The translations under genes and the position numbers were made by a program. The notes under the pieces were generated by a model that saw only the letters and a list, made by a program, of their open reading frames with translations, did not search any database and was not told the origin of the DNA. A DNA stretch of 64,000 bases from Natronomonas sp. CBA1123 (GTDB lineage: Archaea > Halobacteriota > Halobacteria > Halobacteriales > Haloarculaceae): assembly GCF_009741925.1 (NCBI RefSeq), contig NZ_WPCC01000011.1:1-64000 (forward strand), in the 5' to 3' direction. This document shows, piece after piece, positions 1-64,000 of the stretch (the stretch's first letter is position 1; each line of letters starts with the position of its first letter).

Positions 1-773
1 CAGTCGCTCCAGCGCCATCGTCGGTTCGCCGAGTCGGAAGTCGTCTTCAGCGGCGACGACGTGCCACTCGCCGGCGGCTTCGAGTCGCTCGACGGACGAG
101 GGGGGTCGTCGGGCGCCAACACGACCACGTCCTCGGCGCCGAGGACCGCGCTGGCCGCGCTGGCGGCGTCGTGCAGTCGTCCGGCAGCGGACGCACACAG
201 CAGTCTGTCCGCGCCGGCTTCGGGGTCGGCATCGGCGGCGTTGACGACGAGAACTGGGCTGCCGTCGCCGTCGCGTATCTCCGCCCACGATTCGGTCAGA
301 GGTTCGTCTGTGGCCGCGTCGGCACGACCGCGTCCTCGCAGACCAATGCGCGCGACCGTCTCGAAGGCGCCCTCGGGGTCGGCACGGATTTCGGGGGCGA
401 CCGTGTCGAGAACCGTCGTGGGGGCGTGCCAGCCACAGCCACCGAGAACGCGACGCGTGCCGACCGACAGCGGGCCCTCGGTTGGCTGCGGTTGGCCGTC
501 GCCGTCGGCGACGGCCTCGGCCTCGGCTGTCGGGAGTCGTCCTTCTTCGCAGGCATCGAGGAGTCGCTGGACCGTCGAGGCGGTGACGGCGGCGTACAGC
601 GCCGTTCGGTCGTCGACTGTCAGATAGGCGTACGGGCCGTTCGGGCCGCCGGTGGGTCCAGTTTCGACTACGCGCGTCTGCTCGGCACGGTCGCGGGCGG
701 CATCGAGACACGCTCGGTCGGCCGCCCCGGCGACGGTCAGGCGGAGCGTCGGGCCATCGGCTGAATCCGTCAT
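1..773 (-). pseudogene. NuoF-like NADH dehydrogenase subunit F family protein (partial, apparent frameshift)
   Basis: The 5' part of a minus-strand gene starts at ATG 773-771 and leaves the window at the left edge. Around residues 115-215 it resembles the NuoF flavoprotein fold: a glycine-rich IGLRGRGRADA stretch, then VLVVNAADADPEAGADRLL, matching the NuoF segment in which a conserved VVNADEGEPGT-type motif follows the GLRGRGG loop. The usual second glycines and E/D residues are altered, so this is a divergent paralog, as occurs in haloarchaea. The frame breaks at the C6 run (plus-strand G 100-105). With seven Cs the protein continues as SSVERLEAAGEWHVV in good haloarchaeal codon usage; with six it becomes a Pro/Ser/Arg-rich out-of-frame product. 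It is divergent from hisC. I infer a single-base deletion in sequence or assembly. Confidence 0.6.
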
Positions 774-837
774 CTCGTGGAGGGTGGGCCGATGTCGTGA
801 AAAGCGTTGTCGCACCTCCTCGCAGACCGGATGGACG

Positions 838-848
838 CCTACTTATGG
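838..848 (+). promoter_or_regulatory. TATA-type promoter of hisC
   Basis: The motif CTACTTATGG lies 23-30 nt before the hisC ATG at 871. That spacing fits an archaeal TATA box driving a nearly leaderless mRNA. The 97 bp between hisC and the divergent NuoF-like gene hold no other feature I can support. Confidence 0.4.
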
Positions 849-870
849 CCCGCCGCATACAACGTCGGAT

Positions 871-1938
871 ATGGAACCACGGGACCTGTCGGCGCACGTT
901 GCCTACGAGGCCGGCCGGGGCGTCGAGGAAGTCGCCCGCGACCTCGGTCTCGACCCCGAGTCCCTCGTGAAACTCTCCTCGAACGAGAACGCCTACGGCC
1001 CCGCGCCGAAGGCGGCCGAAGCGATTCGGGAGTACGCTCCGAACGTCCACACCTATCCGAAGTCCTCGGCGGCGGACCTCCGGGAGGCGCTCGCCGAGCA
1101 GTGGGCCGTCACACCCTCGCAGGTGTGGCTCGCAAACGGCGGCGACGGCGCGCTGGACTACCTCGCCCGCGCCATGCTCGACCCCGGCGACGGCGTCCTC
1201 GTCTCCAAGCCCGGCTTCGCCTACTACGCGATGAGCGCCCGGTACCACCACGGTACCGTCTCGGAGTATCCGATTCGGAAAGCCGAGGACTTCGAGCAGA
1301 CCGCCGAGGCGGTCCTGCAACACTACGACGGCGAGCGCATCGTCTACGTCACCAGTCCGCACAACCCCTCCGGGAGCGAGATGTCGCTGTCGGAAGTCGA
1401 GAAACTCGCCGAGAGGACCGACGAGGAGACGCTCGTCGTCGTCGACGAGGCGTACGGCGAGTTCTCCGACTCCCCGTCGGCGGTCGCACTCGTCGAGGAA
1501 CGCGACGACGTGGCCGTCCTCCGGACGTTCTCGAAGGCGTACGGACTGGCTGGGGTCCGACTCGGCTACGCCGTCGTCCCCGGCGAGTGGGCCGATGCCT
1601 ACGCCCGTGTGAACACGCCGTTTGCGGCGTCGGAAATCGCCTGCCGGGCCGGCCTCGCCGCACTGGACGACCCGGACCACGTCGAGAAGACCGTCGAGGG
1701 GGCCCGCTGGGCGCGACAGTACATGTACGATGAACTCGACTGTCACACCTGGGAAAGTTCGGGTAACTTCGTGCTGTGTGAGGTCGGCGACGGGTCGGCC
1801 GTCGCCGAGGCGGCCCAACGCGAGGGCGTCATCGTCCGCGACACCACCTCCTTCGGTCTGCCGGAGTGTATCCGCGTCACCTGCGGCACGCGCGAGGAGA
1901 CGGAACGAGCGGTGGAGGTGTTGAACGAACTGGTATGA
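871..1938 (+). CDS. hisC: Histidinol-phosphate aminotransferase
   Basis: A 355-residue class I/II PLP-dependent aminotransferase, the usual length for HisC. It exchanges amino groups between histidinol phosphate/imidazole acetol phosphate and glutamate/2-oxoglutarate; archaeal members may also act on aromatic amino acids. Visible landmarks are the N-terminal LSSNENAYGP segment, TYPKSSAADLREALA, the SPHNPSG motif, VVDEAYGEFSD, and the PLP lysine in TFSKAYGLAGVRLGY (about K222), with a C-terminal IRVTCGTREE phosphate-binding arginine region. The ATG at 871 is chosen because upstream in-frame codons are not haloarchaeal in character and a TATA box sits 25 nt upstream. Its stop overlaps the start of the next gene (ATGA), so it heads an operon with the AK6-type kinase and the phosphatidyltransferase. 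Confidence 0.92.
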   Translation: MEPRDLSAHVAYEAGRGVEEVARDLGLDPESLVKLSSNENAYGPAPKAAEAIREYAPNVHTYPKSSAADLREALAEQWAVTPSQVWLANGGDGALDYLARAMLDPGDGVLVSKPGFAYYAMSARYHHGTVSEYPIRKAEDFEQTAEAVLQHYDGERIVYVTSPHNPSGSEMSLSEVEKLAERTDEETLVVVDEAYGEFSDSPSAVALVEERDDVAVLRTFSKAYGLAGVRLGYAVVPGEWADAYARVNTPFAASEIACRAGLAALDDPDHVEKTVEGARWARQYMYDELDCHTWESSGNFVLCEVGDGSAVAEAAQREGVIVRDTTSFGLPECIRVTCGTREETERAVEVLNELV

Positions 1939-2441
1939 GGGTCGCTATCACCGGCACCCCGGGAACGGGTAAGACGACGGCGACCGACCGCCTCGACACC
2001 GACCTCGATGTTGTCCACCTCAACGCCCTGATTCGGGAAGAGGGACTCGCCACCGGTGAGGACCCCGACCGCGGCAGTCTCGTCGCCGACATCGACGCGC
2101 TTCGCGAGCGACTGGCCGACCGCGAGGACGCGATAATCGAATCCCACCTCGCACACCACCTCGAGGCCGACCGAGTTGTCGTGTTGCGCTGTCATCCCGA
2201 AACGCTGCGGGAGCGACTGCTGGACCGCGGCGAGGACGAATCGAAGGCCGAGGAAAACGCCGAGGCGGAGGCACTGGACGTAATCCTCTCTGAGGCGGTC
2301 GACGCCCACGGCCTCGATTCGGTGTACGAAATCGACACGACCGACCGAACACCCGACGAAGTCGCCGCCGACATCGAAGCCGTCATCGCCGGCGAGCGGG
2401 CGCCCTCGGCAGGGGAGGTGGAGTTCCTCGATTACCTATGA
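1935..2441 (+). CDS. AK6/Fap7-type adenylate kinase family protein
   Basis: A 168-residue P-loop kinase with the Walker A motif GTPGTGKT at residues 7-14. It matches the short archaeal/eukaryotic AK6 (Fap7) family, which converts NMPs to NDPs and is linked in eukaryotes to small ribosomal subunit maturation. The segment VVLRCHPETLRERLLDRGED followed by KAEENAEAEALDVILSEA is typical of this family and replaces the long LID of bacterial adenylate kinases. The ATG overlaps the hisC stop by 4 nt and its own stop overlaps the next start, so the three genes are translationally coupled. The assignment is secure at family level; the cellular substrate cannot be read from sequence. Confidence 0.85.
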   Translation: MRVAITGTPGTGKTTATDRLDTDLDVVHLNALIREEGLATGEDPDRGSLVADIDALRERLADREDAIIESHLAHHLEADRVVVLRCHPETLRERLLDRGEDESKAEENAEAEALDVILSEAVDAHGLDSVYEIDTTDRTPDEVAADIEAVIAGERAPSAGEVEFLDYL

Positions 2442-3067
2442 CACTCGATAAGTTCCGGCCGCTGGCCGACCGCATGCTCGACCCATTCGTGACCGCCGCC
2501 GACCGCGTCGGCCTGTCGCCGGACGGCGTCAGCGTCATCGCCTTCGGCTTCGCCGTCTTCGCGGGTACCGCCTACGCACTAGCGGGGGCGGCGGCGGGCA
2601 TCTGGCGTCCCGACCCGCTTCTGTACCTCCTCGGTGCGGCCTTCGTGTTGGTCAACGGCTGGCTGGACCTCTTGGATGGAGCGTTGGCTCGTCGGCAGGG
2701 CACCGATTCGAAAGCCGGCGACCTCTTGGACCACGTGCTGGACCGCTACGCCGATATCGTCATCATCGCCGGACTGGCCGCCGGCACCGAGGAGTACTTG
2801 CTGGGCTTCCTCGCAGTTACCGGCGTGTTGATGACCTCCTATCTCGGGACGCAGGCACAGGCCGTCGGCCTTGACCGGGTGTACGGCGGCCTCGTCGGTC
2901 GCGCGGACCGGTTGGCCATCATCGGCGTCGTCACTGCCGCCGCCGCCTTCTACACCGCCGAACCGTACGGGTTGACGCTGGTCGGGTGGCTTTTGGTCTT
3001 CTTCGCCGTCGTCGGCCACGTCACCGCACTCCAGCGGTTCTACTACTCGATGGTCGCCCTGGAGTAG
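2438..3067 (+). CDS. CDP-alcohol phosphatidyltransferase family membrane protein
   Basis: A 209-residue integral membrane enzyme with the full CDP-alcohol phosphotransferase signature DG(x2)AR(x8)G(x3)D(x3)D, seen from DLLDGALARRQ to HVLDRYAD (about residues 77-105). These residues bind the CDP moiety and Mg2+. About six hydrophobic helices follow the pattern of the family. In archaea such enzymes join CDP-archaeol to inositol phosphate, glycerol phosphate or serine; an archaetidylinositol-phosphate synthase role is plausible but substrate choice cannot be read here. It overlaps the upstream kinase by 4 nt (ATGA) and lies 38 nt ahead of the MBF1 gene. Confidence 0.85.
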   Translation: MTLDKFRPLADRMLDPFVTAADRVGLSPDGVSVIAFGFAVFAGTAYALAGAAAGIWRPDPLLYLLGAAFVLVNGWLDLLDGALARRQGTDSKAGDLLDHVLDRYADIVIIAGLAAGTEEYLLGFLAVTGVLMTSYLGTQAQAVGLDRVYGGLVGRADRLAIIGVVTAAAAFYTAEPYGLTLVGWLLVFFAVVGHVTALQRFYYSMVALE

Positions 3068-3105
3068 GCGGAAAACCCTTTTGCGCCCCGACGGTAAGGG
3101 CGAGT

Positions 3106-3672
3106 ATGGTACAATGTGAGATGTGCGGCGCCGAGACGGCGTCGCCGAAGACCGTCAAGGTCGAGGGGGCCGAACTCGACGTGTGCGACGACTGCGCGGA
3201 CTTCGGCACGGAGGTCCAGACGCAGGACACGTCCTCGTCGTCGACGAAGTACTCCACGTCGTCCTCGTCGTCGTCCTCGTCGTCCAGTTCCACGTCGTCT
3301 TCGTCGTCGTCCTCGTCGTCCAGTTCCACGTCGTCTTCGTCCTCGTCGGGTGGCGGCGGTGGCGGCCGCCGTCGCGACATGTTCGACGAGATGGACGAGG
3401 TCGTCACCGATTACGACGACCGCATCCGTACCGCCCGGGAGTCCGAAGGGCTCACCCAAGAGGAGTTGGCGAACCAACTCAACGAGAAGGCCAGCCTCAT
3501 CCGGAAACTGGAGCGGGGTGACGTACTGCCGAGCGACAAAGTCCAGCGCAAACTCGAGAAGGCCCTCGACATCACGCTGTCCGAAGGCGGGTCGACCGAC
3601 GACAGCGAGTGGTCCGGTGGGTCCTCGACGGGCGGGACGACCCTCGGCGACGTCGTCAAGCGGAAGGACTGA
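3106..3672 (+). CDS. mbf1: Multiprotein bridging factor 1 family protein (zinc ribbon, poly-Ser linker, Cro/C1 HTH)
   Basis: A 188-residue archaeal MBF1. An N-terminal zinc ribbon (CEMCG, then CDDC about 24 residues later) is followed by a roughly 45-residue linker made almost only of serine with a few threonines, a short Gly/Arg run, and a C-terminal helix-turn-helix of the Cro/C1 type (LTQEELANQLNEKASLIRKLE, residues about 110-130). MBF1 bridges TBP/TFB to activators in eukaryotes; in archaea it may also bind ribosomes. The linker is encoded by a perfect 36-nt tandem duplication (3265-3336). Its 3' end overlaps the convergent hydrolase gene by 17 nt. A short TATA-poor gap separates it from the phosphatidyltransferase gene, so it may be cotranscribed. 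Confidence 0.88.
   Translation: MVQCEMCGAETASPKTVKVEGAELDVCDDCADFGTEVQTQDTSSSSTKYSTSSSSSSSSSSSTSSSSSSSSSSSTSSSSSSGGGGGGRRRDMFDEMDEVVTDYDDRIRTARESEGLTQEELANQLNEKASLIRKLERGDVLPSDKVQRKLEKALDITLSEGGSTDDSEWSGGSSTGGTTLGDVVKRKD
3265..3336 (+). repeat. 36-nt tandem repeat encoding the MBF1 poly-Ser linker
   Basis: Two consecutive copies of a 36-nt unit (3265-3300 and 3301-3336) sharing the landmark CCAGTTCCACGTCGTCT. Each encodes a Ser-rich block with one Thr. The repeat lengthens the flexible linker between zinc ribbon and HTH without changing frame, and is the kind of tract where copy number can slip. Confidence 0.75.
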
Positions 3673-4462
3673 CGAACGAGACGCAGTCGTCTCGCGCTTC
3701 GCACAGCGTTTCGAGGTGGTCCGTCGATAACGCGACGGTTTCTGCGCCAGTTTCGTCGGCGACAGCCTTCGCGACAGACGGCGGGACGTTCTCGTCATCC
3801 TCGCCGTACCAGACGGTTACGGCGACCTCCGGGTTCGGAATCGACCACGATTCACTGAGCAGTGCTAACTCCCGTGCGAGCCACTTGCCGCCCTGCTCGG
3901 TTGCGGTCAGGGCGTCCTCGGCGAACACTTCGACCGGGTCGACGCCGTCGGGAATCGATAACTCGGAGGGGTCAGCATCGGTGTACAGCGATAGTGCGGC
4001 ATCGGGGTTCCGGCGAACGATTGGGCGCTGGACCGCAAAGAGCCCACGGAGCAGTATCGGCGCGTACCGACCGGCCACTGTGAGCGGGTCGGTTGGGCTC
4101 ACTTCGGGGGGACCGCTGGGGGCGAGGAGTCCCACTGCCGTCGCGCCTGGTGCGTCTCCAGCGGCGAGTGCGAAGGGGCCACCACCGGAGAAGCCGACGA
4201 CGCCGAACTCATCGATTCCGAGTTCGTCGGTCAGGGCGACCACGTCCTCGCGCCAGGAGTCGAAGTCCCGTCCGGGGTCGGGGTCTGACCCACCGATTCC
4301 GGGGCGGTCGGGAGCGATGACGCGAACCGAACAGTCGTCGAAGACGGCCGCAGAGCGCCGCGACCCGGGCGTGCCGTGACAGAAGACGACCGGCGGCGCG
4401 TCGGCGTCGCCGTACTCGTCGTAAGCGAGGCTGCGGCCGTCGGGGAGGGCAATCGAATTCAT
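3656..4462 (-). CDS. Alpha/beta hydrolase
   Basis: A 268-residue alpha/beta-hydrolase. The oxyanion-hole motif HGTPGSR (about residues 30-36), the nucleophile elbow GFSGGG (GxSxG), the acid loop YGEDDENVP and the C-terminal STDHLETL histidine complete the Ser-Asp-His triad. Substrate is not deducible; esterase or C-C hydrolase are both possible. ATG at 4462-4460 is chosen because it overlaps the stop of the upstream small gene by 4 nt; in-frame codons further upstream read through that gene in another frame and look non-coding. The gene ends inside the convergent mbf1. Confidence 0.8.
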   Translation of the reverse strand: MNSIALPDGRSLAYDEYGDADAPPVVFCHGTPGSRRSAAVFDDCSVRVIAPDRPGIGGSDPDPGRDFDSWREDVVALTDELGIDEFGVVGFSGGGPFALAAGDAPGATAVGLLAPSGPPEVSPTDPLTVAGRYAPILLRGLFAVQRPIVRRNPDAALSLYTDADPSELSIPDGVDPVEVFAEDALTATEQGGKWLARELALLSESWSIPNPEVAVTVWYGEDDENVPPSVAKAVADETGAETVALSTDHLETLCEARDDCVSFVSPSA

Positions 4463-4674
4463 CAGGCGTCGCTGTCGAACAGTACGTCGTCTATCTGTGG
4501 GTTTACGACCACTTCGTCGGTGTCGCCGACCGGGTCGTCCAACTCGACGGCCAGAAGCGGTGCCCCCGTCTTCGGGGCGTACGAGTACCTGACCACCGTC
4601 CCGAGTCGCGGTTCGCCGTCGACCGACACCCACGTGCGGCGTCCGTTCATGTGTTGGCGTAGCGACTCCGGCAC
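4462..4674 (-). CDS. Small conserved haloarchaeal protein of unknown function
   Basis: A 70-residue protein, GTG start at 4674-4672; an internal ATG at 4650 would give 62 residues. The core alternates hydrophobic and polar residues (TWVSVDGEPRLGTVVRYSY, then LLAVELDD), suggesting a small beta-barrel of SH3/OB type. It contains no Cys and no TM helix. It is translationally coupled to the downstream hydrolase by a 4-nt overlap. No function recognised. Codon usage is typically haloarchaeal, which supports it as real. Confidence 0.55.
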   Translation of the reverse strand: MPESLRQHMNGRRTWVSVDGEPRLGTVVRYSYAPKTGAPLLAVELDDPVGDTDEVVVNPQIDDVLFDSDA

Positions 4675-4821
4675 CGTGTATCCGTCGCTCTCGATATCGG
4701 TACGTCGATGCCGGATAACGATTTGAGACGAATTCTAGAGGGAGTTCCAACGGACTCACCTCGAACCTGCGACGGACCTTGAAAAATCTCCTTTATCCAC
4801 TACCCTCTCCGCCCGAGTGTG

Positions 4822-5637
4822 ATGACGGACGACACGACTCGACGGAAACTACTGCTCGCAGCGGGAACGACCGGTACCGTCCTCGCCGCCGGCTGTGCCG
4901 GCGCTGGCGGGATGGACGACGGCAACGACGGCGGGATGAACAACGAGAGCATGGACGACGGCGGGTCGACTGACGACGGGATGGACGGCGACGCGACGAC
5001 CACCTTCACCGTCCGAATCGAGAACGTATCGACCGGCCAGACGCTCGAAACCTCCGAGGGGACGGTTGCCGTCCCGCTGTCACCGACGGCCTACGCGGTT
5101 CACGAGTCCGAGGGCGCACTCTTCGAGTCGGGTGGGTCCGCGAGTGCCGGTCTAGAGCGACTCGCGGAGGACGGTTCTCCCGCGGAGTTGGTGAACGAAC
5201 TGGAGATGAGCGAGGCGACGGTCGGCGCCGCGACGACGCCCGTCGATGGCGAGGGCCCCGCGCCTATCGGTCCCGGTGAGGCCTACGAGTTCACCGTCGA
5301 GGCGACCGACGGGCAACGCCTCTCGCTGGCAACGATGTTCGTCCAGTCAAACGATCTGTTCTATGCGCCCGAACCGACCGGCATGCCGTTGTACGAGATG
5401 GGGGAACCAATCGAAGGCGACGTGACAGACCGCCTGCTGTTGTGGGATGCCGGTACCGAGGAAAACGAGGACCCCGGCGTCGGCGGAAATCAGGCACCGA
5501 GACAGATGGAAGCGGGTGCCGGTCCCGAAGAGAACGCGACTGTCCGTCGTATCAGTGAGGTCGACGACGGCTACGACTACCCCGACACGGCAGACGTCGT
5601 CCGCGTGACGGTGAGTACCGGTAGCATGGAGAACTAA
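4822..5637 (+). CDS. Tat-exported lipoprotein with spondin-type (Spondin_N) domain
   Basis: A 271-residue secreted lipoprotein. The N-terminus has the twin-arginine motif TRRKLLLAAG and the lipobox LAAGC (Cys about residue 25), then a Gly/Asp/Met-rich acidic linker. From about residue 70 the sequence follows the spondin_N fold: FTVRIENVSTG, PLSPTAYAVH, LSLATMFVQSNDLFYAP and LWDAGTEENEDPGVGGNQAP, the last two being strongly conserved in bacterial and archaeal spondin-domain proteins. ATG 4822 is preferred over the preceding GTG at 4819; a TATA-like CTTTATCC lies 25-30 nt upstream. The next gene, a membrane oxidoreductase, starts 24 nt downstream, so the two may form an operon. Role unknown, probably cell-surface adhesion or binding. 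Confidence 0.8.
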   Translation: MTDDTTRRKLLLAAGTTGTVLAAGCAGAGGMDDGNDGGMNNESMDDGGSTDDGMDGDATTTFTVRIENVSTGQTLETSEGTVAVPLSPTAYAVHESEGALFESGGSASAGLERLAEDGSPAELVNELEMSEATVGAATTPVDGEGPAPIGPGEAYEFTVEATDGQRLSLATMFVQSNDLFYAPEPTGMPLYEMGEPIEGDVTDRLLLWDAGTEENEDPGVGGNQAPRQMEAGAGPEENATVRRISEVDDGYDYPDTADVVRVTVSTGSMEN

Positions 5638-5661
5638 ACCCTTGGCGCACCTACAGGAACC

Positions 5662-7164
5662 ATGAACGCCGGTTCGCTCCGAACGGTCCGGCGACTGCTC
5701 CCTGACGCCGGGAGAGCTTTCGTCTCGCTACTCGCCGGTGTCGCGGGCGTCGCCGGCTCCTACGCCGTCGCCGGGTTCACGCCCTCCTTCGTCGTCGGCC
5801 CTATCGCCGGGACGATGGCACGACAACTCCCGAGCGAAATCATCACGTTCGGCATCGTCCAGTTCGGTGAAATCGGCAGCCAACTCAACGTCGTGGCGGC
5901 CATCGGCATCGCCGTCGGCGTGTTCGCCCTCGTTGCGCTGGGCTGTTCTGCCCTCGGCCGGCGTCTCGATGCACCGCCGGTCGGCGTCCTTCTCTCGATA
6001 GCCTTCGGCGTCGGCATCGCGTTCGGCCTCACGGCCGCGCCGCTGCCGTCGATAGCGGCCGGCGTGTCGGTGGGGGTCGTCCTCGCCACCAGCGACCTGT
6101 TTATCGGGGTCGATTCGGATGTCTCGCCGGCCCGTCGGCGCGTCCTCGGCGGTGTCGCCAGCGCGCTGGCGCTGTCGGTCGGCGGCTTCGTTTTCGGTCG
6201 GGGAGGGGGACTTCGGGGGACGGAGGAAACGTCCGAACTCGATGTCTCCCAATCGATTACGGCCGAAATCGACTCCCTGCTCGATGACGCCGAGGGGAAC
6301 TCGCTCGCGGTATCTGGGCTGGAACCGCTCGTGAGCGAGGAGTTCTACGAGGTCGACATCAATGCGACGGACCCCACAATCGATGCCGAGGAGTGGTCGG
6401 TTTCGGTCACCGGCGCTGTCGAGGAGGAGGTGTCCTACACCTACGACGAGATACGAGCGATGGGTGCGGAGAACCGCTTCGTCTCGCTTCGCTGCGTCGG
6501 AGAGAGCCTGAACGGGAAGAAACTCGACAACGCGCTGTGGACCGGCATCCCAATCATGGACCTCGTCGACCCCGCGGTTCCCGCCGAGGAGTGTTGCGTG
6601 ATGCTGCGGGCGGCCGACGGGTTCTACGAGGAGTTCCCACTGTCGGCGCTGTCGGACGGCTTCCTCGCCTACGGGATGAACGGCGACGTCCTGCCGCGCG
6701 GCCATGGCTACCCGGCACGGGCGCTCATCCCCGGCCACTGGGGCGAAATCAACGTCAAGTGGCTCACCGAAATCGAGGTGCTGGAGCAAGAACAGGACGG
6801 CTACTGGGAAGAGCGTGGCTGGCACGGTACCGGCCCGGTCAACACCGTCGCGAAACTGCACGTCGTCAACGTCGGCGAAGACAGGATCGAGGTCGCGGGC
6901 CACGCCTACGCTGGCACGCGGGGTATCGAGCGCGTCGAGGTGTCGACCGACGGCGGCGGTTCGTGGTCGGAGGCGACCCTCTCGGAGCCGCTCCCCGGCG
7001 ATGACGTGTGGCGACAGTGGACGTACAGCTACGACGCACCCGAAAGCGAACACGAGGTTGTCGTCCGGGCGACCGACGGCGAAGGCACTCTCCAACCCAA
7101 AGAGGAGTCCGAGGCCTTCCCGAGCGGCCCCTCTGGGTGGGTCTCACGGACAGTACGCCCGTGA
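5662..7164 (+). CDS. Membrane-anchored molybdopterin-dependent oxidoreductase of the sulfite oxidase family
   Basis: A 500-residue protein in two parts. Residues 1-185 hold about five hydrophobic helices. Residues about 230-500 are a sulfite-oxidase-type molybdenum domain (WSVSVTGAVEEEVSYTYDEI, then the Mo-ligating cysteine in SLRCVGES at about residue 278, WTGIPIMDLVD, and GYPARALIPGHWGEINVKW) followed by the Ig-like Mo-co dimerisation domain (IEVAGHAYAGTRGIERVEVSTDGG). The catalytic domain would face outside. Bacterial YedY-type enzymes reduce methionine sulfoxide; sulfite oxidation is the alternative, and substrate cannot be settled here. It follows the spondin lipoprotein by 24 nt. Confidence 0.85.
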   Translation: MNAGSLRTVRRLLPDAGRAFVSLLAGVAGVAGSYAVAGFTPSFVVGPIAGTMARQLPSEIITFGIVQFGEIGSQLNVVAAIGIAVGVFALVALGCSALGRRLDAPPVGVLLSIAFGVGIAFGLTAAPLPSIAAGVSVGVVLATSDLFIGVDSDVSPARRRVLGGVASALALSVGGFVFGRGGGLRGTEETSELDVSQSITAEIDSLLDDAEGNSLAVSGLEPLVSEEFYEVDINATDPTIDAEEWSVSVTGAVEEEVSYTYDEIRAMGAENRFVSLRCVGESLNGKKLDNALWTGIPIMDLVDPAVPAEECCVMLRAADGFYEEFPLSALSDGFLAYGMNGDVLPRGHGYPARALIPGHWGEINVKWLTEIEVLEQEQDGYWEERGWHGTGPVNTVAKLHVVNVGEDRIEVAGHAYAGTRGIERVEVSTDGGGSWSEATLSEPLPGDDVWRQWTYSYDAPESEHEVVVRATDGEGTLQPKEESEAFPSGPSGWVSRTVRP

Positions 7165-7210
7165 CCGCCACAGATATACGACTGTTCGATGAACCCGTAG
7201 GCGAGTTCGG

Positions 7211-7489
7211 ATGGAGAAGGCTCTCTGGTATCTGTTCGTCGGCACGCGGGGCGGGAAGAACCGCGCCCGCCTCGTCGACGCACTCTCCGAGCGCCCGCGG
7301 AACGCGAACCAACTCAGCGAGGCGCTGGACCTCGAGTACAACACCATCCGGTATCACCTCGAAAAACTCGTCGACCACGACATCGTCGAAACCGGCGGCG
7401 ACGACTACGGTGAACTGTACTTCCTCACGGACCGCTTCGAGCGCCACCGCGAGGAGTTCGACCGAATCACGGACCGAATAGAGGACTGA
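7211..7489 (+). CDS. ArsR-type winged helix-turn-helix regulator
   Basis: A 92-residue winged-helix protein. The recognition region RPRNANQLSEALDLEYNTIRYHLEKL (quoted here in two parts: RPRNANQLSEALDLEYNT and IRYHLEKL) is typical of haloarchaeal ArsR-like regulators, with the wing in IVETGGDDYGELYFLT. No metal-binding Cys is present. A TATA-like AGATATACG at 7172-7180 lies about 33 nt before the ATG. The next gene, a small membrane protein, follows after 2 nt, a pairing common in haloarchaea; the regulator may sense membrane or envelope state through it (inference). Confidence 0.8.
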   Translation: MEKALWYLFVGTRGGKNRARLVDALSERPRNANQLSEALDLEYNTIRYHLEKLVDHDIVETGGDDYGELYFLTDRFERHREEFDRITDRIED

Positions 7490-7491
7490 CG

Positions 7492-7788
7492 ATGGCAATG
7501 AACACGACCCTAACGATTGCGAGTGCGTTGTCCGGTGTGAGCATCCTGCTTCTGCTAGGCCTCGTCGGCGTGTGGCTACGCAACTACCGGACGTTCAAGT
7601 CGTCGCTGACGCTGGGACTGCTGGCGTTCGGCCTCGTGCTGTTGGTCGAGAACGTCCTCGCGCTGTACTTCTTTTTCAGCACGAACATGCTGTACGCCGG
7701 CGACCCCTTGGCACAGCGAGCATTGTTGACCCTCCGCGGACTGCAACTCTGTGCCGTCGCGTTCCTCACCTACGTCACGATGAAGTAA
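7492..7788 (+). CDS. Small three-helix membrane protein (DUF7521-like)
   Basis: A 98-residue hydrophobic protein with three predicted TM helices (about residues 8-28, 38-62 and 72-95) separated by the short basic loop RNYRTFKSS. ATG 7492 or 7498 may be the start (MAMNT). Such proteins recur in haloarchaea directly downstream of a winged-helix regulator, as here with a 2-nt gap. No catalytic residues are visible and function is unknown. The DUF assignment is from memory of the family pattern and is tentative. Confidence 0.65.
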   Translation: MAMNTTLTIASALSGVSILLLLGLVGVWLRNYRTFKSSLTLGLLAFGLVLLVENVLALYFFFSTNMLYAGDPLAQRALLTLRGLQLCAVAFLTYVTMK

Positions 7789-7978
7789 CCGGTGGACGGT
7801 CCCGATTTGGGGTGCGGAATAGTGGCCTCTACCATCGACGGCGTCGTCAACGCCATCGAGACGGCCGCGGACCGCCTCGACGTGATGCGTGCGACGCGGC
7901 TCTGATGGGTCCGGAACGCTCAATAGTTCTGTAGAGGACAATTAGCAGCCGTTTTGCTCCGGTAGACCAGCCTCCGAG

Positions 7979-8191
7979 ATGTCGATGACGACTATGGGCG
8001 AGAGACTCGACGGGACGGACCGGACACGAAACCACCAGCGGCCGGTTACGCTCGCCGCGACCCTCGTCCGGTACGACGGTCGGCCCGACCGGCGGACGGT
8101 GTACCCGCCGGGACTCTCCAGCGTCGCCCGGATGTCGACGTGGCTGACCGCCGATGCCGACGCGTTCGTCGACCTCGACAGCGCCCGCTGA
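7979..8191 (+). CDS. Small conserved haloarchaeal protein (DUF7511-like)
   Basis: A 70-residue protein whose C-terminal half (VRYDGRPDRRTVYPPG, then MSTWLTADADAFVDLD) matches a very common haloarchaeal family ending in TTWLTAxxDSFVxLxxxR. ATG 7979 gives MSMTTMGERL; a downstream ATG exists at 7994. No Cys, no TM helix. Function unknown. It is flanked by 190 bp upstream with no supported gene and is followed closely by tpiA. Confidence 0.65.
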   Translation: MSMTTMGERLDGTDRTRNHQRPVTLAATLVRYDGRPDRRTVYPPGLSSVARMSTWLTADADAFVDLDSAR

Positions 8192-8239
8192 CGCGGCCGG
8201 CATGGACAACTATTTTTGGCCGGCAACCGCCCTCCCGCT

Positions 8240-8884
8240 ATGTTCGTCCTCGTCAACCTGAAGGCGTACCCCTGTGACCCCGTCGAAGTCGCGGAGGCGG
8301 CAGCCGAAGTCGCCGACGACACGAGCGTCCGAATCGCCGTCGCACCGCAGGCCGCACACCTCGACCGCGTCGCCGAAACGGGTGTCGAAACGTGGGCACA
8401 ACACGTCTCGCCAGTCGAGTACGGCTCTCACACGGGGTCGACGCTCGCGGAGGCCGCCGCCGACGCTGGCGCCGTCGGCACGTTGTTGAACCACTCGGAG
8501 AACCGCCTGAAGCTGGCCGACATCGATGCCTCGCTCCGGGCCGCCGAGCGCGCCGACCTCGAAACCGTTGTCTGTGCGAACAACCCCCGACAGATAGCGG
8601 CCGCCGCCGCCTTGGACCCTGACGCCGTCGCCGTCGAACCGCCGGAACTCATCGGCACCGGAACACCGGTGTCGAAAGCCGATCCCGACATCGTCACCGA
8701 CTCGGTCGATGCTGCCGCCTCGGTCTCTGACGTGCCCGTCCTCTGTGGGGCCGGTATCTCTACGGGCGAGGACCTCGATGCCGCCGCTGGCCTCGGTGCC
8801 GAGGGCGTCCTTCTCGCCTCGGGCGTCGCGAAAGCCGACGACCCGAAGACGGCACTCGAATCCCTCGTCGACCCCGTGGCCTAA
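8240..8884 (+). CDS. tpiA: Triosephosphate isomerase
   Basis: A 214-residue archaeal-type triosephosphate isomerase, about 30 residues shorter than bacterial enzymes as usual in Archaea. It interconverts dihydroxyacetone phosphate and glyceraldehyde 3-phosphate. Catalytic landmarks: lysine in VNLKAYP (about K9), histidine in LLNHSENR, glutamate in [11 protein letters not shown], and the phosphate-binding [13 protein letters not shown] and GVLLASGV loops. A TATA-like ACTATTTTTGG at 8207-8217 lies about 25 nt before the ATG, consistent with a near-leaderless message. Confidence 0.95.
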
Positions 8885-8890
8885 TCACCG

Positions 8891-9367
8891 TTACTTCGGC
8901 GCCAATCGGTCCGGTCGTCGTCCCGGCTGCCAGGGTGTCGGGAGTTCCCCCGAGAGAAGCGTCTCGATGGCCGCTCTGACCGTGTAGGTCTCCCCGTCGA
9001 CGGAATGCGGAAAGACCGCCGACAACTCTTGGTTTCGGTAGATGGCGAGACACAGCAACGGCGTCACGAGAACGCTGTGTTCGTCGTCGGCGATGGAACA
9101 CCGGGTCCGTCTCTCGAAGGCCGGCTGGAGGCTGACCCCGTGGCGGTCCCCCCACGCCTCGAACGCCTCGAACTGGCCGACGACCTCGCGAGTAGGGCTT
9201 TCCTCACCATCCAACCGGACGCTCCCTGGCCATCCACGGAGAACGACCCGGTCGACGAGTTGTCCTCCCTCACAGCGCTCCAGTAGCTCGAGGTTCGATT
9301 CGACTGATTCCGAGACGATCGGCTCCCGTGCATAACAGAGTACCGTGATTTTCGTGTCCTGGGACAT
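8891..9367 (-). CDS. Haloarchaeal HTH-associated family protein of unknown function, paralog of the 9511-10125 gene
   Basis: A 158-residue protein starting at ATG 9367-9365. The pattern is shared with the neighbour at 9511-10125: ITVLCYAREPIVSESVES, VDRVVLRGWPGSVRLD, FEAWGDRHGVSLQPAFERRT, and a C-terminal FPHSVDGETYTVRAAIETL. The GVSLxPxFExR and DGETYTV signatures recall a large uncharacterised haloarchaeal family often annotated as HTH-domain proteins. It lacks the zinc ribbon found in the paralog. No TM or signal. Function not known. Convergent with tpiA, 6 nt apart. Confidence 0.6.
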   Translation of the reverse strand: MSQDTKITVLCYAREPIVSESVESNLELLERCEGGQLVDRVVLRGWPGSVRLDGEESPTREVVGQFEAFEAWGDRHGVSLQPAFERRTRCSIADDEHSVLVTPLLCLAIYRNQELSAVFPHSVDGETYTVRAAIETLLSGELPTPWQPGRRPDRLAPK

Positions 9368-9510
9368 GTCTCTCCCCACGCAGTTCATCCGGCACTGCTG
9401 CCGGCATCGATAGAGGCTACTCCAGTGTTGGGAATAAGAGTAGTTACGAGGTAGTTGTAGTTCGCTTGGCACCGGCGAGGGCGTTCGGTCCCGTTCGATG
9501 GGTTATCGCG

Positions 9511-10125
9511 TCAGTCCGAAGGCGCCTCGACGGTCCGCGTGCCGGCCGTCGGCAACTCCGCCCACCCGTCGTCGGTCGCCGCGCCCACCCACGCACAGTC
9601 CGGGCAGATGAACACGCCCTGTCCGTTGACGAGAGACCCCTCACAATCGGGACAGCGTCGCGGCTCGGCCGCGGGCTTCGGGTCGATAGACCCGAGCGGA
9701 CGCGGCAGTTCACCGCTCTGAAGGGTTTCGACGGCCTCCTCGACGGTGTAGGTCTCCCCGCCAGCGGAGTGGGGGAAGACGCCGACTAACCGCTCTTCGC
9801 GGTAGACGGCGAGACACAGCGTCGGCGTGACCAACACGTCGACACCGTCTTCCTCGACTATCGACGACCGGGTTCGCGTCTCGAACGGCGGCCGGATGGA
9901 GACGCCGCGCCGGTCGGCCCACGACCGGAATCGCTCGTATCGGGCGAGCGTCTCGTGGTCACCCTCGTCGTCGAGCCGGACGGTGTCCGGCCAACTCCGA
10001 ACGACGACGGTGTCGACGAGTGGGCCGTCTTCGAGGGAACGGAGCGTTTCGACGCGCGATTCGATTGGGTCCGCAACCAGCGGTGCCCTGACGTGACAAA
10101 CGAGCGTGATTTCATCTTCGTGCAT
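9511..10125 (-). CDS. Haloarchaeal unknown with C-terminal zinc ribbon, paralog of the 8891-9367 gene
   Basis: A 204-residue protein. Residues 1-145 align throughout with the downstream gene (ITLVCHVRAPLVADPIESR, VDTVVVRSWPDTVRLDDEG, GVSIRPPFETRT, FPHSAGGETYTVEEAVETL). Residues about 160-185 add a zinc ribbon (CPDCEGSL, then CPDCAW). The two genes probably arose by tandem duplication, with gain or loss of the ribbon. They are 143 bp apart and may be transcribed separately. The ribbon suggests nucleic-acid or protein binding; role unknown. Confidence 0.6.
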   Translation of the reverse strand: MHEDEITLVCHVRAPLVADPIESRVETLRSLEDGPLVDTVVVRSWPDTVRLDDEGDHETLARYERFRSWADRRGVSIRPPFETRTRSSIVEEDGVDVLVTPTLCLAVYREERLVGVFPHSAGGETYTVEEAVETLQSGELPRPLGSIDPKPAAEPRRCPDCEGSLVNGQGVFICPDCAWVGAATDDGWAELPTAGTRTVEAPSD

Positions 10126-10228
10126 GCGGTTTCACCTCCGAACGCTCGTACCGACACACACGTCGCTTCCGACTCGTTGTAACCAACGGCAGAATCGAGA
10201 TTAAAAATTTCGCCGGCGTGTGACCCGA

Positions 10229-12151
10229 TTACTCTTCCGGCCACGGCGTCACGCCGTCGGTGGGGTCGGCTTCGACCTCGCCGCCGTCGGCAGCGGCGGT
10301 TTCGTTGCCCTCCTCGACCGTCTGTGGCTCGATACCCTCCACGAACACCGCCTCGATTTTCCGGACCAACTCGTCGCGCTCGTCGTCGGGCAGTCGCTCG
10401 TTCGGCTCGAAGGGGTCGACCGACTCCTCGGCGACCAGCGACGGCAGCGCGTAGTCGTGTTTGCCGCGACCGACGTGGGCGACGAACCCTCGCTGGCGCA
10501 GCGCGCGGTTGACGGCGTAGGATTCGGTTCTGTCACCTGACCCGCCCGCGGCGGCGTGGGCCTCCTGTGGCGTCGTCGGACCGTAATCCCGGTAGTGTCG
10601 GAGCATCTCGACGGCGATGTCCTCAAGGGAGTAGATTTCGTCCCGCAGTCGGGTGACGAGCGGGTCGCTGGCTGTCTCCGTCGCAGTCGCCGTCGGCGAG
10701 CGCTCCTCGCCGCTTGCGACTTCCGAGACGGTCGGTTCGGTGTCCGTTTCGGACGTTTCCTCGGTTTCGACCGAGTCGATTCCGGCGAACGCGTCCCCGA
10801 AGTTCGCCGGTCCCTCGGCGTCGTCGACGGGGTCGGCCTCCGGTTCCACCGACTCGGATTCGACGGGTTCGTGGTCCTGCTCGTCTTCGGAATCGGTTCC
10901 GGTTGCGTCGCCGGCGCTGTCGGTGCCGTCTCGGTCCCAGTCGTTGCTGGCGTCGGGTACCTGCCCGGATTCGGGTTCTCGTTCACCGCTTCGGACGGCG
11001 TCCAGTTCCGCTTCGAGTTCGGGGTCGCGGCGAACCGGCTTCCGGGCGACCTCTTCGAGTTCGCTCTGTCGTCCCGGCGCGGCCGACAGCGGTCGGCCGG
11101 TCACCTGCTCCATCATCGCCCGCGAGAAGCGGTCGGCCATCTGTTTGAGGTCTTGGGCCTCCGACAGTTGGCGTTCGAGGTCCTGAATACGTTCGTCCTT
11201 CTGCTTCAGTTCCCGCTGCAGTTCCTCGATGCGGTTCTCGCGTTGCTGTTGGGTCTCGGTTATCTCCTGGAGCTCCTCGACGAGGTCGCCGGAGACGCTC
11301 TTCAGTTCGGGGCGCTCGAAGTCGTCCAACCCGGGCGTCGCGCCGGCGTCGAAGGTCCGCTTGCGCTCGAACTGGACGACGCGGATGTCCTCCGACCAGT
11401 CGGTCATGAGGAAACACTCCCCGTCGTCCATCTCCTCGATGTGGTCGGCGTACTCGCTGCCGAGGATGCGGCCGACGACTTTCGTGTCGTTGTTCCAGGT
11501 CAGCCGGTGCCAACAGAGCCAGTCACACTGGGTGATGAAGTCCTTCTTCACGTCGGCGGGCCGCTGGCTGATGCCGACGATGCCGAGGCCGTGTTTGCGG
11601 CCGCGTTTGCCCACCTTGATGAGCATCCGGCCGCACTCGTCCATGCCGCCGCCCTCGGGGATGAACTCGTGGACCTCCTCGACGAGCATCATGAACGGCT
11701 GTTTCAGTTTCTTCTCCTTGGCGAAGAGGTGTTTCGTCACCTCGGTCAGCAAATCGCGGGCCTCCGACTCGTCCAAGAAACTGGAGATGTCGAGGATTAT
11801 CGGGACGTTCTGTTCGAGCGCCAACTCGGCGATTTTGCCGGCGTGCTCCTCGTTGACTTGCAGGTCACACTCCTCGTCGCCGCCGACGTGGAGGATTTCG
11901 TACTCCTCTTTCAGCCCGTAGTACTCGCCGTCGATGTCGACCGCGAGCAGGCTGTAGCCGCGGTCGAGCAGTTTCTCGGCGACGACGCTCGCGCTGTTGG
12001 ACTTCCCTGAGCCGGACTTGCCGGTGATGAATCCCCGTCCGGTGAGCAAGTCGACGATTGGCAACTCGACGCCCGTTCCGGCGTCGTCGCCACGACTCAC
12101 TTCTCCGACGGTAATCGTTTCCTCGCCCATTGGGGAATCGAAGACGCCCAC
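10229..12151 (-). CDS. HerA/DUF87-type ATPase with coiled coil and C-terminal HTH-like region
   Basis: A 640-residue ATPase. Walker A GKSGSGKSNS (about residues 44-53), Walker B-like FMMLVEEVHEF (about 150-160), and the arginine/sensor region GIVGISQRPADV define a HerA/VirB4-like helicase (DUF87). Residues about 290-345 form a coiled coil rich in Gln/Glu/Arg; then come about 130 acidic residues, and a C-terminal region (about 525-615, RQRGFVAHVGRGKHDYALPS) that resembles a winged helix. GTG 12151 is the longest start; ATG 12130 (MGEETITVGEV) is equally likely. HerA-type ATPases normally pair with NurA nuclease; no nurA is adjacent, so a role outside end resection is possible. Confidence 0.75.
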   Translation of the reverse strand: MGVFDSPMGEETITVGEVSRGDDAGTGVELPIVDLLTGRGFITGKSGSGKSNSASVVAEKLLDRGYSLLAVDIDGEYYGLKEEYEILHVGGDEECDLQVNEEHAGKIAELALEQNVPIILDISSFLDESEARDLLTEVTKHLFAKEKKLKQPFMMLVEEVHEFIPEGGGMDECGRMLIKVGKRGRKHGLGIVGISQRPADVKKDFITQCDWLCWHRLTWNNDTKVVGRILGSEYADHIEEMDDGECFLMTDWSEDIRVVQFERKRTFDAGATPGLDDFERPELKSVSGDLVEELQEITETQQQRENRIEELQRELKQKDERIQDLERQLSEAQDLKQMADRFSRAMMEQVTGRPLSAAPGRQSELEEVARKPVRRDPELEAELDAVRSGEREPESGQVPDASNDWDRDGTDSAGDATGTDSEDEQDHEPVESESVEPEADPVDDAEGPANFGDAFAGIDSVETEETSETDTEPTVSEVASGEERSPTATATETASDPLVTRLRDEIYSLEDIAVEMLRHYRDYGPTTPQEAHAAAGGSGDRTESYAVNRALRQRGFVAHVGRGKHDYALPSLVAEESVDPFEPNERLPDDERDELVRKIEAVFVEGIEPQTVEEGNETAAADGGEVEADPTDGVTPWPEE

Positions 12152-12195
12152 CGCACATAGTTCTCCGTCAGACGGGCGTCGTGCGCGTGATTCCG

Positions 12196-12630
12196 CTATC
12201 GGTCGCTTCGAACGACCGCTCCGGCCGCGACGTCTTCGGTCACCGTCACGCCGGCCCCGAGGACGGCGTTCTCGCCGACGGTCACGCCCGGCAAGACGAC
12301 GGCCCCGGCACCGACGAAGGCGCCGTCCTCCAGTGCGACCGTCTCGAAGGTGTCCTCGCGGAACGTCATTCCGCTCTCATCGCGGTCGTGGGTGACCCCG
12401 ACGACGGCGGCGTTGGGACCGACCTGTACCTCCGACCCGATACGGGCGTTCTCGACGTAGGCGTTGGCGTTGATGTCACTCGGGCCGTCGATGTCGGATT
12501 TCTTGATGGACGTGCGCTCGTAGATGCGACAGCCGTCGTCGATTTCGGAGTCGTGAATCGTCACGTACTCCCGTATCTCTACGTCGCCGAGCGTCGAGTC
12601 TTCGACTCGGGCCGTCTCGTCGACCGTCAT
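12196..12630 (-). CDS. Hexapeptide-repeat acyltransferase family protein
   Basis: A 144-residue left-handed beta-helix protein built from hexapeptide repeats, for example VTIHDSEIDDGCRIYE, NAYVENARIGSEVQVG and GAVVLPGVTVGENAVLGAG. It resembles short carnitine-operon-like or nucleotide-sugar acetyltransferases and may be a structural trimer without strict catalytic residues; a candidate catalytic His is in GVTHDRDE. Substrate unknown. It lies 44 nt upstream of the HerA-like gene in the same direction, so cotranscription is possible. Confidence 0.75.
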   Translation of the reverse strand: MTVDETARVEDSTLGDVEIREYVTIHDSEIDDGCRIYERTSIKKSDIDGPSDINANAYVENARIGSEVQVGPNAAVVGVTHDRDESGMTFREDTFETVALEDGAFVGAGAVVLPGVTVGENAVLGAGVTVTEDVAAGAVVRSDR

Positions 12631-12669
12631 ACCGGCCCGACTGTCGGCGGAAAAATCAATCCTCCCGTC

Positions 12670-12945
12670 TCACTCCGCCCGGATGACGAAGTGGTCGTCG
12701 CCCTGTTGCTCCAGCGTCGACTCCTCGCGCAGTTTGGCGATGTAGCCGGTCGGCTGATTCAGGAGTTCGTGGTCGGCGTCGACGCGGACGAGGTTACCGA
12801 TGAGTTGCGCAGACGGGGGCTTCTGGGCGGCCCCGCAGTCGTAGATGGTGATGAACTCGTTGCCGTCGGGCGTCTCGTGGACGATGACGTGGGCGTGTCG
12901 GGGCAGGTGCCACGTCTCGTCGCCGGCGACGGCGAGGTGGTTCAT
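12670..12945 (-). CDS. Conserved haloarchaeal hypothetical protein
   Basis: A 91-residue soluble protein beginning MNHLAVAGDETWHLPRHAH, with four histidines clustered in the first 25 residues and a compact beta-rich middle (FITIYDCGAAQKPPSAQLIG). The His cluster could bind a metal but nothing proves it. It lies between dinB and the hexapeptide protein on the same strand, with gaps of about 40 nt on each side. Not recognised as any characterised family. Confidence 0.55.
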   Translation of the reverse strand: MNHLAVAGDETWHLPRHAHVIVHETPDGNEFITIYDCGAAQKPPSAQLIGNLVRVDADHELLNQPTGYIAKLREESTLEQQGDDHFVIRAE

Positions 12946-12984
12946 ACCGACACTTCGCCCCGGACAGCCAAAAGCCTGCTCACC

Positions 12985-14199
12985 CTACTGGAACTCCGAG
13001 AGGTCGGCCTGTCCGCCCGTCGACCGCTCGCGGTGGCGTTTCCGGATGTCGTGGTCCGTCTCGACATCGTCGTCGGAACCCTCCCATGCATCCAGACTCG
13101 CCTGTTCGCGGTCGTCGAAGGAGAGATTCGAGACGCGAACGCCGAGTTTCCGCACCCGGTCGTCGTCGAACTCCGAGAGCAAATCGAGGGCGACGGCTTC
13201 CACGAGGTCCGGGTCGTCGACCGGCCCCGACAGCGACCGAGCGCGGGTGTTCACGTCGAACGGCGGTTCGACGACCTTGATGCCGATGGTGCGGTACAGT
13301 GCGCCCTTCGCGGTCGCGCGGTCAGCGACCTCCTCGGCCAACCCTTTCACTTTCTCGCGTTTCGTCTCCGAGTCGTCGGTCGCCTCGACGAACGCCGATT
13401 CGCTGGAGAGGCTCTTCGGTCGGCCCTTCGGTTCGACCGCGCGGTCGTCCTCGCCGCGCGCTTGGGCGTGGAGGTCACGACCCCGTTCGCCGAAGGCGTC
13501 GAGTAGCGTCGTCTCCTCGGCGGCGGCGATGTCGCCCGCTGTCTCGAACCCCATCTCGCGTAACTCCCGGGCGGTGACTGGACCGACGCCGTGGAGGTCC
13601 TCGACGGCCATCGGCGCGAGGAAGTCCCTGACTTCGTTTGGTTCGACCACGACGTGTCCGTCCGGCTTGTCGGCGTCGGAGGCGAGTTTCGCCGTCGTCA
13701 TGTTCGGCGCGATACCGACCGAGGCGACGACGCCGGCCTCGTCTTCGATGTCGGCTTTCAACTCGCGACCGAACGCGCGGGCGTCGTCCCACGCGAGGTC
13801 GCCCAAATCGAGGTACGCCTCGTCGATGGAGACGTTCCGGACCGTCTCCGCGGCGTCGTCGAGGACTGCCTTCACGTCGGTGCTCACGGACTCGTAGAAC
13901 GACATGTCGACGGGGCGGTAGACGCCGGTGTCCTCGTCGTCCTCGGCGGTTGCCCGGCGGGGGAGCAATTCCAAGGCCTCCGAGATGGCCATCGCCGACT
14001 CCACGCCGTACTCCCGTGCTTCGTAACTGGCGGTGGCGACGGCGCCGTGTTCCTCGCCCGACTCGTAGCCCATCCCGACGACGAGCGGCTCTCCCTCCAG
14101 TTCCGGCTCTTTGAGTCGCTCGCAGGCGGCGTAAAAGCAGTCCATGTCGACGTGGCAGACCACCTGGTCGGGCATCGACACGCCCGGAAGCCGAGCCAT
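12985..14199 (-). CDS. dinB: DNA polymerase IV (Y-family translesion polymerase)
   Basis: A 404-residue Y-family polymerase. Palm carboxylates are in CHVDMDCFYAACERL (about residues 14-28) and NVSIDEAYLDL (about 117-127), with the thumb HhH motif in LHGVGPVTARELREMG and the little-finger domain after about residue 250. It extends primers past damaged bases with low fidelity. ATG 14199 is chosen; a GTG at 14217 would add six residues with no support. The C-terminal 25 residues are charged and could carry a sliding-clamp motif: the last residues, GGQADLSEFQ, are loosely PIP-like (Q, L, F). Downstream genes on the same strand are unrelated. Confidence 0.92.
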   Translation of the reverse strand: MARLPGVSMPDQVVCHVDMDCFYAACERLKEPELEGEPLVVGMGYESGEEHGAVATASYEAREYGVESAMAISEALELLPRRATAEDDEDTGVYRPVDMSFYESVSTDVKAVLDDAAETVRNVSIDEAYLDLGDLAWDDARAFGRELKADIEDEAGVVASVGIAPNMTTAKLASDADKPDGHVVVEPNEVRDFLAPMAVEDLHGVGPVTARELREMGFETAGDIAAAEETTLLDAFGERGRDLHAQARGEDDRAVEPKGRPKSLSSESAFVEATDDSETKREKVKGLAEEVADRATAKGALYRTIGIKVVEPPFDVNTRARSLSGPVDDPDLVEAVALDLLSEFDDDRVRKLGVRVSNLSFDDREQASLDAWEGSDDDVETDHDIRKRHRERSTGGQADLSEFQ

Positions 14200-14262
14200 A
14201 CCGTCGTTTCCCGCCACGCCGTCTATAACCTTGCGAGAGCGCGGTGAAACTGAATCGGTCGC

Positions 14263-15348
14263 CTACTCCAGCGGACAGCGCACGACCCGGTAGCCGAACA
14301 GCGACCCGAGATACAGCGCGCCGTCGTGTGGGGTCGCGGAGGTGACGCCGAAGACGCCGCCGGTGGGGTCGTGCAGCGATTCGACGATGTCACCCGTCGA
14401 GTCCAGCCGCAACACGAGTCCGTAGGCGTCGCCGCTGACCTGCTCTAAGACGGCCTCGGGAAACTTGCCGAGTTGGCGTTTCACCCACGGTACTCGGTGG
14501 AGGCCGTCCAGCGTCGAGTCCCGGAGGCTCGGAATCGCCACCCAGTGGTCGCCGTCGCCGGCGACCTCGATGTTGTCCGGGTAGCCGGGGAGGTTCTCGG
14601 CGAAGACCTCGGATTCGCCGGCGCGGTCGCCCTCGGTGTAGTATCGCGTGATGCGATATCGGGAGGTCTCCGTTATCAAAAGCGACTCGCTGTCCTCGTG
14701 GGGACAGACGCCGTTGGCGAAGCCGAGGTCCGCCAGCTCGACGGTCGTCTCCCCGGAGTCGGGATGGTAGGCCAGCAGCCGACCGGTGTCCTGCAGTTCG
14801 AACAGTTCGTCCTGGAACAGTTCGTGGACCGTCGCGTCGGTGAAGTAGACGGTGTCGTCGTCGGCGACGTAGAGGTCGTCGGCGAAGACGATGTCGCGGC
14901 CGTCGGCGCTGTCCGACAGGGTCGTCACTTCTCCAGCGGAGTCGATAGACAGCAGGCCCGCACCTTCGGCGGCGACGAGCAAGTTCTCGCCGTCGAACTC
15001 CATGCCGAGTGCGCGACCACCCGTGTCGGCGAACGGTTCCAACTCGGCGTTGGTCGTTCCGTCGTCGACCGGTTCCGTCGTCCGGACGACCGCGCCGTCC
15101 TCGGTACCGGTGTACAGTCTCCCTTCGTCGTCGAAGGCCACGTCCTCTGGCCCCTCACACTCCACGACGGTCTCCCGACCGGTCAGGCTCCGATTGGAGT
15201 TCAGTGGACCGGTCATCGCCGGAGGTTCCGGGGGGTTCCAGCCCGCGGGGTCCAGTCGTGACTCGACGCGCGAACCGGCGATGCCGACAGCACCGACCAG
15301 TATGCCTGCCGTCGCGAGCGGATGCCGTCGGACGAATCCGAGTGCCAT
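14263..15348 (-). CDS. SMP-30/strictosidine synthase-like beta-propeller protein
   Basis: A 361-residue protein with one N-terminal membrane anchor (LATAGILVGAVGIAGSRV) and an external six-bladed beta-propeller of the strictosidine synthase/gluconolactonase superfamily. Typical segments are GPEDVAFDDEGRLYTGTEDG, DIVFADDLYVADDDTVYFTD, FANGVCPHEDSESLLITET, RYYTEGDRAGESEVFAENLP and GYPDNIEVAGDGDHWVAIPS, the last a hallmark of strictosidine-synthase-like proteins. Reaction unknown; lactonase or esterase activity is possible. The ATG at 15348 lies 117 bp from the divergent LysX-like gene. Confidence 0.8.
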   Translation of the reverse strand: MALGFVRRHPLATAGILVGAVGIAGSRVESRLDPAGWNPPEPPAMTGPLNSNRSLTGRETVVECEGPEDVAFDDEGRLYTGTEDGAVVRTTEPVDDGTTNAELEPFADTGGRALGMEFDGENLLVAAEGAGLLSIDSAGEVTTLSDSADGRDIVFADDLYVADDDTVYFTDATVHELFQDELFELQDTGRLLAYHPDSGETTVELADLGFANGVCPHEDSESLLITETSRYRITRYYTEGDRAGESEVFAENLPGYPDNIEVAGDGDHWVAIPSLRDSTLDGLHRVPWVKRQLGKFPEAVLEQVSGDAYGLVLRLDSTGDIVESLHDPTGGVFGVTSATPHDGALYLGSLFGYRVVRCPLE

Positions 15349-15465
15349 GGTGTCGTCTGACGCGGCGTCGTGTCAAAAGTTTGGATTCCGACGGACCCGG
15401 AGACTTCGTATTGTGGGTTGTTACCAGTACACAACTGGTAAGCGAGAGCCGGCCGTAGTAGCGCC

Positions 15466-16327
15466 ATGCGTCTGGGCTTCGTCTACACGAGAATTCGAGA
15501 GGACGAGAAGTTACTGTTGAACGCGCTCCGAGAACGCGGTCACGACGGTAGTGAAAGTCGACGCCTCGCGGATGGGGTTCGGTCTGGAGGGGCCGCATCC
15601 GCCCGATACCTTCGACGGGGTCGAGTTGGCGTACAACCGCTGTCTGGAGTCGAGTCGCGTCCGGTACGTCAGCCGGTTTCTCACTCACTACGACGTGCCG
15701 GTTGTCAACGGCCCCGAACCGACGTGGGTGTGTGCCGACAAAGTTCGGGGGAGTCTCGCCCTCGATAAGGCCGGCGTGCCGACGCCCCGAACCGAAATCG
15801 CGTTCAGCGTCGAGAGCGCCCTCGACACCTGTGACCGCTTTGGCTATCCCTGTGTCCTCAAGCCGGTCACGGGCTCCTGGGGCCGGCTCATCGCCCGCCT
15901 CGACACTCGCGCCGCCGCCGAGGCCGTCCTCGAACACAAAGACGTCCTCGGCGGCTACGAGCACAAGGTGTTCTACATCCAGGAGTTCGTCGAGAAACCG
16001 GACCGCGACATCCGCGTTCTCGCGGCCGAGGGCGAACCGATTGCGGCGATGACCCGCTCGTCGGGCCACTGGATTACGAACGCGGCCCGTGGCGGCAGCG
16101 TCGAGGCCTTCGAGATGACCGGCGAGGTGCGGCATCTCGTCGAGGAAGCCTCGAAAGCCGTCGGTGGCGGCTTGCTTGGCGTCGACCTCATGGAGACCGG
16201 GACCGGATACACCGTCCACGAGGTCAACGCGACCTGTGAGTTCAAGGCGCTGAACGCGGCTAACCCCGACGTCGACGTGCCCGAGCGCATCGTCGACTGG
16301 CTCGAAGCCCGCGCGGCGACGGCCTGA
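15466..16327 (+). pseudogene. LysX/ArgX-type ATP-grasp ligase (RimK family), apparent frameshift
   Basis: An ATP-grasp enzyme of the LysX/ArgX group, which attaches alpha-aminoadipate or glutamate to the carrier LysW/ArgW. The first 27 codons read MRLGFVYTRIREDEKLLLNA and then RERGHD, after which an extra G at 15547-15548 shifts the frame. Removing one G restores VVKVDASRMGFGL and the rest of the gene (to 16327), including FGYPCVLKPVTGSWGRLIAR, KVFYIQEFVEKPDRDIRV, GGGLLGVDLMETG and VHEVNATCEFKAL. Restored length is about 286 residues, normal for the family. No lysW/argW, argB, argC or argD is adjacent, so this may be a paralog of a chromosomal ArgX. Sequence error is more likely than a true break. 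Confidence 0.75.
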
Positions 16328-16368
16328 ACCGGCGACAACTCTTTGCCCGCCGTGGGCGAGACCCCCCT

Positions 16369-16986
16369 ATGGCCGACGAGGACCCGACGACCGCCGAGGT
16401 ACTCGAACGGTTGGAGTCCCTCGAGGAGTCGGTGTCGGCCGGAGAGGAGCGTCGCCGTGCCCGTCGAATCCGCCGCCTCGCCGAGGGACTGCACCGATTC
16501 GAGCAGCGGACGCTCGACAATGTCGAGCGGAACATCCAGCGATACACGACCAGAGACGTACTGGAGGCGTTCGTCGGGTCGACCATCTTCTCGCTGCCGC
16601 TGGTCGTCGAGGGCGGCGTCCTCGAAATCGGCTCTCACTTCGCCACCTCGCTGGTGTACGGCGTTCCGGTGTACTTCTTGGCCAACGCCGTCTTCGTGGT
16701 CACCATCACGGCCGGCCTGCTGTACTACGCGGAGTTTCGGGAAGTCGAGATACAACTCGCCTTCGGATTCGTCCCGAAGCGGCTGGTCGGCGTCCTCGTC
16801 ATCGCGTTTCTGACCGCCACGGCGACGATGGCGCTGTGGGGACGCCTCGACACCGCAGAGCCGTTTCTCAGCCTGTGTCGAATCAGCGTCGTCTGGACGG
16901 CCGGCGCGTTCGGTGCCGGCATCGGGGACATCCTCCCCGGCGAAAACGAGGGCGAAGAAATCGGCGACCTCTTCGGCGGAACGTAG
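16369..16986 (+). CDS. DUF2391-like integral membrane protein
   Basis: A 205-residue protein. Residues 1-60 are charged with coiled-coil character (LERLESLEESVSAGEERRRA, then RLAEGLHRFEQ). Residues about 65-190 contain about four TM helices ending in VWTAGAFGAGIGDILPGENE, a C-terminal segment that resembles TIGR02587/DUF2391 membrane proteins. No function is known for the family. Its stop abuts the stop of the convergent small membrane gene at 16987. Confidence 0.65.
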   Translation: MADEDPTTAEVLERLESLEESVSAGEERRRARRIRRLAEGLHRFEQRTLDNVERNIQRYTTRDVLEAFVGSTIFSLPLVVEGGVLEIGSHFATSLVYGVPVYFLANAVFVVTITAGLLYYAEFREVEIQLAFGFVPKRLVGVLVIAFLTATATMALWGRLDTAEPFLSLCRISVVWTAGAFGAGIGDILPGENEGEEIGDLFGGT

Positions 16987-17259
16987 CTACTCGAAGCCGG
17001 TCGTCGGGTCGCGGGCGTTGTCCTCTTCGGGTGGCTCGGTCAGGCCACGGAACGGGACACCGCCGAGTAGCGCCGCGACGACCAACAGCGCCGCCGCCAA
17101 CACGACGAAGTCACCGCTGGGGTCGTAGCCGGCCAGCCCCGCCCCCGTCGAGACGACGAAGACGGTGACGTAGAAGGCGGCGATGGCGAGGATTATCAAC
17201 ACGACGAACGTGACGACGGTCTGGACGAGGCCGCCCAGCACACGGAGCAGTTTGCTCAT
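16987..17259 (-). CDS. Small membrane protein of unknown function
   Basis: A 90-residue protein with two TM helices (about residues 8-38, VVTFVVLIILAIAAFYVTVF, and about 50-67) and an acidic cytosolic tail (EPPEEDNARDPTTGFE). ATG at 17259. It is convergent with the DUF2391-like gene with no gap. No family recognised. Confidence 0.5.
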   Translation of the reverse strand: MSKLLRVLGGLVQTVVTFVVLIILAIAAFYVTVFVVSTGAGLAGYDPSGDFVVLAAALLVVAALLGGVPFRGLTEPPEEDNARDPTTGFE

Positions 17260-17324
17260 GGTGTCGGACGTTCGACACGGTGTGGTAAGAAACCGATGGC
17301 CCCCGGACGAGACGTCGGTGAGGC

Positions 17325-18944
17325 CTACAGCAGCACGCCGGGGTTCATGATGCCGTCGGGGTCCAGCGTCCGCTTCATCGACCGCAGGGCGTCGAGGTAG
17401 CCGTCCGGCACCTCCTCGTGGTAGTGCTCACGGTGGACCCGGCCGACGGCGTGGTGGTGGGTGATGGTCGCGCCGTACTCCATCAGCGTATCCGATGCGG
17501 CCTGCTTGATGACGTTCCACTGCTCTAGCTCTCTGCCCACCTCGGCCGGCGCGAGCAGGGTGTAGTACGGCGCGGGGCCGTCCTCGTAGACGTGCGTGAA
17601 CCGACACGAGAGAAACCCGGCGCCGCATTCGTCCTCCATCGCGCCGACGACGTTCTCCTGGAGCGCCTCGTGGAGGTCGGGGAACTTCTCCCAGGTCACT
17701 GCCGTCTCGAAGGTGTCGACGAGGACGCCCATCGAGACCAGCGAGTTGAACATGTACGGCGCCTCGATGAAGGAATCGCGCCAGGACCCCTCAGAGGAGT
17801 CCGAGCGGTCGGTGTCCGATTCGCCGTTATCGGCCGAGCGGTCCTCTATCGTCGGTCCCTCGGGGCAGGTGCCGCCGTGGGCTTCGGCCAACGCCATCGC
17901 CCGCTCGAGGTCGTCGTCGACGGGATGGTCCGTCGACTCGAAGCCCAACACGAGCAGGTGGCTGCCGTCGAAGGCGAGTTCGTTCAACATCGCCTCGTTG
18001 CTGTCGAGGAGTCGGCAGTTGGCGGGATACAGTCGCGCTTGGACGATGTCCCGTGTCGCCTCGACGGCGTCCCAGTAGTCGTCGAAGTACATCGTCGCCC
18101 GGGCCCGATGCGGTGGCCGGGGCTGGACCCGGGTCCACCCCTCCGTGATGACGCCGAAGGCGCCCTCACTACCCAACAAAAATCGGTTCGGGTCTGGCCC
18201 GGCGCCGGAGGCGGGCAGTCGGCGCGTCTCCAGGGTTCCGGCGGGGGTCACCGCCCGGACCGATTCGACGAAGTCGTCGATGTGGGTGTATCGCGTCGCG
18301 AAGTGGCCGCCGGCGCGGGTGGCGACCCACCCGCCGAACGTCGAGAACTCGTAGGACTGCGGGTAGTGGCGCAACTGTAGGCCGTACTCCCGCAGTTGGT
18401 CCTGTATCTCGGGGCCGGTCGCACCAGCCTGAATTTTCGCACTTCGGGAGTGGTCGTCGACTTCCAGTACCGCGTCCATCTCCCGCATGTCGAGCGAACA
18501 GACGCCGGCGTAGCCGTCGCCGTCGCACTCGATGCCGGCGACGACGCTCGTGCCGCCGCCGAAGGGGACGACGGCGACGCCGTCGGCCGTCGCCCACTCG
18601 ATGACCGCCTCGACGTCGCTTTCGTCTCGGGGCATCGCCACGATGTCGGGAGCCTTCGAGAAGTCGCCGTGGAACCCGCGAACGAGGTCCCGATACCCCT
18701 TTCCGTAGGTGTGGCTGGCCCGTGCTCGGCGGTCAGTCGTCACGAACTCGGCAAGTTCCTCGGGCACGTCGATGCGTGAGTCGGGGATGTCGATGTCGTC
18801 GAGCGTCGGATACTCCATCACCGGCCGCTCCGGGAAGCCGAGCATGCCCTCGATTCGGGCGGCCAACTCCCGGCGCTCGTCGTCGTCCGGGAGTTTGTCC
18901 TCGTACCCCCACGCCCAGAAACTCAGTTGTCGGTCGTCCGTCAT
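17325..18944 (-). CDS. FAD-binding oxidase of the alkyl-DHAP synthase (AGPS)/GlcD type
   Basis: A 539-residue flavoprotein. The FAD-binding (PCMH) domain includes VVPFGGGTSVVAGIECDGDG and the long AGPS-like stretch HYPQSYEFSTFGGWVATRAG followed by HFATRYTHIDDFVESVRAV. The C-terminal domain contains FLSCRFTHVYEDGPAPYYT and THHHAVGRVH, matching the conserved His triplet region of alkyl-dihydroxyacetonephosphate synthase. ATG 18944 is chosen; the longer in-frame start at 18986 adds a basic stretch without support. A Ser/Asp-rich insertion lies at about residues 370-390. Archaeal ether lipids are made by a different route, so the substrate here is unknown; a D-lactate/glycolate-type dehydrogenase is the alternative. 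It is a long single gene with no operon partner. Confidence 0.8.
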   Translation of the reverse strand: MTDDRQLSFWAWGYEDKLPDDDERRELAARIEGMLGFPERPVMEYPTLDDIDIPDSRIDVPEELAEFVTTDRRARASHTYGKGYRDLVRGFHGDFSKAPDIVAMPRDESDVEAVIEWATADGVAVVPFGGGTSVVAGIECDGDGYAGVCSLDMREMDAVLEVDDHSRSAKIQAGATGPEIQDQLREYGLQLRHYPQSYEFSTFGGWVATRAGGHFATRYTHIDDFVESVRAVTPAGTLETRRLPASGAGPDPNRFLLGSEGAFGVITEGWTRVQPRPPHRARATMYFDDYWDAVEATRDIVQARLYPANCRLLDSNEAMLNELAFDGSHLLVLGFESTDHPVDDDLERAMALAEAHGGTCPEGPTIEDRSADNGESDTDRSDSSEGSWRDSFIEAPYMFNSLVSMGVLVDTFETAVTWEKFPDLHEALQENVVGAMEDECGAGFLSCRFTHVYEDGPAPYYTLLAPAEVGRELEQWNVIKQAASDTLMEYGATITHHHAVGRVHREHYHEEVPDGYLDALRSMKRTLDPDGIMNPGVLL

Positions 18945-19038
18945 AGAGGGGTGTGAACGCGAGGCGTGCATAAATCCTGCCGGCACGGGCGAGAGTTCGA
19001 CCGGAACTGTTGTATCGGACGACTCCGAGGCAACCGGT

Positions 19039-19344
19039 ATGCTTCCGCTTCACTCCGGTCACCCGGCAGGGGAATCGGCGTTCATCATCGTCCTCGCGCT
19101 CGTCGTCGTCGCGGCAGCGTTCGCGCTCACCCGCGGCGGGTGGGCGAGGGTCGGCGGGCTTGTCGGCTCGGCACTGCTGGCCGGTTCGACCGTTATCGCG
19201 TCCGAAGCGTTCAATATCGCCGTACACGGACCGCTTCACATCCTCGGCCACGGCCTCGAAATCGGCACGCTCGCGCTGCTCGGTCTCGCCGGGTTCTACG
19301 CCCTGTTCGACACCGACGTCTCGGTCACGTTCGACGACGGATAA
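19039..19344 (+). CDS. Small membrane protein, first of a coupled pair
   Basis: A 101-residue protein with three hydrophobic helices (about residues 14-32, 38-56 and 68-90) and a short acidic tail. Histidines lie at helix ends (LHSGHP, VHGPLHILGHGLEIG), which could bind a metal or heme, but this is only a pattern. Its TAA stop overlaps the next ATG (TAATG), so the two genes are translated together. Family not recognised. Confidence 0.5.
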   Translation: MLPLHSGHPAGESAFIIVLALVVVAAAFALTRGGWARVGGLVGSALLAGSTVIASEAFNIAVHGPLHILGHGLEIGTLALLGLAGFYALFDTDVSVTFDDG

Positions 19345-19529
19345 TGGAGGTTCCCGGAACCGCACGCGAACAGATAATCGCGCTCCTGTCCGTAGCGTTG
19401 GTGCTTCTTTTGGCTCGGTTCGGGGCCGTCCAACTCGGTGCGCCGTCGGTCGTCGCTCGGGGATTGTACACACTCGCTGTCGGCTGTCTCCTCGGTTGTG
19501 TAGTCGTTATCGCCCTCGACAACCGCTGA
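19344..19529 (+). CDS. Very small two-helix membrane protein
   Basis: A 61-residue protein beginning MEVPGTAREQIIALLSVALV, with two TM helices (about residues 10-28 and 36-56). Start overlaps the previous stop by one base. Codon usage is haloarchaeal and the coupling to the upstream membrane gene argues that it is real. Function unknown; convergent with the DUF7544-like gene, 3 nt away. Confidence 0.5.
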   Translation: MEVPGTAREQIIALLSVALVLLLARFGAVQLGAPSVVARGLYTLAVGCLLGCVVVIALDNR

Positions 19530-19532
19530 CGT

Positions 19533-20516
19533 TCAGTCGTCCGCCGACGGTTCGTCGGCGTCGTCACGAATCTCGGCGACGAGGTCGTAGGCTGGCGAGA
19601 CGTCGGCGAGGACGAACAGCGAGTAGTGGCGGAGATACGTCGAGACGGGCGTCTGGACGACGGTGACGCCGACGACGGTGACGGCGATGGCGTAGAGGAC
19701 GATACCGACGACGGCGAGGAACAAAAAGACCGGGCCGAGACCGACGAAGTACTGGACGACGAGAACGACGCCGGCGAGGATGGCGAAGGGGATGCCGACC
19801 AGCACTCCGACGGCGACGAAGCCGATGCCCACGACGACGCCGAACGCGATGCCGAGGCCGATTCGGACGAGTGCGTAGACGCCGTACTCGGCGGCGTTCT
19901 CGCGCAGTTCGGGGGCGAACGTCTGCCAGCCTCCGACGACGCCGACGTCGTCGACGAGCATCACCGGAACGACGAAGTCGACGGTGAAGCGGTGGAGGAG
20001 ATACAGGCCGATTACTCCGACGACGATGACTGGCGACAGCAGCACTGCGATGACGGCGCCGGCGACGCCTAACCCCCAGACGAGCGCGGCGAGAAACAGT
20101 ACCGTCGCGAGAAGCACTACCCCGACGAGGAGACGAAACAGGAACAGCGAGACGCCGTTCCGGCTGTTCTCGCCGAACGGGCCGCGAATCCGAACGTCTC
20201 GCCGCTCGACGATGCGTACGAAGACGAACTCCATGAGTGACCCGACGAGGGTGAAGGCCAGCGCCACGAGCAGGACAACTCCAGCGATGGCGAGTACGGC
20301 CGGGAGGCTATCGAAGATGGACGGCCCCGAAACCCCCGGTCCCGGCGGGGCCGGGAGGTTACTGACCGACCCGGTGTTGAGAGTGACCCCACTCAGCCCG
20401 GAGACGAAGAAGACGACGACGGCGAGACGGAGCCACCGCCGGAGTTCGAACGGGAGGAGGAGCCCTTTGGTGGCCCGATATGCGTCCTCGATGTCGTCGA
20501 CCGCGCTGTACGCCAT
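19533..20516 (-). CDS. Haloarchaeal multi-pass membrane protein (DUF7544-like)
   Basis: A 327-residue protein with about seven TM helices and a cytosolic N-terminus MAYSAVDDIEDAYRATKGLL, a start shared by a haloarchaeal membrane family. A conserved-looking external/internal stretch RGPFGENSRNGVSLFLFRLL separates the first three helices from the rest. ATG 20516 is chosen over the in-frame 20543 because this N-terminus matches the family. The C-terminus is acidic (DDADEPSADD). No transport or catalytic motif recognised. Confidence 0.6.
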   Translation of the reverse strand: MAYSAVDDIEDAYRATKGLLLPFELRRWLRLAVVVFFVSGLSGVTLNTGSVSNLPAPPGPGVSGPSIFDSLPAVLAIAGVVLLVALAFTLVGSLMEFVFVRIVERRDVRIRGPFGENSRNGVSLFLFRLLVGVVLLATVLFLAALVWGLGVAGAVIAVLLSPVIVVGVIGLYLLHRFTVDFVVPVMLVDDVGVVGGWQTFAPELRENAAEYGVYALVRIGLGIAFGVVVGIGFVAVGVLVGIPFAILAGVVLVVQYFVGLGPVFLFLAVVGIVLYAIAVTVVGVTVVQTPVSTYLRHYSLFVLADVSPAYDLVAEIRDDADEPSADD

Positions 20517-20618
20517 ACCGTCCCCAGCGACGGCGACGGACAAAAGCGTTCATGCGAGTTGAGCGGCGACGCCCGTGGCCCACCCGCCGTCCGACGACTT
20601 CAGACAATCGGGCGACAC

Positions 20619-20628
20619 GTATACTAAT
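20619..20628 (+). promoter_or_regulatory. TATA box of the histidine kinase gene
   Basis: CGTATACTAA lies 22-31 nt upstream of the ATG at 20650. This spacing fits an archaeal TATA box and supports ATG 20650 over the GTG at 20575. Confidence 0.45.
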
Positions 20629-20649
20629 CTGGGGCCTGAAGGAGGGACG

Positions 20650-21819
20650 ATGCTCGGAAGCCCCGGTCGACGGTGGGGGTTCGTGTTCATTTCCCTCGGC
20701 GTGACCCTCGCAGCCGCGGGACTGACCTTCTGGTTCGCCTGGGGACTTCCGGGGACCTCGTCGGTCAATCAAGCGGTGCTGGGAATCGTCGTCCACGTCG
20801 TCTTCGGGTACATCGTCGTGATGTCGGGGCTGACCATCTACCGGAGCGACCTCGACGCCGCGGAGTGTTTCAGCGCCGCGAAGTGGTGTGCCGGCGGGTT
20901 CGGACTCATGGCGCTGTTCGTCCTCTGGGCGTCGGCTCCCGACCTCCTCGCGGGGCAGTTAACCCTCGAACTCCTCAACGAACTCGTCGTCGTCGGGTCG
21001 GTCGGCGCCGCCGCGGGCGTCCTCATCGGCCTCAATCGGGGGCAGGCCGTCCAGAATCGACGGCTCGTCGAGGAGAAGGAAGACCAGCGGGACACGCTGT
21101 TGTTCCTGCTTCGACTCCTCCGACACGACGTTCGCCACGACCTCGTGACCATCGGCGGTTACGCCGACCTCCTCGGTGACGAGGTCGAGGGCGAGCAGAA
21201 ACGCGAGTACCTCGAACACATCGAGGGCCGGACCGAGTCGATGCGACAACTGCTCGAAACCGCCGATGCGATTATCGAATCCGAGACCGGGGGCCGCGAC
21301 CTCGAACCCATCGACCTCGCCCCCGTGCTTCGGGAACAGAGCTCGCTGATACAGTCGAAGGCCCCCGAGGCGAACGTCGTCACCGACATCGACGACGCAC
21401 TGTACGTCGAGGCAGACGACCTCGTCGTCGAGTTGTTCAAGAACCTCCTCGACAACGCCGTCACACACAATCCGACCGAGAACCTCACCGTCACGGTCGA
21501 TGGCACAACCGACGGCGATGCCGTCGTCGTGGGCATCGACGACGACGGAGAGGGGATTCCGGGGTCGGTTCGAGACGACCTGTTCGACCCCGAGGTCCGG
21601 GGAAAATCGAGCGATGGAGACGGACTGGGACTGTACCTCGTCCGGAAACTCGTCGATTCTTACGACGGCAGCATCGATGTGGTCGACACCGACGACGGTA
21701 CTCGTTTCACGGTTCGCTTCCCGAGGTCCGAGGCCGGACCCGACGGCTCATCCGGTCCGTTCGAGGACGAAAACGGGGTGGGGAGTGGTGGGGGAGAACG
21801 TCACGCACTCGATGCGTGA
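20650..21819 (+). CDS. Membrane-bound sensor histidine kinase
   Basis: A 389-residue kinase. Residues 1-135 hold about four TM helices; a short coiled coil (NRRLVEEKEDQRDTLLFLL) leads to the H-box LLRHDVRHDL with phospho-accepting His at about residue 158. The N-box ELFKNLLDNAVTHNP, G1 box DDDGEGIP and G2 box GDGLGLYLV form the ATP-binding lid (about 255-365). The last 30 residues are Gly/Glu-rich. It lacks PAS or receiver domains, so the signal is probably sensed by the membrane part, as in many haloarchaeal kinases of this layout. No partner response regulator is adjacent. Confidence 0.85.
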   Translation: MLGSPGRRWGFVFISLGVTLAAAGLTFWFAWGLPGTSSVNQAVLGIVVHVVFGYIVVMSGLTIYRSDLDAAECFSAAKWCAGGFGLMALFVLWASAPDLLAGQLTLELLNELVVVGSVGAAAGVLIGLNRGQAVQNRRLVEEKEDQRDTLLFLLRLLRHDVRHDLVTIGGYADLLGDEVEGEQKREYLEHIEGRTESMRQLLETADAIIESETGGRDLEPIDLAPVLREQSSLIQSKAPEANVVTDIDDALYVEADDLVVELFKNLLDNAVTHNPTENLTVTVDGTTDGDAVVVGIDDDGEGIPGSVRDDLFDPEVRGKSSDGDGLGLYLVRKLVDSYDGSIDVVDTDDGTRFTVRFPRSEAGPDGSSGPFEDENGVGSGGGERHALDA

Positions 21820-21974
21820 CGGTGGCACCGTCTCGACAGGTACCCAGTGCCGCCGAGCGGTGCACTCGCAGTTCCGCCGCGTGAGGTATGGGCGTACTGC
21901 CCAACAAATTAGGTATCGGTCGGTCACAGCGCGAACCGGACCCTCTATTGTCCGTCGGGACGGTGACGCGTTTG

Positions 21975-22319
21975 ATGGGTTCCGAGGAGTCACGACCCGA
22001 CAGCGAGAGGACGTGTGAGCGCTGCGGTGGGGACGCGGTTCCGAGCGAGACGCCCGGCGTCACGCTGTTGGAGTGTGTCGACTGCGGCAACGTCGTCGGC
22101 ATCGCGGGAGAGCCGGAGGAAACACCCGATTCGGGGTCGGTCGATACCCAGACGGTCACCGCGACGGACGGCGAACTCGACCAACTCGTGACGCTGTTGC
22201 GGTCCCGCGGCGCCGACGGCATCCACGCGGACGAACTCCGAATCGAGGCTGCCGGGGCGACCCTCGCGATTACGGCCGCCGATGGCGAACTGCGGATTCG
22301 GGAAGCCGACAGCGAGTGA
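21975..22319 (+). CDS. Zinc-ribbon protein of unknown function
   Basis: A 114-residue protein with an N-terminal zinc ribbon (CERCGG, then CVDCGN about 22 residues later) and a C-terminal half with predicted beta strands (ELRIEAAGATLAITAADGEL). ATG 21975 is chosen; in-frame codons continue upstream to 21888 but look less coding, and a TATA-like AAATTAGG near 21907 leaves the start open. No family identified. It is convergent with the DUF7508-like gene, 10 nt apart. Confidence 0.5.
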   Translation: MGSEESRPDSERTCERCGGDAVPSETPGVTLLECVDCGNVVGIAGEPEETPDSGSVDTQTVTATDGELDQLVTLLRSRGADGIHADELRIEAAGATLAITAADGELRIREADSE

Positions 22320-22329
22320 TGGGCGTCGG

Positions 22330-22572
22330 TTACAGCCGGTCCCGGTGGTCCTCGGTGAGACGTTCGGCTTCTTCGCGGTTCTGGGTCGTCTGCCACCGAA
22401 CTTCTTCGCCGTCGCCGTAGGCGAGGGCTTCCTTCAGGCTGTCACGGAGCGGTCCGTGGTCGATTGCGAGAACGTTCCCGTTGCCGTCGCCGAGTTCGTA
22501 CACGCCGTAGCGGTCCGGAGCCTTCCCCACGGTCGCCCGTTCGAGCGGTTCCCACGCTTTCTTCAGTGGCAT
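22330..22572 (-). CDS. Small DUF7508-like haloarchaeal protein
   Basis: An 80-residue protein starting MPLKKAWEPLERATVGKAPD and containing YGVYELGDGNGNVLAIDHGP, then ALAYGDGEEVRWQTT, a pattern of a small haloarchaeal family with GIY-YIG-like outline (YGVYEL at the start). No nuclease residues are proven. The ATG overlaps the TAA of the upstream DUF5796-like gene (TAATG). In this sequence an upstream frameshift makes the two appear fused in one long reading frame; I treat them as separate genes. Confidence 0.6.
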   Translation of the reverse strand: MPLKKAWEPLERATVGKAPDRYGVYELGDGNGNVLAIDHGPLRDSLKEALAYGDGEEVRWQTTQNREEAERLTEDHRDRL

Positions 22573-23070
22573 TACTCGCCCCCGTCGGCGGTGTCCTCGT
22601 CCTCGGTGCCGTCTTCGTCGGCACCGCCTTCGCCCCCCGTCGTCGCTCGCCGAGACGATTTCGTAGGAGGCCTCTCCCATCTCGTCTTCGGCGAAGACGA
22701 ACACCCGTCCACGGGCGGCTTCGGGGTCGGCGGACACTTCGACTCGGTAGCCGTGATTTTCGGCGTCGACGCCGGGGAACAGCGAGGTCTCCTCGCCGCG
22801 TTCGATGATGACCCGGCCGACGCCGGTCGATTCGAGGATGTCGTCGTGGGTGTTGCGGTCGTTGACGTACACCATCACGCCCTCCCGTTCGTCGGGGGAG
22901 GTGACGAGGACGTGAACGTCCTTGCCGGGGCCACAGACGACCGACTCCTCCCGCTTTGCCGGCACGCCGTGGTAGAACACCGACCGCCCGTCGACGTACT
23001 CCACCTCGACGCCCTCCGGTTCCAGCGAGACCGAGAGGGTGTCGGGTGCGATGTCGCTTCGCTGGCTCAT
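22572..23070 (-). CDS. DUF5796-like protein, apparent frameshift near its C-terminus
   Basis: A protein of about 165 residues starting MSQRSDIAPDTLSVSLEPEG. The core (YVDGRSVFYHGVPAKREESV, then PGKDVHVLVTSPDEREGVMV and RVIIERGEETSLFPGVDAEN) matches a haloarchaeal family of unknown function. At the G6 run (plus-strand C 22633-22638) the frame slips. With five Gs the tail is a normal acidic Gly/Glu/Asp end finishing with TAA at 22574-22572, which overlaps the next ATG. With six Gs the tail becomes Arg-rich and runs into the DUF7508-like gene. The acidic reading fits haloarchaeal proteins, so I call a one-base insertion in the run. Confidence 0.65.
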
Positions 23071-23193
23071 TGACGGTGGTTCGGCCGGCGACGGCAAAAG
23101 CGGGGCGGTTGGGCGACGAGGGGGACCGGCCGCTCGTCGCTGGGATGCCCGCTCGAAACTCGAAAAAAGACGTAGCGGGGCGTTCGTCCTCGG

Positions 23194-23817
23194 TCAATCG
23201 TCAGCCTCTATCGGCCGTTGGATATCGACGACCGGCTCCATCTCGTGGGCGAGATGCATCAGGTTCCAGACCGGCGAGCGCTTTGCGCCCTCGGCGAGGA
23301 GTTCGGCGTCCGCCTCCGAGAGGTCGTCGCCGCTGACTTCTATCTCGACGCGGATGTTCTCGAACGTGTTTTCGGAGTCCTCGATATCGTGAATCATGAG
23401 GACCACGCGCGGGTCGAAGTCGAGTCGGACGTTCGTCTCGAGGCCCTCGAGTTCGATATCGTTGGCCAACGCGGTGACGCCTACAGCCACGTTCAGACAG
23501 CCGCTGAGTGCGGCCAGCGCCACCTCGATGGGTTCCATTCGGTCCGTCGGGTCGACGAAGCCGGAGGCTTCCTCTACCTCCCTCCAGGCCCCCATCGGTA
23601 GGGTGTACTCCCGGGTCTCTCGTTCGATTTCCTCGTCGCCGAGCGTGTACTCGTCGACTCTCGCCAGACTGTGAAAGAGCCGTCCCTCGTAGGGCGCACG
23701 TGCCCCGAGTTCCATCTGTATCTCCTCGGAGTTGGCCGTCGCGTGCTCGACGAACTCGTGGAACGCTTCCAGGTCGACTCCTTGCTTTACCGTCTCCGAT
23801 TGGTGTGTTGTTGCCAT
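23194..23817 (-). CDS. OsmC family protein
   Basis: A 207-residue member of the OsmC/Ohr superfamily, thiol peroxidases that reduce organic hydroperoxides. The helical core includes GCLNVAVGVTALANDIELEG with a cysteine preceded by ALAALSG, the position of the first catalytic Cys of OsmC. A second Cys expected about 65 residues later is not seen in the C-terminal part, so activity may differ. The N-terminus is extended by about 50 residues compared with Ohr. ATG at 23817. A 14-bp dyad lies 110 nt upstream and may control it. Confidence 0.75.
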   Translation of the reverse strand: MATTHQSETVKQGVDLEAFHEFVEHATANSEEIQMELGARAPYEGRLFHSLARVDEYTLGDEEIERETREYTLPMGAWREVEEASGFVDPTDRMEPIEVALAALSGCLNVAVGVTALANDIELEGLETNVRLDFDPRVVLMIHDIEDSENTFENIRVEIEVSGDDLSEADAELLAEGAKRSPVWNLMHLAHEMEPVVDIQRPIEADD

Positions 23818-23926
23818 GAGTTCCTCCTGCCGCTGTAATCCACTCCAACGCGACGACAAGTTCGGACAGCGCTGTCCGCTGAATCTCGTCGACCGTGGAT
23901 TACGTCCTATCCTACGTCAAACATAA

Positions 23927-23940
23927 TTAACGTTCGTTAA
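23927..23940. promoter_or_regulatory. Candidate operator dyad upstream of the OsmC gene
   Basis: TTAACG-TT-CGTTAA is a perfect 6-2-6 inverted repeat in an AT-rich patch between osmC and the aldo/keto reductase gene. Size and symmetry resemble TetR/MarR-type operators. No regulator gene is adjacent, so the binding protein is unknown. Confidence 0.35.
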
Positions 23941-24040
23941 GATTTCATGTCGCTTGCGCGTCGTTTCTTACCACATACCACCCACTCACTGTGGTCTCAC
24001 CAGGCGGGACGTTGCTGTCGGTTCGGGTCGTGCTTCGCCG

Positions 24041-24835
24041 TCAGTTCCACGGCGCACCGTCGGGGTCGACCACGCGTCGTCGTTCGTCGATGCCGTCGAG
24101 GCGGTCCCGGGCGTCGTCGGTGAACTCGACGTCCGTGGCACCGATGTTCTCCCGGACGTGTTCGCCGCGGGCCTTGGGAATCGGGACGATGTCACGGTCA
24201 AGGTGCCACGCCAACACCGCCTGTGCGGGCGTCACACCGAGGTCGTCGGCGACCGACTGAACAACGGGATGGTCGAGTAACTCCCCCTGTGCGAGCGGGG
24301 AGTACGCGACGAGCCGGTGGCCCGTCTCGCGGGCGATGTCCGCCAACTCGGATTGTGGTAACAGCGGATGACACTCCAGTTGGTGGGCGACGATTGGCGA
24401 GTCGAGCAGTTCGCGGGCCTCCCTGAGGAGTTCGGGCGTGAAGTTCGAGACGCCGATGTGGCGTGTCAACCCCGCCTCCCGGAGTTCGTCGAACGCCGAC
24501 AGCGTCGCCTCGGCGTCGTAGGCTCGAATCGGCCAGTGGACGTACAGCAAGTCGACGATATCGACGCCGAGTCTGTCGAGACTCGCCACAGTCGTCTCGC
24601 GTACATCCTCGGGCGCCAGCGAGTCGGGGTGTACTTTCGTCGCGAGAAACACCGCCTCGCGGTCGACGCCGCTTTCGGCGAGCGCCTCGCCGACCGCCGC
24701 TTCGTTGTCGTACATCTGTGCGGTGTCGACGTGGCGATAGCCCGCTTCGAGCGCCGAACCGACCGCGTCGATGCACTCTTCGCCCGCTAATCCCGACGTG
24801 CCGAACCCCGGTGCCGGAATCTCCGGTCGTGACAT
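24041..24835 (-). CDS. Aldo/keto reductase
   Basis: A 264-residue NADPH-dependent reductase with the (beta/alpha)8 fold. Catalytic tetrad: Asp and Tyr in YRHVDTAQMYDNEAAVGEAL, Lys in VFLATKVHPDSL, His in LLYVHWPI. The GVSNFTPELLREA and ECHPLLPQSELADIA stretches and the coenzyme-binding IPKARGEHVRENI are typical of the 2,5-diketo-gluconate reductase subgroup. ATG 24835 gives MSRPEIPAPGFGTSG, the usual start of this subgroup. Substrate unknown, likely an aldehyde or ketone. It is divergent from the glyoxalase-fold gene 77 nt away, which may share a detoxification role (inference). Confidence 0.9.
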   Translation of the reverse strand: MSRPEIPAPGFGTSGLAGEECIDAVGSALEAGYRHVDTAQMYDNEAAVGEALAESGVDREAVFLATKVHPDSLAPEDVRETTVASLDRLGVDIVDLLYVHWPIRAYDAEATLSAFDELREAGLTRHIGVSNFTPELLREARELLDSPIVAHQLECHPLLPQSELADIARETGHRLVAYSPLAQGELLDHPVVQSVADDLGVTPAQAVLAWHLDRDIVPIPKARGEHVRENIGATDVEFTDDARDRLDGIDERRRVVDPDGAPWN

Positions 24836-24912
24836 GGATTCATTACAGCGGCGAGCACCAACTGTCTTCGCCCGTCGGAAGTGCCTTTGTCGGTCAGTGA
24901 GTGGTGCCATCC

Positions 24913-25329
24913 ATGACCGACCTCACGGCTCACCACGTCGGCCTTACTGTCTCGGACCTCGACCGTGCTGTCGCCTTCTACCGCGACACGCTCGGTCTCG
25001 AAGTCGTCTCCCGGTTCGAGGTCGGCGGCGAGGCGTTCGCGACCGCCGTCGACGTCGATGGCGCCTCCGGAACGTTCGCACACCTCGACGCCGACGGCGT
25101 CCGCATCGAACTCGTCGAGTACGACCCCGAGGGCGCGGCATCTACCTCGGCGCTCAACCAACCGGGCGCCTGCCACGTCGGGTTCGCAGTCGAGGACGTC
25201 GACGCCTTCGTCGCAGGCCTGTCCGACGACGTCGAGACGATTAGCGAGCCACAGACGACCGAAAGCGGGACACGACTCGTCTTCCTCCGTGACCCCGATG
25301 GGAACCGAATCGAACTACTCGAAGCGTAG
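24913..25329 (+). CDS. Glyoxalase/bleomycin-resistance (VOC) family protein
   Basis: A 138-residue VOC-fold protein with two beta-alpha-beta-beta-beta units. Metal-ligand positions look like His in TAHHVGLTVSDLDRAVAFYR, Glu in RIELVEYDPEG, His in GACHVGFAVEDVDAF and Glu in DPDGNRIELLEA, the complete set used by glyoxalase I and related epimerases/lyases. It could be a lactoylglutathione lyase-like enzyme, but haloarchaea use gamma-glutamylcysteine, so the substrate is open. ATG 24913 is preferred over GTG 24901. Divergent from the aldo/keto reductase. Confidence 0.8.
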   Translation: MTDLTAHHVGLTVSDLDRAVAFYRDTLGLEVVSRFEVGGEAFATAVDVDGASGTFAHLDADGVRIELVEYDPEGAASTSALNQPGACHVGFAVEDVDAFVAGLSDDVETISEPQTTESGTRLVFLRDPDGNRIELLEA

Positions 25330-25385
25330 TCACGCCGTTGCGCTAACCGCCACCGCTTTGTAGCCGCCCGGTCGAGGTTCGGCCG

Positions 25386-26228
25386 ATGGATGGTCGCGCA
25401 GTCGCCCCCGCAGCGGGCACCGTACTGAACGCCCTGGCGAACGGCTACGGGTCCGCCTTCGCCATCGACGCCTACACCGAGGCGACCGTGGAGTTAGACG
25501 CCACCGGCGAGGTCACCGGCGAGGTGGCCGAAGCGCCCGACGCCGACACCCGCCTCATCGAGCGATGTGTCGAGAGCGTCGTCGAGCGCTTCGGCGACGG
25601 CGAGGGCGGCCACGTCCGCACCGAAAGCGAGGTGCCGATGGCGTCGGGACTCAAATCCTCCAGTGCCGCCGCCAACGCGACCGTGCTGGCGACACTGGAC
25701 GCCCTCGACGCCGAGATGGACCGCGAAGACGCCTGCCGCCTCGGCGTCGAAGCCGCTCGCGACGCCGGCGTGACGATTACGGGCGCTTTCGACGACGCCT
25801 CGGCGTCGATGCTCGGTGGCGTCACCGTCACCGACAACACCGACGACGTACTCCTCCGACGGGACGAACCGACGTGGGACGTACTCGTCTACACGCCCGA
25901 CGAACGCTCGTTTTCCGCCGACGCCGACGTTGGCCGCTGTGAGCGGGTCGCGCCGATGGCCGACGTGGTGTACGAACTGGCGTCCGACGGCGACTACGAG
26001 CGAGCGATGTGCGTCAACGGACTCGCCTTCTGTGCGGCCTTGGGCTACCCGACGGAACCCATCGTGGAGGCGATGCCGGAATCGGCGGCGTCGCTTTCGG
26101 GAACCGGACCGAGCTACACCGCCGTCGGCGACCGCGAGACACTCGAACGACTGAAAGACAGCTGGAACCAACGAGACGGACACACATGGCTGACAACGAC
26201 ACAACAGACGGGAGCGACGACGAAGTGA
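25386..26228 (+). CDS. aroK: Shikimate kinase, archaeal GHMP type
   Basis: A 280-residue GHMP-superfamily shikimate kinase, unrelated to bacterial AroK. It phosphorylates shikimate in the aromatic pathway. The ATP-binding motif PMASGLKSSSAAANATVLAT (about residues 80-99) is the archaeal shikimate kinase version of the GHMP PxxxGLGSS loop; the N-terminus AGTVLNALANGYGSAFAID and C-terminal AASLSGTGPSYTAVGD are also typical. It overlaps the chorismate mutase gene by 43 nt, an unusually long overlap that ties the two into one operon. Confidence 0.92.
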   Translation: MDGRAVAPAAGTVLNALANGYGSAFAIDAYTEATVELDATGEVTGEVAEAPDADTRLIERCVESVVERFGDGEGGHVRTESEVPMASGLKSSSAAANATVLATLDALDAEMDREDACRLGVEAARDAGVTITGAFDDASASMLGGVTVTDNTDDVLLRRDEPTWDVLVYTPDERSFSADADVGRCERVAPMADVVYELASDGDYERAMCVNGLAFCAALGYPTEPIVEAMPESAASLSGTGPSYTAVGDRETLERLKDSWNQRDGHTWLTTTQQTGATTK

Positions 26229-26536
26229 GCGACGAGGCCGCCGCTCGAACGGGTGGCGACCCCGCCGAAATGGACCTCGACGAACTCCGCGAGGAGATAC
26301 AGACAATCGACCGCGAAATCGTCGAACTCATCGCCCAACGGACCTACGTCGCCGAGAGTATCGCCGCGGTGAAACGCGAACAGGGACTCCCGACGACTGA
26401 CGAGTCCCAAGAGCAAGCCGTCATGGACCGCGCCGGCGACAACGCTCAGCGATTCGGCGTCGACGACAACCTCGTGAAAGCGATTTTCCGGCTGCTCATC
26501 GAGTTGAACAAAGTGGAGCAACGCGAGTCTCGGTAG
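26186..26536 (+). CDS. Chorismate mutase (AroQ type), 3' end used as an integration site
   Basis: A 116-residue AroQ-type chorismate mutase converting chorismate to prephenate. After an acidic N-terminus, the first helix LDELREEIQTIDREIVELIA carries the conserved Arg and Glu/Asp positions, followed by RTYVAESIAAVKREQGLPT and a C-terminal helix VKAIFRLLIELNKVEQRESR. It overlaps aroK by 43 nt. The last codons (LNKVEQRES) are repeated at 29455-29487 and 31510-31542, and AT-richer foreign-looking DNA starts right after the stop. I infer that the present gene end, from about 26515 on, was brought in by an integrating element. Confidence 0.9.
   Translation: MADNDTTDGSDDEVSDEAAARTGGDPAEMDLDELREEIQTIDREIVELIAQRTYVAESIAAVKREQGLPTTDESQEQAVMDRAGDNAQRFGVDDNLVKAIFRLLIELNKVEQRESR
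26504..26536 (+). other. att-like site 1: 3' end of the chorismate mutase gene
   Basis: TTGAACAAAGT at 26504-26514 is followed by wobble-divergent codons for VEQRESR and TAG. The 10-mer TGAACAAAGT is identical in the copies at 29456 and 31511. It looks like the left junction of the tandem insertions. Confidence 0.6.
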
Positions 26537-26901
26537 CACATAACACAGTTTTGTACAGTCCTTTCTTTCACGTTAAATTGGCCTGACTAGCCGCTCGGTC
26601 GAGTCTGCGCATCGGCCACTGACGATTCTACTAGTTCGGATAGATGTTCTTCGCGGCGTGCAAAATGTCGAAGCTGTATGCGGTACGAGATTCTAGTGTG
26701 CTATTCGTTCAGGTTTCGTCGGATGTCCTGGACATAGTTGCCGGTGGATATTCTATCCGGACCTGATGACACTCGTAGGTATCATAGAACTGTTCGAATG
26801 GATGGGTTTTCACCTCTGAGGGCGGTGAACCACCAACTCAGTATTCGTACGTATCAATCGTCGGCCCTAGTGTTATTACTGTATTGAACGAACATATCCA
26901 C
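26537..26901. other. 365-bp gene-free AT-richer stretch at the left end of the island
   Basis: No open reading frame with haloarchaeal codon usage is visible on either strand; stops are frequent. The stretch begins just after the chorismate mutase stop, contains T-rich CAGTTTTGTACAGTCCTTTC that may act as a terminator, and ends with the TATA-like TGTTATTAC at about 26870-26878 upstream of the CPBP gene. I see no integrase remnant here. Confidence 0.45.
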
Positions 26902-27846
26902 GTGTCGAAAAGAACGTTACGACAGACTCCGGTAGATATTCGAAAAGTATCGGAGTTTCTCGTCCTCACGTTTGCCATCTCCTGGGGTGGTATGACTGTG
27001 CTATATTTTACCGATGTCGATATCGGAAGTAGCGCCGGGCAGGGCATTGGTACTATTATTTTCATGGGGGGCCCCGCCATTGCGGCGATCACACTTCTTC
27101 GGTATCGCCGAGCATCCATTCGGAAGGGAACCGGTCTTTACCGAGGGCGCATTCGGTGGAATGTCCTCGCCTGGATAGCACCGGGTGGGCTTACTGCCGC
27201 GATGATTGGCGTCGGTCTCGCGCTTCCGGACACGACGTTTACGACTGAATATTCGGCGTTCTTGCTCGAACTCGGTTTCACAGAGGCGGAAGCCGTTGAC
27301 ACGATTGCAGAACTGGAACAGACCGGCGTTCCGGTATTCGTCCTCTTGACTGGACTGGGACTCGTCCTTGGGGGAACGCTCTTCGCGCTCGCCGCCCTCG
27401 GCGAAGAACTCGGCTGGCGGGGGCTGTTACTTACGGAGTTGGCACCACTCGGGTTCTGGAAACTGTCGCTATTGACGGGTGTCGTCTGGGGAATCTGGCA
27501 CACTCCGCTCATCTTTCTCGGACTCCAGTTCCCGGACGAACCGGTGGTCGGGATTGCTACGATGACTGTTGCAACCGTGGCTTTGTCGCCGATTTACACC
27601 TACCTAACTGTCCGGGCCCAGTCGGTGCTCGCCGCGACGTTTTTTCATGGCTCATTCATCCTGGGTGTATTCACATCGGTGTTTTTGCTAAACGGGAGCG
27701 AACTCGTGATTTCCTCCTTTGGCGTCGTCGGAATCGTGGCCGCGCTGTTTGGCATTGTAGCGTGTATGGTACATGATCGGCTCCTTGCTGATGAGCAAAT
27801 TACAACAAGTGGCCCTCTAAGTCCCTGGTCCCGTACTGAAGCGTGA
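26902..27846 (+). CDS. CPBP family intramembrane metalloprotease-like protein
   Basis: A 314-residue membrane protein with about eight TM helices. The CPBP/Abi motifs are complete: EELGWRG (EExxxR, about residue 172), HTPLIF (about 200) and FFHGSF near residue 250, residues that ligate zinc in Rce1-type proteases. In bacteria such proteins process prenylated or bacteriocin-immunity substrates. GTG 26902 is chosen because a TATA-like TGTTATTAC sits about 25-30 nt upstream; a TTG at 26884 is the longer alternative. Codon usage (ATA, TTG, ATT) and lower GC differ from the host genes. It is the first gene after att-like site 1, so it is probable island cargo. Confidence 0.82.
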   Translation: MSKRTLRQTPVDIRKVSEFLVLTFAISWGGMTVLYFTDVDIGSSAGQGIGTIIFMGGPAIAAITLLRYRRASIRKGTGLYRGRIRWNVLAWIAPGGLTAAMIGVGLALPDTTFTTEYSAFLLELGFTEAEAVDTIAELEQTGVPVFVLLTGLGLVLGGTLFALAALGEELGWRGLLLTELAPLGFWKLSLLTGVVWGIWHTPLIFLGLQFPDEPVVGIATMTVATVALSPIYTYLTVRAQSVLAATFFHGSFILGVFTSVFLLNGSELVISSFGVVGIVAALFGIVACMVHDRLLADEQITTSGPLSPWSRTEA

Positions 27847-28398
27847 AACTGCCGTGTTGGGTTGAGCAGATGCCGGGAGCGTATCATAGAGTCCACCTCA
27901 TAGCTTCTTACAGTTTGGGTCGTCTGCTCGTTCGTACCAGTGCATACTGATGGGGGACTGCTCCACGCTCTCTACCGGATGATTCGGTCAGGGAACTCTT
28001 GATCCAGCTTTCGTGACCGATACGCGCCCTCTATTCAGCACCGAACTTCTGATAGATTGCGGGTGGGTCTCGACTGCTGGTGTTACATTGTTGACCTTCA
28101 TCGGCCGATTCGCATTTCTCTGTTCAGGGAAAGCCGCCGTAGATTGACGACCGGTGCTCTACTGCGCTGATTTGTACGATTCTCTCGCTTCGGTCGAATC
28201 GGACGATATCTCGATAGTCACTGACTCACAACGACGGACATGATTTCAGTCCAAAACAACGGCTTGGCGATTCTGGCGTCGCTTCGTTCCTCTCAGAGGT
28301 GCCGTATCTGCCAGCGAAACAACTTAGTAAGAAAGTAGTAACACAAAAATATATCTGGAGCAGCCACAGAAGAGAACGACGAGGACGAAATCGTCACG
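27847..28398. other. 552-bp stretch without a supported gene, holding repeat R1
   Basis: Between the CPBP and RHH genes both strands are closed by stops and no coding signal is visible. The right part is repeat R1 (28105-28322). A TATA-like AAAAATATATCT at 28341-28352 precedes the RHH gene. Confidence 0.45.
28105..28322 (+). repeat. Direct repeat R1, copy 1 (218 bp)
   Basis: It matches 31178-31393 in the same orientation at about nine of ten positions by eye. The last 100 nt are almost identical, including ATGATTTCAGTCCAAAACAA and GGTGCCGTATCTGCCAGCGA. No conserved reading frame is visible; short inverted repeats inside suggest a noncoding element. It marks the right part of element A. Confidence 0.75.
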
Positions 28399-28635
28399 GT
28401 GAATTTCAAGGTCACCCAGTCGTTTCTCGACGAGATAGACGGGACGTGGCAGGGACGCGGTTTCAACAGTCGGAGCGAGTTCATCCGGTATACGCTGCGC
28501 GACGCAATCGAGTTCCCGACGTTCGACCGCGACGAACTCGTCGCCCTCCTCGAAGCGGAGGAAGACTTCCGCGAGGGGCGAACCATGAGTGCCGAGGAGG
28601 CCCGAGAGCGGTTCGGCACGGATGGCGATGAGTGA
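28399..28635 (+). CDS. Ribbon-helix-helix antitoxin-like protein
   Basis: A 78-residue protein starting at GTG (VNFKVTQSFLDEIDGTWQGR). The RHH core is VNFKVTQSFLDEI plus GFNSRSEFIRYTLRDAIEF, followed by an acidic tail RDELVALLEAEEDFREGRT. The same frame stays open upstream into an acidic ENDEDEIVT stretch, so the native start may lie further 5' and have been lost. In haloarchaea this RHH family usually precedes a ParE/RelE toxin; here only eight nucleotides of overlap and seven codons of such a gene remain. Probably an orphan antitoxin that can still repress its promoter. Confidence 0.65.
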   Translation: MNFKVTQSFLDEIDGTWQGRGFNSRSEFIRYTLRDAIEFPTFDRDELVALLEAEEDFREGRTMSAEEARERFGTDGDE

Positions 28636-28651
28636 CGAGGACTGGACGTGA
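28628..28651 (+). pseudogene. Remnant of a ParE/RelE-type toxin gene start
   Basis: An ATG overlapping the RHH stop opens MSDEDWT and then hits TGA. Intact ParE-type partners of this RHH family often begin with MSxxWTW, so this looks like a truncated toxin start. The evidence is short and tentative. Confidence 0.3.
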
Positions 28652-28717
28652 GACACAGAATATCCTCACCGCGCGAAGACCGATATACGGCGGCAACAGG
28701 TGTATTTAACCCGTGTT

Positions 28718-29071
28718 TCAATCCAGCCCGAGGCTCAGTTTTAGAGCTTCGTCCACCTCGGCCATGGTCGGCTCGCTCAGACTCCCGAGAACTGAGTGAA
28801 TCCGTTTTTCGACAGAGACGACGCGAATCTGATCCAGACGAACTGAGGAGTCCTTGTCGAACGGTGACCCATCCGCTTCGACCAACACCTCGAACGGATA
28901 GCCTTGATGGATACCGGTTGCCGGAGCTACGATAGTCGTGCTGGAGTTGCGATTTCCAATATCGTTTTGCACAATCACCGCAGGTCGAGTCTTTTTCATC
29001 TCGTGGCCCTCAGCAGGGTCGAGACGAACAACTACGACATCGCCACGCCGAATCTCTGTATCATCGCTCAT
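28718..29071 (-). CDS. mazF: MazF/PemK-family endoribonuclease toxin
   Basis: A 117-residue toxin. Family landmarks: RRGDVVVVRLDPAEGHEMKK, TRPAVIVQNDIGNRNSSTT (RPAVVVQ motif with catalytic Arg), and SSVRLDQIRVVSVEKRI (Ser/Thr and DQIR active region). MazF cleaves mRNA or rRNA at short motifs. Its ATG overlaps the upstream antitoxin stop by 4 nt, giving a normal antitoxin-toxin order on the minus strand. It lies between repeats R1 and R2 of element A. Confidence 0.9.
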   Translation of the reverse strand: MSDDTEIRRGDVVVVRLDPAEGHEMKKTRPAVIVQNDIGNRNSSTTIVAPATGIHQGYPFEVLVEADGSPFDKDSSVRLDQIRVVSVEKRIHSVLGSLSEPTMAEVDEALKLSLGLD

Positions 29072-29307
29072 TCATCGAGTCCGTTCCATGCCTCGTCGGA
29101 TGCCTCCGTCCACTCCTCAGTGAGATGGTCAGCGCTCTCGGAAGCCTCGCGGTACGCAGCGGCTAATTCGGCCTCGTCGGGTGACTCAGACTCGACTTCG
29201 ACGACCGCGACGGTCACGCGCTTGTTCGCGTACTCCGTACCGAGGTAGATTCGACCTCGGTCGTCGGTTTCGTTGGTTCGCAGGTCGTGAGCGTCCACTT
29301 TCGTCAT
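29068..29307 (-). CDS. Antitoxin partner of MazF
   Basis: A 79-residue acidic protein. The N-terminus MTKVDAHDLRTNETDDRGRI leads into YLGTEYANKRVTVAVVEVE, a short beta-rich region like the AbrB-type domain of some MazE proteins; the C-terminal half is helical and strongly acidic and would mask MazF. ATG 29307 is preferred to GTG 29316. The stop overlaps the mazF start (ATGA). Assigned mainly by context. Confidence 0.7.
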   Translation of the reverse strand: MTKVDAHDLRTNETDDRGRIYLGTEYANKRVTVAVVEVESESPDEAELAAAYREASESADHLTEEWTEASDEAWNGLDE

Positions 29308-29378
29308 GGTATCCACTACGGCCTACCGTTGGATAAGACTTACCCACTATTACCCACGAGCTTATTTTCCGTGAACAT

Positions 29379-29487
29379 GCGTACGCCGCCGACGATGACT
29401 GAGTTTCGAAGAAAGCGGCAAAGTAGACGCAATCGTGTTACATCAGTCTACGACCTGAACAAAGTCGAACAACGAGAGAGTCAGTAG
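29379..29487 (+). repeat. Direct repeat R2, copy 1, ending in att-like site 2
   Basis: It matches 31434-31542. The first 85 nt are almost identical in both copies (for example GATGACTGAGTTTCGAAGAA); the last 24 nt differ at wobble positions but encode the same KVEQRES. The final part repeats the end of the chorismate mutase gene. An in-frame ATG at 29395 opens a 30-codon basic frame through the tail to TAG. Confidence 0.75.
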
Positions 29488-29665
29488 CTCGAAATCTGGC
29501 AATAGACGCCGTATTGAGCCTGATTAGCTCTCAGGATATTCTTCCGATAGCTACTCTTTCAATTCAGGCTCGGTGAAAAACACCATGTCCGGTTTCGGTG
29601 GCTCCGAAGGATGTGGTAGTGACGAGGGGACAAGCGTTTTGGCTCTGCACTCACATTGTACACAT

Positions 29666-29986
29666 ATGAGTTCCGAGTCCAACAAAAAGCGCGTCCAGTT
29701 CCGTGCACCGAGGGGGCTGGTAGACCGGGCCGACGCGCTCGCTGCGGTGTTCGAGACGGATCGGACTGACATCCTCATTTCCGCGCTTCGGGACTACCTG
29801 CGGGACGCCGCGCATTCCGACGAAGTGAAACAGGAGATCGCGGACGCCTACTACGACGACGACATCACGTTCGAGGAACTGAAGGACCTCGTCGGGCACG
29901 AGGAGGCCGCCAACTTCCGACTGCTGAAAGAGCAACTGACCGACGAGTTCGTGGACGGAGTCGCAGAGGAACTTGCCGACTCGTAG
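29666..29986 (+). CDS. RHH-type antitoxin of a PIN toxin pair
   Basis: A 106-residue protein. A ribbon-helix-helix N-terminus (KRVQFRAPRGLVDRADALAA, then FETDRTDILISALRDYL) is followed by an acidic helical tail (SDEVKQEIADAYYDDDITFE) resembling UPF0175-type antitoxins. ATG 29666. The TAG stop abuts the ATG of the PIN toxin with no gap, the classic antitoxin-first layout. It probably represses its own promoter. Confidence 0.78.
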   Translation: MSSESNKKRVQFRAPRGLVDRADALAAVFETDRTDILISALRDYLRDAAHSDEVKQEIADAYYDDDITFEELKDLVGHEEAANFRLLKEQLTDEFVDGVAEELADS

Positions 29987-30511
29987 ATGGTTTTGATAGT
30001 CGCCGACACGTCCGCCCTCGTGAGCCTCGGAACCGTGGCGGACAGTTCACCGAACCCACTCGACTTCCTCCTCGATTCGCACACCGTGGTCGTCCCAGAG
30101 CAGGTCGTTGACGAACTCACCGAGACGGCGTCCTACGACGACGCCTCCGGCGAGGGGTCACAAGCGGTTCTCGACCGTCGCTCCGCGTTCGAGGTGCGTT
30201 CCGTCGAACTGGACGAGACGTTTCCGTTGGACGATGGTGAGAACGCGGCGGTCACGCTGGCGAACGAGGTGGACGCCGTGCAGCTGCTCTGTGACGAGTT
30301 CAATCGGCTCGCGCTCGTCCATGCGTCGCTGGCCGAAACCCGCCTCGTCACAACACCGATTCTTCTCACCGCGCTGGTTCGGAACGACGCGCTCTCAGCC
30401 GACACCGCTGAGGTGATTTTGGCCGAGATGAGTGACGCCCGCAGCTGGTCGTCAAACTCCTACGTCGAACGCGCGAATGCCACGCTTCGACAGCAACGCG
30501 AGGAGAGATGA
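29987..30511 (+). CDS. PIN-domain ribonuclease toxin
   Basis: A 174-residue PIN-fold protein. The acidic active-site residues are visible: Asp in IVADTSALVSLG (about D7), Glu in QVVDELTETASYDD (about E41), and Asp/Glu in DDGENAAVTLANEVDAVQLL plus LLCDEFNRLALV. VapC-like toxins of this layout cut tRNA or rRNA. It follows the RHH antitoxin directly, starting at the base after its stop. It is the main cargo of element B. Confidence 0.85.
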   Translation: MVLIVADTSALVSLGTVADSSPNPLDFLLDSHTVVVPEQVVDELTETASYDDASGEGSQAVLDRRSAFEVRSVELDETFPLDDGENAAVTLANEVDAVQLLCDEFNRLALVHASLAETRLVTTPILLTALVRNDALSADTAEVILAEMSDARSWSSNSYVERANATLRQQREER

Positions 30512-30671
30512 GGTACGTTTCACACCCTCAGTGGTGGAACAACCGCTAGGTAGGTCTGCGGATTGAGCGACTTGGTGATTATCTATACTCCGTGAAACCT
30601 CGGATGATAGGTGCTGAGAGAGGGAACTGAAATCGCCAGTGAGGCCACAGTAGACTTGCCGAGTTTCTGTT

Positions 30672-31106
30672 CTATACCTTCGCAGAATACAGTTCTGTTG
30701 TGTAGGTGTCTTCGAATAGCGTAATTCCGACACCGTCCGAATCATCCTCTCGGTTGGTTGGTTCTGCCGGCTCATCAAAAAACACGGTTACCTCGTAGGG
30801 AAGAGACAGATTGAGTCGAAGCGTATACGACCCCGGTTCTGTGATTATATTCGAATAATACCTACACTCGGAGTCACTCCCTGTCTCCGACTCAATTCCG
30901 AGTTCGCCCCGTTCGTCAAGCAGGATTTGATTCTCTGCTGTCGTCCGCTCTAGTTCAATATTGTATTCTACGTGTCCATCCGTCTCGTTACAGACGTAGA
31001 GGTCGGGTCTATTCGGGTCTGGGGCTGTGACGCTCTCGAAACTACACCCGGCAGTTACCGAAGCGAGGATGGGTGCTATCCATATTACATCTCTGCGAGA
31101 TTTCAT
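30672..31106 (-). CDS. Short secreted lipoprotein
   Basis: A 144-residue protein. MKSRRDVIWIAPILASVTAG followed by Cys gives a signal peptide with a lipobox (VTAGC) and an RR pair, suggesting Tat export. The mature part is beta-rich (LYVCNETDGHVEYNIELERT, YTLRLNLSLPYEVTVFFDE), possibly an immunoglobulin-like domain. A TATA-like ATATTTTAAC (minus strand, 31132-31141) lies about 26 nt from ATG 31106, which supports this start over 31121. Lower GC than the host. No family recognised. Confidence 0.6.
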   Translation of the reverse strand: MKSRRDVIWIAPILASVTAGCSFESVTAPDPNRPDLYVCNETDGHVEYNIELERTTAENQILLDERGELGIESETGSDSECRYYSNIITEPGSYTLRLNLSLPYEVTVFFDEPAEPTNREDDSDGVGITLFEDTYTTELYSAKV

Positions 31107-31177
31107 TATGCCAGCACCCATACTGTGTATAGTTAAAATATTGGTGCATCAAATGATTAATAAAACACCTGTATCGA

Positions 31178-31393
31178 CCGATTCGCATCTCTGTTCAGTG
31201 AAACCCGCCGCAGATTGACGACCGATCCCCTACTGACCTGCTCTGTACGACCCTCTCGCTCCGGTCGAATCGGACGATAACTCGATAGTCACCGACTCAC
31301 AACGACTGACATGATTTCAGTCCAAAACAACGGCTTGGCGATTCTGGCGTCGCTTCGTTTCTCTCAGAGGTGCCGTATCTGCCAGCGAAACAA
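31178..31393 (+). repeat. Direct repeat R1, copy 2 (216 bp)
   Basis: Second copy of the 28105-28322 element. Here it is separated from R2 by only 40 bp, whereas copy 1 is separated from its R2 by about 1.06 kb of toxin-antitoxin genes. GACTGA-CATGATT-TCAGTC forms a 6-bp hairpin inside it. Confidence 0.75.
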
Positions 31394-31433
31394 ACGGCGC
31401 ATCGTGGTTGCTCGAATTAAGCGCCGTGGTGGT

Positions 31434-31542
31434 GCGTACACCGCCGACGATGACTGAGTTTCGAAGAAAGCGGCAAAGTAGACGCAATCGTGTTACATCA
31501 GTCTACGACCTGAACAAAGTTGAGCAGCGGGAGTCACGCTGA
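31434..31542 (+). repeat. Direct repeat R2, copy 2, ending in att-like site 3
   Basis: Second copy of 29379-29487. It ends with codons for DLNKVEQRESR and TGA at 31540-31542. If the islands entered by recombination at TGAACAAAGT, this tail would be the original host end of the chorismate mutase gene. Confidence 0.7.
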
Positions 31543-31553
31543 CCCGAGGTCGT

Positions 31554-33443
31554 TCAGTTCACGCTCTTTGAGAGTTCGGCGCCGGCTTTGAACTTCACGT
31601 CGTCAGCGGCGCTGGCCCCCGTGAAGTGGACGATTGGTGCCGACAGGTGGTTAGGTTGGCAGACGAACGTGTTCTCCGCCTCACCACCGGCTTCACTTTG
31701 GGCCTTCGTTCGCCCCGGTCGCTTCCGAAGGATGATGTCTTCACCTTCTGTTTCTGAAAGCACACCCTCGGCAACCGCATCCGATACCGTCCCATCGAAC
31801 AGCCGCGCTCCTCGGTGGTCTCCGTCTCCCGACAGTCGACGGGCCATCACGTCACCGTAGCCATCGCCATCTAAATCACCACCCCCAACGCCGATGACTG
31901 CTGTTGGGCCACTCACCGGCAAGGTGGTGATTGTGTTCCCGTAGAGGCTGCCATCGTCGATGACCCAGCCACCCGTGTAGATGTACTGGTCCGCGTTCTT
32001 ACATCGTCGGACGTACAACAGCGCGGGAAACGGCGATGGGCAGTCCGGTGGCGCGACCATAATCGGGCACACCAGCGTCGACGTGACCGCGCTCTCACCG
32101 TTTTCAGGACCCCACTCGTCGAAGTCGGCGCGGTCGGGAGCCGATTCATCAGCACTGACCGCAAGGGAGGGCGTCGTCTCCGTAGCCTGTGGCGGGTCGT
32201 TCTGTACGGTGACAGTGATTGTCCCGTTATCGCCCGATGCTTCGAGGTGAATTCCCGTGTCGACTGGTCCGGAGACGGCCGAGCGGAACGTGTCGGAGTC
32301 GTACAGCGTATTGTCGTCAGTCATGAGGCCCCTGTTGAGCGCGCTTTCTCCACCGACTGCGTCGCCTTCGTAAATCGGACTGGAATCGTTGTTTTCGTTG
32401 GAGACCCTATTGTCCCCCCACGCGTAGACGTGCCCGTCGTCGTCGGACCGGCCGGTCACGTACTCGATAAGGCGGCGAGGCGTGAGTTCGTCGACGAGCG
32501 CGACGTTCCCAGCGGAGAGACGAGCGTCAGGGACCGCGATGGTGAATTGCTCGCTGAGTATGGGTTCGCCAGCGAGGTACTCGTAGAGTGCAACGATGTC
32601 TTCGGCACTCGCTCCGGTCAACTCCTGTAGACGAGGATTGCCGAGAGACGCTTCAGAAGTGTCTTCCAACGATGATTCAAGCAGTTCGATGTCTCCTTCG
32701 ACGATTTCCTGTACGTCTTGAAGGGCTTTGCCGGCGGCATCCCACTCGCCGTTTTCGATGTGCGCGGTCGCCTGCTGAGTCAGTTTCGTTCGACCATCTG
32801 CGTGCTCTCGGACGGTTACGCACACGTCATCGGAGCAGCGTTCGAGGGTCGCCTGTATATTTTCGATGGTGTCACCCATGTCTGCGATGCCGCGCCGCCC
32901 CGTGCGTGCGGAGCGCTTGCTGATTGAGTCGGTTGCTGCTTTCGTCTGGGAGAGCAGCTGGTTCTCTAGGTCCAGAGCTTTCGAGCGGAGTTCGACCGTG
33001 TCGTCGAGTCCGTCGGCGTCCGAGTCTGCGTCGCCCGGGCCGCGGATGACCGAGCGGTTGCTCCGAGTGTTGTTGTAGTTGGCTCGGTTGCTTCCACTCT
33101 CATCTCCATTGTAGTCGAAGCAGCAGGTGGCCCCGATAGCGGTTGCGGTCACCCACGCTTCGAGTTCGAGTTCGTCTGAGACGGGCCCGATGTCGGCGGA
33201 GACTGTTGGCGTGAGTTTGTATACGGTTGGCTCGTTAATTGGCGACGGTCCCGTGTACTCACCGACGCCCGCGAACGGTGCTGCGGGCGATGCTCCCGTG
33301 GTAGTCGTCGCGCTCGCGAGGCTGCCGAGACAGCCACTCAGGCTGCCAAGCGCCACCAGCCCACTTCCCGCTAGTACCTGACGACGGCTAAGCTGCGACG
33401 GCGACAAATCTCGCGACGAACGAGGAACTCTTCGTGGACTCAT
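31554..33443 (-). CDS. Large Tat-exported surface lipoprotein of unknown function
   Basis: A 629-residue protein. SRRQVLAGSGLVALGSLSGC (about residues 20-40) is a Tat signal with lipobox. Two calcium-type DxDxDG loops occur, DADSDADGLDD (about 125) and DLDGDGYGD (about 540), the latter in an FG-GAP-like setting. A helical middle (about 135-270) and YVTGRSDDDGHVYAWGDNRV lie between. Cys residues (ATCCFDY, RCSDDVC) could form disulfides. ATG 33443 is preferred to GTG 33464; TATA TTTATATAAA (minus strand, 33476-33487) is about 36 nt upstream. Not recognised. It ends 12 nt from att-like site 3, so it may be host or an older insertion. Confidence 0.65.
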   Translation of the reverse strand: MSPRRVPRSSRDLSPSQLSRRQVLAGSGLVALGSLSGCLGSLASATTTTGASPAAPFAGVGEYTGPSPINEPTVYKLTPTVSADIGPVSDELELEAWVTATAIGATCCFDYNGDESGSNRANYNNTRSNRSVIRGPGDADSDADGLDDTVELRSKALDLENQLLSQTKAATDSISKRSARTGRRGIADMGDTIENIQATLERCSDDVCVTVREHADGRTKLTQQATAHIENGEWDAAGKALQDVQEIVEGDIELLESSLEDTSEASLGNPRLQELTGASAEDIVALYEYLAGEPILSEQFTIAVPDARLSAGNVALVDELTPRRLIEYVTGRSDDDGHVYAWGDNRVSNENNDSSPIYEGDAVGGESALNRGLMTDDNTLYDSDTFRSAVSGPVDTGIHLEASGDNGTITVTVQNDPPQATETTPSLAVSADESAPDRADFDEWGPENGESAVTSTLVCPIMVAPPDCPSPFPALLYVRRCKNADQYIYTGGWVIDDGSLYGNTITTLPVSGPTAVIGVGGGDLDGDGYGDVMARRLSGDGDHRGARLFDGTVSDAVAEGVLSETEGEDIILRKRPGRTKAQSEAGGEAENTFVCQPNHLSAPIVHFTGASAADDVKFKAGAELSKSVN

Positions 33444-33475
33444 CTGTGTGTTAGACACTTCCACACAGCATAAGC

Positions 33476-33487
33476 ATTTTTATATAA
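33476..33487 (-). promoter_or_regulatory. TATA box of the large lipoprotein gene
   Basis: The minus strand reads TTTTATATAAAA, a strong archaeal TATA box 33-44 nt from ATG 33443 and within an AT-rich patch (33465-33500). Confidence 0.5.
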
Positions 33488-33561
33488 AATTACAAAGAAA
33501 TACCGACAACGGTCGCTATTTTCATCGACCTACCGCTACAGACGACGCCCGTGAGTTGCAC

Positions 33562-34242
33562 TCAGTACTCCCAGAGCCGCTCTATCCGGTCGGCTACCTC
33601 CGGGTTCTCCGCCCGGAGCGTCTCCGTGCTGCGCTCGCCGTCGACGTTGATGACGTGGACCTCGCCGCGTTTGCCACCGTAGACGTCCTGGAAGTCGTAG
33701 ACGGCACCGACGGCGCTGACTCCCTCGGGTACGTCGTCGCTCTCACGCAAGAACTGCACCTGCCGGTCGACGTTGCACTCGACGAGGCGGTTGATAGCGT
33801 CGGACCGGTCGATGTCGTCGGGGAGGGCCTCGACGCCGTCTTCGAGGCGCGGTTTCAGGAGGTCGAGACAGCGTTCGATGCCCGGCGGTTCAGAGACGCC
33901 GTCGGTGAGTGCGTCGTAGGTCGCCGTGACGGCGCCACAACCGGTGTGGCCGACGACGACGGCGAGGTCCGTTCCGGTGTGTTCGATGGGATAGAGTACG
34001 TCACCGGAGACGAACTCCTCGCCGTCGGCGCCGTCGATGACTCGGTTACCGATGTTGCCGCAGGTGAAGAGGTGGCCGGGGTCGTCGTTGCCCCACATCT
34101 GGTCCTGCAGAACCCGAGAGTCCGAACAACAGACGGTGACCGCCTCGGGGTGTTGCCCGTGCTGGAGGCCCTCGAATCGGGTGTCGTACTCCGAGGCGTG
34201 CTTCGCGTTGTGTTTCAACAGCGCCACGAGCGTCGAGTGCAT
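33562..34242 (-). CDS. Beta-class carbonic anhydrase
   Basis: A 226-residue beta-carbonic anhydrase interconverting CO2 and bicarbonate. Zinc ligands and the Asp/Arg dyad are visible: VTVCCSDSRV (Cys and Asp-Arg pair, about residue 38-42), then LAVVVGHTGCGAV (His and Cys, about 95-100). The GHLFTCGNIGNRV segment is typical. ATG 34242 is chosen over an in-frame TTG 34248. It is transcribed away from, and lies 58 bp below, the NikR gene on the same strand. Confidence 0.92.
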   Translation of the reverse strand: MHSTLVALLKHNAKHASEYDTRFEGLQHGQHPEAVTVCCSDSRVLQDQMWGNDDPGHLFTCGNIGNRVIDGADGEEFVSGDVLYPIEHTGTDLAVVVGHTGCGAVTATYDALTDGVSEPPGIERCLDLLKPRLEDGVEALPDDIDRSDAINRLVECNVDRQVQFLRESDDVPEGVSAVGAVYDFQDVYGGKRGEVHVINVDGERSTETLRAENPEVADRIERLWEY

Positions 34243-34300
34243 TACCAAGCGAACGATACACCCCGACCCAATAATCGGTTTCGGAGGCCGTCAAGACCAT

Positions 34301-34693
34301 TCACGCCTCGTCGCGGATTATCATCGTCTTCACCCGTCGAACGCCGTCGAAATCCCGAAGACGGTAGGTCAACTGTCGAACGCGTTCCGATGTGCCCCGA
34401 CAGAACAGCGACTCCAGACACCACTCACCCTGATGTGTGTGGCTCGTGTTCAGGATGACGTCTTGGTACTCGTGTTGAATCGCGTGGAGTTCACCGATGA
34501 CCTCGTGGTGGCGGTAATCGAACCCCAACAGTGCGACGACCTCGCCGTCGGTGTCCTCCAGGCGAGCGTGGGACTCGATGTACTCGGACATCGCCTCCCG
34601 GACGGCACGCGAACGGTTCTCGATGCCTTCCGCCTGCCAGACGCGGTCGAACTCCGCGAGGGTCTCGTCGGGGATGTTGAAACTCGTTCGCAC
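34301..34693 (-). CDS. nikR: NikR-type nickel-responsive regulator
   Basis: A 130-residue CopG/NikR protein. The RHH domain is VRTSFNIPDETLAEFDRV plus NRSRAVREAMSEYIESHA; the ACT-like C-terminal domain has the nickel ligands in NTSHTHQGEWCLESLFCRG (HxH and Cys) plus the preceding His in LHAIQHEYQDVI. GTG 34693 is chosen as start because a TATA-like CTATTTGTGG (minus strand, about 34715-34725) lies 25 nt upstream; GTG 34741 would be longer. Divergent from the Ni/Co transporter gene, which it most likely represses when nickel is high. Confidence 0.88.
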   Translation of the reverse strand: MRTSFNIPDETLAEFDRVWQAEGIENRSRAVREAMSEYIESHARLEDTDGEVVALLGFDYRHHEVIGELHAIQHEYQDVILNTSHTHQGEWCLESLFCRGTSERVRQLTYRLRDFDGVRRVKTMIIRDEA

Positions 34694-34835
34694 GTCGGTG
34701 CCATCGCGTCGAGGCCACAAATAGGGTCCGCGTCTGCTCACATAGTGCCCGCGTCACCTCCACGAATCGTATGACGATGCCCCCGTTCCGGTAGTAACAA
34801 TCCCTAAGACGGCCCTTCACCGAACACGAAACGAC

Positions 34836-35708
34836 ATGTTACACGGCGAGGCGCTCGGACTGCTGTTCGGTGCGGTCGCCCTCGGCGCGGTTCACGGCAT
34901 CGAACCGGGCCACGGCTGGCCGGTCGCGGCTTCCTACGCCCTCGACCAGCGATACAAGTGGGTCCACGGCTTCGCCGCCAGCCTCCTGCTCGGTATCGGC
35001 CACCTCGTGAGCAGCATCGCCATGGTCGTCGCGTTCTTCTATGCGAAGTCGTACTTCGAACTCACGCAACTTGACGACCCCATCGCGCTGTTCGGCGGAC
35101 TCGAAATCGGCGGTCCGGTTAGCCTCGTCGCGGGCGCTCTGCTCATCGCACTGGGCATCCGTGAGTATCGCCACGGCCACAGCCACGGCATCGGAACCGA
35201 CGACGGCGGGCACAACCACGACCACGGCGAACACAGTCATGGCCACGACGACGGTGGACACAATCACGATTACGGACACGGACACGACCACGGCCACGGG
35301 GGCCGTGGCCACACACACGCCCACGGGGAGAGACATGACCACGACAGCCTGTTCGAACGGCTGAAACGGAGGCTTCCGTTCGTGGGCGGTCACAGCCACG
35401 CCCACGACGCCGACAGCGCCGACGAGCGCGGCCTGTTGGGCATCGCGTGGTTCGCGTTCCTGCTCGGCTTCGCCCACGAGGAGGAGTTCGAAATCATCGC
35501 GCTTTGCAGCGGTTCCGCACACTGTCTGGAACTGATGACTGCCTACGCCCTCACGGTCATCGTCGGCATCGTCACGCTGACGATGCTGCTCATCGCCGGC
35601 TACGAGTCCTTCGAGGAGGACGTCGAACGCCTCGCACCGTACCTTCCGGTGTTTTCGGCGGTCGTCCTCGTCGGGATGGGTCTCGGGTTCGTCCTCGGCG
35701 TCCTCTAA
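34836..35708 (+). CDS. Nickel/cobalt transporter with His-rich loop (NicO/RcnA-like)
   Basis: A 290-residue membrane protein with about six TM helices. The first helix holds AVHGIEPGHGWPVAASYALD, matching the HxxxxGH-type metal site of Ni/Co permeases; a later helix carries FLLGFAHEEEFEIIALC. Residues about 110-195 form a cytosolic or external loop with more than twenty histidines in GHxH and DHGH arrangements, typical of metal buffering. Direction of transport is open; RcnA exports, NicO/NiCoT imports. Divergence from NikR suggests nickel control. Convergent with the ModE-like gene, 3 nt away. Confidence 0.88.
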   Translation: MLHGEALGLLFGAVALGAVHGIEPGHGWPVAASYALDQRYKWVHGFAASLLLGIGHLVSSIAMVVAFFYAKSYFELTQLDDPIALFGGLEIGGPVSLVAGALLIALGIREYRHGHSHGIGTDDGGHNHDHGEHSHGHDDGGHNHDYGHGHDHGHGGRGHTHAHGERHDHDSLFERLKRRLPFVGGHSHAHDADSADERGLLGIAWFAFLLGFAHEEEFEIIALCSGSAHCLELMTAYALTVIVGIVTLTMLLIAGYESFEEDVERLAPYLPVFSAVVLVGMGLGFVLGVL

Positions 35709-35711
35709 CCG

Positions 35712-36402
35712 TCAGGAATCGGTCGCAATCGCCCGCGCGGCGGTCGTCTTGAACGCCGCGACGACATCTCTCCCCTCCCGCAATCCGAGTCGGTCCCTGC
35801 TCTCGGCGGTCACGACTGCCTCGATGTCGACGCCCTCTGCGACGGTCACCGTCACCGTCGAGACGGCGTCGGCGGTTTCGACCCGGGAGACGGTCCCTGA
35901 GAGTTGGTTCCGGAGGCTGGTGTGGCCCTCGGCGGCCGTCTCGGGGTCCATGAGAACGACGGCGTCCGACCGGATGGCTATCTCCACTTCCCGAGAATCG
36001 TCGGGAACACGAGCGGCCATCTCGCCGGCGTCGGTTTCGACACTCGCCAACTCGCCGTCGCGGGCGACGACGGTCCCCGGCACGATGGACTCGGTGACCG
36101 AGGTGACCCCCGACAGTTCGACTCGGAGGCGGTCGAACTGTCTGATGAGGTCACGTGCCTCGTCGGTGAGGGCGGTCCCCCCCGCCGTCGCTCCCGCCGC
36201 GAACTCTGGTGGTCAGCGGACCGAAGGCGCCCTCGATTTCGTCGACGCGGCGCTGGAGGTGGGGGTAGGACCGACCGAGGGCGTCGGCCGCGCCGGACAT
36301 CGACCCCTGTTCGTCTATCGCGCGCAGCATCTCGATGTCCCGGCCGGTGACGGTCACGCCGTCGCGAGCGAGTCGCGGTTCGAATCCCTTTTCGAGCGTC
36401 AT
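35712..36402 (-). pseudogene. ModE-like oxyanion regulator (HTH plus TOBE), apparent frameshift
   Basis: A molybdate/tungstate-type regulator. The N-terminal LysR-like winged helix of ModE is visible (GRDIEMLRAIDEQGSMSGAA, then ALGRSYPHLQRRVDEIEGAF). The frame then breaks in a C7 run at 36177-36183: with six bases it continues as TALTDEARDLIRQFDRLRVE and joins the downstream frame VPGTVVARDGELASVETDAG. That frame ends with a TOBE oxyanion-binding domain (SLRNQLSGTVSRVETADAVS). Restored length about 229 residues. It is the last gene after tupABC on the same strand, 37 nt apart, and is the probable regulator of that operon. Likely a sequencing indel. Confidence 0.72.
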
Positions 36403-36439
36403 GTGTGCTCAAACGCTCCCTCGAGGGGCAACATTGGGT

Positions 36440-37204
36440 TCAGTACACCAGTTCCCCGGAAATAAACTTCCGGGTGCGTTCGTCTTCGGGACTCTCGAAC
36501 ACCGCCTTTGCCGGGCCGACCTCGGTCAAGTCAGAATCGAGAAGGACGGCGACGCGGTCGGCGATACGTTCGGCTTGGTTCATGTCGTGTGTCGCGACGA
36601 CGACCCCGATGCCGCTGTTTCGTGCCGTCTCGATGGCCGACTCGATGACCGCCGTGTTGCGGGGGTCGAGGTCCGAAGTCGGTTCGTCCAACAGGAGCAC
36701 GTCGGGGTCGTACGCAAGCGCCCGCGCGAAGGAGACTCGCTGGGCCTCGCCGCCCGAAAGCGACCGGGCGTCCTGGTCGATTTTCTCTGTCATCCCCACG
36801 ACTTCCAAGGCGTCTTCGACCGCGTCAGCGGTGCCGTTCAACCGGACCACGGACCGCAGTTGCTCCCGAAATCGTTCGCGCCACTGTCGCCGGATTCGGA
36901 GGCCGTACTCGACGTTCCGGGCGACGGAGGCGTCGAAGAGGCTGGCTTCTTGAAACACCATCCCGACCCGTCGGCGGAGGGCAAGCCGTTCGTCCTCGTC
37001 GACGGCCCACACGTCGGTGTCGTCGAAGGTCACGCGGCCGGAATCGGGTTCCAGAGACAGCGACAACAACCGTAGCAGCGTCGTCTTCCCGACGCCGGAG
37101 GGGCCGATGACAGCAACCACCTCGCCGGAATCCACCGACAGCGTGAGGTCGTCGACGACGGTTTCGTCGCCGTAGGCCAACGACACTGAGTCGGCTCGCA
37201 ACAT
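36440..37204 (-). CDS. Tungstate-type ABC transporter ATP-binding protein
   Basis: A 254-residue ABC ATPase: Walker A IGPSGVGKTT (about residues 33-42), Q-loop FQEASLF, signature SLSGGEAQRV, Walker B VLLLDEPTSDLD and the switch His in VVATHDMNQAE. It powers the adjacent permease; the solute protein resembles TupA, so tungstate (or molybdate) is the likely cargo for molybdopterin/tungstopterin enzymes such as the oxidoreductase at 5662-7164. Start ATG 37204 touches the last base of the permease stop. Confidence 0.88.
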   Translation of the reverse strand: MLRADSVSLAYGDETVVDDLTLSVDSGEVVAVIGPSGVGKTTLLRLLSLSLEPDSGRVTFDDTDVWAVDEDERLALRRRVGMVFQEASLFDASVARNVEYGLRIRRQWRERFREQLRSVVRLNGTADAVEDALEVVGMTEKIDQDARSLSGGEAQRVSFARALAYDPDVLLLDEPTSDLDPRNTAVIESAIETARNSGIGVVVATHDMNQAERIADRVAVLLDSDLTEVGPAKAVFESPEDERTRKFISGELVY

Positions 37205-37914
37205 CAGCCCATCACCTTGTCGTCGCCGAGTCGGACGACGATGGCGTTCACGAGCAGGACGATGGCGACGAGGACGCCGCCGAGCACCATCGCCGTCTCG
37301 TAGCGACCCTGTCTGGCCTCCAGTTGGATTGCGGTCGTCAGCGTCCGCGTCTTCGAGACGCCCTCCGACCCCGCGATGTTGCCGCCGACGATGAGGACCG
37401 ACCCGACTTCGCTAATCGCCCGTCCGAAGCCGGCCAGTATCGCCGTCGCGATGCCGTATCGGGCCTCCTTGATGACGACGAGCGCAACGTCCAGTCGCGT
37501 CCCGCCGAGACTGCGGGCAGCGTCGCGGACGTTCTCCTCGACGCTCGTGACGGCGGCGAGGCTGACCGCTGTTATGGCGGGTGTCGCCAACACGAACTGC
37601 GACATAATCATCGCCTCCTTCGTAAAGACGAGTTCGAGCGGTCCGAGCGGTCCCTGATTGGAGACGGCGAACAGCACGAGCAACCCGACGACGACGCTCG
37701 GAAACCCCATCCCGGTGTTGATGACCGACTTGATGAACCGTTTTCCCGGGATGTCGGTGAAGCCGACCACGAGCGCAATCGGGACGCTCACGAGCGTACT
37801 CAACACGACGGCGATGATGCTGACGTACAGCGAGACGAAGATGATACTCCGGACGTACACCGACTCGAAGGGGAACTCGGCCAACAGCGCGAGCGAGGCC
37901 AGCCCGGGAGTCAC
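37204..37914 (-). CDS. Tungstate-type ABC transporter permease
   Basis: A 236-residue membrane protein with about five to six TM helices. The EAA-like coupling loop [20 protein letters not shown] meets the ATPase. The segment [20 protein letters not shown] is the hallmark of TupB/WtpB permeases. Its ATG lies 2 nt after the binding-protein stop, and its stop overlaps the ATPase start, so tupABC are tightly coupled. Confidence 0.88.
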
Positions 37915-37916
37915 GG

Positions 37917-38846
37917 TCAGTTCTCGGCGGAGTCGCTACTCCAACCTTCCGGAACGTACTGTTGGAAGTCGGGGTCCTCCGACAGCGCCCGCGGGAAGAA
38001 CAGCTGTTCGCCGTTGGCCTCGTAGCTGTCGATGATTTCCTGTCCCTCGGGGCTGGTGATGTAGCCGATGTAGGCCATCGCGAGGTCGTAGTTGACGTTG
38101 TCGTGGACGGCGGGGTTGACCGCGATAACGCCGTAGGGGTTCGCGAGGATTTCCGGGCCGTCCTCGATGGGCCCCTGGACGAGAATCGTGAGGTCGATTT
38201 CGGAGCGCTGGGAGAGGTACGTCCCGCGGTCCGACAGCGTGTACCCACTCTGCTCGTTGGCGATGTTGAGCACCTGCCCCATCCCCTGTCCGGTCTCGCG
38301 ATACCAGTCGCCGGCAGGGTCGACGCCGGCTTCCTCCCAGATGATGAGTTCCTTGGTGTGCGTCCCCGAGTTGTCGCCGCGGGAGACGAACGTGGACTCC
38401 GATTCGGCGATGGTCGCAAACGCCTCCGTCGCAGAACTCATCCCCTCGATGCCCGCTGGGTCGCTCTCCGGGCCGACGATGACGAAGTCGTTGAACATCA
38501 AATCGCGGCGGTTCACACCGATGCCGTCGCGCATGAACTCGTCTTCCAGCGACCGGGCGTGGACCATCACCACGTCGGAATCGCCGTCGCGGGCGGTCTG
38601 TAGCGCCGCACCCGTCCCCTGTGCGACCGTATCGACGGTGACGCCGTACATCTCCTCGAATGGGGCGTTCAGCTCGTCGAGGAGGCCGGTGTCGTCGGTA
38701 CTCGTCGTCGTCGTGAGGGTCAGCGTTTCCCCGGCGACGCCGGGGGCGTCGTCGTTTTCGCTTCCGCCCAACTGTGCACAGCCAGCCAGTCCGGCAACCG
38801 CACCTGTCCCGAGTGCCGTAATGAATCGACGGCGTTGTATCGGCAT
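37917..38846 (-). CDS. Tungstate-type ABC transporter substrate-binding lipoprotein
   Basis: A 309-residue Tat lipoprotein ([19 protein letters not shown] followed by Cys). The oxyanion-binding start [18 protein letters not shown] is the TupA hallmark, and [20 protein letters not shown] is the second binding loop. It captures tungstate at the cell surface and delivers it to the permease. ATG 38846 (MPIQRRR) is chosen; upstream in-frame codons read through the promoter. Inverted repeats upstream may bind the ModE-like regulator. Confidence 0.88.
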
Positions 38847-38877
38847 AGACACATCGATGGCAGGGACCATCAAGTAA

Positions 38878-38908
38878 GTTACGCTGAGCAGTAACCACTA
38901 GTCGTTAC
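38878..38908. promoter_or_regulatory. Candidate regulator sites upstream of the tungstate operon
   Basis: GTTAC-N8-GTAAC (38878-38895) is an inverted repeat, and another GTTAC follows at 38904-38908. They lie 32-62 nt upstream of the start of the binding-protein gene, where an operator for the ModE-like protein would be expected. Confidence 0.3.
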
Positions 38909-38965
38909 AATTTACGAGAAAATTCGCGTCCAAAAATCGATTGTAGCTACGTTTCGCAGCGTCGA

Positions 38966-39856
38966 TTACGCCGATTCGTTGCCGGCCGGTTCGGGCGAAT
39001 CGGTTGCTTCCGGCGTTTCGGTCGGTTCGGCGGTTTCGGTCCCGTCGTCTTCGTCGTCTTCGTCTTCTTCGTCGTCTTCCCCATCCTCGTCGTCATCGTC
39101 GTCGACCTCCTCGACTTCGACATCCTCACCGGCGACCCCACTCTCGGAGATGACCGGTTTGAGGATGTATCCGTTGTTGGGGCCTCGCTTGACGACGTTG
39201 ATGTCGAAGACGAAGCTCACTTCCTCGCCCTCCTCGACTTCGAACGTCTTGGTAATCTGCAATTTCTCGCTGGGGAGTTTCACGTCGACTTCCTCGCCGT
39301 CGACGACGCCGACCACCTCGGAGGCGTGGAGTTCGATTTTCGTGTAGGTGCCCGCTTCGAGTTCGCCCTCCAGCACGGAAATCGCCTTGTCGCCGACGAC
39401 TTCCGTCAAATCGACCGTTTCGCCCTCGAGGTCGAGTTCGGTGAAGCCGCCCTCACCGTCTTCGTCGTCGTCTTCCTCATCATCGTCTTCGTCGTCTTCG
39501 TCGTCCTCGTTTTCGGCTTCTGTCCCCTCCGGCGTCTCGGTCGGTTCTTCTGTCTCGGTGGGTTCGGCGGTTTCGGTCCCCTCGGGGGTTTCCGTTCCGT
39601 CGTCATCGTCGTCATCGTCGCCTTCCTCGTCGTCGGCAGCGCGGAACACTCGCGCTTTCGAGAGAGTGACGTCCAGCGACTCGAAGTCCCCGATGTCGGC
39701 CGGTTGGTCGCTGATGAGCAGTCGGAACGTCCCCATCGCGGACCCGCCGTTCCCGCCGTTCCCGCTAGGACTTTCGGAGTTACCGTTGCCCGTACAGCCA
39801 GCGACGAGAACCGTTCCCGCGCCCGCCGTGGCGGTCAGGAATCGTCGTCGGTTCAT
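38966..39856 (-). CDS. DUF4382-like acidic lipoprotein
   Basis: A 296-residue Tat lipoprotein (NRRRFLTATAGAGTVLVAG then Cys). The mature N-terminus GTFRLLISDQPADIGDFESL and later FTELDLEGETVDLTEVVGDK plus AGTYTKIELHASEVVG match the DUF4382 domain, a secreted beta-sandwich. That domain is interrupted by an insertion of about 55 residues of Asp/Glu runs and TETPEGTE-type repeats, and the C-terminal 50 residues repeat the same kind of sequence (PTETPEATDSPEP). Thr-rich stretches of this kind are often O-glycosylated in haloarchaeal surface proteins. Function unknown. Confidence 0.75.
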   Translation of the reverse strand: MNRRRFLTATAGAGTVLVAGCTGNGNSESPSGNGGNGGSAMGTFRLLISDQPADIGDFESLDVTLSKARVFRAADDEEGDDDDDDDGTETPEGTETAEPTETEEPTETPEGTEAENEDDEDDEDDDEEDDDEDGEGGFTELDLEGETVDLTEVVGDKAISVLEGELEAGTYTKIELHASEVVGVVDGEEVDVKLPSEKLQITKTFEVEEGEEVSFVFDINVVKRGPNNGYILKPVISESGVAGEDVEVEEVDDDDDEDGEDDEEDEDDEDDGTETAEPTETPEATDSPEPAGNESA

Positions 39857-40000
39857 ATCGTATCGCCCTCCGTCGTCGGTTCGCGTTGCCGTGTCTGTCG
39901 CATCGTTGATTCGTACTCGACAGCGACATAAACGGTTGATGGCCGAACGCGGGCCAGAAGGTTCATCAGAGAGGTCTCGACTCGCCTCTCGTCGGTCGAT

Positions 40001-40777
40001 TCACCCGTCGTAGGCTTCCGCCAGTCCGTCGAGGGCCTCGTGGCGGGTGGTCGTATGCGGTGCCGTCAGCGGCGAGACGCTGACGCGACCCTCGACGACC
40101 GCTCGTCGGTCGCTGCCCTGCGGGTCGGGGACGGACCCCTCGGCCATCATCTCCCAGATGCGGTCGTGAATCGTCACCGTCCCGCGCTCGTTTTCGGCGT
40201 CCATCTCGTAGACGTGGGAGGGACGGGTGATTTCCATGTCGGCGTGGCCCTCCTCGGGCGGCAGCGGCGCGTTGACGTTCAGGTAGTCGGCGTCGTCGAA
40301 GACGCCCGCACCGAAGGCGTGTTCGATGAGGTACCGGACCGCGCGTGTTGCCTCCGAGAAGTGCTCCGGTTGGGGGGTGAACTCCTGGAAGGTGATGTCG
40401 CCGGCCGGGAAGTACACGGATGCGGCGATGGCCGGAACGCCGAAGAAGGCGGCTTCGACGGCCGCCGAGACGGTTCCCGAGCGGCCGAGGACGTACTCCC
40501 CGAGGTTCGCGCCGCGGTTACAGCCCGAAACGACGATGTCGGGGTCGAAATCCATCGCGGCGAGGGCGGCGACGACGCAGTCCGTCGGCGTTCCCTGAAC
40601 GGCGTAGCCGAGTTCGTGTTCCGTCAGTTCGACGTTCCGTGAGAGCTGTCGACCGACCGCGCTCTGGTCGACCTCCGGTGCCACCACCGTCACGTCGCCG
40701 ACCGACTCGAGGGCATCGTACAGCGCCCGGATGCCGACGGCGTCGATGCCGTCGTCGTTCGTCAGCAGAATATCCAT
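40001..40777 (-). CDS. surE: SurE-type 5'/3'-nucleotidase
   Basis: A 258-residue SurE phosphatase that removes phosphate from nucleoside monophosphates. Metal-binding residues sit in MDILLTNDDGIDAVGIRALY (Asp-Asp), VAPEVDQSAVGRQLS (Ser) and VVSGCNRGANLGEYVLGRSG (Asn), all at family positions. Length is normal. ATG 40777. It is followed by 51 nt to the upstream Rsm22-like gene on the same strand. Confidence 0.92.
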   Translation of the reverse strand: MDILLTNDDGIDAVGIRALYDALESVGDVTVVAPEVDQSAVGRQLSRNVELTEHELGYAVQGTPTDCVVAALAAMDFDPDIVVSGCNRGANLGEYVLGRSGTVSAAVEAAFFGVPAIAASVYFPAGDITFQEFTPQPEHFSEATRAVRYLIEHAFGAGVFDDADYLNVNAPLPPEEGHADMEITRPSHVYEMDAENERGTVTIHDRIWEMMAEGSVPDPQGSDRRAVVEGRVSVSPLTAPHTTTRHEALDGLAEAYDG

Positions 40778-40828
40778 ACGAGCCGTCGGTGCCGGTGTCG
40801 CAAAAGTTCACCGCACGGACCGGGGTAA

Positions 40829-42250
40829 TCAGCTAAGCCGGTCGACGACCGTCTCGGCGTCGACGACGAGGTTGTACGCCTCCTCGTCGTCGTTCCACAG
40901 GACGAGGACGTTCTCGAAGTGAAGCAGCGTGCCGTACGGCGCACGGAGGAGGGATTCGTTGAGCGCCGATTCCCGCGTGAGGACGGCGTAGTGGTCGACG
41001 GCCTCCGAGCCGTCGCTGATTTTGAACAGCGGATTGCCCTCCTCGGCGAGGTTCGGCGACAGTTTCAGCGCGTCGAGGTCGATTCGGTCGGTGACGTGGG
41101 ACTCCATCTCGGCCATCTTCGCCACCTCGTCGGCGTCCGGCGTGTACTCGATGGCCCGCTTCCCGTCGGTCCGAACCAGGAGGTAGGCGTACTGTACGTC
41201 GGTGTTCAGGTACGTTCCGTCACCGGCGGCGAGACCGTCGTCGTTCCCGTCGACCGCGGCCCGGTCGAGTCGGCTCTGGAACGCCGGCGGTTCGAGGTCG
41301 GACTGACGGGCGAACGTCCACCCGCGGTCCTCCGGGGCTTCCTCGGGCCAGAGTCGAACCGTCGGCGCGTACACGGTCGCGTCCTCGCGGCGAGTCAGAA
41401 GGTCACGCTCGATGTTCCGCAACCGGGTCGCCGTTCGCTCTTCGGCGGGCGACAGCGCCACCAGCGTTCCGTCGTCGGCGAGGTACTCGAGATACCGCTC
41501 GGCGACCGAGACGGGGTCGTCTAACTCCGAGAGGACGTTTCCGAAGACGATGAGGTCGTACTCGCCGTCCGGGGTGAACGATTCGGCACGGTCGCGGTGG
41601 ACCGTCGTCGAAAAGCCCGGGCGCGTCTCCTCGAGCATCGCTTCGAGGATGTCCGCGGCAGCGCTCGGTTCGACGGCATCGTACTCGACGAGGGTCTCTT
41701 CGGGGAGGTAGTCGTGAACCCCGAGCGCCGGCCCGCCCGTGCCGGCGCCGACCTCAAGCACTCGGAGTCGGCGGCCGAGCAGCCCTGCTCGACCCACCTC
41801 GTCGAGGGCGTACTGTATCGCCGCGTAGTAATCCGGCAGGTGGTAGATGGCGTAGGCGAGGGCCGTGTCCTCGTCGTAGGTGACCGCCTCGTCGGCGAAG
41901 TACGCCTCCTTCAGACGGTCGATGCGCTCCCGGAGGCCGGCGCCGCTGTCACCCTTCGGCCAACCGGGGCCGTACCGCTCGACGAGGAGGTCCTCAAGCC
42001 GCCGGGCGTAGGCCTCGGGGAAGCGCTCGACGCCGTCTAACCGCGGGGTTATCGTCCCGTCTTCGACCGGGACGAACGTACCGTCTTCGCGTTCCCGAAT
42101 CCCCAACTCGAAGGCGTGGTCGCGCAGCGTCTCGCGGACGACCGCCGGATGTGGCTGGCCGTCGACGTACTCGTAAATCTCCTCGGGGTCGATGGGTCGG
42201 ACGTTCCGGAGATATCGCGCGTTGTCGAGGATGGCGTCGGTGTCGGTCAT
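40829..42250 (-). CDS. Rsm22-type small-subunit ribosomal methyltransferase family protein
   Basis: A 473-residue protein. Residues about 95-330 are a Rossmann SAM-dependent methyltransferase: AYAIYHLPDYYAAIQYALDE, LRVLEVGAGTGGPALGVHDY (motif I), YDLIVFGNVLSELDD (motif IV), and VALSPAEERTATRL. This order matches the Rsm22/mS-Rsm22 family linked to ribosome assembly. The N-terminal 95 residues look like a winged-helix (VVRETLRDHAFELGIRERED) and the C-terminus has an extra domain. No Cys cluster of the mitochondrial members is seen. ATG overlaps the TyrA stop by 4 nt. Confidence 0.75.
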   Translation of the reverse strand: MTDTDAILDNARYLRNVRPIDPEEIYEYVDGQPHPAVVRETLRDHAFELGIREREDGTFVPVEDGTITPRLDGVERFPEAYARRLEDLLVERYGPGWPKGDSGAGLRERIDRLKEAYFADEAVTYDEDTALAYAIYHLPDYYAAIQYALDEVGRAGLLGRRLRVLEVGAGTGGPALGVHDYLPEETLVEYDAVEPSAAADILEAMLEETRPGFSTTVHRDRAESFTPDGEYDLIVFGNVLSELDDPVSVAERYLEYLADDGTLVALSPAEERTATRLRNIERDLLTRREDATVYAPTVRLWPEEAPEDRGWTFARQSDLEPPAFQSRLDRAAVDGNDDGLAAGDGTYLNTDVQYAYLLVRTDGKRAIEYTPDADEVAKMAEMESHVTDRIDLDALKLSPNLAEEGNPLFKISDGSEAVDHYAVLTRESALNESLLRAPYGTLLHFENVLVLWNDDEEAYNLVVDAETVVDRLS

Positions 42251-42978
42251 CGTCCCGCCTCCTCGTAGAGGTCCAGAAAGGTCTCCCGGTCGGCTTCAGA
42301 GAGCGCGCGTGCGGCCTCGGCGACGGAGTCGCCGCCCTCGAAGCGCTCCTGAATCTCGGCGTACACCTCGGGCGTGTTGCCGACGATTCTGTCGACCAAC
42401 TCATCGAGCGGTTCCGAGAGGTTGGTCTGGAACCGCGGGTCGACCTCCTCGGCGGCCAACGCGTAGGCCAACACCGCCGTGTGCGCTCTCGCCTGTACCG
42501 TCTCCATCGCTCGGTCGTGTTCCTCGGGTGTCGTCTCAAAGACCTCGTTGCCGGCCGTCGAAAGCGACTCGCGGATGGCGTCGACGGTCGCCCCACCCGA
42601 ATCGACGACGATTGGGATGTTTCCGGGCGCGTTCGACGCCGAAAACAGCGGGTGAAAACTCGCCCGCTCGCGGCTCTCGGCGTGGGTCGACAGCGCCGCC
42701 ACCGAATCGCGCATCTCTCCGGATACGTCGACGACCGCTTCGGTCGCCTTCGTGGCGTGTTCGGCGATGGCGTCCGGCACGGCGGTCATCGGAACGGCGA
42801 CACAGACGACCTCGAATCGCTCGTCGGTGTCCAGCGGGACTGTCGTGGCGTCGGCCGTCTCGTCGGCAGCCTCTCGGGCCACCTCGGGGTCGCGGTCGGC
42901 GAAGGCGACGGCGTCGGCGCCGCTGTGACGGGCGAACCACCGGCCCATCTCTCCCGCGCCGACGACGAGCAGTTGCAT
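42247..42978 (-). CDS. tyrA: Prephenate dehydrogenase
   Basis: A 243-residue short TyrA that oxidises and decarboxylates prephenate to 4-hydroxyphenylpyruvate for tyrosine. The NAD-binding MQLLVVGAGEMGRWFARHSG opens the protein. VVDVSGEMRDSVAAL and SFHPLFSASNAPGNIPIVVD (HP motif with catalytic His) follow, and the helical dimer domain contains HDRAMETVQARAHTAVLAYA. ATG 42978 is chosen because the Rossmann glycine motif begins directly there. It is coupled to the Rsm22-like gene and sits 1.4 kb from aroA on the opposite strand. Confidence 0.88.
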   Translation of the reverse strand: MQLLVVGAGEMGRWFARHSGADAVAFADRDPEVAREAADETADATTVPLDTDERFEVVCVAVPMTAVPDAIAEHATKATEAVVDVSGEMRDSVAALSTHAESRERASFHPLFSASNAPGNIPIVVDSGGATVDAIRESLSTAGNEVFETTPEEHDRAMETVQARAHTAVLAYALAAEEVDPRFQTNLSEPLDELVDRIVGNTPEVYAEIQERFEGGDSVAEAARALSEADRETFLDLYEEAGR

Positions 42979-43161
42979 GGCGATGGATTGCTCCCCGTCA
43001 GTCAAAAGGCGTTCGTCTGGTCCCGAGCGATAGTACGCAGTGGTCGCGTCGAATGGCGGCTCAGGAGTAGGCGTCGTCACAAGGGGCTCGGAGCGGGGGT
43101 AGGTGCCTCATCATCGCCGCCGTATGCTGGTAGGCGTGGCGGGGGTTTGTAGCTTACCGGA

Positions 43162-44331
43162 TTACAGCACGAGGGATTTCTCGTAGTCGGTGAGGTTCTC
43201 GTGGCCGTCCTCGGTGACGACGACGAGGTCCTCGATGCGAATGCCGCCGACCGCGGGGTCGTACAGCCCGGGTTCGACCGTGACGACGTGGCCGGCTTGG
43301 AGTTCGTTGTCCTGTTCGGAGACCCGCGGGAACTCGTGGATATCGAGACCGACGCCGTGGCCCGTCGTGTGGATGAAGCCGGTTTCGGTCGTCTCGTCGC
43401 TCCGAAGGGTCGGCAGGCCGGCGTCCTCGTATACGTCACACACCGCGCCGTGGACCTCGCTGCCAGTGACGCCGGCCTCGATGGCATCCAGCGCCGCCTC
43501 CTGTGCCTCCAGCGTGAGGTCGTACCACTCGGCGATTTTCGCCGAGGGGTCGCCCACACAGAACGTCCGGGTCATGTCGGCGTAGTACCCCGTCTCCTTC
43601 GAGCGCGGGAAGATGTCGATGATGATGGCTTCGTCGGCCGAAAGCGGGCCGGACCCGCGGTCGTGGGGGTCGGCGGCGTCGGCCCCGCAGGCGACGATGG
43701 TCTCGTCGAGCGCACAGCCGTGCCGCAACAGTTCGATTTCGATTTCCTGCTTGACGCGCTCGGAGGTGAGCACCTCGCCGTCGAAAACGAGCGTTCCGTC
43801 CTCGACATCGGCCTCGGCCAGCAGTTCCTCGGCGCGGGCCATCGCGGCCTCGTTTGCCTTCTGTGCCGCCCGGATATGTTCGACTTCCTCGTCGGTCTTC
43901 GTCGCGCGGATGGATTCGACGGTGTCGTCGTAGTCGGCTTCGACGGTCACGCCGCGGTCTCGGAGGCCGTCGGCGGTGCCCAGCGGGAAGTCGACCGGCG
44001 TGGCGACCGATTCGACGCCGTGGGCATCGAGGAACGCGGCGAGCGTCCGGTGGCCGCCCTCCGTCTGGCCGTACTCTTCGAGGTTCTTCCGGTGGTCGTA
44101 CTCGAAGTGGCGTTCGACGGTTTCGGCGCGTGCGTTGCGCTTGGCGCGGCCGTACTCCAGCGCCGAGACGAGCAGGTGTGTCTCGCCGGTGTACAGCGTC
44201 ACGAAGGGGTCGGGAGCGGTGAAACCGGAGAGGTACCGCTGGTCCGAGTCCTCGCCGTCGGCCTCGACGAGGTAGCCGTCGAGGCCCGCCTCATCGAGGA
44301 ACTCATCGAGCGCAGAGAGGTCGGGGTCCAT
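43162..44331 (-). CDS. M24-family Xaa-Pro aminopeptidase
   Basis: A 389-residue metallopeptidase. The creatinase-like N-terminal domain covers residues 1-150; the pita-bread domain holds metal ligands in [20 protein letters not shown] (two Asp), [13 protein letters not shown] (His), [10 protein letters not shown] (Glu) and [11 protein letters not shown] (Glu). It removes N-terminal residues preceding proline. ATG 44331 is supported by the short spacing to the divergent aroA promoter region; longer in-frame starts exist but have poor codon usage. The 183 bp below its stop up to tyrA hold no supported gene. Confidence 0.88.
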
Positions 44332-44409
44332 ACCGGATGCCGGGGGCGGGAGGAGTAAAGCCCTACCCCTTGTCGGCAGGCCTTTGTCGGCGGGCCGCCA
44401 CCCGCCGAT

Positions 44410-45720
44410 ATGGACGTTCGCATCTCGCCCTCGCAGGTCCGCGGGAGCGCCCGCGCGCCGCCGTCGAAGAGTTACACTCACCGTGCGATTCTCGCCGCCG
44501 GATACGGTGGCGGCGCGCTCGTGAAGAACCCGCTTTTCAGCGCCGACACGAAGGCGACGGCCCGCGCCGTCGAGGCCTACGGCGGGTCGACGGAACGCGT
44601 CGACGACGACCTCGAAGTCGTCGGCTTCGAGGGGGCTCCCGAGACACCGGGCAACGTCGTCGACTGTGCCAACAGCGGGACGACGATGCGCCTGACGGCC
44701 GCCGCCGGCGCCCTCGTCGAGAACCTCGCGGTGTTGACCGGCGACACCTCGCTTCGTTCCCGACCGCAGGGGCCGCTGCTGGACGCTCTCGATGACCTCG
44801 GCGCCCGCGCGGAGTCGACGCGTCGAAACGGACAGGCACCGCTCGTCGTCGGCGAGGGCATCGACCGCGAGACGGTATCCATCCAGGGCGACGTGTCCTC
44901 ACAGTACATCACCGGTCTGCTGATGGCCGGCGCAGTTACCGAGAACGGACTCGAAATCGACCTCACGACGGACCTCAAATCCGCGCCGTACGTCGATATT
45001 ACCCTGGAGGTGCTCGCGGACTTCGGCATCGACGCCGAAGTCATCGGTGGCGACGACTCCGAGGTTCGGTCCTCGGGTGCCGACGGCTTCCGGGTCCCGG
45101 GCGGGCAGTCCTACGAACCGACCGACGGCGAGTACCACGTTCCCGGTGACTTCTCGTCGATGTCGTATCTACTCGCGGCGGGCGCACTCGCCGCCGACGG
45201 CGAGTTACTCGTCGAGGGTGCCTACCCCAGCGCACAGGGGGATTCGGCTATCGTCTCAATCCTCGAACGAATGGGCGCCGACATCGAGTGGGACCGCGCG
45301 AACGGCGCGATTTCGGTCGCCGAATCCGACCTCTCTGGCGTCGAGGTGGGCGTCGCCGACACGCCGGACCTGCTGCCGACCATCGCGGTACTCGGCGCCG
45401 CCGCCGAGGGGACGACCCGGATTACGGACTGCGAGCACGTCCGTCTGAAAGAGACCGACCGGGTCGCCGCGATGGCTACGGAGTTGACGAAGATGGGCGT
45501 CGACGTCGAGGAGTACGAGGACGAACTCGTCGTCCACGGTGGCGGCCTCGAAGGCGCCACCGTCGAAGGCTACGACGACCACCGCATCGTCATGTCGCTG
45601 GCCGTCGCCGCACTCGTCGCCGACGGCGAGACGACAATCGAGGGCGCCGAACACGTCGACGTGTCCTTTCCCGAGTTCTTTGAGGTGCTGTACGACCTCG
45701 GTGCGGACGTAGAGAAGTAA
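44410..45720 (+). CDS. aroA: 3-phosphoshikimate 1-carboxyvinyltransferase (EPSP synthase)
   Basis: A 436-residue EPSP synthase joining shikimate-3-phosphate with phosphoenolpyruvate. PEP/S3P-binding motifs: [83 protein letters not shown] and [18 protein letters not shown]. Active-site Asp in [14 protein letters not shown]. Length is normal. With aroK, chorismate mutase and tyrA in the same window it completes much of the post-shikimate route. ATG 44410 lies 78 nt from the divergent peptidase start. Confidence 0.95.
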
Positions 45721-45736
45721 GGCGTCTCGACGGGCG

Positions 45737-46126
45737 TTACTCGTAGACCACGCCGTCGCTGTCGCCGGACATCACGACTTCGTCGGCCTCGTTTCGGCAG
45801 ACGTACTCCGTCTGGAGGCGGACGCCGTCGTCGCGTTCGGTGACCGACGTGACCGTCATCGCACAGCGTATCTCCTCGCCAGTGTACACCGGCCGGTGGA
45901 AGGTGTAGTTCAACTCCCGGGCGATGTAGTTCAAATCGCCGCCGATTTTCGTCGGGAGCGTCCCCGTCAGGAGGCCGTGGACGACGAGTCGACCCTCCTC
46001 GTCGGGTTCGACGTGGTGGGGGTTCTCGTCTTCGGACACCTCGACGAACTGCTCGACGTCGGCGTGGGTGAACGTCCGACTGTGCGTGAACGTCTCGCCC
46101 TCGGTAAGGGCGTAGGGGTCGACCAT
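45737..46126 (-). CDS. MaoC-like hotdog dehydratase family protein
   Basis: A 129-residue hotdog-fold protein. The catalytic Asp/His pair of MaoC enzymes aligns with DENPHHVEPDEEGRLVVHGL, and the GEEIRCAMTVTSV segment is the usual second strand region. It could hydrate enoyl-CoA thioesters; another MaoC protein lies at 59503-59940. Convergent with aroA, 16 nt apart. Confidence 0.8.
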   Translation of the reverse strand: MVDPYALTEGETFTHSRTFTHADVEQFVEVSEDENPHHVEPDEEGRLVVHGLLTGTLPTKIGGDLNYIARELNYTFHRPVYTGEEIRCAMTVTSVTERDDGVRLQTEYVCRNEADEVVMSGDSDGVVYE

Positions 46127-46274
46127 ACGCCGCTGCTCGTAGGGGAGCCGCTTGAACGTTTAGCGAGGTAGCAGCAAATGTTGTCGCTGTTCGCCACGTG
46201 TACCACGGAGTTACGGACCGCTGCAAACCGCATCACTTCGAGGACGTGGAACGGAACCCCCGAGCATCCCGGGG

Positions 46275-49200
46275 TCAGTCCTCGGGCCGCGGCAGTTCCA
46301 ACACGACGGCAGCGCCGTCGTGGTCGTCGTCGAACGACAGCGAGCCATCGAGGGATTCGACGACGTAGTGAGCGAGCCACAGCCCGAGTCCCCGACTGTG
46401 GTCGAGTTGTGTGATGCCCTGTTTGCCCGAGACGACCTGGCGTTCACGTTCGGGGACACCCGGTCCGTCGTCCTCGATTCGGATGGTGACGGCCTCGTCG
46501 TCGGCCGACGCTCGCACCGTCACAATCGGTGCGTCGCCGGCGTGGAGTGCAGCGTTCTCCACCAACTCGGCGATTGCTTTCTGCAGCAGGTCGTCGTCGT
46601 AGACGGTGACGCCGTCGACGTCGGTCCTGAACGTCGCCTCGGTGTTTTCCGTGTTGGCACGCTCGATGGCCTCGTCGAGTACCGACATGAGGTCGATGGC
46701 CTGATAGTCGATGTCCCTCCGGTCGGCGTCGAACGTCCGTTCGATGTCGCGGACGTTCTCGGTGATGGCGGCGATTTGCTCGGCGGCGTCGCTCGCGCTG
46801 TCGATGTATTCGAGGGTTTCACCATCCGCGCCGTCCCTGAGAAGGTCCAGATACCCCTGTACGACGCCGATGGTGTTCCGGAGGTTGTGCCGCAGCACCC
46901 GATTCAACATCTCGATGCGCCGCTGGTCGGCTTTCCGGTCGCTGATGTCGGTGTAGATGCCGAATGCACGCGGTCCCTCGGCGGCGCGGCCGTAGTAGAC
47001 GCCACGGAAGAGGAACGTCCGTACCCCGTTCGGTGTTTGCCGGCTCACTTCGATTGGTTCGGTCAACGCTTCGGGGTCGAGTTCGTCGAGCCGTTCGGCT
47101 TCCGGTCGGTCGTCCTCGGGGACGATGAGGTCGTTCGTCGACTGGCCGACCGCCTCTGCCTTCTCGACGCCGAAAGTCTCCTCGAACGAGCGGTTGACGT
47201 CACGGATGATGGGGCCGTCGTCGGTCAGCGTCGCGTCCGTGATGGCGTCGGGCGACTGCTCGAAGAGGTTCTCGAAGCGCGCCCGTTCGGCTTCGAGTTC
47301 GCTCCGGTCGCGGACGACGCCGACGCTGCCAAGCAACTCATCGCCGGGGTACTGCGAGAGCTCGATTTCGACGGGCAGTTCCTCGCCGTCGACGGTCAGA
47401 AGCGTCGTCTCGTAGCTCCGGCTTTCGGCCCTGTCCGTCCGGTGGAGGTCGGCCAAGAGCAACTCGCCGGTCTCGTATCCCGTCGCGGTGAGGAACTCCT
47501 CGACGGAGCGTCCGATGAGCGTGTCGGGGTCGAGGCCGAGCGTCTCGGCTAAGGGGTCCGTCACCAACCGAAGGTCGCCGTCGGCGTCGATGACGAACAC
47601 CGACTCTCGGACGCTCTCGTGGACCGCACGGTACTGCTCGAGTTGCGTTTCGCGCTCGGTGCGGTCGAACGCCGCTTCGGCGTTGGCTGCGAGGATGTTC
47701 GCGAGGCTTCGTGCCACGGCGTCGATGCCGTCGGCGTTCTCGGTGCCGATAGACAGCGTCCCGTGTCGGCCGATGGGTATCGCAACCGCCGCACGTATCG
47801 GGCCGTAGGAGTCCGGAATCGGTCTGTCGTGTTCCTCGGTGTCGAGTGTCCGTTGTCGCTGGAACGCCGTCCCCGACAGCCCCTCGCCGGGGACGTACGT
47901 CGGGAGGGACTCCATCTCCTCGGTGGCCCTCTCGCTGAGAGCCGCGGGGACCAGTCGGTCCGTCTTGTCGTCGTACAACCGAACGGCGTTGAACGAGAGT
48001 CCGAGGATGTCACCGGCGGCCCCGCTGATTATTTCCGCGATTTCCGTCCGAGTAGTCGCGCTCATCAACTCCCGCGTCGTCGAGTGGAGGTCGTTGAGCG
48101 CTCGCTCGCGGCGTCTCTTCTCGGTCACGTCGCGGAAGAACACCGAAAGCCCCTCCTCGGAGGGGTAGGCTTCGACGCCGAGATGAGCGTCCAGCGGTTC
48201 GTAGTACGCTTCGAACGACTCCGGCTGTTGGGTCTCCATCGCACGTCGATAGTGCTCTTCGAACGCAGTTCCGAGGGCGTCCGGAATGGTCTCCCAGAGG
48301 TTCCGCCCCGAGAGGTCGCTTTTCGAGTAGTTCTCCGCTGCCGCTTCGTTGAGAACCTCGTAGCCACCGTCGTTGACGTAGGTGATTCGCCAGGCCGTAT
48401 CGAGTGCGAAGAACCCGTCGTCGATGCGCTCCAGCACCGTCTCGAACTCGTCTCGGGCCGTCTGCAGTTCCGCTTCCCGGCGTTCCCGTTCGAGTTCGTA
48501 ACTCGCACGGTCGATGAGCAGTTCGACGAACGTCCGCTCGGATTCGGTGAACGACACGTCCCTCGGTTCGGCGCCACCGAAACACACCGTCCCGTAGGTC
48601 TCGCCGTCGATACTGAGCGTGCCGCCGAGATAACACCGCAAGTCGGAGTCGTACGCCGGGTCGTCCCGCCAGCGGTCGGTCGCGTCGGTGATTGCCAATA
48701 GCCCGTTTCCGCGGACGGTGGCCTTGCAGTAGGCCTCTTCCAGTGGAAAGACGTCACCGGCATCGAAGCCCGCATCGCCCGCGACAGCGAGCATCTCCAA
48801 GCGGCGCTCGCCCGTGTCGATGGATGTCGCAAAGCCGATGTCGAGGTCCAGATACTCCCGGCCGACTTCGAGGATGCGTTCGAGTTTCTCCTCGAACTCC
48901 CCGTGACCGGTCGACAGCGCGTGTAAATCCCGCAGTGCCTGTTCGTTGCGGTCGACTCGGGCGGCCTCGCCGTCGACGATTTCGTGGACTCGCTCGGTGA
49001 GCGTCTCCTCGCGGTCCTCGAAGGCTTCCGTCGGCGCGTATTCGACGCCGAGTCGGGAGGCGAGGGCGCCAACCTCGGGGTCGGCCTCGCCTACGACGAC
49101 AATCGGGAGGTTCGGCGCTCTGTGTCGAAGCTCTTCGACGCTTGCGCTCCAGTCGTCGTGTACGGCGAGGAGAACGCAATCAGTGCCGTGGTCGACGGCT

Positions 49201-49301
49201 GCCACGGAGTCGGCCCGCTGGACGGAAACGTTCCGAAGTGATTCGTCTTCGAGGCGGCTTCCGTTGGTGGGTTGGAGGTAGGTAACGGTCAGGCTCTGCA
49301 C
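46275..49301 (-). CDS. Multi-domain GAF/PAS sensor histidine kinase
   Basis: A 1008-residue soluble kinase. Residues 1-110 resemble a degenerate receiver-like domain (VEELRHRAPNLPIVVVGEAD). GAF domains follow at about 130-275 and 400-560, and PAS domains at about 285-395, 565-670 and 680-790. Then come the H-box RRIEMLNRVLRHNLRNTIGV (His about 802) and ATPase boxes LLQKAIAELVENAALHAG and EDDGPGVPERE. Such Bat-type GAF/PAS kinases sense light, redox or small ligands inside the cell. GTG 49301 starts the protein; a TATA-like GTTTATTATC is about 35 nt upstream. It is next to, and co-oriented with, the Bat-type HTH gene. Confidence 0.85.
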   Translation of the reverse strand: MQSLTVTYLQPTNGSRLEDESLRNVSVQRADSVAAVDHGTDCVLLAVHDDWSASVEELRHRAPNLPIVVVGEADPEVGALASRLGVEYAPTEAFEDREETLTERVHEIVDGEAARVDRNEQALRDLHALSTGHGEFEEKLERILEVGREYLDLDIGFATSIDTGERRLEMLAVAGDAGFDAGDVFPLEEAYCKATVRGNGLLAITDATDRWRDDPAYDSDLRCYLGGTLSIDGETYGTVCFGGAEPRDVSFTESERTFVELLIDRASYELERERREAELQTARDEFETVLERIDDGFFALDTAWRITYVNDGGYEVLNEAAAENYSKSDLSGRNLWETIPDALGTAFEEHYRRAMETQQPESFEAYYEPLDAHLGVEAYPSEEGLSVFFRDVTEKRRRERALNDLHSTTRELMSATTRTEIAEIISGAAGDILGLSFNAVRLYDDKTDRLVPAALSERATEEMESLPTYVPGEGLSGTAFQRQRTLDTEEHDRPIPDSYGPIRAAVAIPIGRHGTLSIGTENADGIDAVARSLANILAANAEAAFDRTERETQLEQYRAVHESVRESVFVIDADGDLRLVTDPLAETLGLDPDTLIGRSVEEFLTATGYETGELLLADLHRTDRAESRSYETTLLTVDGEELPVEIELSQYPGDELLGSVGVVRDRSELEAERARFENLFEQSPDAITDATLTDDGPIIRDVNRSFEETFGVEKAEAVGQSTNDLIVPEDDRPEAERLDELDPEALTEPIEVSRQTPNGVRTFLFRGVYYGRAAEGPRAFGIYTDISDRKADQRRIEMLNRVLRHNLRNTIGVVQGYLDLLRDGADGETLEYIDSASDAAEQIAAITENVRDIERTFDADRRDIDYQAIDLMSVLDEAIERANTENTEATFRTDVDGVTVYDDDLLQKAIAELVENAALHAGDAPIVTVRASADDEAVTIRIEDDGPGVPERERQVVSGKQGITQLDHSRGLGLWLAHYVVESLDGSLSFDDDHDGAAVVLELPRPED

Positions 49302-49370
49302 GTGTTCGCTGGCACCGTCTTTCGAAACGAGCCTCGAGATAATAAACTGGTGTGTGAGTTCACCGGCTGA

Positions 49371-50006
49371 TTAGGTGAACACGCCACCGAGAAGCCGCGC
49401 CTGCCCCCGGCGCAGGCGTTCGAGGAACGCCGATTTCGAGATGTCGAGTTCGGCCGCAACTTCCGCGGACGTGACCCGTTTCGGCACTTCGAAGTACCCC
49501 ATCTCGTAGGCGGTTTCGAGGGCGGCGGCTTGTCCGGGCGTCAGGTTCCAGCGCGTCTCGACGGAAACGTCGCCGTCGTCGCCCAGCGGGGAGATTCGTT
49601 CGAGCTTCACGCCGACGGCCTCGCCTGCTGCCTCGAGAACACCGTGGAGTACCTCCTGTCCGACGACGGCACCGACGTGTCGTTCGATGCCGTCGCGGTA
49701 CTGGACCGAATCGACCAGAAAGCCCTCGTCGATGAGTTCGTGGACGACACAGCGGTCCTTCGAGAGACAGCGAAAGGTGTGGCGGCTATCGGCGCTCGTC
49801 CGGTGGAGGTATCGAATCCGGTCGTCGGCGTCGAGTGTATCGCCGACGGCGTCGTCGACGGTCGAAAACCGCAACAGCGTGTTGCCGTCGGCCCGCCGGA
49901 GCGGCGGTGCGGCTTCGATGGGTTCTTCGGCGCTCCGAGATGCTGCCGCAAGCGGGCAGTCGTCGCCGGTAACCCGGAACTCGACGACGAGACACTCCGA
50001 AATCAT
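49371..50006 (-). CDS. Bacterioopsin-activator (Bat)-type HTH_10 regulator
   Basis: A 211-residue regulator. The C-terminal HTH_10 domain is complete: NLTPGQAAALETAYEMGYFE, VPKRVTSAEVAAELDISKSA and FLERLRRGQARLL. The N-terminal 140 residues form the ligand/signal domain (Bat-associated GAF-HTH type), here with Cys in DDCPLAAAS, RCLSKDRCVVHEL. ATG 50006 (MISECLVVEF) fits the family. It is divergent from paaA with a dyad between the two promoters, so it probably controls phenylacetate catabolism. Control by the adjacent kinase is possible but unproven. Confidence 0.85.
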   Translation of the reverse strand: MISECLVVEFRVTGDDCPLAAASRSAEEPIEAAPPLRRADGNTLLRFSTVDDAVGDTLDADDRIRYLHRTSADSRHTFRCLSKDRCVVHELIDEGFLVDSVQYRDGIERHVGAVVGQEVLHGVLEAAGEAVGVKLERISPLGDDGDVSVETRWNLTPGQAAALETAYEMGYFEVPKRVTSAEVAAELDISKSAFLERLRRGQARLLGGVFT

Positions 50007-50023
50007 GAGTCTTGTTCGCACGA

Positions 50024-50072
50024 TTAGTATTTAAAACCAGTCCATAGGCTGGTCAAACAGTATGTAAATTCG
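50024..50072. promoter_or_regulatory. Divergent promoters and dyad between the Bat-type regulator and paaA
   Basis: A minus-strand TATA (TTTAAATACTAA, 50024-50035) is about 20-30 nt from ATG 50006; a plus-strand TATA (AGTATGTAAATT, 50059-50070) is 22-33 nt from ATG 50092. Between them lies ACCAG-N8-CTGGT (50036-50053), a dyad with most inner positions also symmetric, well placed for an operator. Confidence 0.45.
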
Positions 50073-50091
50073 TGACAATAGTTCACGTAGA

Positions 50092-51033
50092 ATGGACATC
50101 GACACAGTGAAAGAACGCGCCGGGCCGCGGGAGTTCGGCCCCGGCGACGACATGCCACGGGAGTACCGGGAGGCCGCCACGCGGATGATTCAGTTCCACG
50201 CCAACAGCGAAATCATGGGTGCCTACATCGAGCGTCCGTTCATCAGGCAGGCACCGAGCCTCGACAGGAAACTCGCCGTCTCGGCGCAGGTCCAAGACGA
50301 GGTCGGCCACGGACAACTGCTGTATCGGGCCGCCGAGGAGTTGGGCATCAAGACGCGCGAGGAGATGCTGGACGAACTCGAAGCGGGCGATGGGAAGTTC
50401 CTCAACTGCTTTCACTACCCGCTGGACGACTGGTACGAGTTGCCGATGATAATGTTCTTCGTCGATGGCGCGGCGATGCGCCGACAGGCGACGCTGAAGC
50501 GCACCTCGTGGGAGCCCTACGCCCACGCCATCGACAAAATCTGCTTCGAAGAGGGATTCCACATAAAACACGGCGAGGACATCCTCCGGACCATCGCGAC
50601 GGGGTCGAAACGCGACCGCGAGCGGTTGCAGGCGGCCTTCGAGAAGTGGTGGCCGCGCATCCTGCAGTTCTTCGGGCCGACCGACGACCAGTCGACCCAC
50701 GGGGAGTTCGCCATGGAGGTCGGCCTGAAGACGATGAGCAACGACGACCTCCGGAACGCCTTCCTCAACGCCTACGTCCCGAAGGCGAAGAAGTACGGTC
50801 TCGAACTGCCGGAGTACCCCCGCGTCGAGTACCACGAAGCCGACGACTACTACGAGGTCTACGAGGAGGACCTCGACTGGGAGGAGTTCTTCACCGTCGC
50901 GAAAAACGAGTATCCGACCGGCGTCGGTCAAATCGAGAAACGCGAACGCGCACAGGCGGCCGTCGAGTGGGTCCGCGATGCTATCGAATCACCCGAGCAG
51001 GGCGGGGTATCCCCTGCAGCAGCGGACGACTGA
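50092..51033 (+). CDS. paaA: Phenylacetyl-CoA 1,2-epoxidase catalytic subunit PaaA
   Basis: A 313-residue diiron oxygenase. It epoxidises the aromatic ring of phenylacetyl-CoA with O2. Diiron ligands are visible on four helices: NSEIMGAYIERPF, QDEVGHGQLLYRAAEELG, LPMIMFFVDGAAMRRQATLK and FEEGFHIKHGEDILR. The C-terminal half binds the substrate and PaaC. First gene of paaABCD plus zinc ribbon, all nearly overlapping. Divergent from the Bat-type regulator. Confidence 0.93.
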   Translation: MDIDTVKERAGPREFGPGDDMPREYREAATRMIQFHANSEIMGAYIERPFIRQAPSLDRKLAVSAQVQDEVGHGQLLYRAAEELGIKTREEMLDELEAGDGKFLNCFHYPLDDWYELPMIMFFVDGAAMRRQATLKRTSWEPYAHAIDKICFEEGFHIKHGEDILRTIATGSKRDRERLQAAFEKWWPRILQFFGPTDDQSTHGEFAMEVGLKTMSNDDLRNAFLNAYVPKAKKYGLELPEYPRVEYHEADDYYEVYEEDLDWEEFFTVAKNEYPTGVGQIEKRERAQAAVEWVRDAIESPEQGGVSPAAADD

Positions 51034-51035
51034 CC

Positions 51036-51365
51036 ATGATTTGGGAAGTGTTCAGACAGGAGAAAGCGAAGGATTACCACACCCACGTCGGTAACGTCCA
51101 CGCGCCGGACGCCGAGTTGGCGAAACAGTACGCCCAGATTATGCACGCTCGCCGGAAGCCGGCCAACAGCCTCTGGGTCGTCCCGAAGGAGGAAATCGAG
51201 ACGGTTCACGCCGACGACCCCGGAACCGAAATGGGCGGGACCACCCAGAAGCAGTACCGCTGGGCGACGAACTACAACACCGACGAGACGTTCGCCGAGG
51301 AAATCGAAGCCAGCCAGCGCGAACAGGAGGAAGCCGAACGCGACCTCGCGGAGGCCGATAACTGA
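51036..51365 (+). CDS. paaB: Phenylacetyl-CoA epoxidase subunit PaaB
   Basis: A 109-residue PaaB, structural partner of the epoxidase. Start MIWEVFRQEKAKDYHTHVGN and the segment YAQIMHARRKPANSLWVVPK are typical of the family. The C-terminal tail is highly acidic. It starts 2 nt after paaA and its TGA overlaps the ATG of paaC. Confidence 0.9.
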   Translation: MIWEVFRQEKAKDYHTHVGNVHAPDAELAKQYAQIMHARRKPANSLWVVPKEEIETVHADDPGTEMGGTTQKQYRWATNYNTDETFAEEIEASQREQEEAERDLAEADN

Positions 51366-52201
51366 TGGTCGACGGACCCGAGGAACTGAGCGACCGCGAG
51401 CGGGCGGCCGTCGAAGCCGAACTCCGGACGCTGGCCGACGACGAGTTCGTCGTCGCCGAACGCTACACGGAGTGGCAGGTTCGCGGGCCGACGCTGGAAG
51501 CCGACATCGCAATCGCGAACATCGCCCAAGACGAGTTGGGTCACGCCCGATTGTGGTACGATTTACTGGAGGATTTCGGCTACGACCAGGTCGACCTCAT
51601 CTGGGAGCGCGACCCCGCCGATTTTCGGCACGCGACGCTCGTCGAGTTGCCGTTCGAGGACGGCGACTGGGCCGACTGCGTCGTCCGCGGCTACCTCTAC
51701 GACACCCACGAACACCTGCGTCTACAGGCGCTCGAAGACAGCGCCTACGCACCCATCGCCGACCGGGTGGGGAAGGTCAAGGGAGAGGAGACGTACCATC
51801 GCGAACACACGCAGAACTGGCTCGAACGGCTGGCCGAGAGTCGAGCGGGACGCGAGCGCATCCAGCGAGCCGTCGACCGGCTGTTTCCCCACGCGCTGAC
51901 GCTGTTCGAGCGCACCGACCACGAGGAGACCATCGTCGACACCGACGTCCGGCCGGAGCCACTCGCGGACCTCCGTGCGGAGTGGCGCGAGGTCGTTTCC
52001 GGATTCCTCGCCGGCCTCGGCGTCGACGTACCGGTCGAAGATGCCGCCGAGCTGCTCCCCGATTCCCGCGGCCGGGACGGCACCCACACCGAGGCGTGGC
52101 GGTCTCTGTACGACGAGTTCACGTTCACCTACCGTCAACTGGGACGAAGCGAAGCGCCGTCGTTGATGCCCGCTCCCGAGGAGGCAGACGTCGATGTCTG
52201 A
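51365..52201 (+). CDS. paaC: Phenylacetyl-CoA epoxidase subunit PaaC
   Basis: A 278-residue structural subunit related to PaaA but without a full diiron set. The helical core includes VVAERYTEWQVRGPTLEADI, NIAQDELGHARLWYDLLEDF and KGEETYHREHTQNWLERLA. It scaffolds PaaA and holds the complex together. Start overlaps the paaB stop by one nucleotide (TGATG) and the gene overlaps paaD by 8 nt. Confidence 0.9.
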   Translation: MVDGPEELSDRERAAVEAELRTLADDEFVVAERYTEWQVRGPTLEADIAIANIAQDELGHARLWYDLLEDFGYDQVDLIWERDPADFRHATLVELPFEDGDWADCVVRGYLYDTHEHLRLQALEDSAYAPIADRVGKVKGEETYHREHTQNWLERLAESRAGRERIQRAVDRLFPHALTLFERTDHEETIVDTDVRPEPLADLRAEWREVVSGFLAGLGVDVPVEDAAELLPDSRGRDGTHTEAWRSLYDEFTFTYRQLGRSEAPSLMPAPEEADVDV

Positions 52202-52616
52202 GGATGTCTCAGAGTTCGACGGAGGAACCCCTGAGTACTGTACGTACACCGACTACGAGGCCGGCAACACCCCGGATGGACTGCCGGCGACTGGCGATGG
52301 AGCCACCGGTGTCGAAGCGGCCGTCTGGGAACGGCTCTACGAGGTCGAGGACCCCGAGATGCCGATTTCGGCCGTCGACTTGGGGCTCATCTACGGCGTG
52401 ACCGTCGAAGGGAGCCACGCGACGGTGACGATGACGCTCACCTACACCGGTTGTCCGGCCCGTGATTACTTGCGGGAGGACGTTCGTCGCGCCGCAGAGA
52501 GCGCCGACGGCGTCGACACCGCCGATGTCGAGTTGGTCTGGAGTCCCGAGTGGAACGTCGAGATGGTCACCGACGACGGCAAGGCCGACCTGCGTGAGTT
52601 CGGGGTGTCGGTATGA
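52194..52616 (+). CDS. paaD: PaaD/MIP18-type Fe-S maturation protein of the epoxidase operon
   Basis: A 140-residue DUF59/MIP18 protein. The motif DPEMPISAVDLGLIYGV (about residues 52-70) and LTYTGCPARDYLREDVRRAA (with the conserved Cys) are characteristic; VELVWSPEWNVEMVTDDGKA closes the domain. It likely helps deliver the iron or Fe-S needed by the electron-transfer chain. Unlike bacterial PaaD it stops before the zinc ribbon, which is encoded separately just downstream. Confidence 0.88.
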   Translation: MSEDVSEFDGGTPEYCTYTDYEAGNTPDGLPATGDGATGVEAAVWERLYEVEDPEMPISAVDLGLIYGVTVEGSHATVTMTLTYTGCPARDYLREDVRRAAESADGVDTADVELVWSPEWNVEMVTDDGKADLREFGVSV

Positions 52617-52783
52617 GACGGCGACCGGACCCCTCGGCGGACACCGATGCCGGCGACGAGGCGGCGACGTGCCCCTACTGCGGGTCGGAGAACACCGACC
52701 GAGAACACCCAAAGGGGCCGTCGCTGTGTCGGTCGATGCACTACTGTCGGGACTGTGGGGAACCCTTCGAGGCGTTCGGCTGA
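52613..52783 (+). CDS. Zinc-ribbon protein equivalent to the PaaD C-terminal domain
   Basis: A 56-residue protein beginning MRRRPDPSADTDAGDEAATC. It contains CPYCGSENTD, then GPSLCRSMHYCRDCGEPFEA, which matches the zinc-ribbon tail of bacterial PaaD (CPxCGS...CxxCxxPFE). Its ATG overlaps the paaD stop (ATGA). So the bacterial two-domain PaaD is here split into two coupled genes. Too short for routine gene callers; codon usage and motif match support it. Confidence 0.85.
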   Translation: MRRRPDPSADTDAGDEAATCPYCGSENTDREHPKGPSLCRSMHYCRDCGEPFEAFG

Positions 52784-52802
52784 CCGCGATGGGAGCGGGG
52801 CG

Positions 52803-53726
52803 CTACCACACCGACGGCGAGTACTCGAAGGTCAGGCCATCGACCGTCTCCGGCGGGAGCCCGACGTCCTCGAACATCCGTCGGAACACGCCACGATACT
52901 CCTCTTCGGGAATCTCCTCACCGACCGGCAGCCGAATCTCCAGATTGAACCCGCCCAGTCGGTCGAGTTTGAGCCTGTACCTCCGGGAGCCATCGCGGTG
53001 TATGACAGCCATACTCTGGACGATGAAGGCGACGGTTGCGAACCGCTGGCCGTCCCGAAGCGAGGTTTCGTTGTACCAGCCGTCGCCGCCGGTCTCGGAG
53101 CCGAGCACGTCCGTTCGTTCGGATTCGACCGCCCCGTAGAACCCCGGAAAATCCAGTGGCTCGCTCACCTCGACGCGGGGAGTGTCCGTCCCTTCGGCGG
53201 CCTGCTCGCGCAACCCCTCGGCGTACTCCCGGGCGTCCGTCTCGGAGACGTCGAACGCCAGCGTGAACTGTTCGATAAGCCATTCCTCCGGCGGCACGGA
53301 ATCGACTGGAATCCCCTCGAAGGTGCCCCGGTCGTCGAACAGCCCCACCGACGGCTGTTCGCCGGTGAGGGAAAACTCCAGAAACACCGTCTCGGTGTGG
53401 TAGCGGGAGAACCCGAAGACGCGATAGTCGGGCCCGAACCGCTCGTCGAGGTCCGTGAGGCCGTCGGGATGGACCCCTCTGGATTCCGTGTCGTTGACGT
53501 AGTACGGTTCCTCGACATCGTAGCCGGCCTCGCGGGCGGCCGCCATCACGCCGTCGTAGTCGCCATCGAGTTGTCCGCTTTCGGACCAGTAGGTGGCGTG
53601 GTCGGCGCCGAGTATCGCACAGCCGGCGAGCGATGCAATCGCGCCGGCTCCGGCAACGGTCCCCGCCCGTCTCAGCACCGACCGCCGAGTCCAGCTCCGG
53701 TCGGCGGTTCCACCCTGAGAGAACAT
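52803..53726 (-). CDS. Tat lipoprotein of unknown function
   Basis: A 307-residue protein with TRRSVLRRAGTVAGAGAIAS and lipobox SLAGC (Cys about residue 37). The mature part is alpha/beta and soluble, with the hydrophobic strand RVFGFSRYHTETVFLEFSLT and a C-terminal GFNLEIRLPVGEEIPEEEYR. No recognised domain. ATG 53726 is chosen. Convergent with the paa operon, 19 nt apart; no functional link is implied. Confidence 0.65.
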   Translation of the reverse strand: MFSQGGTADRSWTRRSVLRRAGTVAGAGAIASLAGCAILGADHATYWSESGQLDGDYDGVMAAAREAGYDVEEPYYVNDTESRGVHPDGLTDLDERFGPDYRVFGFSRYHTETVFLEFSLTGEQPSVGLFDDRGTFEGIPVDSVPPEEWLIEQFTLAFDVSETDAREYAEGLREQAAEGTDTPRVEVSEPLDFPGFYGAVESERTDVLGSETGGDGWYNETSLRDGQRFATVAFIVQSMAVIHRDGSRRYRLKLDRLGGFNLEIRLPVGEEIPEEEYRGVFRRMFEDVGLPPETVDGLTFEYSPSVW

Positions 53727-53823
53727 TTGTATGTATAGCACTCAGCGTTGAGCCGCATAAGTATGCGGACCCGTTCGAGGGTGACTGGAACGGATATGTC
53801 GAAAGTGTCGCACCGCAGACGGT

Positions 53824-54609
53824 TCAAACGTCGGTTTCGAGTTCGCCCCCCTCGGCCTCCCACTCCGTGAGGCTCCCCTCGTAGAAGGCGAGATTGGGAT
53901 AGCCGAGATGCCGAAGGACGGTGTAGGTGTGGCTGATGCGACGGGCGGTGTTGCAGTACAGGAGGACGCGTTTTTCCGGCGTGATATCCCGTTCTTCGAG
54001 GAGGCGCCGAATCTCCGACTCCGAATGTAGGCCGCGCGTGTCGTCGTCGACGAGTTCGCGCCAATCGAGGCGAACCGCTCCGGGAATGTGACCCTCCTCG
54101 TACTCCCACTCCTCCCGGGTATCGACGATGACGGTGTCGGGGTCGTCGATGGCTGCCTCGACGAATTCGATTCCCACGAGAGGGCCGTCGGTTCGGAAGG
54201 ATACCTCGTAGTCGGCTGGTTCGGTCGGCGGCGTCGTCTCGCTGACGGGGTGTTCGAGGCTCCACGCGGAGTAATCGCCGTCCAGTAGGTGGAGTTTCTC
54301 GGCGTCGTGGCCGTACAGTTCGGCGGTCACGAGCAGCCGCGCGGCGAAGACGCCGTGCATGTCGTCGTAGGCGACGATGTCGTCGTCGGTGCCGATACCG
54401 ACATCGCCCAACAACTCGGCGAAGGCCTCGGCGCCGGGCAGCATGCCGGCCTCGCCGTCGTCTTCGGACCGGAACGTCTCGAAAGGGACGTTCACCGCTC
54501 CGGGGATGTGGCCGATGCCGTCGTACTCCCAGGCGTCCCGAACGTCGACCACGTGCACCTCCTCGAGTCGGTCGGCCAACCACGCCGCCGACACCACTAC
54601 GTCGCTCAT
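53824..54609 (-). CDS. Tandem-rhodanese sulfurtransferase
   Basis: A 261-residue protein of two rhodanese domains. The N-terminal one contains VVDVRDAWEYDGIGHIPGAV, and its active loop DDIVAYDDMHGVFAARL has Asp where Cys is expected, so it is probably inactive. The C-terminal domain has VIVDTREEWEYEEGHIPGAV and the catalytic Cys in VLLYCNTARRISHT (about residue 222). It transfers sulfane sulfur from thiosulfate or a related donor to cyanide or thiols. Divergent from another tandem rhodanese at 54862. Confidence 0.88.
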   Translation of the reverse strand: MSDVVVSAAWLADRLEEVHVVDVRDAWEYDGIGHIPGAVNVPFETFRSEDDGEAGMLPGAEAFAELLGDVGIGTDDDIVAYDDMHGVFAARLLVTAELYGHDAEKLHLLDGDYSAWSLEHPVSETTPPTEPADYEVSFRTDGPLVGIEFVEAAIDDPDTVIVDTREEWEYEEGHIPGAVRLDWRELVDDDTRGLHSESEIRRLLEERDITPEKRVLLYCNTARRISHTYTVLRHLGYPNLAFYEGSLTEWEAEGGELETDV

Positions 54610-54861
54610 ATTCGATTTTCCGGCTACGATGGCTTCAATCCGTCCACTCGGGGGTCCTCGGAGATAGCGGATTATTTTGCTGGTAGGTGTCCCGTGGGTC
54701 ACCCGTCACCCCGAGTCGTCTCCCGACGGCTCTCCAGCGTCGGGACGCGTCCAGAAACAGCGCGACAGTATCGGCAACTGTTGCTGGTAGGTGGGAGGCG
54801 TGGCTGAACGTGCCGAGAGTCGTAGTGTTATGGTCGTGGTTGGAGTAATAGGGGTTGTAAC

Positions 54862-55722
54862 ATGAGCGACTACGCGAACCCTGACGTACTTGTCTCGGCG
54901 GACTGGGTGGAGGACCACCTCGACGCCTTCCAGAGCGACGACCCCGACTATCGCATCCTCGAAGTCGACGTCGACACGGAGGTGTACGACGAGGAGGGCC
55001 ACGTTCCCGGCGCCATCGGCCTCGACTGGGAGCGGGACCTCCGCGACCAGGTCCAGCGGGACCTGCTCTCGAAGGAGGACTTCGAGGCACTGATGGAGCG
55101 ACTCGGCATCACCGAGGACACCACCGTCGTCCTCTACGGCGACAACGCCAACTGGTTCGCCGCCTACACCTACTGGGAGTTCAAGTACTACGGCCACGAC
55201 GACGTGCGCCTGATGGACGGCGGCCGCGACTACTGGGTCGAAAACGACTACCCGCTCACCGACGAGGTGCCGGAGTACCCCTCGACCGAGTACACCGCCA
55301 GCGGCCCCAAGGAGTCCATCCGCGCCTACCGCGAGGACGTCGAGAAGGCCATCGACAAGGGCCTCCCGCTCGTCGACGTTCGCTCCCCCGAGGAGTACTC
55401 CGGTGAAATCCTCGCCCCGCCGGGACTGCAGGAGACCGCCCAGCGTGGCGGCCACGTCCCCGGCGCGGAGAACATCTCGTGGGCCGACGTGACCAACGAC
55501 GACGGCACGTTCAAGACCCGCGACGAACTCGAAGAGCTCTACGCCGAGTACGGCATCGACGGCGACGAGACGACCATCGCCTACTGCCGTATCGCCGAAC
55601 GCTCGTCGGTCGCGTGGTTCGCGCTGCACGAACTGCTGGGCTACGAGGACACCTCCAACTACGACGGTTCGTGGACGGAGTGGGGCAACCTCGTCGGCGC
55701 CGAAATCGAGACCGGCAACTGA
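54862..55722 (+). CDS. Thiosulfate sulfurtransferase (tandem rhodanese)
   Basis: A 286-residue tandem rhodanese. First domain: EVDVDTEVYDEEGHVPGAIG and inactive-loop VVLYGDNANWFAAYTYW. Second domain: LVDVRSPEEYSGEILAPPG, GGHVPGAENISWADV and active loop IAYCRIAERSSVAWF with catalytic Cys (about 239). The CRxxERSS loop is a hallmark of thiosulfate:cyanide sulfurtransferases of this group. A TATA-like element around 54841 (GGAGTAATAG) is 12-21 nt upstream of the ATG. Divergent from 53824-54609; the pair may handle different donors. Confidence 0.9.
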   Translation: MSDYANPDVLVSADWVEDHLDAFQSDDPDYRILEVDVDTEVYDEEGHVPGAIGLDWERDLRDQVQRDLLSKEDFEALMERLGITEDTTVVLYGDNANWFAAYTYWEFKYYGHDDVRLMDGGRDYWVENDYPLTDEVPEYPSTEYTASGPKESIRAYREDVEKAIDKGLPLVDVRSPEEYSGEILAPPGLQETAQRGGHVPGAENISWADVTNDDGTFKTRDELEELYAEYGIDGDETTIAYCRIAERSSVAWFALHELLGYEDTSNYDGSWTEWGNLVGAEIETGN

Positions 55723-55828
55723 GCCGGCACCAGTTCTCACATTTTCACGGCCGATAGCGCCGCCGCCGTCGGTATCGACCCTGCTTCGGACCGCTGGTTA
55801 CAAGCGCGCACCCGACCTACCACGGCAC

Positions 55829-56458
55829 ATGACAGATTCGGAGTTCGTCGAGTCCGTTCGGAAGGCAAACAACACCGCGCTCTCGCGGCTCGGCTCCTCG
55901 AAGTCGCTGTACGCCGACACCATGGGCGAGATGGATGTCGAGGAGGTGCTTCGGGCCGCCGCGACGGCCGAACACCACGCCGCCGAGACCTACGAGACGT
56001 GGGCCGAGACCACAACTGACGACGACGTGGCCGACGCCTTCGCCGAGACGGCGGACGAAGAGCGCGAGCACTACAACACCGTCGTCGGCGAACTCGACGC
56101 CCACGACCCCGGCGAGGTGCCGGCCATCCAGTCGTACCTTCGCGGCCTCGATGACGACATCGAACGACTCGGCGGGTTCGTCGGCCGGACGCTGGCGGCC
56201 GAGAAGTCCAAAGAGCAGATGACCGGCTTCTTCGTCGGCAAGGCCGACCCCCAGACGGCGAGTCTGTTCCGCGGGATGGGCGACGACCTCGACGCCCAAC
56301 TCGAACGCGCAATCTCCCTCCTCGAAGCCCACTGTGGCGACGACGAGGACTGCTGGGACCGTGCCGAGGAGGCTGCCTCGGGGGCGATTCAGACTGCCTA
56401 CGAGGAGTACACCAAGCGACTGGAATCGATGGGCGTCAACCCCAAGCCGGTCTGCTGA
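55829..56458 (+). CDS. Rubrerythrin/ferritin-like protein
   Basis: A 209-residue helical protein. Helices 1-4 hold AAATAEHHAAETYETWAETT and ETADEEREHYNTVVGELDA, which give Glu-x2-His pairs like a diiron ferritin-like fold. Length is longer than a bare rubrerythrin domain and no rubredoxin Cys site is present. The C-terminus has two acidic-flanked Cys (AHCGDDEDCWDRAEE) and a final Cys. Role may be iron storage or peroxide defence; not certain. Confidence 0.7.
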   Translation: MTDSEFVESVRKANNTALSRLGSSKSLYADTMGEMDVEEVLRAAATAEHHAAETYETWAETTTDDDVADAFAETADEEREHYNTVVGELDAHDPGEVPAIQSYLRGLDDDIERLGGFVGRTLAAEKSKEQMTGFFVGKADPQTASLFRGMGDDLDAQLERAISLLEAHCGDDEDCWDRAEEAASGAIQTAYEEYTKRLESMGVNPKPVC

Positions 56459-56585
56459 GGGCGACAGCGCGGTGCGTGAGGGGCCCCCACTGTCCTCGCG
56501 CCGCTGTCATCCGCCATTCGGCCACTTTGTTTTTATTCACTCATCGAGTTTCCTCGCCAAATGCGTACACGGAGGTCGGTCGTCG

Positions 56586-57167
56586 TTGGTCGTCGATAGA
56601 CTTCGTCGGGACAAACGGAAGGGCACGAGCGGGAAGTACCTCGTCTCCACCGGCCTGTTCGTGTTGGCGGCTGGACTGTTCACCGAGACGCTCGCGTGGC
56701 GGTTCGGGGTCGCCGGCCTCCAGGTGTCGATACTCGAAACCGGGTTGCTGATTCTCGGGGTCGCCCTCGGTCGATTGCTCGTTCGCGTGATACTCCGCAA
56801 ACTCAAGCGAACCGTGTTGAAGGGGCTCGCTATCGGTGGTCTCTCGCTCGGCATCGGTCTGCCGGCGCTTCCGGCGGTCGCCTCCGTACCGTTCGCCGGC
56901 CGACTCGCCAAGCGACTGCCGTACCGTGGCGTTGTGGAGCGACTACCGTGGTTCGGCGTGTCCCGATACCAGCGCCTCGCCCGCGCCGTCGGCGGCAAGC
57001 GAGGCGTCGGGATGGGTGGCGTGAGTGGAACGCTGTTCGTCTACGGCGCGGAAGCGGGCAAACTCGGTGAGACGTATCTCGCCTTCGGACACCGGCTGGA
57101 ACTGGCGACGATTTTCGCGCTGCTCGCGGTTCCGGGGGCGGCGATTTACGTCGTTCGGAACGTTTGA
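56586..57167 (+). CDS. Membrane protein of unknown function, start uncertain
   Basis: About 193 residues, three or four TM helices (about residues 18-34, 40-58, 76-98 and 170-188) with a basic N-terminus VVDRLRRDKRKGTSGKYL. In this frame only a TTG at 56586 is available. A TATA-like TTTTTATTC at 56530-56538 is placed for the ATG at 56561, which opens MRTRRSVVV in another frame; removing one G of the GG at 56588-56589 would join both. This may be a fifth one-base indel. No functional motif recognised. Confidence 0.5.
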   Translation: MVVDRLRRDKRKGTSGKYLVSTGLFVLAAGLFTETLAWRFGVAGLQVSILETGLLILGVALGRLLVRVILRKLKRTVLKGLAIGGLSLGIGLPALPAVASVPFAGRLAKRLPYRGVVERLPWFGVSRYQRLARAVGGKRGVGMGGVSGTLFVYGAEAGKLGETYLAFGHRLELATIFALLAVPGAAIYVVRNV

Positions 57168-57342
57168 TGGCTTCGCGTCGACGGTGGTCTCGAGTAGGCA
57201 CTCACGATGGTTTTGAACTGAGCGACGAGTTGGAGTCACCCCCAACGGACGTTTCCGGGCTTGCAGTCCGTGTGATTGAGCCAGTCGCAGCCAGGCTCGA
57301 TACGGAGGAAGAGCAGCCAACGGGAGCCCTCCAGCGGAGGGG

Positions 57343-57813
57343 TTAGTTGACGTCGATAATCTCTATCTCGAAGGTGAGCGTTTCACCGGCGAGTCTGGGG
57401 TTGAAATCCACCCGAACGACATCCTCGCCGGCGTGGATGACTTCACCGGGTTGGCCGTTCTGTGCTTCGAGGTAGTCGCCTTCCTCGGGCAGCTGGCCGC
57501 CGAGCATCTCTCGAAGTTCGGCAGTTTCGAACTCCTGGACGTTCTCCTCGCTCGGTTCGCCGTAGGCTTTCTCCGGAGGAATGGTCAGCGTCGTCGTCTC
57601 GCCGGCTTCTAGCCCGATGAGCCCCTCCTCCATACCTTCGATGACCTGCTCGGCACCGACATCAACCGTAAGGGGTGCATACTCTCGGTCCGGTTGAGCC
57701 TCGGCCAGTCCCGCCTCCTCAGCGACGGCCTCTCGTGAAGTGTCGAAGACCGTGTCGTCGTCCAGTCGGCCCGTGTATTCCAGCGTCACAGAATCGCCAG
57801 TAGCAATCGTCAT
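57343..57813 (-). CDS. FKBP-type peptidyl-prolyl cis-trans isomerase (SlyD-like)
   Basis: A 156-residue short FKBP. The FKBP start TIATGDSVTLEYTGRLDDDT (about residues 2-21) and GMEEGLIGLEAGETTTLTIP, plus PEKAYGEPSEENVQEF, are hallmarks of the SlyD subgroup with an inserted flap (IF) domain. It isomerises prolyl bonds and may act as a chaperone. ATG 57813 is chosen; upstream in-frame codons cross the promoter. The His-rich tail of bacterial SlyD is absent. Confidence 0.9.
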   Translation of the reverse strand: MTIATGDSVTLEYTGRLDDDTVFDTSREAVAEEAGLAEAQPDREYAPLTVDVGAEQVIEGMEEGLIGLEAGETTTLTIPPEKAYGEPSEENVQEFETAELREMLGGQLPEEGDYLEAQNGQPGEVIHAGEDVVRVDFNPRLAGETLTFEIEIIDVN

Positions 57814-57985
57814 AGATGGTCGAGGGACGACACGCAGAAAAGCCATTGCATCAAGAGATTACAGCGATAGCTGGGTGGCCGCTACGGAGAACAGTAGGGG
57901 GCCGCTAGATGAGTTTCTCAGGCCTCGACGCCGACGAACGAGTGACACCGGGACATCTATGTGACCGACTCCGAAACGGGGTAGC

Positions 57986-58825
57986 ATGAACGAAGCCGAC
58001 CCCTCGTCCGGGGGGTGGTTCGAGGACGTCGACCGCGAGGACGCCGACTCGGTCACCGAGTCGATTCGGACGGGCAGTGCCGAGTCACCGGCAGCGTGGC
58101 CGGAACGCGCAGTCGAGTCGGGGTTCGCTGCCGACGAAGACGAGTACTACAAAATATTACACGATGCGACGATGCGTGCGACGCGGGAGGCGGTACAGGA
58201 GGCAGAGCGGTCGGACGACAAACAGTTGATGCATGGTATTCGGGCGATGGACGACTGCGAGCGCGTCGCCAACGAACTGGCCGAGCGCGTCGCCGAGTGG
58301 GCCGGAAGCAGACACGAGGATGCGGAGACGGGCGTCGAATACGCCCGGGAATTAGCCGAGTCGGACGAGGAGGACCCGCTCGTCTCGCTGGCAGAGCGGG
58401 TTCGTGACCTCGACGACGAGGCAGCAGACCTCCGAAGCCACGTCGAACGAACCGCCCCTGAAGTGGCGCCGAACCTCTCGGCGCTGGCCGGGCCCGTGTT
58501 GGCGGCCCGACTCATCGCACTCGCCGGCGGACTGAAGCAACTCGCCCGCAAGCCCGCTGGGACGGTTCAGGTGCTAGGTGCCGAGGAGGCACTGTTCGCT
58601 CACCTCCGTGGGCGAGCGCCGTCGCCGAAACACGGCGTCATCTTCGTCCACGAGGCAGTTCAGGGAACCCACCCCGACAACCGTGGGTCGGCGGCGCGTG
58701 CACTGGCTGGGAAACTCGCCATCGCCGCCCGTGTCGACCACTACTCGGGGGAGCGGAAGCCGGAACTCGACGCCGAACTCGCCGAACGCATCGAGCGCAT
58801 CCAGGCGCGTGATGTCGATGAGTGA
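57986..58825 (+). CDS. Nop5 (Nop56/58-like) box C/D RNP protein
   Basis: A 279-residue protein with the Nop domain that binds box C/D guide RNA and fibrillarin. The Nop signature is around residues 165-215: APNLSALAGPVLAARLIALA, then GGLKQLARKPAGTVQVLGAE and APSPKHGVIFVHEAVQG. The N-terminal 110 residues bind fibrillarin. It is followed by the fibrillarin gene with an 8-nt overlap, the usual pairing in Archaea. Confidence 0.9.
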   Translation: MNEADPSSGGWFEDVDREDADSVTESIRTGSAESPAAWPERAVESGFAADEDEYYKILHDATMRATREAVQEAERSDDKQLMHGIRAMDDCERVANELAERVAEWAGSRHEDAETGVEYARELAESDEEDPLVSLAERVRDLDDEAADLRSHVERTAPEVAPNLSALAGPVLAARLIALAGGLKQLARKPAGTVQVLGAEEALFAHLRGRAPSPKHGVIFVHEAVQGTHPDNRGSAARALAGKLAIAARVDHYSGERKPELDAELAERIERIQARDVDE

Positions 58826-59447
58826 CCTACCGGTGGGTGTCGAGCGCCGGGCCTTCGACGGTCGCGAATCGCTGGCGACTGAGGGGGAGGCGGTGTACGG
58901 TGAACCGACCGCCGACGGCTGGCGGAAGTGGGACGTTCGTCGCTCGAAACTCGGGGCGATGTTGGAGAAGGGGATGGACACCGGGCTCTCCGGTGGCGAG
59001 ACGGTGCTGTATCTCGGCGCGGCGGCGGGGACGACCGTCAGCCACGTCGCCGACTTCGCGGGGCCGACGTACGCCGTCGAGTTCGCGGCGCGGCCGGCAC
59101 GGGACCTCCTCGAGGCCGCCGAACCGCGGCGCAACCTCTTCCCGCTGTTGAAAGACGCCCGCAAGCCGGAGACGTACGCCCACGTCGTCGAACCGGTGGA
59201 CGTCCTGATTCAGGACGTGGCCACGCGCGGCCAGGCGAAGGTGGCGCTCGCGAACCGACGGTTCCTCGACGATGACGGCCGACTCCTGTTGGCCGTGAAA
59301 GCCCGAAGCGAGGACGTGGCTCGGGACCCCGATGCGGTGTTCGAGGAGGTGCTGACGACACTCCGTGAGGGCTACGAGGTACTCGAAACGCGGTCGCTGG
59401 AGCCGTTCCACGACGACCACCTCGCGGTCGTCGCCCGGCCGGATTGA
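58818..59447 (+). CDS. flpA: Fibrillarin-like rRNA/tRNA 2'-O-methyltransferase
   Basis: A 209-residue SAM-dependent methyltransferase that adds 2'-O-methyl to rRNA/tRNA guided by box C/D sRNA with Nop5. SAM site: VLYLGAAAGTTVSHVADFAG (about residues 55-74), then YAVEFAARPARDLLEAAE and the catalytic Asp/Lys region VDVLIQDVATRGQAKVAL and LLAVKARSED. ATG 58818 is used (58812 also possible). It overlaps the Nop5 stop by 8 nt. Confidence 0.93.
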   Translation: MSDLPVGVERRAFDGRESLATEGEAVYGEPTADGWRKWDVRRSKLGAMLEKGMDTGLSGGETVLYLGAAAGTTVSHVADFAGPTYAVEFAARPARDLLEAAEPRRNLFPLLKDARKPETYAHVVEPVDVLIQDVATRGQAKVALANRRFLDDDGRLLLAVKARSEDVARDPDAVFEEVLTTLREGYEVLETRSLEPFHDDHLAVVARPD

Positions 59448-59502
59448 CGACCGGCTATCGCAGGGCGCAACCACTATGCGCTCGCTGATTCTTCGTTCGA
59501 TA

Positions 59503-59940
59503 ATGAGCCATCGAACCTTCGAGGGATTGACCGTCGGCGAAACCATCGACTGCGGGACGCGGTCGGTGAGTCGCGAGGAAATCGTCGCCTTCGCAGAGGA
59601 GTACGACCCGCTCGGCATCCACACCGACGAGGCGGCCGCCGCCGACTCGCCCTTCGGCGACATCATCGCCAGCGGTATCCACACCTTCGCGCTGACCCAG
59701 CGCCCGGTCGTCGAGCACTTCTATGGCGATTCGGACCTCGTCGCCGCCGGCCACATCGAGGAGATGCGGCTGCCGGCGCCGCTTCGGCCCGGGGACACCC
59801 TGCACGTCACGCTCGAAATCGCGGACAAACGGCACTCGAAGCGCAACGAACAACGCGGCATCGTCACGACCAACCGGGAGGCGACCGTCGACGGCGAGGT
59901 GGTGTTCTCGCTCGTGAATCGGACGATTTGGACGCGATAG
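59503..59940 (+). CDS. MaoC family dehydratase
   Basis: A 145-residue hotdog protein. The catalytic Asp and His positions match EEYDPLGIHTDEAAAADSPF and the GDIIASGIHTFALTQRPVVE loop; the acid-base pair of MaoC enzymes is expected here. RPGDTLHVTLEIADKRHSK is the typical second beta-region. Probably (R)-specific enoyl-CoA hydratase or a related dehydratase. ATG 59503 is chosen; ATG 59476 gives nine more residues. Confidence 0.85.
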   Translation: MSHRTFEGLTVGETIDCGTRSVSREEIVAFAEEYDPLGIHTDEAAAADSPFGDIIASGIHTFALTQRPVVEHFYGDSDLVAAGHIEEMRLPAPLRPGDTLHVTLEIADKRHSKRNEQRGIVTTNREATVDGEVVFSLVNRTIWTR

Positions 59941-60000
59941 GTCCGTCGATTCGGCGACTGGGCCGGGGACGGCTGTGCGGTCCGGTCACAGCAGGTCAAA

Positions 60001-60011
60001 TGGTATTTAAT
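60001..60011 (+). promoter_or_regulatory. TATA box of the glutamate-cysteine ligase gene
   Basis: TGGTATTTAAT lies 24-34 nt upstream of ATG 60035, with the optimal spacing for a leaderless mRNA. Confidence 0.5.
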
Positions 60012-60034
60012 CCGCCCCGGCCAAGGTGCGCTCG

Positions 60035-61111
60035 ATGGAACTGGGCTCGCGGGATGCCTTCGACCGGATGGGAACGCTCGGCATCGAAGAGGAGTTCTTC
60101 GTCGTCGACGAGACCGGGCGCCCCACCGCCGGCACGGACGAACTCGTCTACGAGTCCGACCCACCGGAGATACTGGACGGGCGACTCGACCACGAACTGT
60201 TCAAGTGCGTTATCGAAACCCAGACGCCGACCATCGGGTCGCTGTCGGCCGCCCGTGATGCCCTCGCCGACGTTCGGGAGGCGTTAGTCGACCACGCCGA
60301 GGCCGAGGGGTTCGGCATCGCGGCGGCCGGCCTTCACCCGGCGGCGAAGTGGCGCGAACTCGAACACGCAGAGAAGCCACGGTATCGCGCACAACTCGAC
60401 CGGATTCAATACCCACAGCACCGGAACACGACGGCCGGACTGCACGTTCACGTCGGCGTCGACGACGCCGACAAGGCCGTCTGGGTCGCAAACGAGATGC
60501 GCTGGTATCTCCCGATTATGCTCGCACTTTCGGCGAACTCGCCGTTCTGGAACGGGTTCGACACCGGGTTGTCCTCCGCCCGTGCGAAGATTTTCGAGGG
60601 GCTCCCCAACACCGGCATGCCGACCACGTTCGAGGACTTCGAGGCGTTCCAGTCCTTCGAGCGGATGATGGTCGAAAACGGGTCCATAAACGACCGTGGC
60701 GAGTTGTGGTACGACGTGCGCCCACACTCCGAACACGGCACTGTCGAGGTACGGACGCCGGACGGACAGGCCGACCACGAGTGGGTGTTGGCGTTCGTCG
60801 AGTACACGAAAGCGCTCGTCGAGGACCTCGCTGCTCGCTACGAGGATGGCGAGAACGGCTATCAACACCGCCGGGAACCGCTCGACGAGAACAAGTGGCG
60901 GGCTTTGCGCTACGGCCACGACACCGAACTGCTCTCGAAGGACTTCTCGGAGGCCATCCCGCTCGGCGAACTGGTCGACCGCGAGTGCAGTCGACTCGGA
61001 GTTGATGGTATCCGCGAGATGTACGACGCCGAAAGCGGCGCCGAGCGCCAGCGACGACTCCACGAAAGCGAGGGTCTCGATGCGGTGTGTGAGGACCTGC
61101 TTCTCGAGTGA
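60035..61111 (+). CDS. gshA: Glutamate-cysteine ligase (haloarchaeal GshA type)
   Basis: A 358-residue GCS2-type ligase making gamma-glutamylcysteine, the main low-mass thiol of haloarchaea. Motifs: [39 protein letters not shown] (His-x-His), [40 protein letters not shown] and [17 protein letters not shown]. The ATG is placed by a TATA box 24-34 nt upstream. No glutathione synthetase is nearby, as expected because haloarchaea stop at gamma-glutamylcysteine. Confidence 0.9.
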
Positions 61112-61125
61112 CGTTCGGCACTGGA

Positions 61126-61133
61126 TTTATATA
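61126..61133 (+). promoter_or_regulatory. TATA box of the winged-helix gene at 61167
   Basis: TTTATATA is 34-41 nt upstream of ATG 61167, directly after gshA, implying separate transcription from gshA. Confidence 0.45.
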
Positions 61134-61166
61134 CGGGTATTCCTTGTGTCCGATTGATTACGACGC

Positions 61167-61676
61167 ATGTCTACTGACGACAGTTCCGAAGAGGGGGCAT
61201 CCGAGATGGGGGAGACCGAAGACGGCGTTCGCGAGAAACTCGAACAGGAGGCCGAGCGGGCCGCCGAACAGTTCGACGAGGGCATCGTCGACCTGCTGGC
61301 GTGGGTACTCGACACCGAAACCCGGGCTCGAATCTACGTGTATCTCCGACAGAACCCCGGCAGTACGAGCGAGGAGGTGGCCGAGGGGACCGGTCTGTAC
61401 CCGAGCACCGTCCGGGAAGCACTCGCCGCACTCCACGAGGAGGAGAAACTCGACCGGAGCAAGCGGGAGTCCAGCGGCGCGGGCAACAACCCCTACGAGT
61501 ACACGGCGATGGCGCCGAGTGACCTCGTCGGCACCATCGTCGATGACCTCCAGGACGAGTTGAACACCGTGTTCAACCTCGATTCACACCTCGGCATCGG
61601 CAACCGGGAGAGCGTCGACCCCGTCGACATCACCGTCGAAGACGGCAGCGACGAGTCCGACGACACCGACGACTGA
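61167..61676 (+). CDS. Winged helix-turn-helix regulator
   Basis: A 169-residue protein. The acidic N-terminus and tail (EDGSDESDDTDD) flank a winged helix: LDTETRARIYVYLRQNPGST, then EEVAEGTGLYPSTVREALAA and LHEEEKLDRSKRESSGAGNN, a MarR/TrmB-like layout. No ligand domain is visible. Likely a local transcription factor, possibly of the GshA or CoaD neighbours (inference). It belongs to a widely conserved haloarchaeal family. Confidence 0.8.
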   Translation: MSTDDSSEEGASEMGETEDGVREKLEQEAERAAEQFDEGIVDLLAWVLDTETRARIYVYLRQNPGSTSEEVAEGTGLYPSTVREALAALHEEEKLDRSKRESSGAGNNPYEYTAMAPSDLVGTIVDDLQDELNTVFNLDSHLGIGNRESVDPVDITVEDGSDESDDTDD

Positions 61677-61730
61677 CCGACCCGTTTTCGCATCGAAGCC
61701 ACTAAACCCGGCCCCCGCGTTGCCGTCGCC

Positions 61731-62222
61731 ATGAACGTCGTTTTGGGTGGGACATTCGACCCGATTCACGACGGCCACCGGGCGCTGTTCGAGCGGGCGT
61801 TCGAACTCGGTGACGTGACCGTCGGCCTCACCAGCGACGAGCTCGCACCGCGGACGCGGAGCGTCGACCGCTACGTCCGCTCCTTCGAGGAACGTCGGGC
61901 GGACCTCGAAGCCGAACTATCGAACTTCGCCGAGGAGTACGACCGCGAGTTCGACATCCGGACGCTCGAAGAGCCGACCGGCGTCGCGACCGAACCCGGC
62001 TTCGACGTGCTCATCGTCTCCCCGGAGACCGAAGACGGCGGCCACGCCGTCAACGAGGTCCGACGCGAGAAGGGGCTCGATGAACTCGACATCGAAGTCG
62101 TCGACCACGTCTACGCCGAGGACGGAGCGGTCATCTCCTCGACGCGAATCGTCTCCGGAGAAATAGACGAACACGGCAATCTCACGCCGGAGTCCGACGG
62201 GCGCCCAGCCGAAAGAGAGTAA
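61731..62222 (+). CDS. coaD: Phosphopantetheine adenylyltransferase
   Basis: A 163-residue archaeal PPAT that joins 4'-phosphopantetheine with AMP in coenzyme A synthesis. The nucleotidyltransferase motifs GGTFDPIHDGHRALFERAFE (HxGH) and EDGAVISSTRIVSGEID (ISSTRI) are intact. ATG 61731. The next gene on the minus strand begins 3 nt beyond its stop. Confidence 0.93.
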   Translation: MNVVLGGTFDPIHDGHRALFERAFELGDVTVGLTSDELAPRTRSVDRYVRSFEERRADLEAELSNFAEEYDREFDIRTLEEPTGVATEPGFDVLIVSPETEDGGHAVNEVRREKGLDELDIEVVDHVYAEDGAVISSTRIVSGEIDEHGNLTPESDGRPAERE

Positions 62223-62225
62223 CAC

Positions 62226-62534
62226 CTACCACTTCGGCGGTTCCAGTCCTGCCTCGGCCATCAACTCCTTCCAGCGTTTCTGGACGGTCAACCGCGAGAC
62301 GCCGGCGGCGTCGGCCACATCCGATTGGGAGCGACGCTCACCTGCGATGAGCGCGCCCGCGTACAGACTCGCCGCGACGGTCGCCCGCTTCGAGCGGTCA
62401 GCCTCCGGCACCGTCGACAGAAAGAGGTCCGTCGCACGCGAGCGGGCCGCCGCGCCGAGCTCCAGCCGTTCGGCGGCGTCGTCGATGGCGGCCAGCCACT
62501 CCTCGTTTTCGACGTGGTCCCGCGCCCGGTACAT
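62226..62534 (-). CDS. TFB-like single cyclin-box protein
   Basis: A 102-residue protein carrying only a cyclin-box-like helical repeat of transcription factor B (ATVAASLYAGALIAGERRSQ, then SDVADAAGVSRLTVQKRWKE). The N-terminal zinc ribbon, B-reader and first cyclin box of TFB are absent. It may be a regulator that competes with, or cooperates with, full-length TFBs at promoters. ATG 62534 is chosen because the shared TATA element sits about 24-31 nt upstream. Divergent from the MOSC gene. Confidence 0.72.
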   Translation of the reverse strand: MYRARDHVENEEWLAAIDDAAERLELGAAARSRATDLFLSTVPEADRSKRATVAASLYAGALIAGERRSQSDVADAAGVSRLTVQKRWKELMAEAGLEPPKW

Positions 62535-62555
62535 GTGAACCGTTCCGGCACGCAG

Positions 62556-62565
62556 GCATATAAAC
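62556..62565. promoter_or_regulatory. Shared bidirectional TATA element of the TFB-like and MOSC genes
   Basis: GCATATAAAC is centred at 62561, exactly midway between ATG 62534 (minus) and ATG 62588 (plus). Reading either strand gives a TATA-like box (TATAAA or TTTATATGC) at about 24-30 nt from the start, so a single element may serve both. Confidence 0.5.
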
Positions 62566-62587
62566 AGTCGGCGCCCCAAACGGAGGC

Positions 62588-63097
62588 ATGCGTCTGGAGG
62601 ACATCTACGTCACGGAGGCCGGCGGCGAGCCGATGCAGTCCCGACAGCGCATCGACGCTGTTGCGGGAGGATTGGACGGCGACCGCTACTGCACCGGCCG
62701 GGGCCACTACTCGCCGTTCGACGTTTGTGAAGTGACCTTCGTACAGGCGGAGGCGCTCGAGGAAATCGAACGGACGACGGGTATCGACCTCTCGGAGGGC
62801 CAACACCGCCGCAATCTCGTCGTCCGTGGCGGCGATGTCCACGACCTCCTGAACACCCGCTTCCGACTCGGGGAGGCGACTTTCGAGGGAACGAGGCCTC
62901 GACCGCCGTGTCGGTACATCGAACAGTTGAACGACGAAGACGGGCTGATGCGCGCACTCGGTGAAGGTCGAGGCGGCATCTGTGCGCGGGTCGACGAGCC
63001 GGGCGAAATCGCCGTCGGCGACGAAATCGGCGGTATCGAGGAGATGGGCAACTTCGAGGGGATGGTTGCGAGCATCCGAGACCGCGTCGGGCGGTAG
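62588..63097 (+). CDS. MOSC-domain protein
   Basis: A 169-residue MOSC (molybdenum cofactor sulfurase C-terminal-like) protein. Landmarks: AGGLDGDRYCTGRGHYSPFD, EGQHRRNLVVRGGDVHDLLN, GEATFEGTRPRPPCRYIEQL (with the conserved Cys) and GGICARVDEPGEIAVGDEI. MOSC domains bind Moco or handle sulfur for it; in this window it may act with the molybdo/tungsto-enzymes. ATG 62588 matches the TATA spacing. Confidence 0.85.
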   Translation: MRLEDIYVTEAGGEPMQSRQRIDAVAGGLDGDRYCTGRGHYSPFDVCEVTFVQAEALEEIERTTGIDLSEGQHRRNLVVRGGDVHDLLNTRFRLGEATFEGTRPRPPCRYIEQLNDEDGLMRALGEGRGGICARVDEPGEIAVGDEIGGIEEMGNFEGMVASIRDRVGR

Positions 63098-63136
63098 CGA
63101 CAGGTATTTTTGGGCGACGGCGGTACGGAAGCGTGC

Positions 63137-63221
63137 GCGCGGGTTGCCGAGCTAGGCCAAAGGCGCAGCGCTTAGGACGCTGTCCCGTAGGGGTCCGCCG
63201 GTTCAAATCCGGTCCCGCGCA
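63137..63221 (+). tRNA. tRNA-Leu (anticodon UAG)
   Basis: An 85-nt tRNA. The acceptor stem GCGCGGG pairs with CCCGCGC; the anticodon stem CAGCG/CGCTG encloses the loop CTTAGGA with anticodon TAG, reading CUA leucine codons. A long variable arm (TCCCGTAGGGGTC) identifies a class II tRNA. The T-arm is CCGGTTCAAATCCGG. No intron is visible. The final A (63221) is templated; CA-end addition completes it. Confidence 0.92.
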
Positions 63222-63265
63222 TGAGCGAACGCAGTGAGCGAAGAGCAGGGTCGATTCGAACCCTG

Positions 63266-63373
63266 GAAACCGAGCGAAGCGAGGTTTCATCCGGTTCAAA
63301 TCCGGTCTCGCGCATAGCGAGGTGCGAGCGGAGTGAGCACCTCAGAACTCGAACGGCGAGCGAAGCGAGCCGT
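63266..63373 (+). repeat. Three hairpins with different stems and a common 11-nt loop
   Basis: Hairpins at 63266-63288 (GAAACC/GGTTTC), 63319-63343 (GAGGTGC/GCACCTC) and 63353-63373 (ACGGC/GCCGT). Loops are GAGCGAAGCGA, GAGCGGAGTGA and GAGCGAAGCGA. A related GAGCGAACGCAGTGAGCGA follows the tRNA at 63223. Between the tRNA gene and the beta-helix gene. Confidence 0.65.
63291..63315 (+). repeat. Partial copy of the tRNA-Leu 3' end
   Basis: CCGGTTCAAATCCGGTCTCG plus CGCAT repeats positions 63198-63222 (T-arm and 3' acceptor strand) with one mismatch, 93 bp downstream. It resembles an att remnant of an element once integrated in this tRNA, or slippage duplication. Confidence 0.65.
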
Positions 63374-63390
63374 GAGGTGCGAAAACGTTC

Positions 63391-64000
63391 TTATGACGTG
63401 TTGGGGTCGAACGGCTTCGGGAGTTTCGTCTCCTCGCCTTTGTCGACAATCGGTTCGGCCCATCCCGAGATGGCGTTTCTGATGAGTTTGGTGTTCTCGG
63501 CGGACGGGTAGAGGACGATGCCCATATCGCCATCCACTGCCGTAATCGTGTTTTGCCGGACGCCGCTGTTGGTCGTTTCGAGTGCGAACACTCCCGCATG
63601 GAAGGCGTCGTCGTCTCCGGGGTCCTCCTCGGTGACTTCGATGGTGTTGTGGAGGACGTTGTGTCGGTTCCCACCCCACAGGGCGATGCCGGCATCGTTG
63701 TCGGTGACGCTGTTTCGCTGGATGTTCACGCTATCCCCTGGCTGGTAGAGGATGATTCCCGACGACTGGAAGTCGTCCAAATCCCACCAGTGGTCTGCGA
63801 CGGTGTTGCCACGGATTCTCGCGGTCGCACCACCACCGATTTGGATTCCGTTTTCGGCCCACCCGTCCGATTTCGGCCCTAGTCCCGTGATTTCGTTATC
63901 CGAAATGTCGACATCCGTGTCACCACCGGTTGCTAGGATAGCGACCCTGTGTCCACCATTCAGCGTGTTCGATTCCACCGCACCGGTGGCCCCATCGGCG
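63391..64000 (-). CDS. Right-handed beta-helix (NosD/periplasmic copper-binding-like) protein, 5' end outside window
   Basis: The C-terminal 203 codons of a minus-strand gene that continues past the right edge. Parallel beta-helix repeats are evident: VDISDNEITGLGP, ARIRGNTVADHWW, VNIQRNSVTDNDAGIALWGG, HNVLHNTIEV, SGVRQNTITAVDG and TKLIRNAISGW, each with the NxxxxN turn typical of NosD/PbH1 repeats. Such proteins are secreted and often bind or modify surface polysaccharide. The tail ends DKGEETKLPKPFDPNTS. The frame stays open at the window edge. Confidence 0.75.
   Translation of the reverse strand, partial: ADGATGAVESNTLNGGHRVAILATGGDTDVDISDNEITGLGPKSDGWAENGIQIGGGATARIRGNTVADHWWDLDDFQSSGIILYQPGDSVNIQRNSVTDNDAGIALWGGNRHNVLHNTIEVTEEDPGDDDAFHAGVFALETTNSGVRQNTITAVDGDMGIVLYPSAENTKLIRNAISGWAEPIVDKGEETKLPKPFDPNTS

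What the first reader, a model, noticed from the sequence alone, without database searches (positions are those of the whole stretch)
63223..63373. Array of hairpins with variable stems but a constant 11-nt loop
Three hairpins downstream of tRNA-Leu have unrelated perfect stems (6, 7 and 5 bp) and the loop GAGCGRAGYGA each time. Keeping the loop while changing the stem by compensating bases is unusual; it suggests a loop-recognising protein or a replication/transposition mechanism that rewrites flanks as inverted copies.
Basis: seen in the sequence. Interest (0 to 1): 0.66.

Follow-up and report, generated by a model that had tools for sequence, protein, structure and literature searches.

The report
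Haloarchaeal hairpins with self-folding caps
Salt-loving archaea carry dozens of intergenic hairpins whose arms vary but stay paired, under a fixed 11-letter tip that itself appears to fold into a known ultra-stable DNA mini-hairpin; here two sit in a small removable unit stuck to a tRNA gene and two in a repeated pair.

Summary
In detail: three hairpins (stems 6, 7, 5 bp) with loop GAGCGRAGYGA follow tRNA-Leu, plus a fourth at 63223-63241. It is not chance, but the "constant loop" is neither constant nor unpaired. Model-free scans show one grammar: Y-GA-[NC]-GNA-[GN']-GA-R, with tandem G·A mismatches, two pairs (the outer one covarying G-C/A-T/C-G) and a GNA triloop closed by C-G. That core, d(GCGNAGC), is the published hyperstable DNA mini-hairpin. 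The own genome has about 78 copies at E<=0.01; the family is nearly class-wide (114 of 116 haloarchaeal genomes). Copies are intergenic (46/50), often between convergent genes, with no strand preference; stems change by compensatory substitution, and arrays gain, lose and invert units between close relatives. It is REP-like but lacks the GTAG/CGTC tag and a Y1-transposase neighbour. The window array is two modules: a ~93-bp unit flanked by a copy of the tRNA 3' end (precisely absent in a close relative; related units follow many tRNAs, matches in 53 of 57 family genomes), and a two-hairpin doublet. Most likely role: a strand-specific hairpin element recognised or stabilised through its cap. 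DNA versus RNA action is unproven; a T-tract subclass looks terminator-like. Protein and mechanism of spread are unknown.

The parts
63137..63221 (+). tRNA-Leu gene; its last ~25 nt (63198-63222) is the first copy of the direct repeat
   Evidence: ARAGORN, Rfam RF00005 E 3.8e-9
63223..63241 (+). HP0: GA-GC-GA-AC-[GCA]-GT-GA-GC-GA, alternating tandem G.A and 2-bp steps with a GCA triloop, no longer outer stem
   Evidence: sequence; ortholog L085 has GTA in the triloop and the rest unchanged. The thermodynamic predictor does not choose this fold: inferred from the grammar
63253..63266 (+). inverted T-arm-like arm GATTCGAACCCTGG of the tRNA-end unit
   Evidence: folds against the second tRNA-end copy; not specific to its own tRNA
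63266..63288 (+). HP1: 6-bp stem + cap GAGCGAAGCGA
   Evidence: 32.0 bits; folds as ((((((..((...))..)))))) with RNA and DNA parameters
63291..63315 (+). second copy of the tRNA-Leu 3' end (CCGGTTCAAATCCGGTCTCGCGCAT); unit period 93 bp
   Evidence: absent, with the whole unit, in relative G117 (L083)
63319..63343 (+). HP2: 7-bp stem + cap GAGCGGAGTGA (first hairpin of the REP-like doublet)
   Evidence: 29.0 bits; in G117 the cap is GAACGGAGTGA, the inner G.T being A-T
63350..63376 (+). HP3: C-GA-ACGGC-[GAGCGAAGCGA]-GCCGT-GA-G, second tandem G.A below a 5-bp stem (second hairpin of the doublet)
   Evidence: (35.9 bits); identical in G117

Best explanation
The array belongs to a REP-like family of intergenic hairpin elements found across nearly all haloarchaea sampled. 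Each element has a free, compensated stem of about 5-9 bp and a cap 5'-GA-NC-GNA-GN'-GA-3' closed by a Y-R pair. The cap most likely folds as two tandem sheared G.A pairs stacked on a C(GNA)G DNA mini-hairpin, which makes only the GA-bearing strand fold well. I think the elements act mainly as structured DNA: when the strand is exposed or the duplex is supercoiled, the cap nucleates a stable foldback that is either bound by a cap-recognising protein or is itself the functional feature (boundary or topology element between transcription units). Copies spread and are replaced by recombination between copies. At tRNA genes a longer foldback version appears as a ~95-bp unit that duplicates the tRNA 3' end, as an integration unit would. 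Shown: grammar, covariation, intergenic bias, class-wide spread, copy gain and loss. Inferred: sheared geometry, the DNA level, protein recognition, the mechanism of spread.
For: Grammar: with GA/GA over a stem of at least 5 bp, inner stem 2 + loop 3 gives 51 cases against at most 6 for every other inner-stem/loop size; 46 of the 51 loops are GNA. This set is enriched for the query loop, but among 30 cases excluding it 22 are still GNA and 27 of 30 close with C-G. Rediscovered without a model in G118, G009 and G067, not in G028 (2 cases), with 2 in 0.55 Mb of bacterial control DNA. Covariation score 0.96 vs 0.19 in shuffles, no shuffle reaching it. DNA-specific rule: 'GNA or GNNA loop and at least two G-C pairs', Tm 78 C for GCGAAGC (PMC4686876). 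Class-wide: 114/116 genomes, dropping to 0-7 hits in other classes of the phylum. 46 of 50 hairpins with stem >=4 intergenic; 31 islands: 14 convergent, 6 antisense-only, 5 sense-only. A second tandem GA below the stem in 12 of 50, all among the 16 5-bp stems. Orthologous hairpins that align change mostly at the triloop N, the outer pair or in compensated pairs. Island dynamics 7/2/1/0/0 hairpins across five relatives; 36-bp unit gain or loss.
Against: No experiment: folding, geometry and level of action are untested. ViennaRNA gives the fold more energy as RNA than as DNA and does not credit sheared G.A in DNA. 12 of 50 hairpins have TTTT within 35 nt on the 3' side, against 2 on the 5' side, which suggests RNA termination for that subclass. 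GNNA loops, also reported as hyperstable DNA, are not enriched, so stability alone is not the whole rule. No candidate binding protein or mobility enzyme was found. Conservation estimates come from alignments that pass through the hairpin, which favours conserved ones.
Confidence: 0.58

Rival explanations
1. They are RNA elements: transcription terminators, 3'-end stabilisers or processing sites; the cap is a stable RNA loop in the 3' UTR.
For: Intergenic, often just after stop codons (within ~9 nt in L028, L033, L039) and between convergent genes; 12/50 with a 3' T-tract; hairpins were found upstream of 503 of the mapped termination sites in Haloferax and one hairpin gave 59% termination (PMC7237163).
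Against: By island, orientation in co-directional regions is balanced (5 sense-only, 6 antisense-only, 1 both); most elements, including all in the window, lack a T-tract on the GA strand; the triloop rule is GNA, not the RNA tetraloops GNRA or UUCG; no Rfam match except the tRNA.
Confidence: 0.27
2. Mutational by-product: the hyperstable mini-hairpin causes template switching in replication, so quasi-palindromes are perfected around it and stems are copied, without function.
For: Stems unrelated in sequence under one cap; one hairpin core is inverted in place in G117; several simultaneous compensating changes at L036 and L046.
Against: A templating mechanism does not explain the tandem G.A rule, the Y-R closing pair or the covarying inner pair; 46/50 are intergenic; the simultaneous change at L046/L307 equals another family copy; tRNA-unit arms are not copies of their own tRNA.
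Confidence: 0.1
3. Bacterial-type REP elements mobilised by a Y1 (IS200/IS605, RAYT) transposase, or PATE-like remnants of such elements.
For: Size, intergenic position, doublets and arrays resemble REPs/BIMEs; Y1 genes exist in the genus; PATEs with near-terminal palindromes are known in Haloquadratum (PMC3119063).
Against: No capped hairpin within ~1.5 kb of any of 20 Y1 matches (0 in 64 kb), though only ~1.4 would be expected at background density; GTAG within 12 nt of the stem in only 6 of 50, CGTC in 0.
Confidence: 0.1
4. Chance loops in GC-rich DNA or a low-complexity artefact.
For: The 11-mer alone is only moderately over-represented: 281 vs 132 for the reversed pattern in G118.
Against: Stems and covariation, class restriction.
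Confidence: 0.02

Closest known systems
d(GCGNAGC) extraordinarily stable DNA mini-hairpins (Hirao, Yoshizawa)
   Same: Cap core is N-C-GNA-G-N', closed by C-G, with all four bases seen at N; the published rule is GNA/GNNA with at least two G-C pairs (PMC4686876)
   Different: Here natural, repeated genomically, extended by tandem G.A and a variable stem; the outer of the two inner pairs may be A-T; GNNA not enriched
REP/BIME repeats (GTAG and CGTC superfamilies; PMC3733652)
   Same: Short extragenic palindromes, tens of copies, doublets and arrays, compensated stems, copy-number variation between strains
   Different: No GTAG/CGTC tag, class-wide cap of fixed structure, no RAYT/Y1 neighbour found
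PATEs and SMRs of Haloquadratum (PMC3119063)
   Same: Haloarchaeal, non-coding, small, palindrome-bearing repeats
Integron attC sites / archaeal tRNA attachment sites
   Same: The tRNA unit is an imperfect foldback next to a tRNA end and duplicates that end (works like an att site)
   Different: No integrase or gene in the unit; no recombination shown; resemblance only

Membership tests
REP (GTAG/CGTC superfamilies) | 20-40 bp palindrome, intergenic, high copy | tested here: met
   78 places at about E<=0.01 in the own genome; 46/50 intergenic
REP (GTAG/CGTC superfamilies) | GTAG or CGTC tag beside the stem | tested here: not met
   6/50 and 0/50 within 12 nt upstream of the stem
REP (GTAG/CGTC superfamilies) | linked RAYT/Y1 transposase | tested here: not met
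   none within ~1.5 kb of 20 Y1 matches in the genus; a distant RAYT cannot be excluded
d(GCGNAGC) DNA mini-hairpin | C-G-closed GNA loop on at least two pairs | tested here: met
   46/51 GNA; inner second pair C-G; rule from PMC4686876
d(GCGNAGC) DNA mini-hairpin | measured hyperstability of the molecule | not testable with these tools
   needs melting/NMR
Intrinsic (U-tract) terminator | T-tract 3' of the hairpin on the transcribed strand | tested here: not met
   12/50 only; none in the window array on the GA strand
Known RNA family | Rfam match | tested here: not met
   only tRNA
Integrated element at tRNA | direct repeat of the tRNA 3' end and a precise empty site | tested here: met
   G117 lacks exactly the unit; 15/15 tRNA-linked loci carry 18-22/22 copies of their own tRNA end, control mean 12.7-14.9 and max 17
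Integrated element at tRNA | encoded or cognate integrase | not tested
   unit too short to encode one; no search for a trans-acting integrase

The most novel reading that the evidence does not exclude
Haloarchaea possess a dedicated system that recognises folded single-stranded DNA through a tandem-G.A/GNA mini-hairpin cap, using it both for dispersed boundary elements and for integron-like, gene-less units inserted in tandem at the 3' ends of many tRNA genes.
Probability: 0.15. Interest if true: 0.87.

Novelty: new variant of a known kind. Interest (0 to 1): 0.62.

Why it matters
A hyperstable DNA fold known mainly from oligonucleotide chemistry appears as the fixed part of a natural repeat family across nearly a whole archaeal class, with an exact grammar that makes DNA-versus-RNA action and protein recognition directly testable. 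The linked tRNA-end units (matches in 53 of 57 genomes and 22 of 22 genera of the family) would be an unusual small mobile element. No description was found in the open-access library, so these sites are probably unannotated or translated as spurious Arg/Ser/Glu-rich peptides.

Tried and rejected
The reversed-pattern control was discarded (mirror-symmetric motif); one search uses a valid one. Exact 15-mer scans of genome contigs and viral contigs: hits are scattered; outside haloarchaea most have only the stem built into the query, with a few real-looking exceptions (Halpernia, Soonwooa, a Thermoleophilia MAG). Y1 transposase link: negative. Replication-strand bias: weak clustering of orientation in G117 (runs 13 vs 18.4, P 0.043), not pursued. 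'Inverted arm copied from its own tRNA': rejected. L050/G118 as an ortholog pair: not counted, short alignment likely paralogous. L253/L315: misalignment, ignored. Literature searches with the motif letters gave only unrelated oligonucleotides.

Full report
WHAT IS THERE. The window end holds tRNA-Leu (63137-63221) followed by four hairpins before a convergent beta-helix gene (Pfam Beta_helix). HP0 (63223-63241) reads GA-GC-GA-AC-GCA-GT-GA-GC-GA. That it is a haloarchaeon is inferred: GC-rich sequence, a TFIIB-domain protein, and the doublet's only plasmid match, in Halorientalis (locus read).

IT IS NOT CHANCE. Loop matches in the window: 3 vs 0.51 expected. Of about 63 loop sites extracted from the genome, about 26 have perfect stems of 5 bp or more. 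Without assuming the loop, it is the top long loop and GA/GA is the top 2x2 mismatch over stems.

THE LOOP IS A FOLDED CAP. Independent stretches of four other haloarchaeal genomes give GA/GA 10, 17, 9 and 2 times; in three of them it is the commonest mismatch type (tied with its complement), in G028 it is not; 0.55 Mb of bacterial DNA gives 2. On 37 hairpins the named structure has covariation 0.96 vs 0.19 in shuffles and at most 0.21 when slid; these were selected for stems >=5 and for the fixed GA, C-G and GNA letters, so the evidence there lies in pair identity, not in pairing itself. From established work (PMC4686876, read) GNA loops on at least two G-C pairs are extraordinarily stable DNA mini-hairpins (GCGAAGC, Tm 78 C). 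Tandem 5'-YGAR-3' G.A pairs are known to be sheared and stable in DNA and RNA (own knowledge). The sheared geometry here is inferred.

WHERE IT OCCURS. A covariance model finds about 78 places at E<=0.01 and 129 at E<=10 in the own genome, matches in 114 of 116 genomes of the class (counts are lower bounds because only 69 candidates per genome were scored), and 0-7 in other classes of the phylum. Of 50 hairpins with stem >=4, 46 are intergenic by a simple codon-usage gene finder. By island: 14 convergent, 6 antisense-only, 5 sense-only, 1 both, 3 divergent, 2 open-ended, so there is no gene-strand preference. A T-tract lies 3' of 12 of 50. In 12 of the 16 5-bp stems a second GA/GA lies below the stem, as in HP3.

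HOW IT EVOLVES. Against G118, the L036 copy differs by two double changes that keep both pairs, one inside the 'loop'. Against G117, L046/L307 differs by two double changes, G.T>G-C and the free triloop N, but the new version equals another family copy, so copy-to-copy replacement is likely. Orthologous hairpins that align are often identical, with most changes at the triloop N, outer pairs or compensated pairs; alignments through the hairpin favour conserved cases. The island in L044 holds 7 hairpins; G117 has 2, G118 has 1, G119 and G121 none, and one core is inverted in place in G117. A 36-bp unit is gained or lost in L070/G118.

TWO MODULES IN THE WINDOW. HP0+HP1 lie in a unit of period 93 bp between the tRNA 3' end (63198-63222) and a copy of it (63291-63315). 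G117 joins the tRNA end directly to HP2-HP3 and so lacks exactly this unit; G119 and G121 carry diverged versions; G118 has other DNA after the tRNA; L088 has two units in tandem. A 68-nt relative of the unit core matches 53 of 57 genomes and all 22 genera of the family, up to 11 places per genome. Of the 20 best loci, 15 have a tRNA called nearby (Ser, Val, Arg, Gly, Leu, Phe, Tyr), and in all 15 the last 22 nt of that tRNA recur downstream, 18-22 matches vs a control mean of 12.7-14.9 and maximum of 17. The second copies are tRNA-specific, the inverted T-arm-like arm is not. So the unit looks like a dispersed element that duplicates its tRNA target, not a fresh inverted copy. HP2-HP3 form the REP-like doublet seen elsewhere in the genome (L022, L033, L039, L058, L070) and kept in G117 with the HP2 inner G.T as A-T.

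MECHANISM. I favour strand-specific structured DNA because the triloop rule is the DNA rule, gene orientation is neutral and RNA tetraloops are absent. RNA action remains possible, more so for the T-tract subclass. Protein recognition is inferred from the strictness of the cap and from GNNA loops not being enriched. Known systems that read DNA hairpins (phage N4 vRNAP promoters, IS200/IS605, attC) show that such recognition exists (own knowledge); membership in none of them is claimed.

NOVELTY. REP-like in behaviour, but without the tag and without a linked Y1 gene. No paper in the open-access library describes the motif; subscription papers were not searchable.

Noticed in passing
63198-63315: tRNA-Leu 3' end duplicated around a ~93-bp hairpin unit; related units follow many different tRNA genes across the family, sometimes in tandem (L088).
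   Followed up: partly
L024, L035, L037, L041, L043, L046, L068: A larger conserved multi-hairpin element with GCATCCGCG...GGTTC and TTTTTCCCCA(C/A)GTTTTTG tracts carries capped hairpins; may be a terminator-like or mobile element.
   Followed up: no
L103, L162 (Halpernia), L124 (Soonwooa): AT-rich Flavobacteria carry the same 11-nt core in stems (GGCGC[GAGCGAAGCGA]GCGCC, with A/T tracts in Halpernia); looks like a bidirectional terminator with the same cap.
   Followed up: no
L135, L148, L159, L169: Rhizobiales repeats of the type ATCCTGAGGTGC-GAGCGAAGCGA-GCCTCGAAGGAT seem to follow the same tandem-GA grammar.
   Followed up: no
L044 4145 region vs L324 (G117): The core of one hairpin is inverted in place between close relatives while its 9-bp arms are unchanged.
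   Followed up: partly
63221-63511 +: Open frame through the array (MSERSERRAGS...) is a likely source of spurious Ser/Glu/Arg-rich annotations.
   Followed up: no
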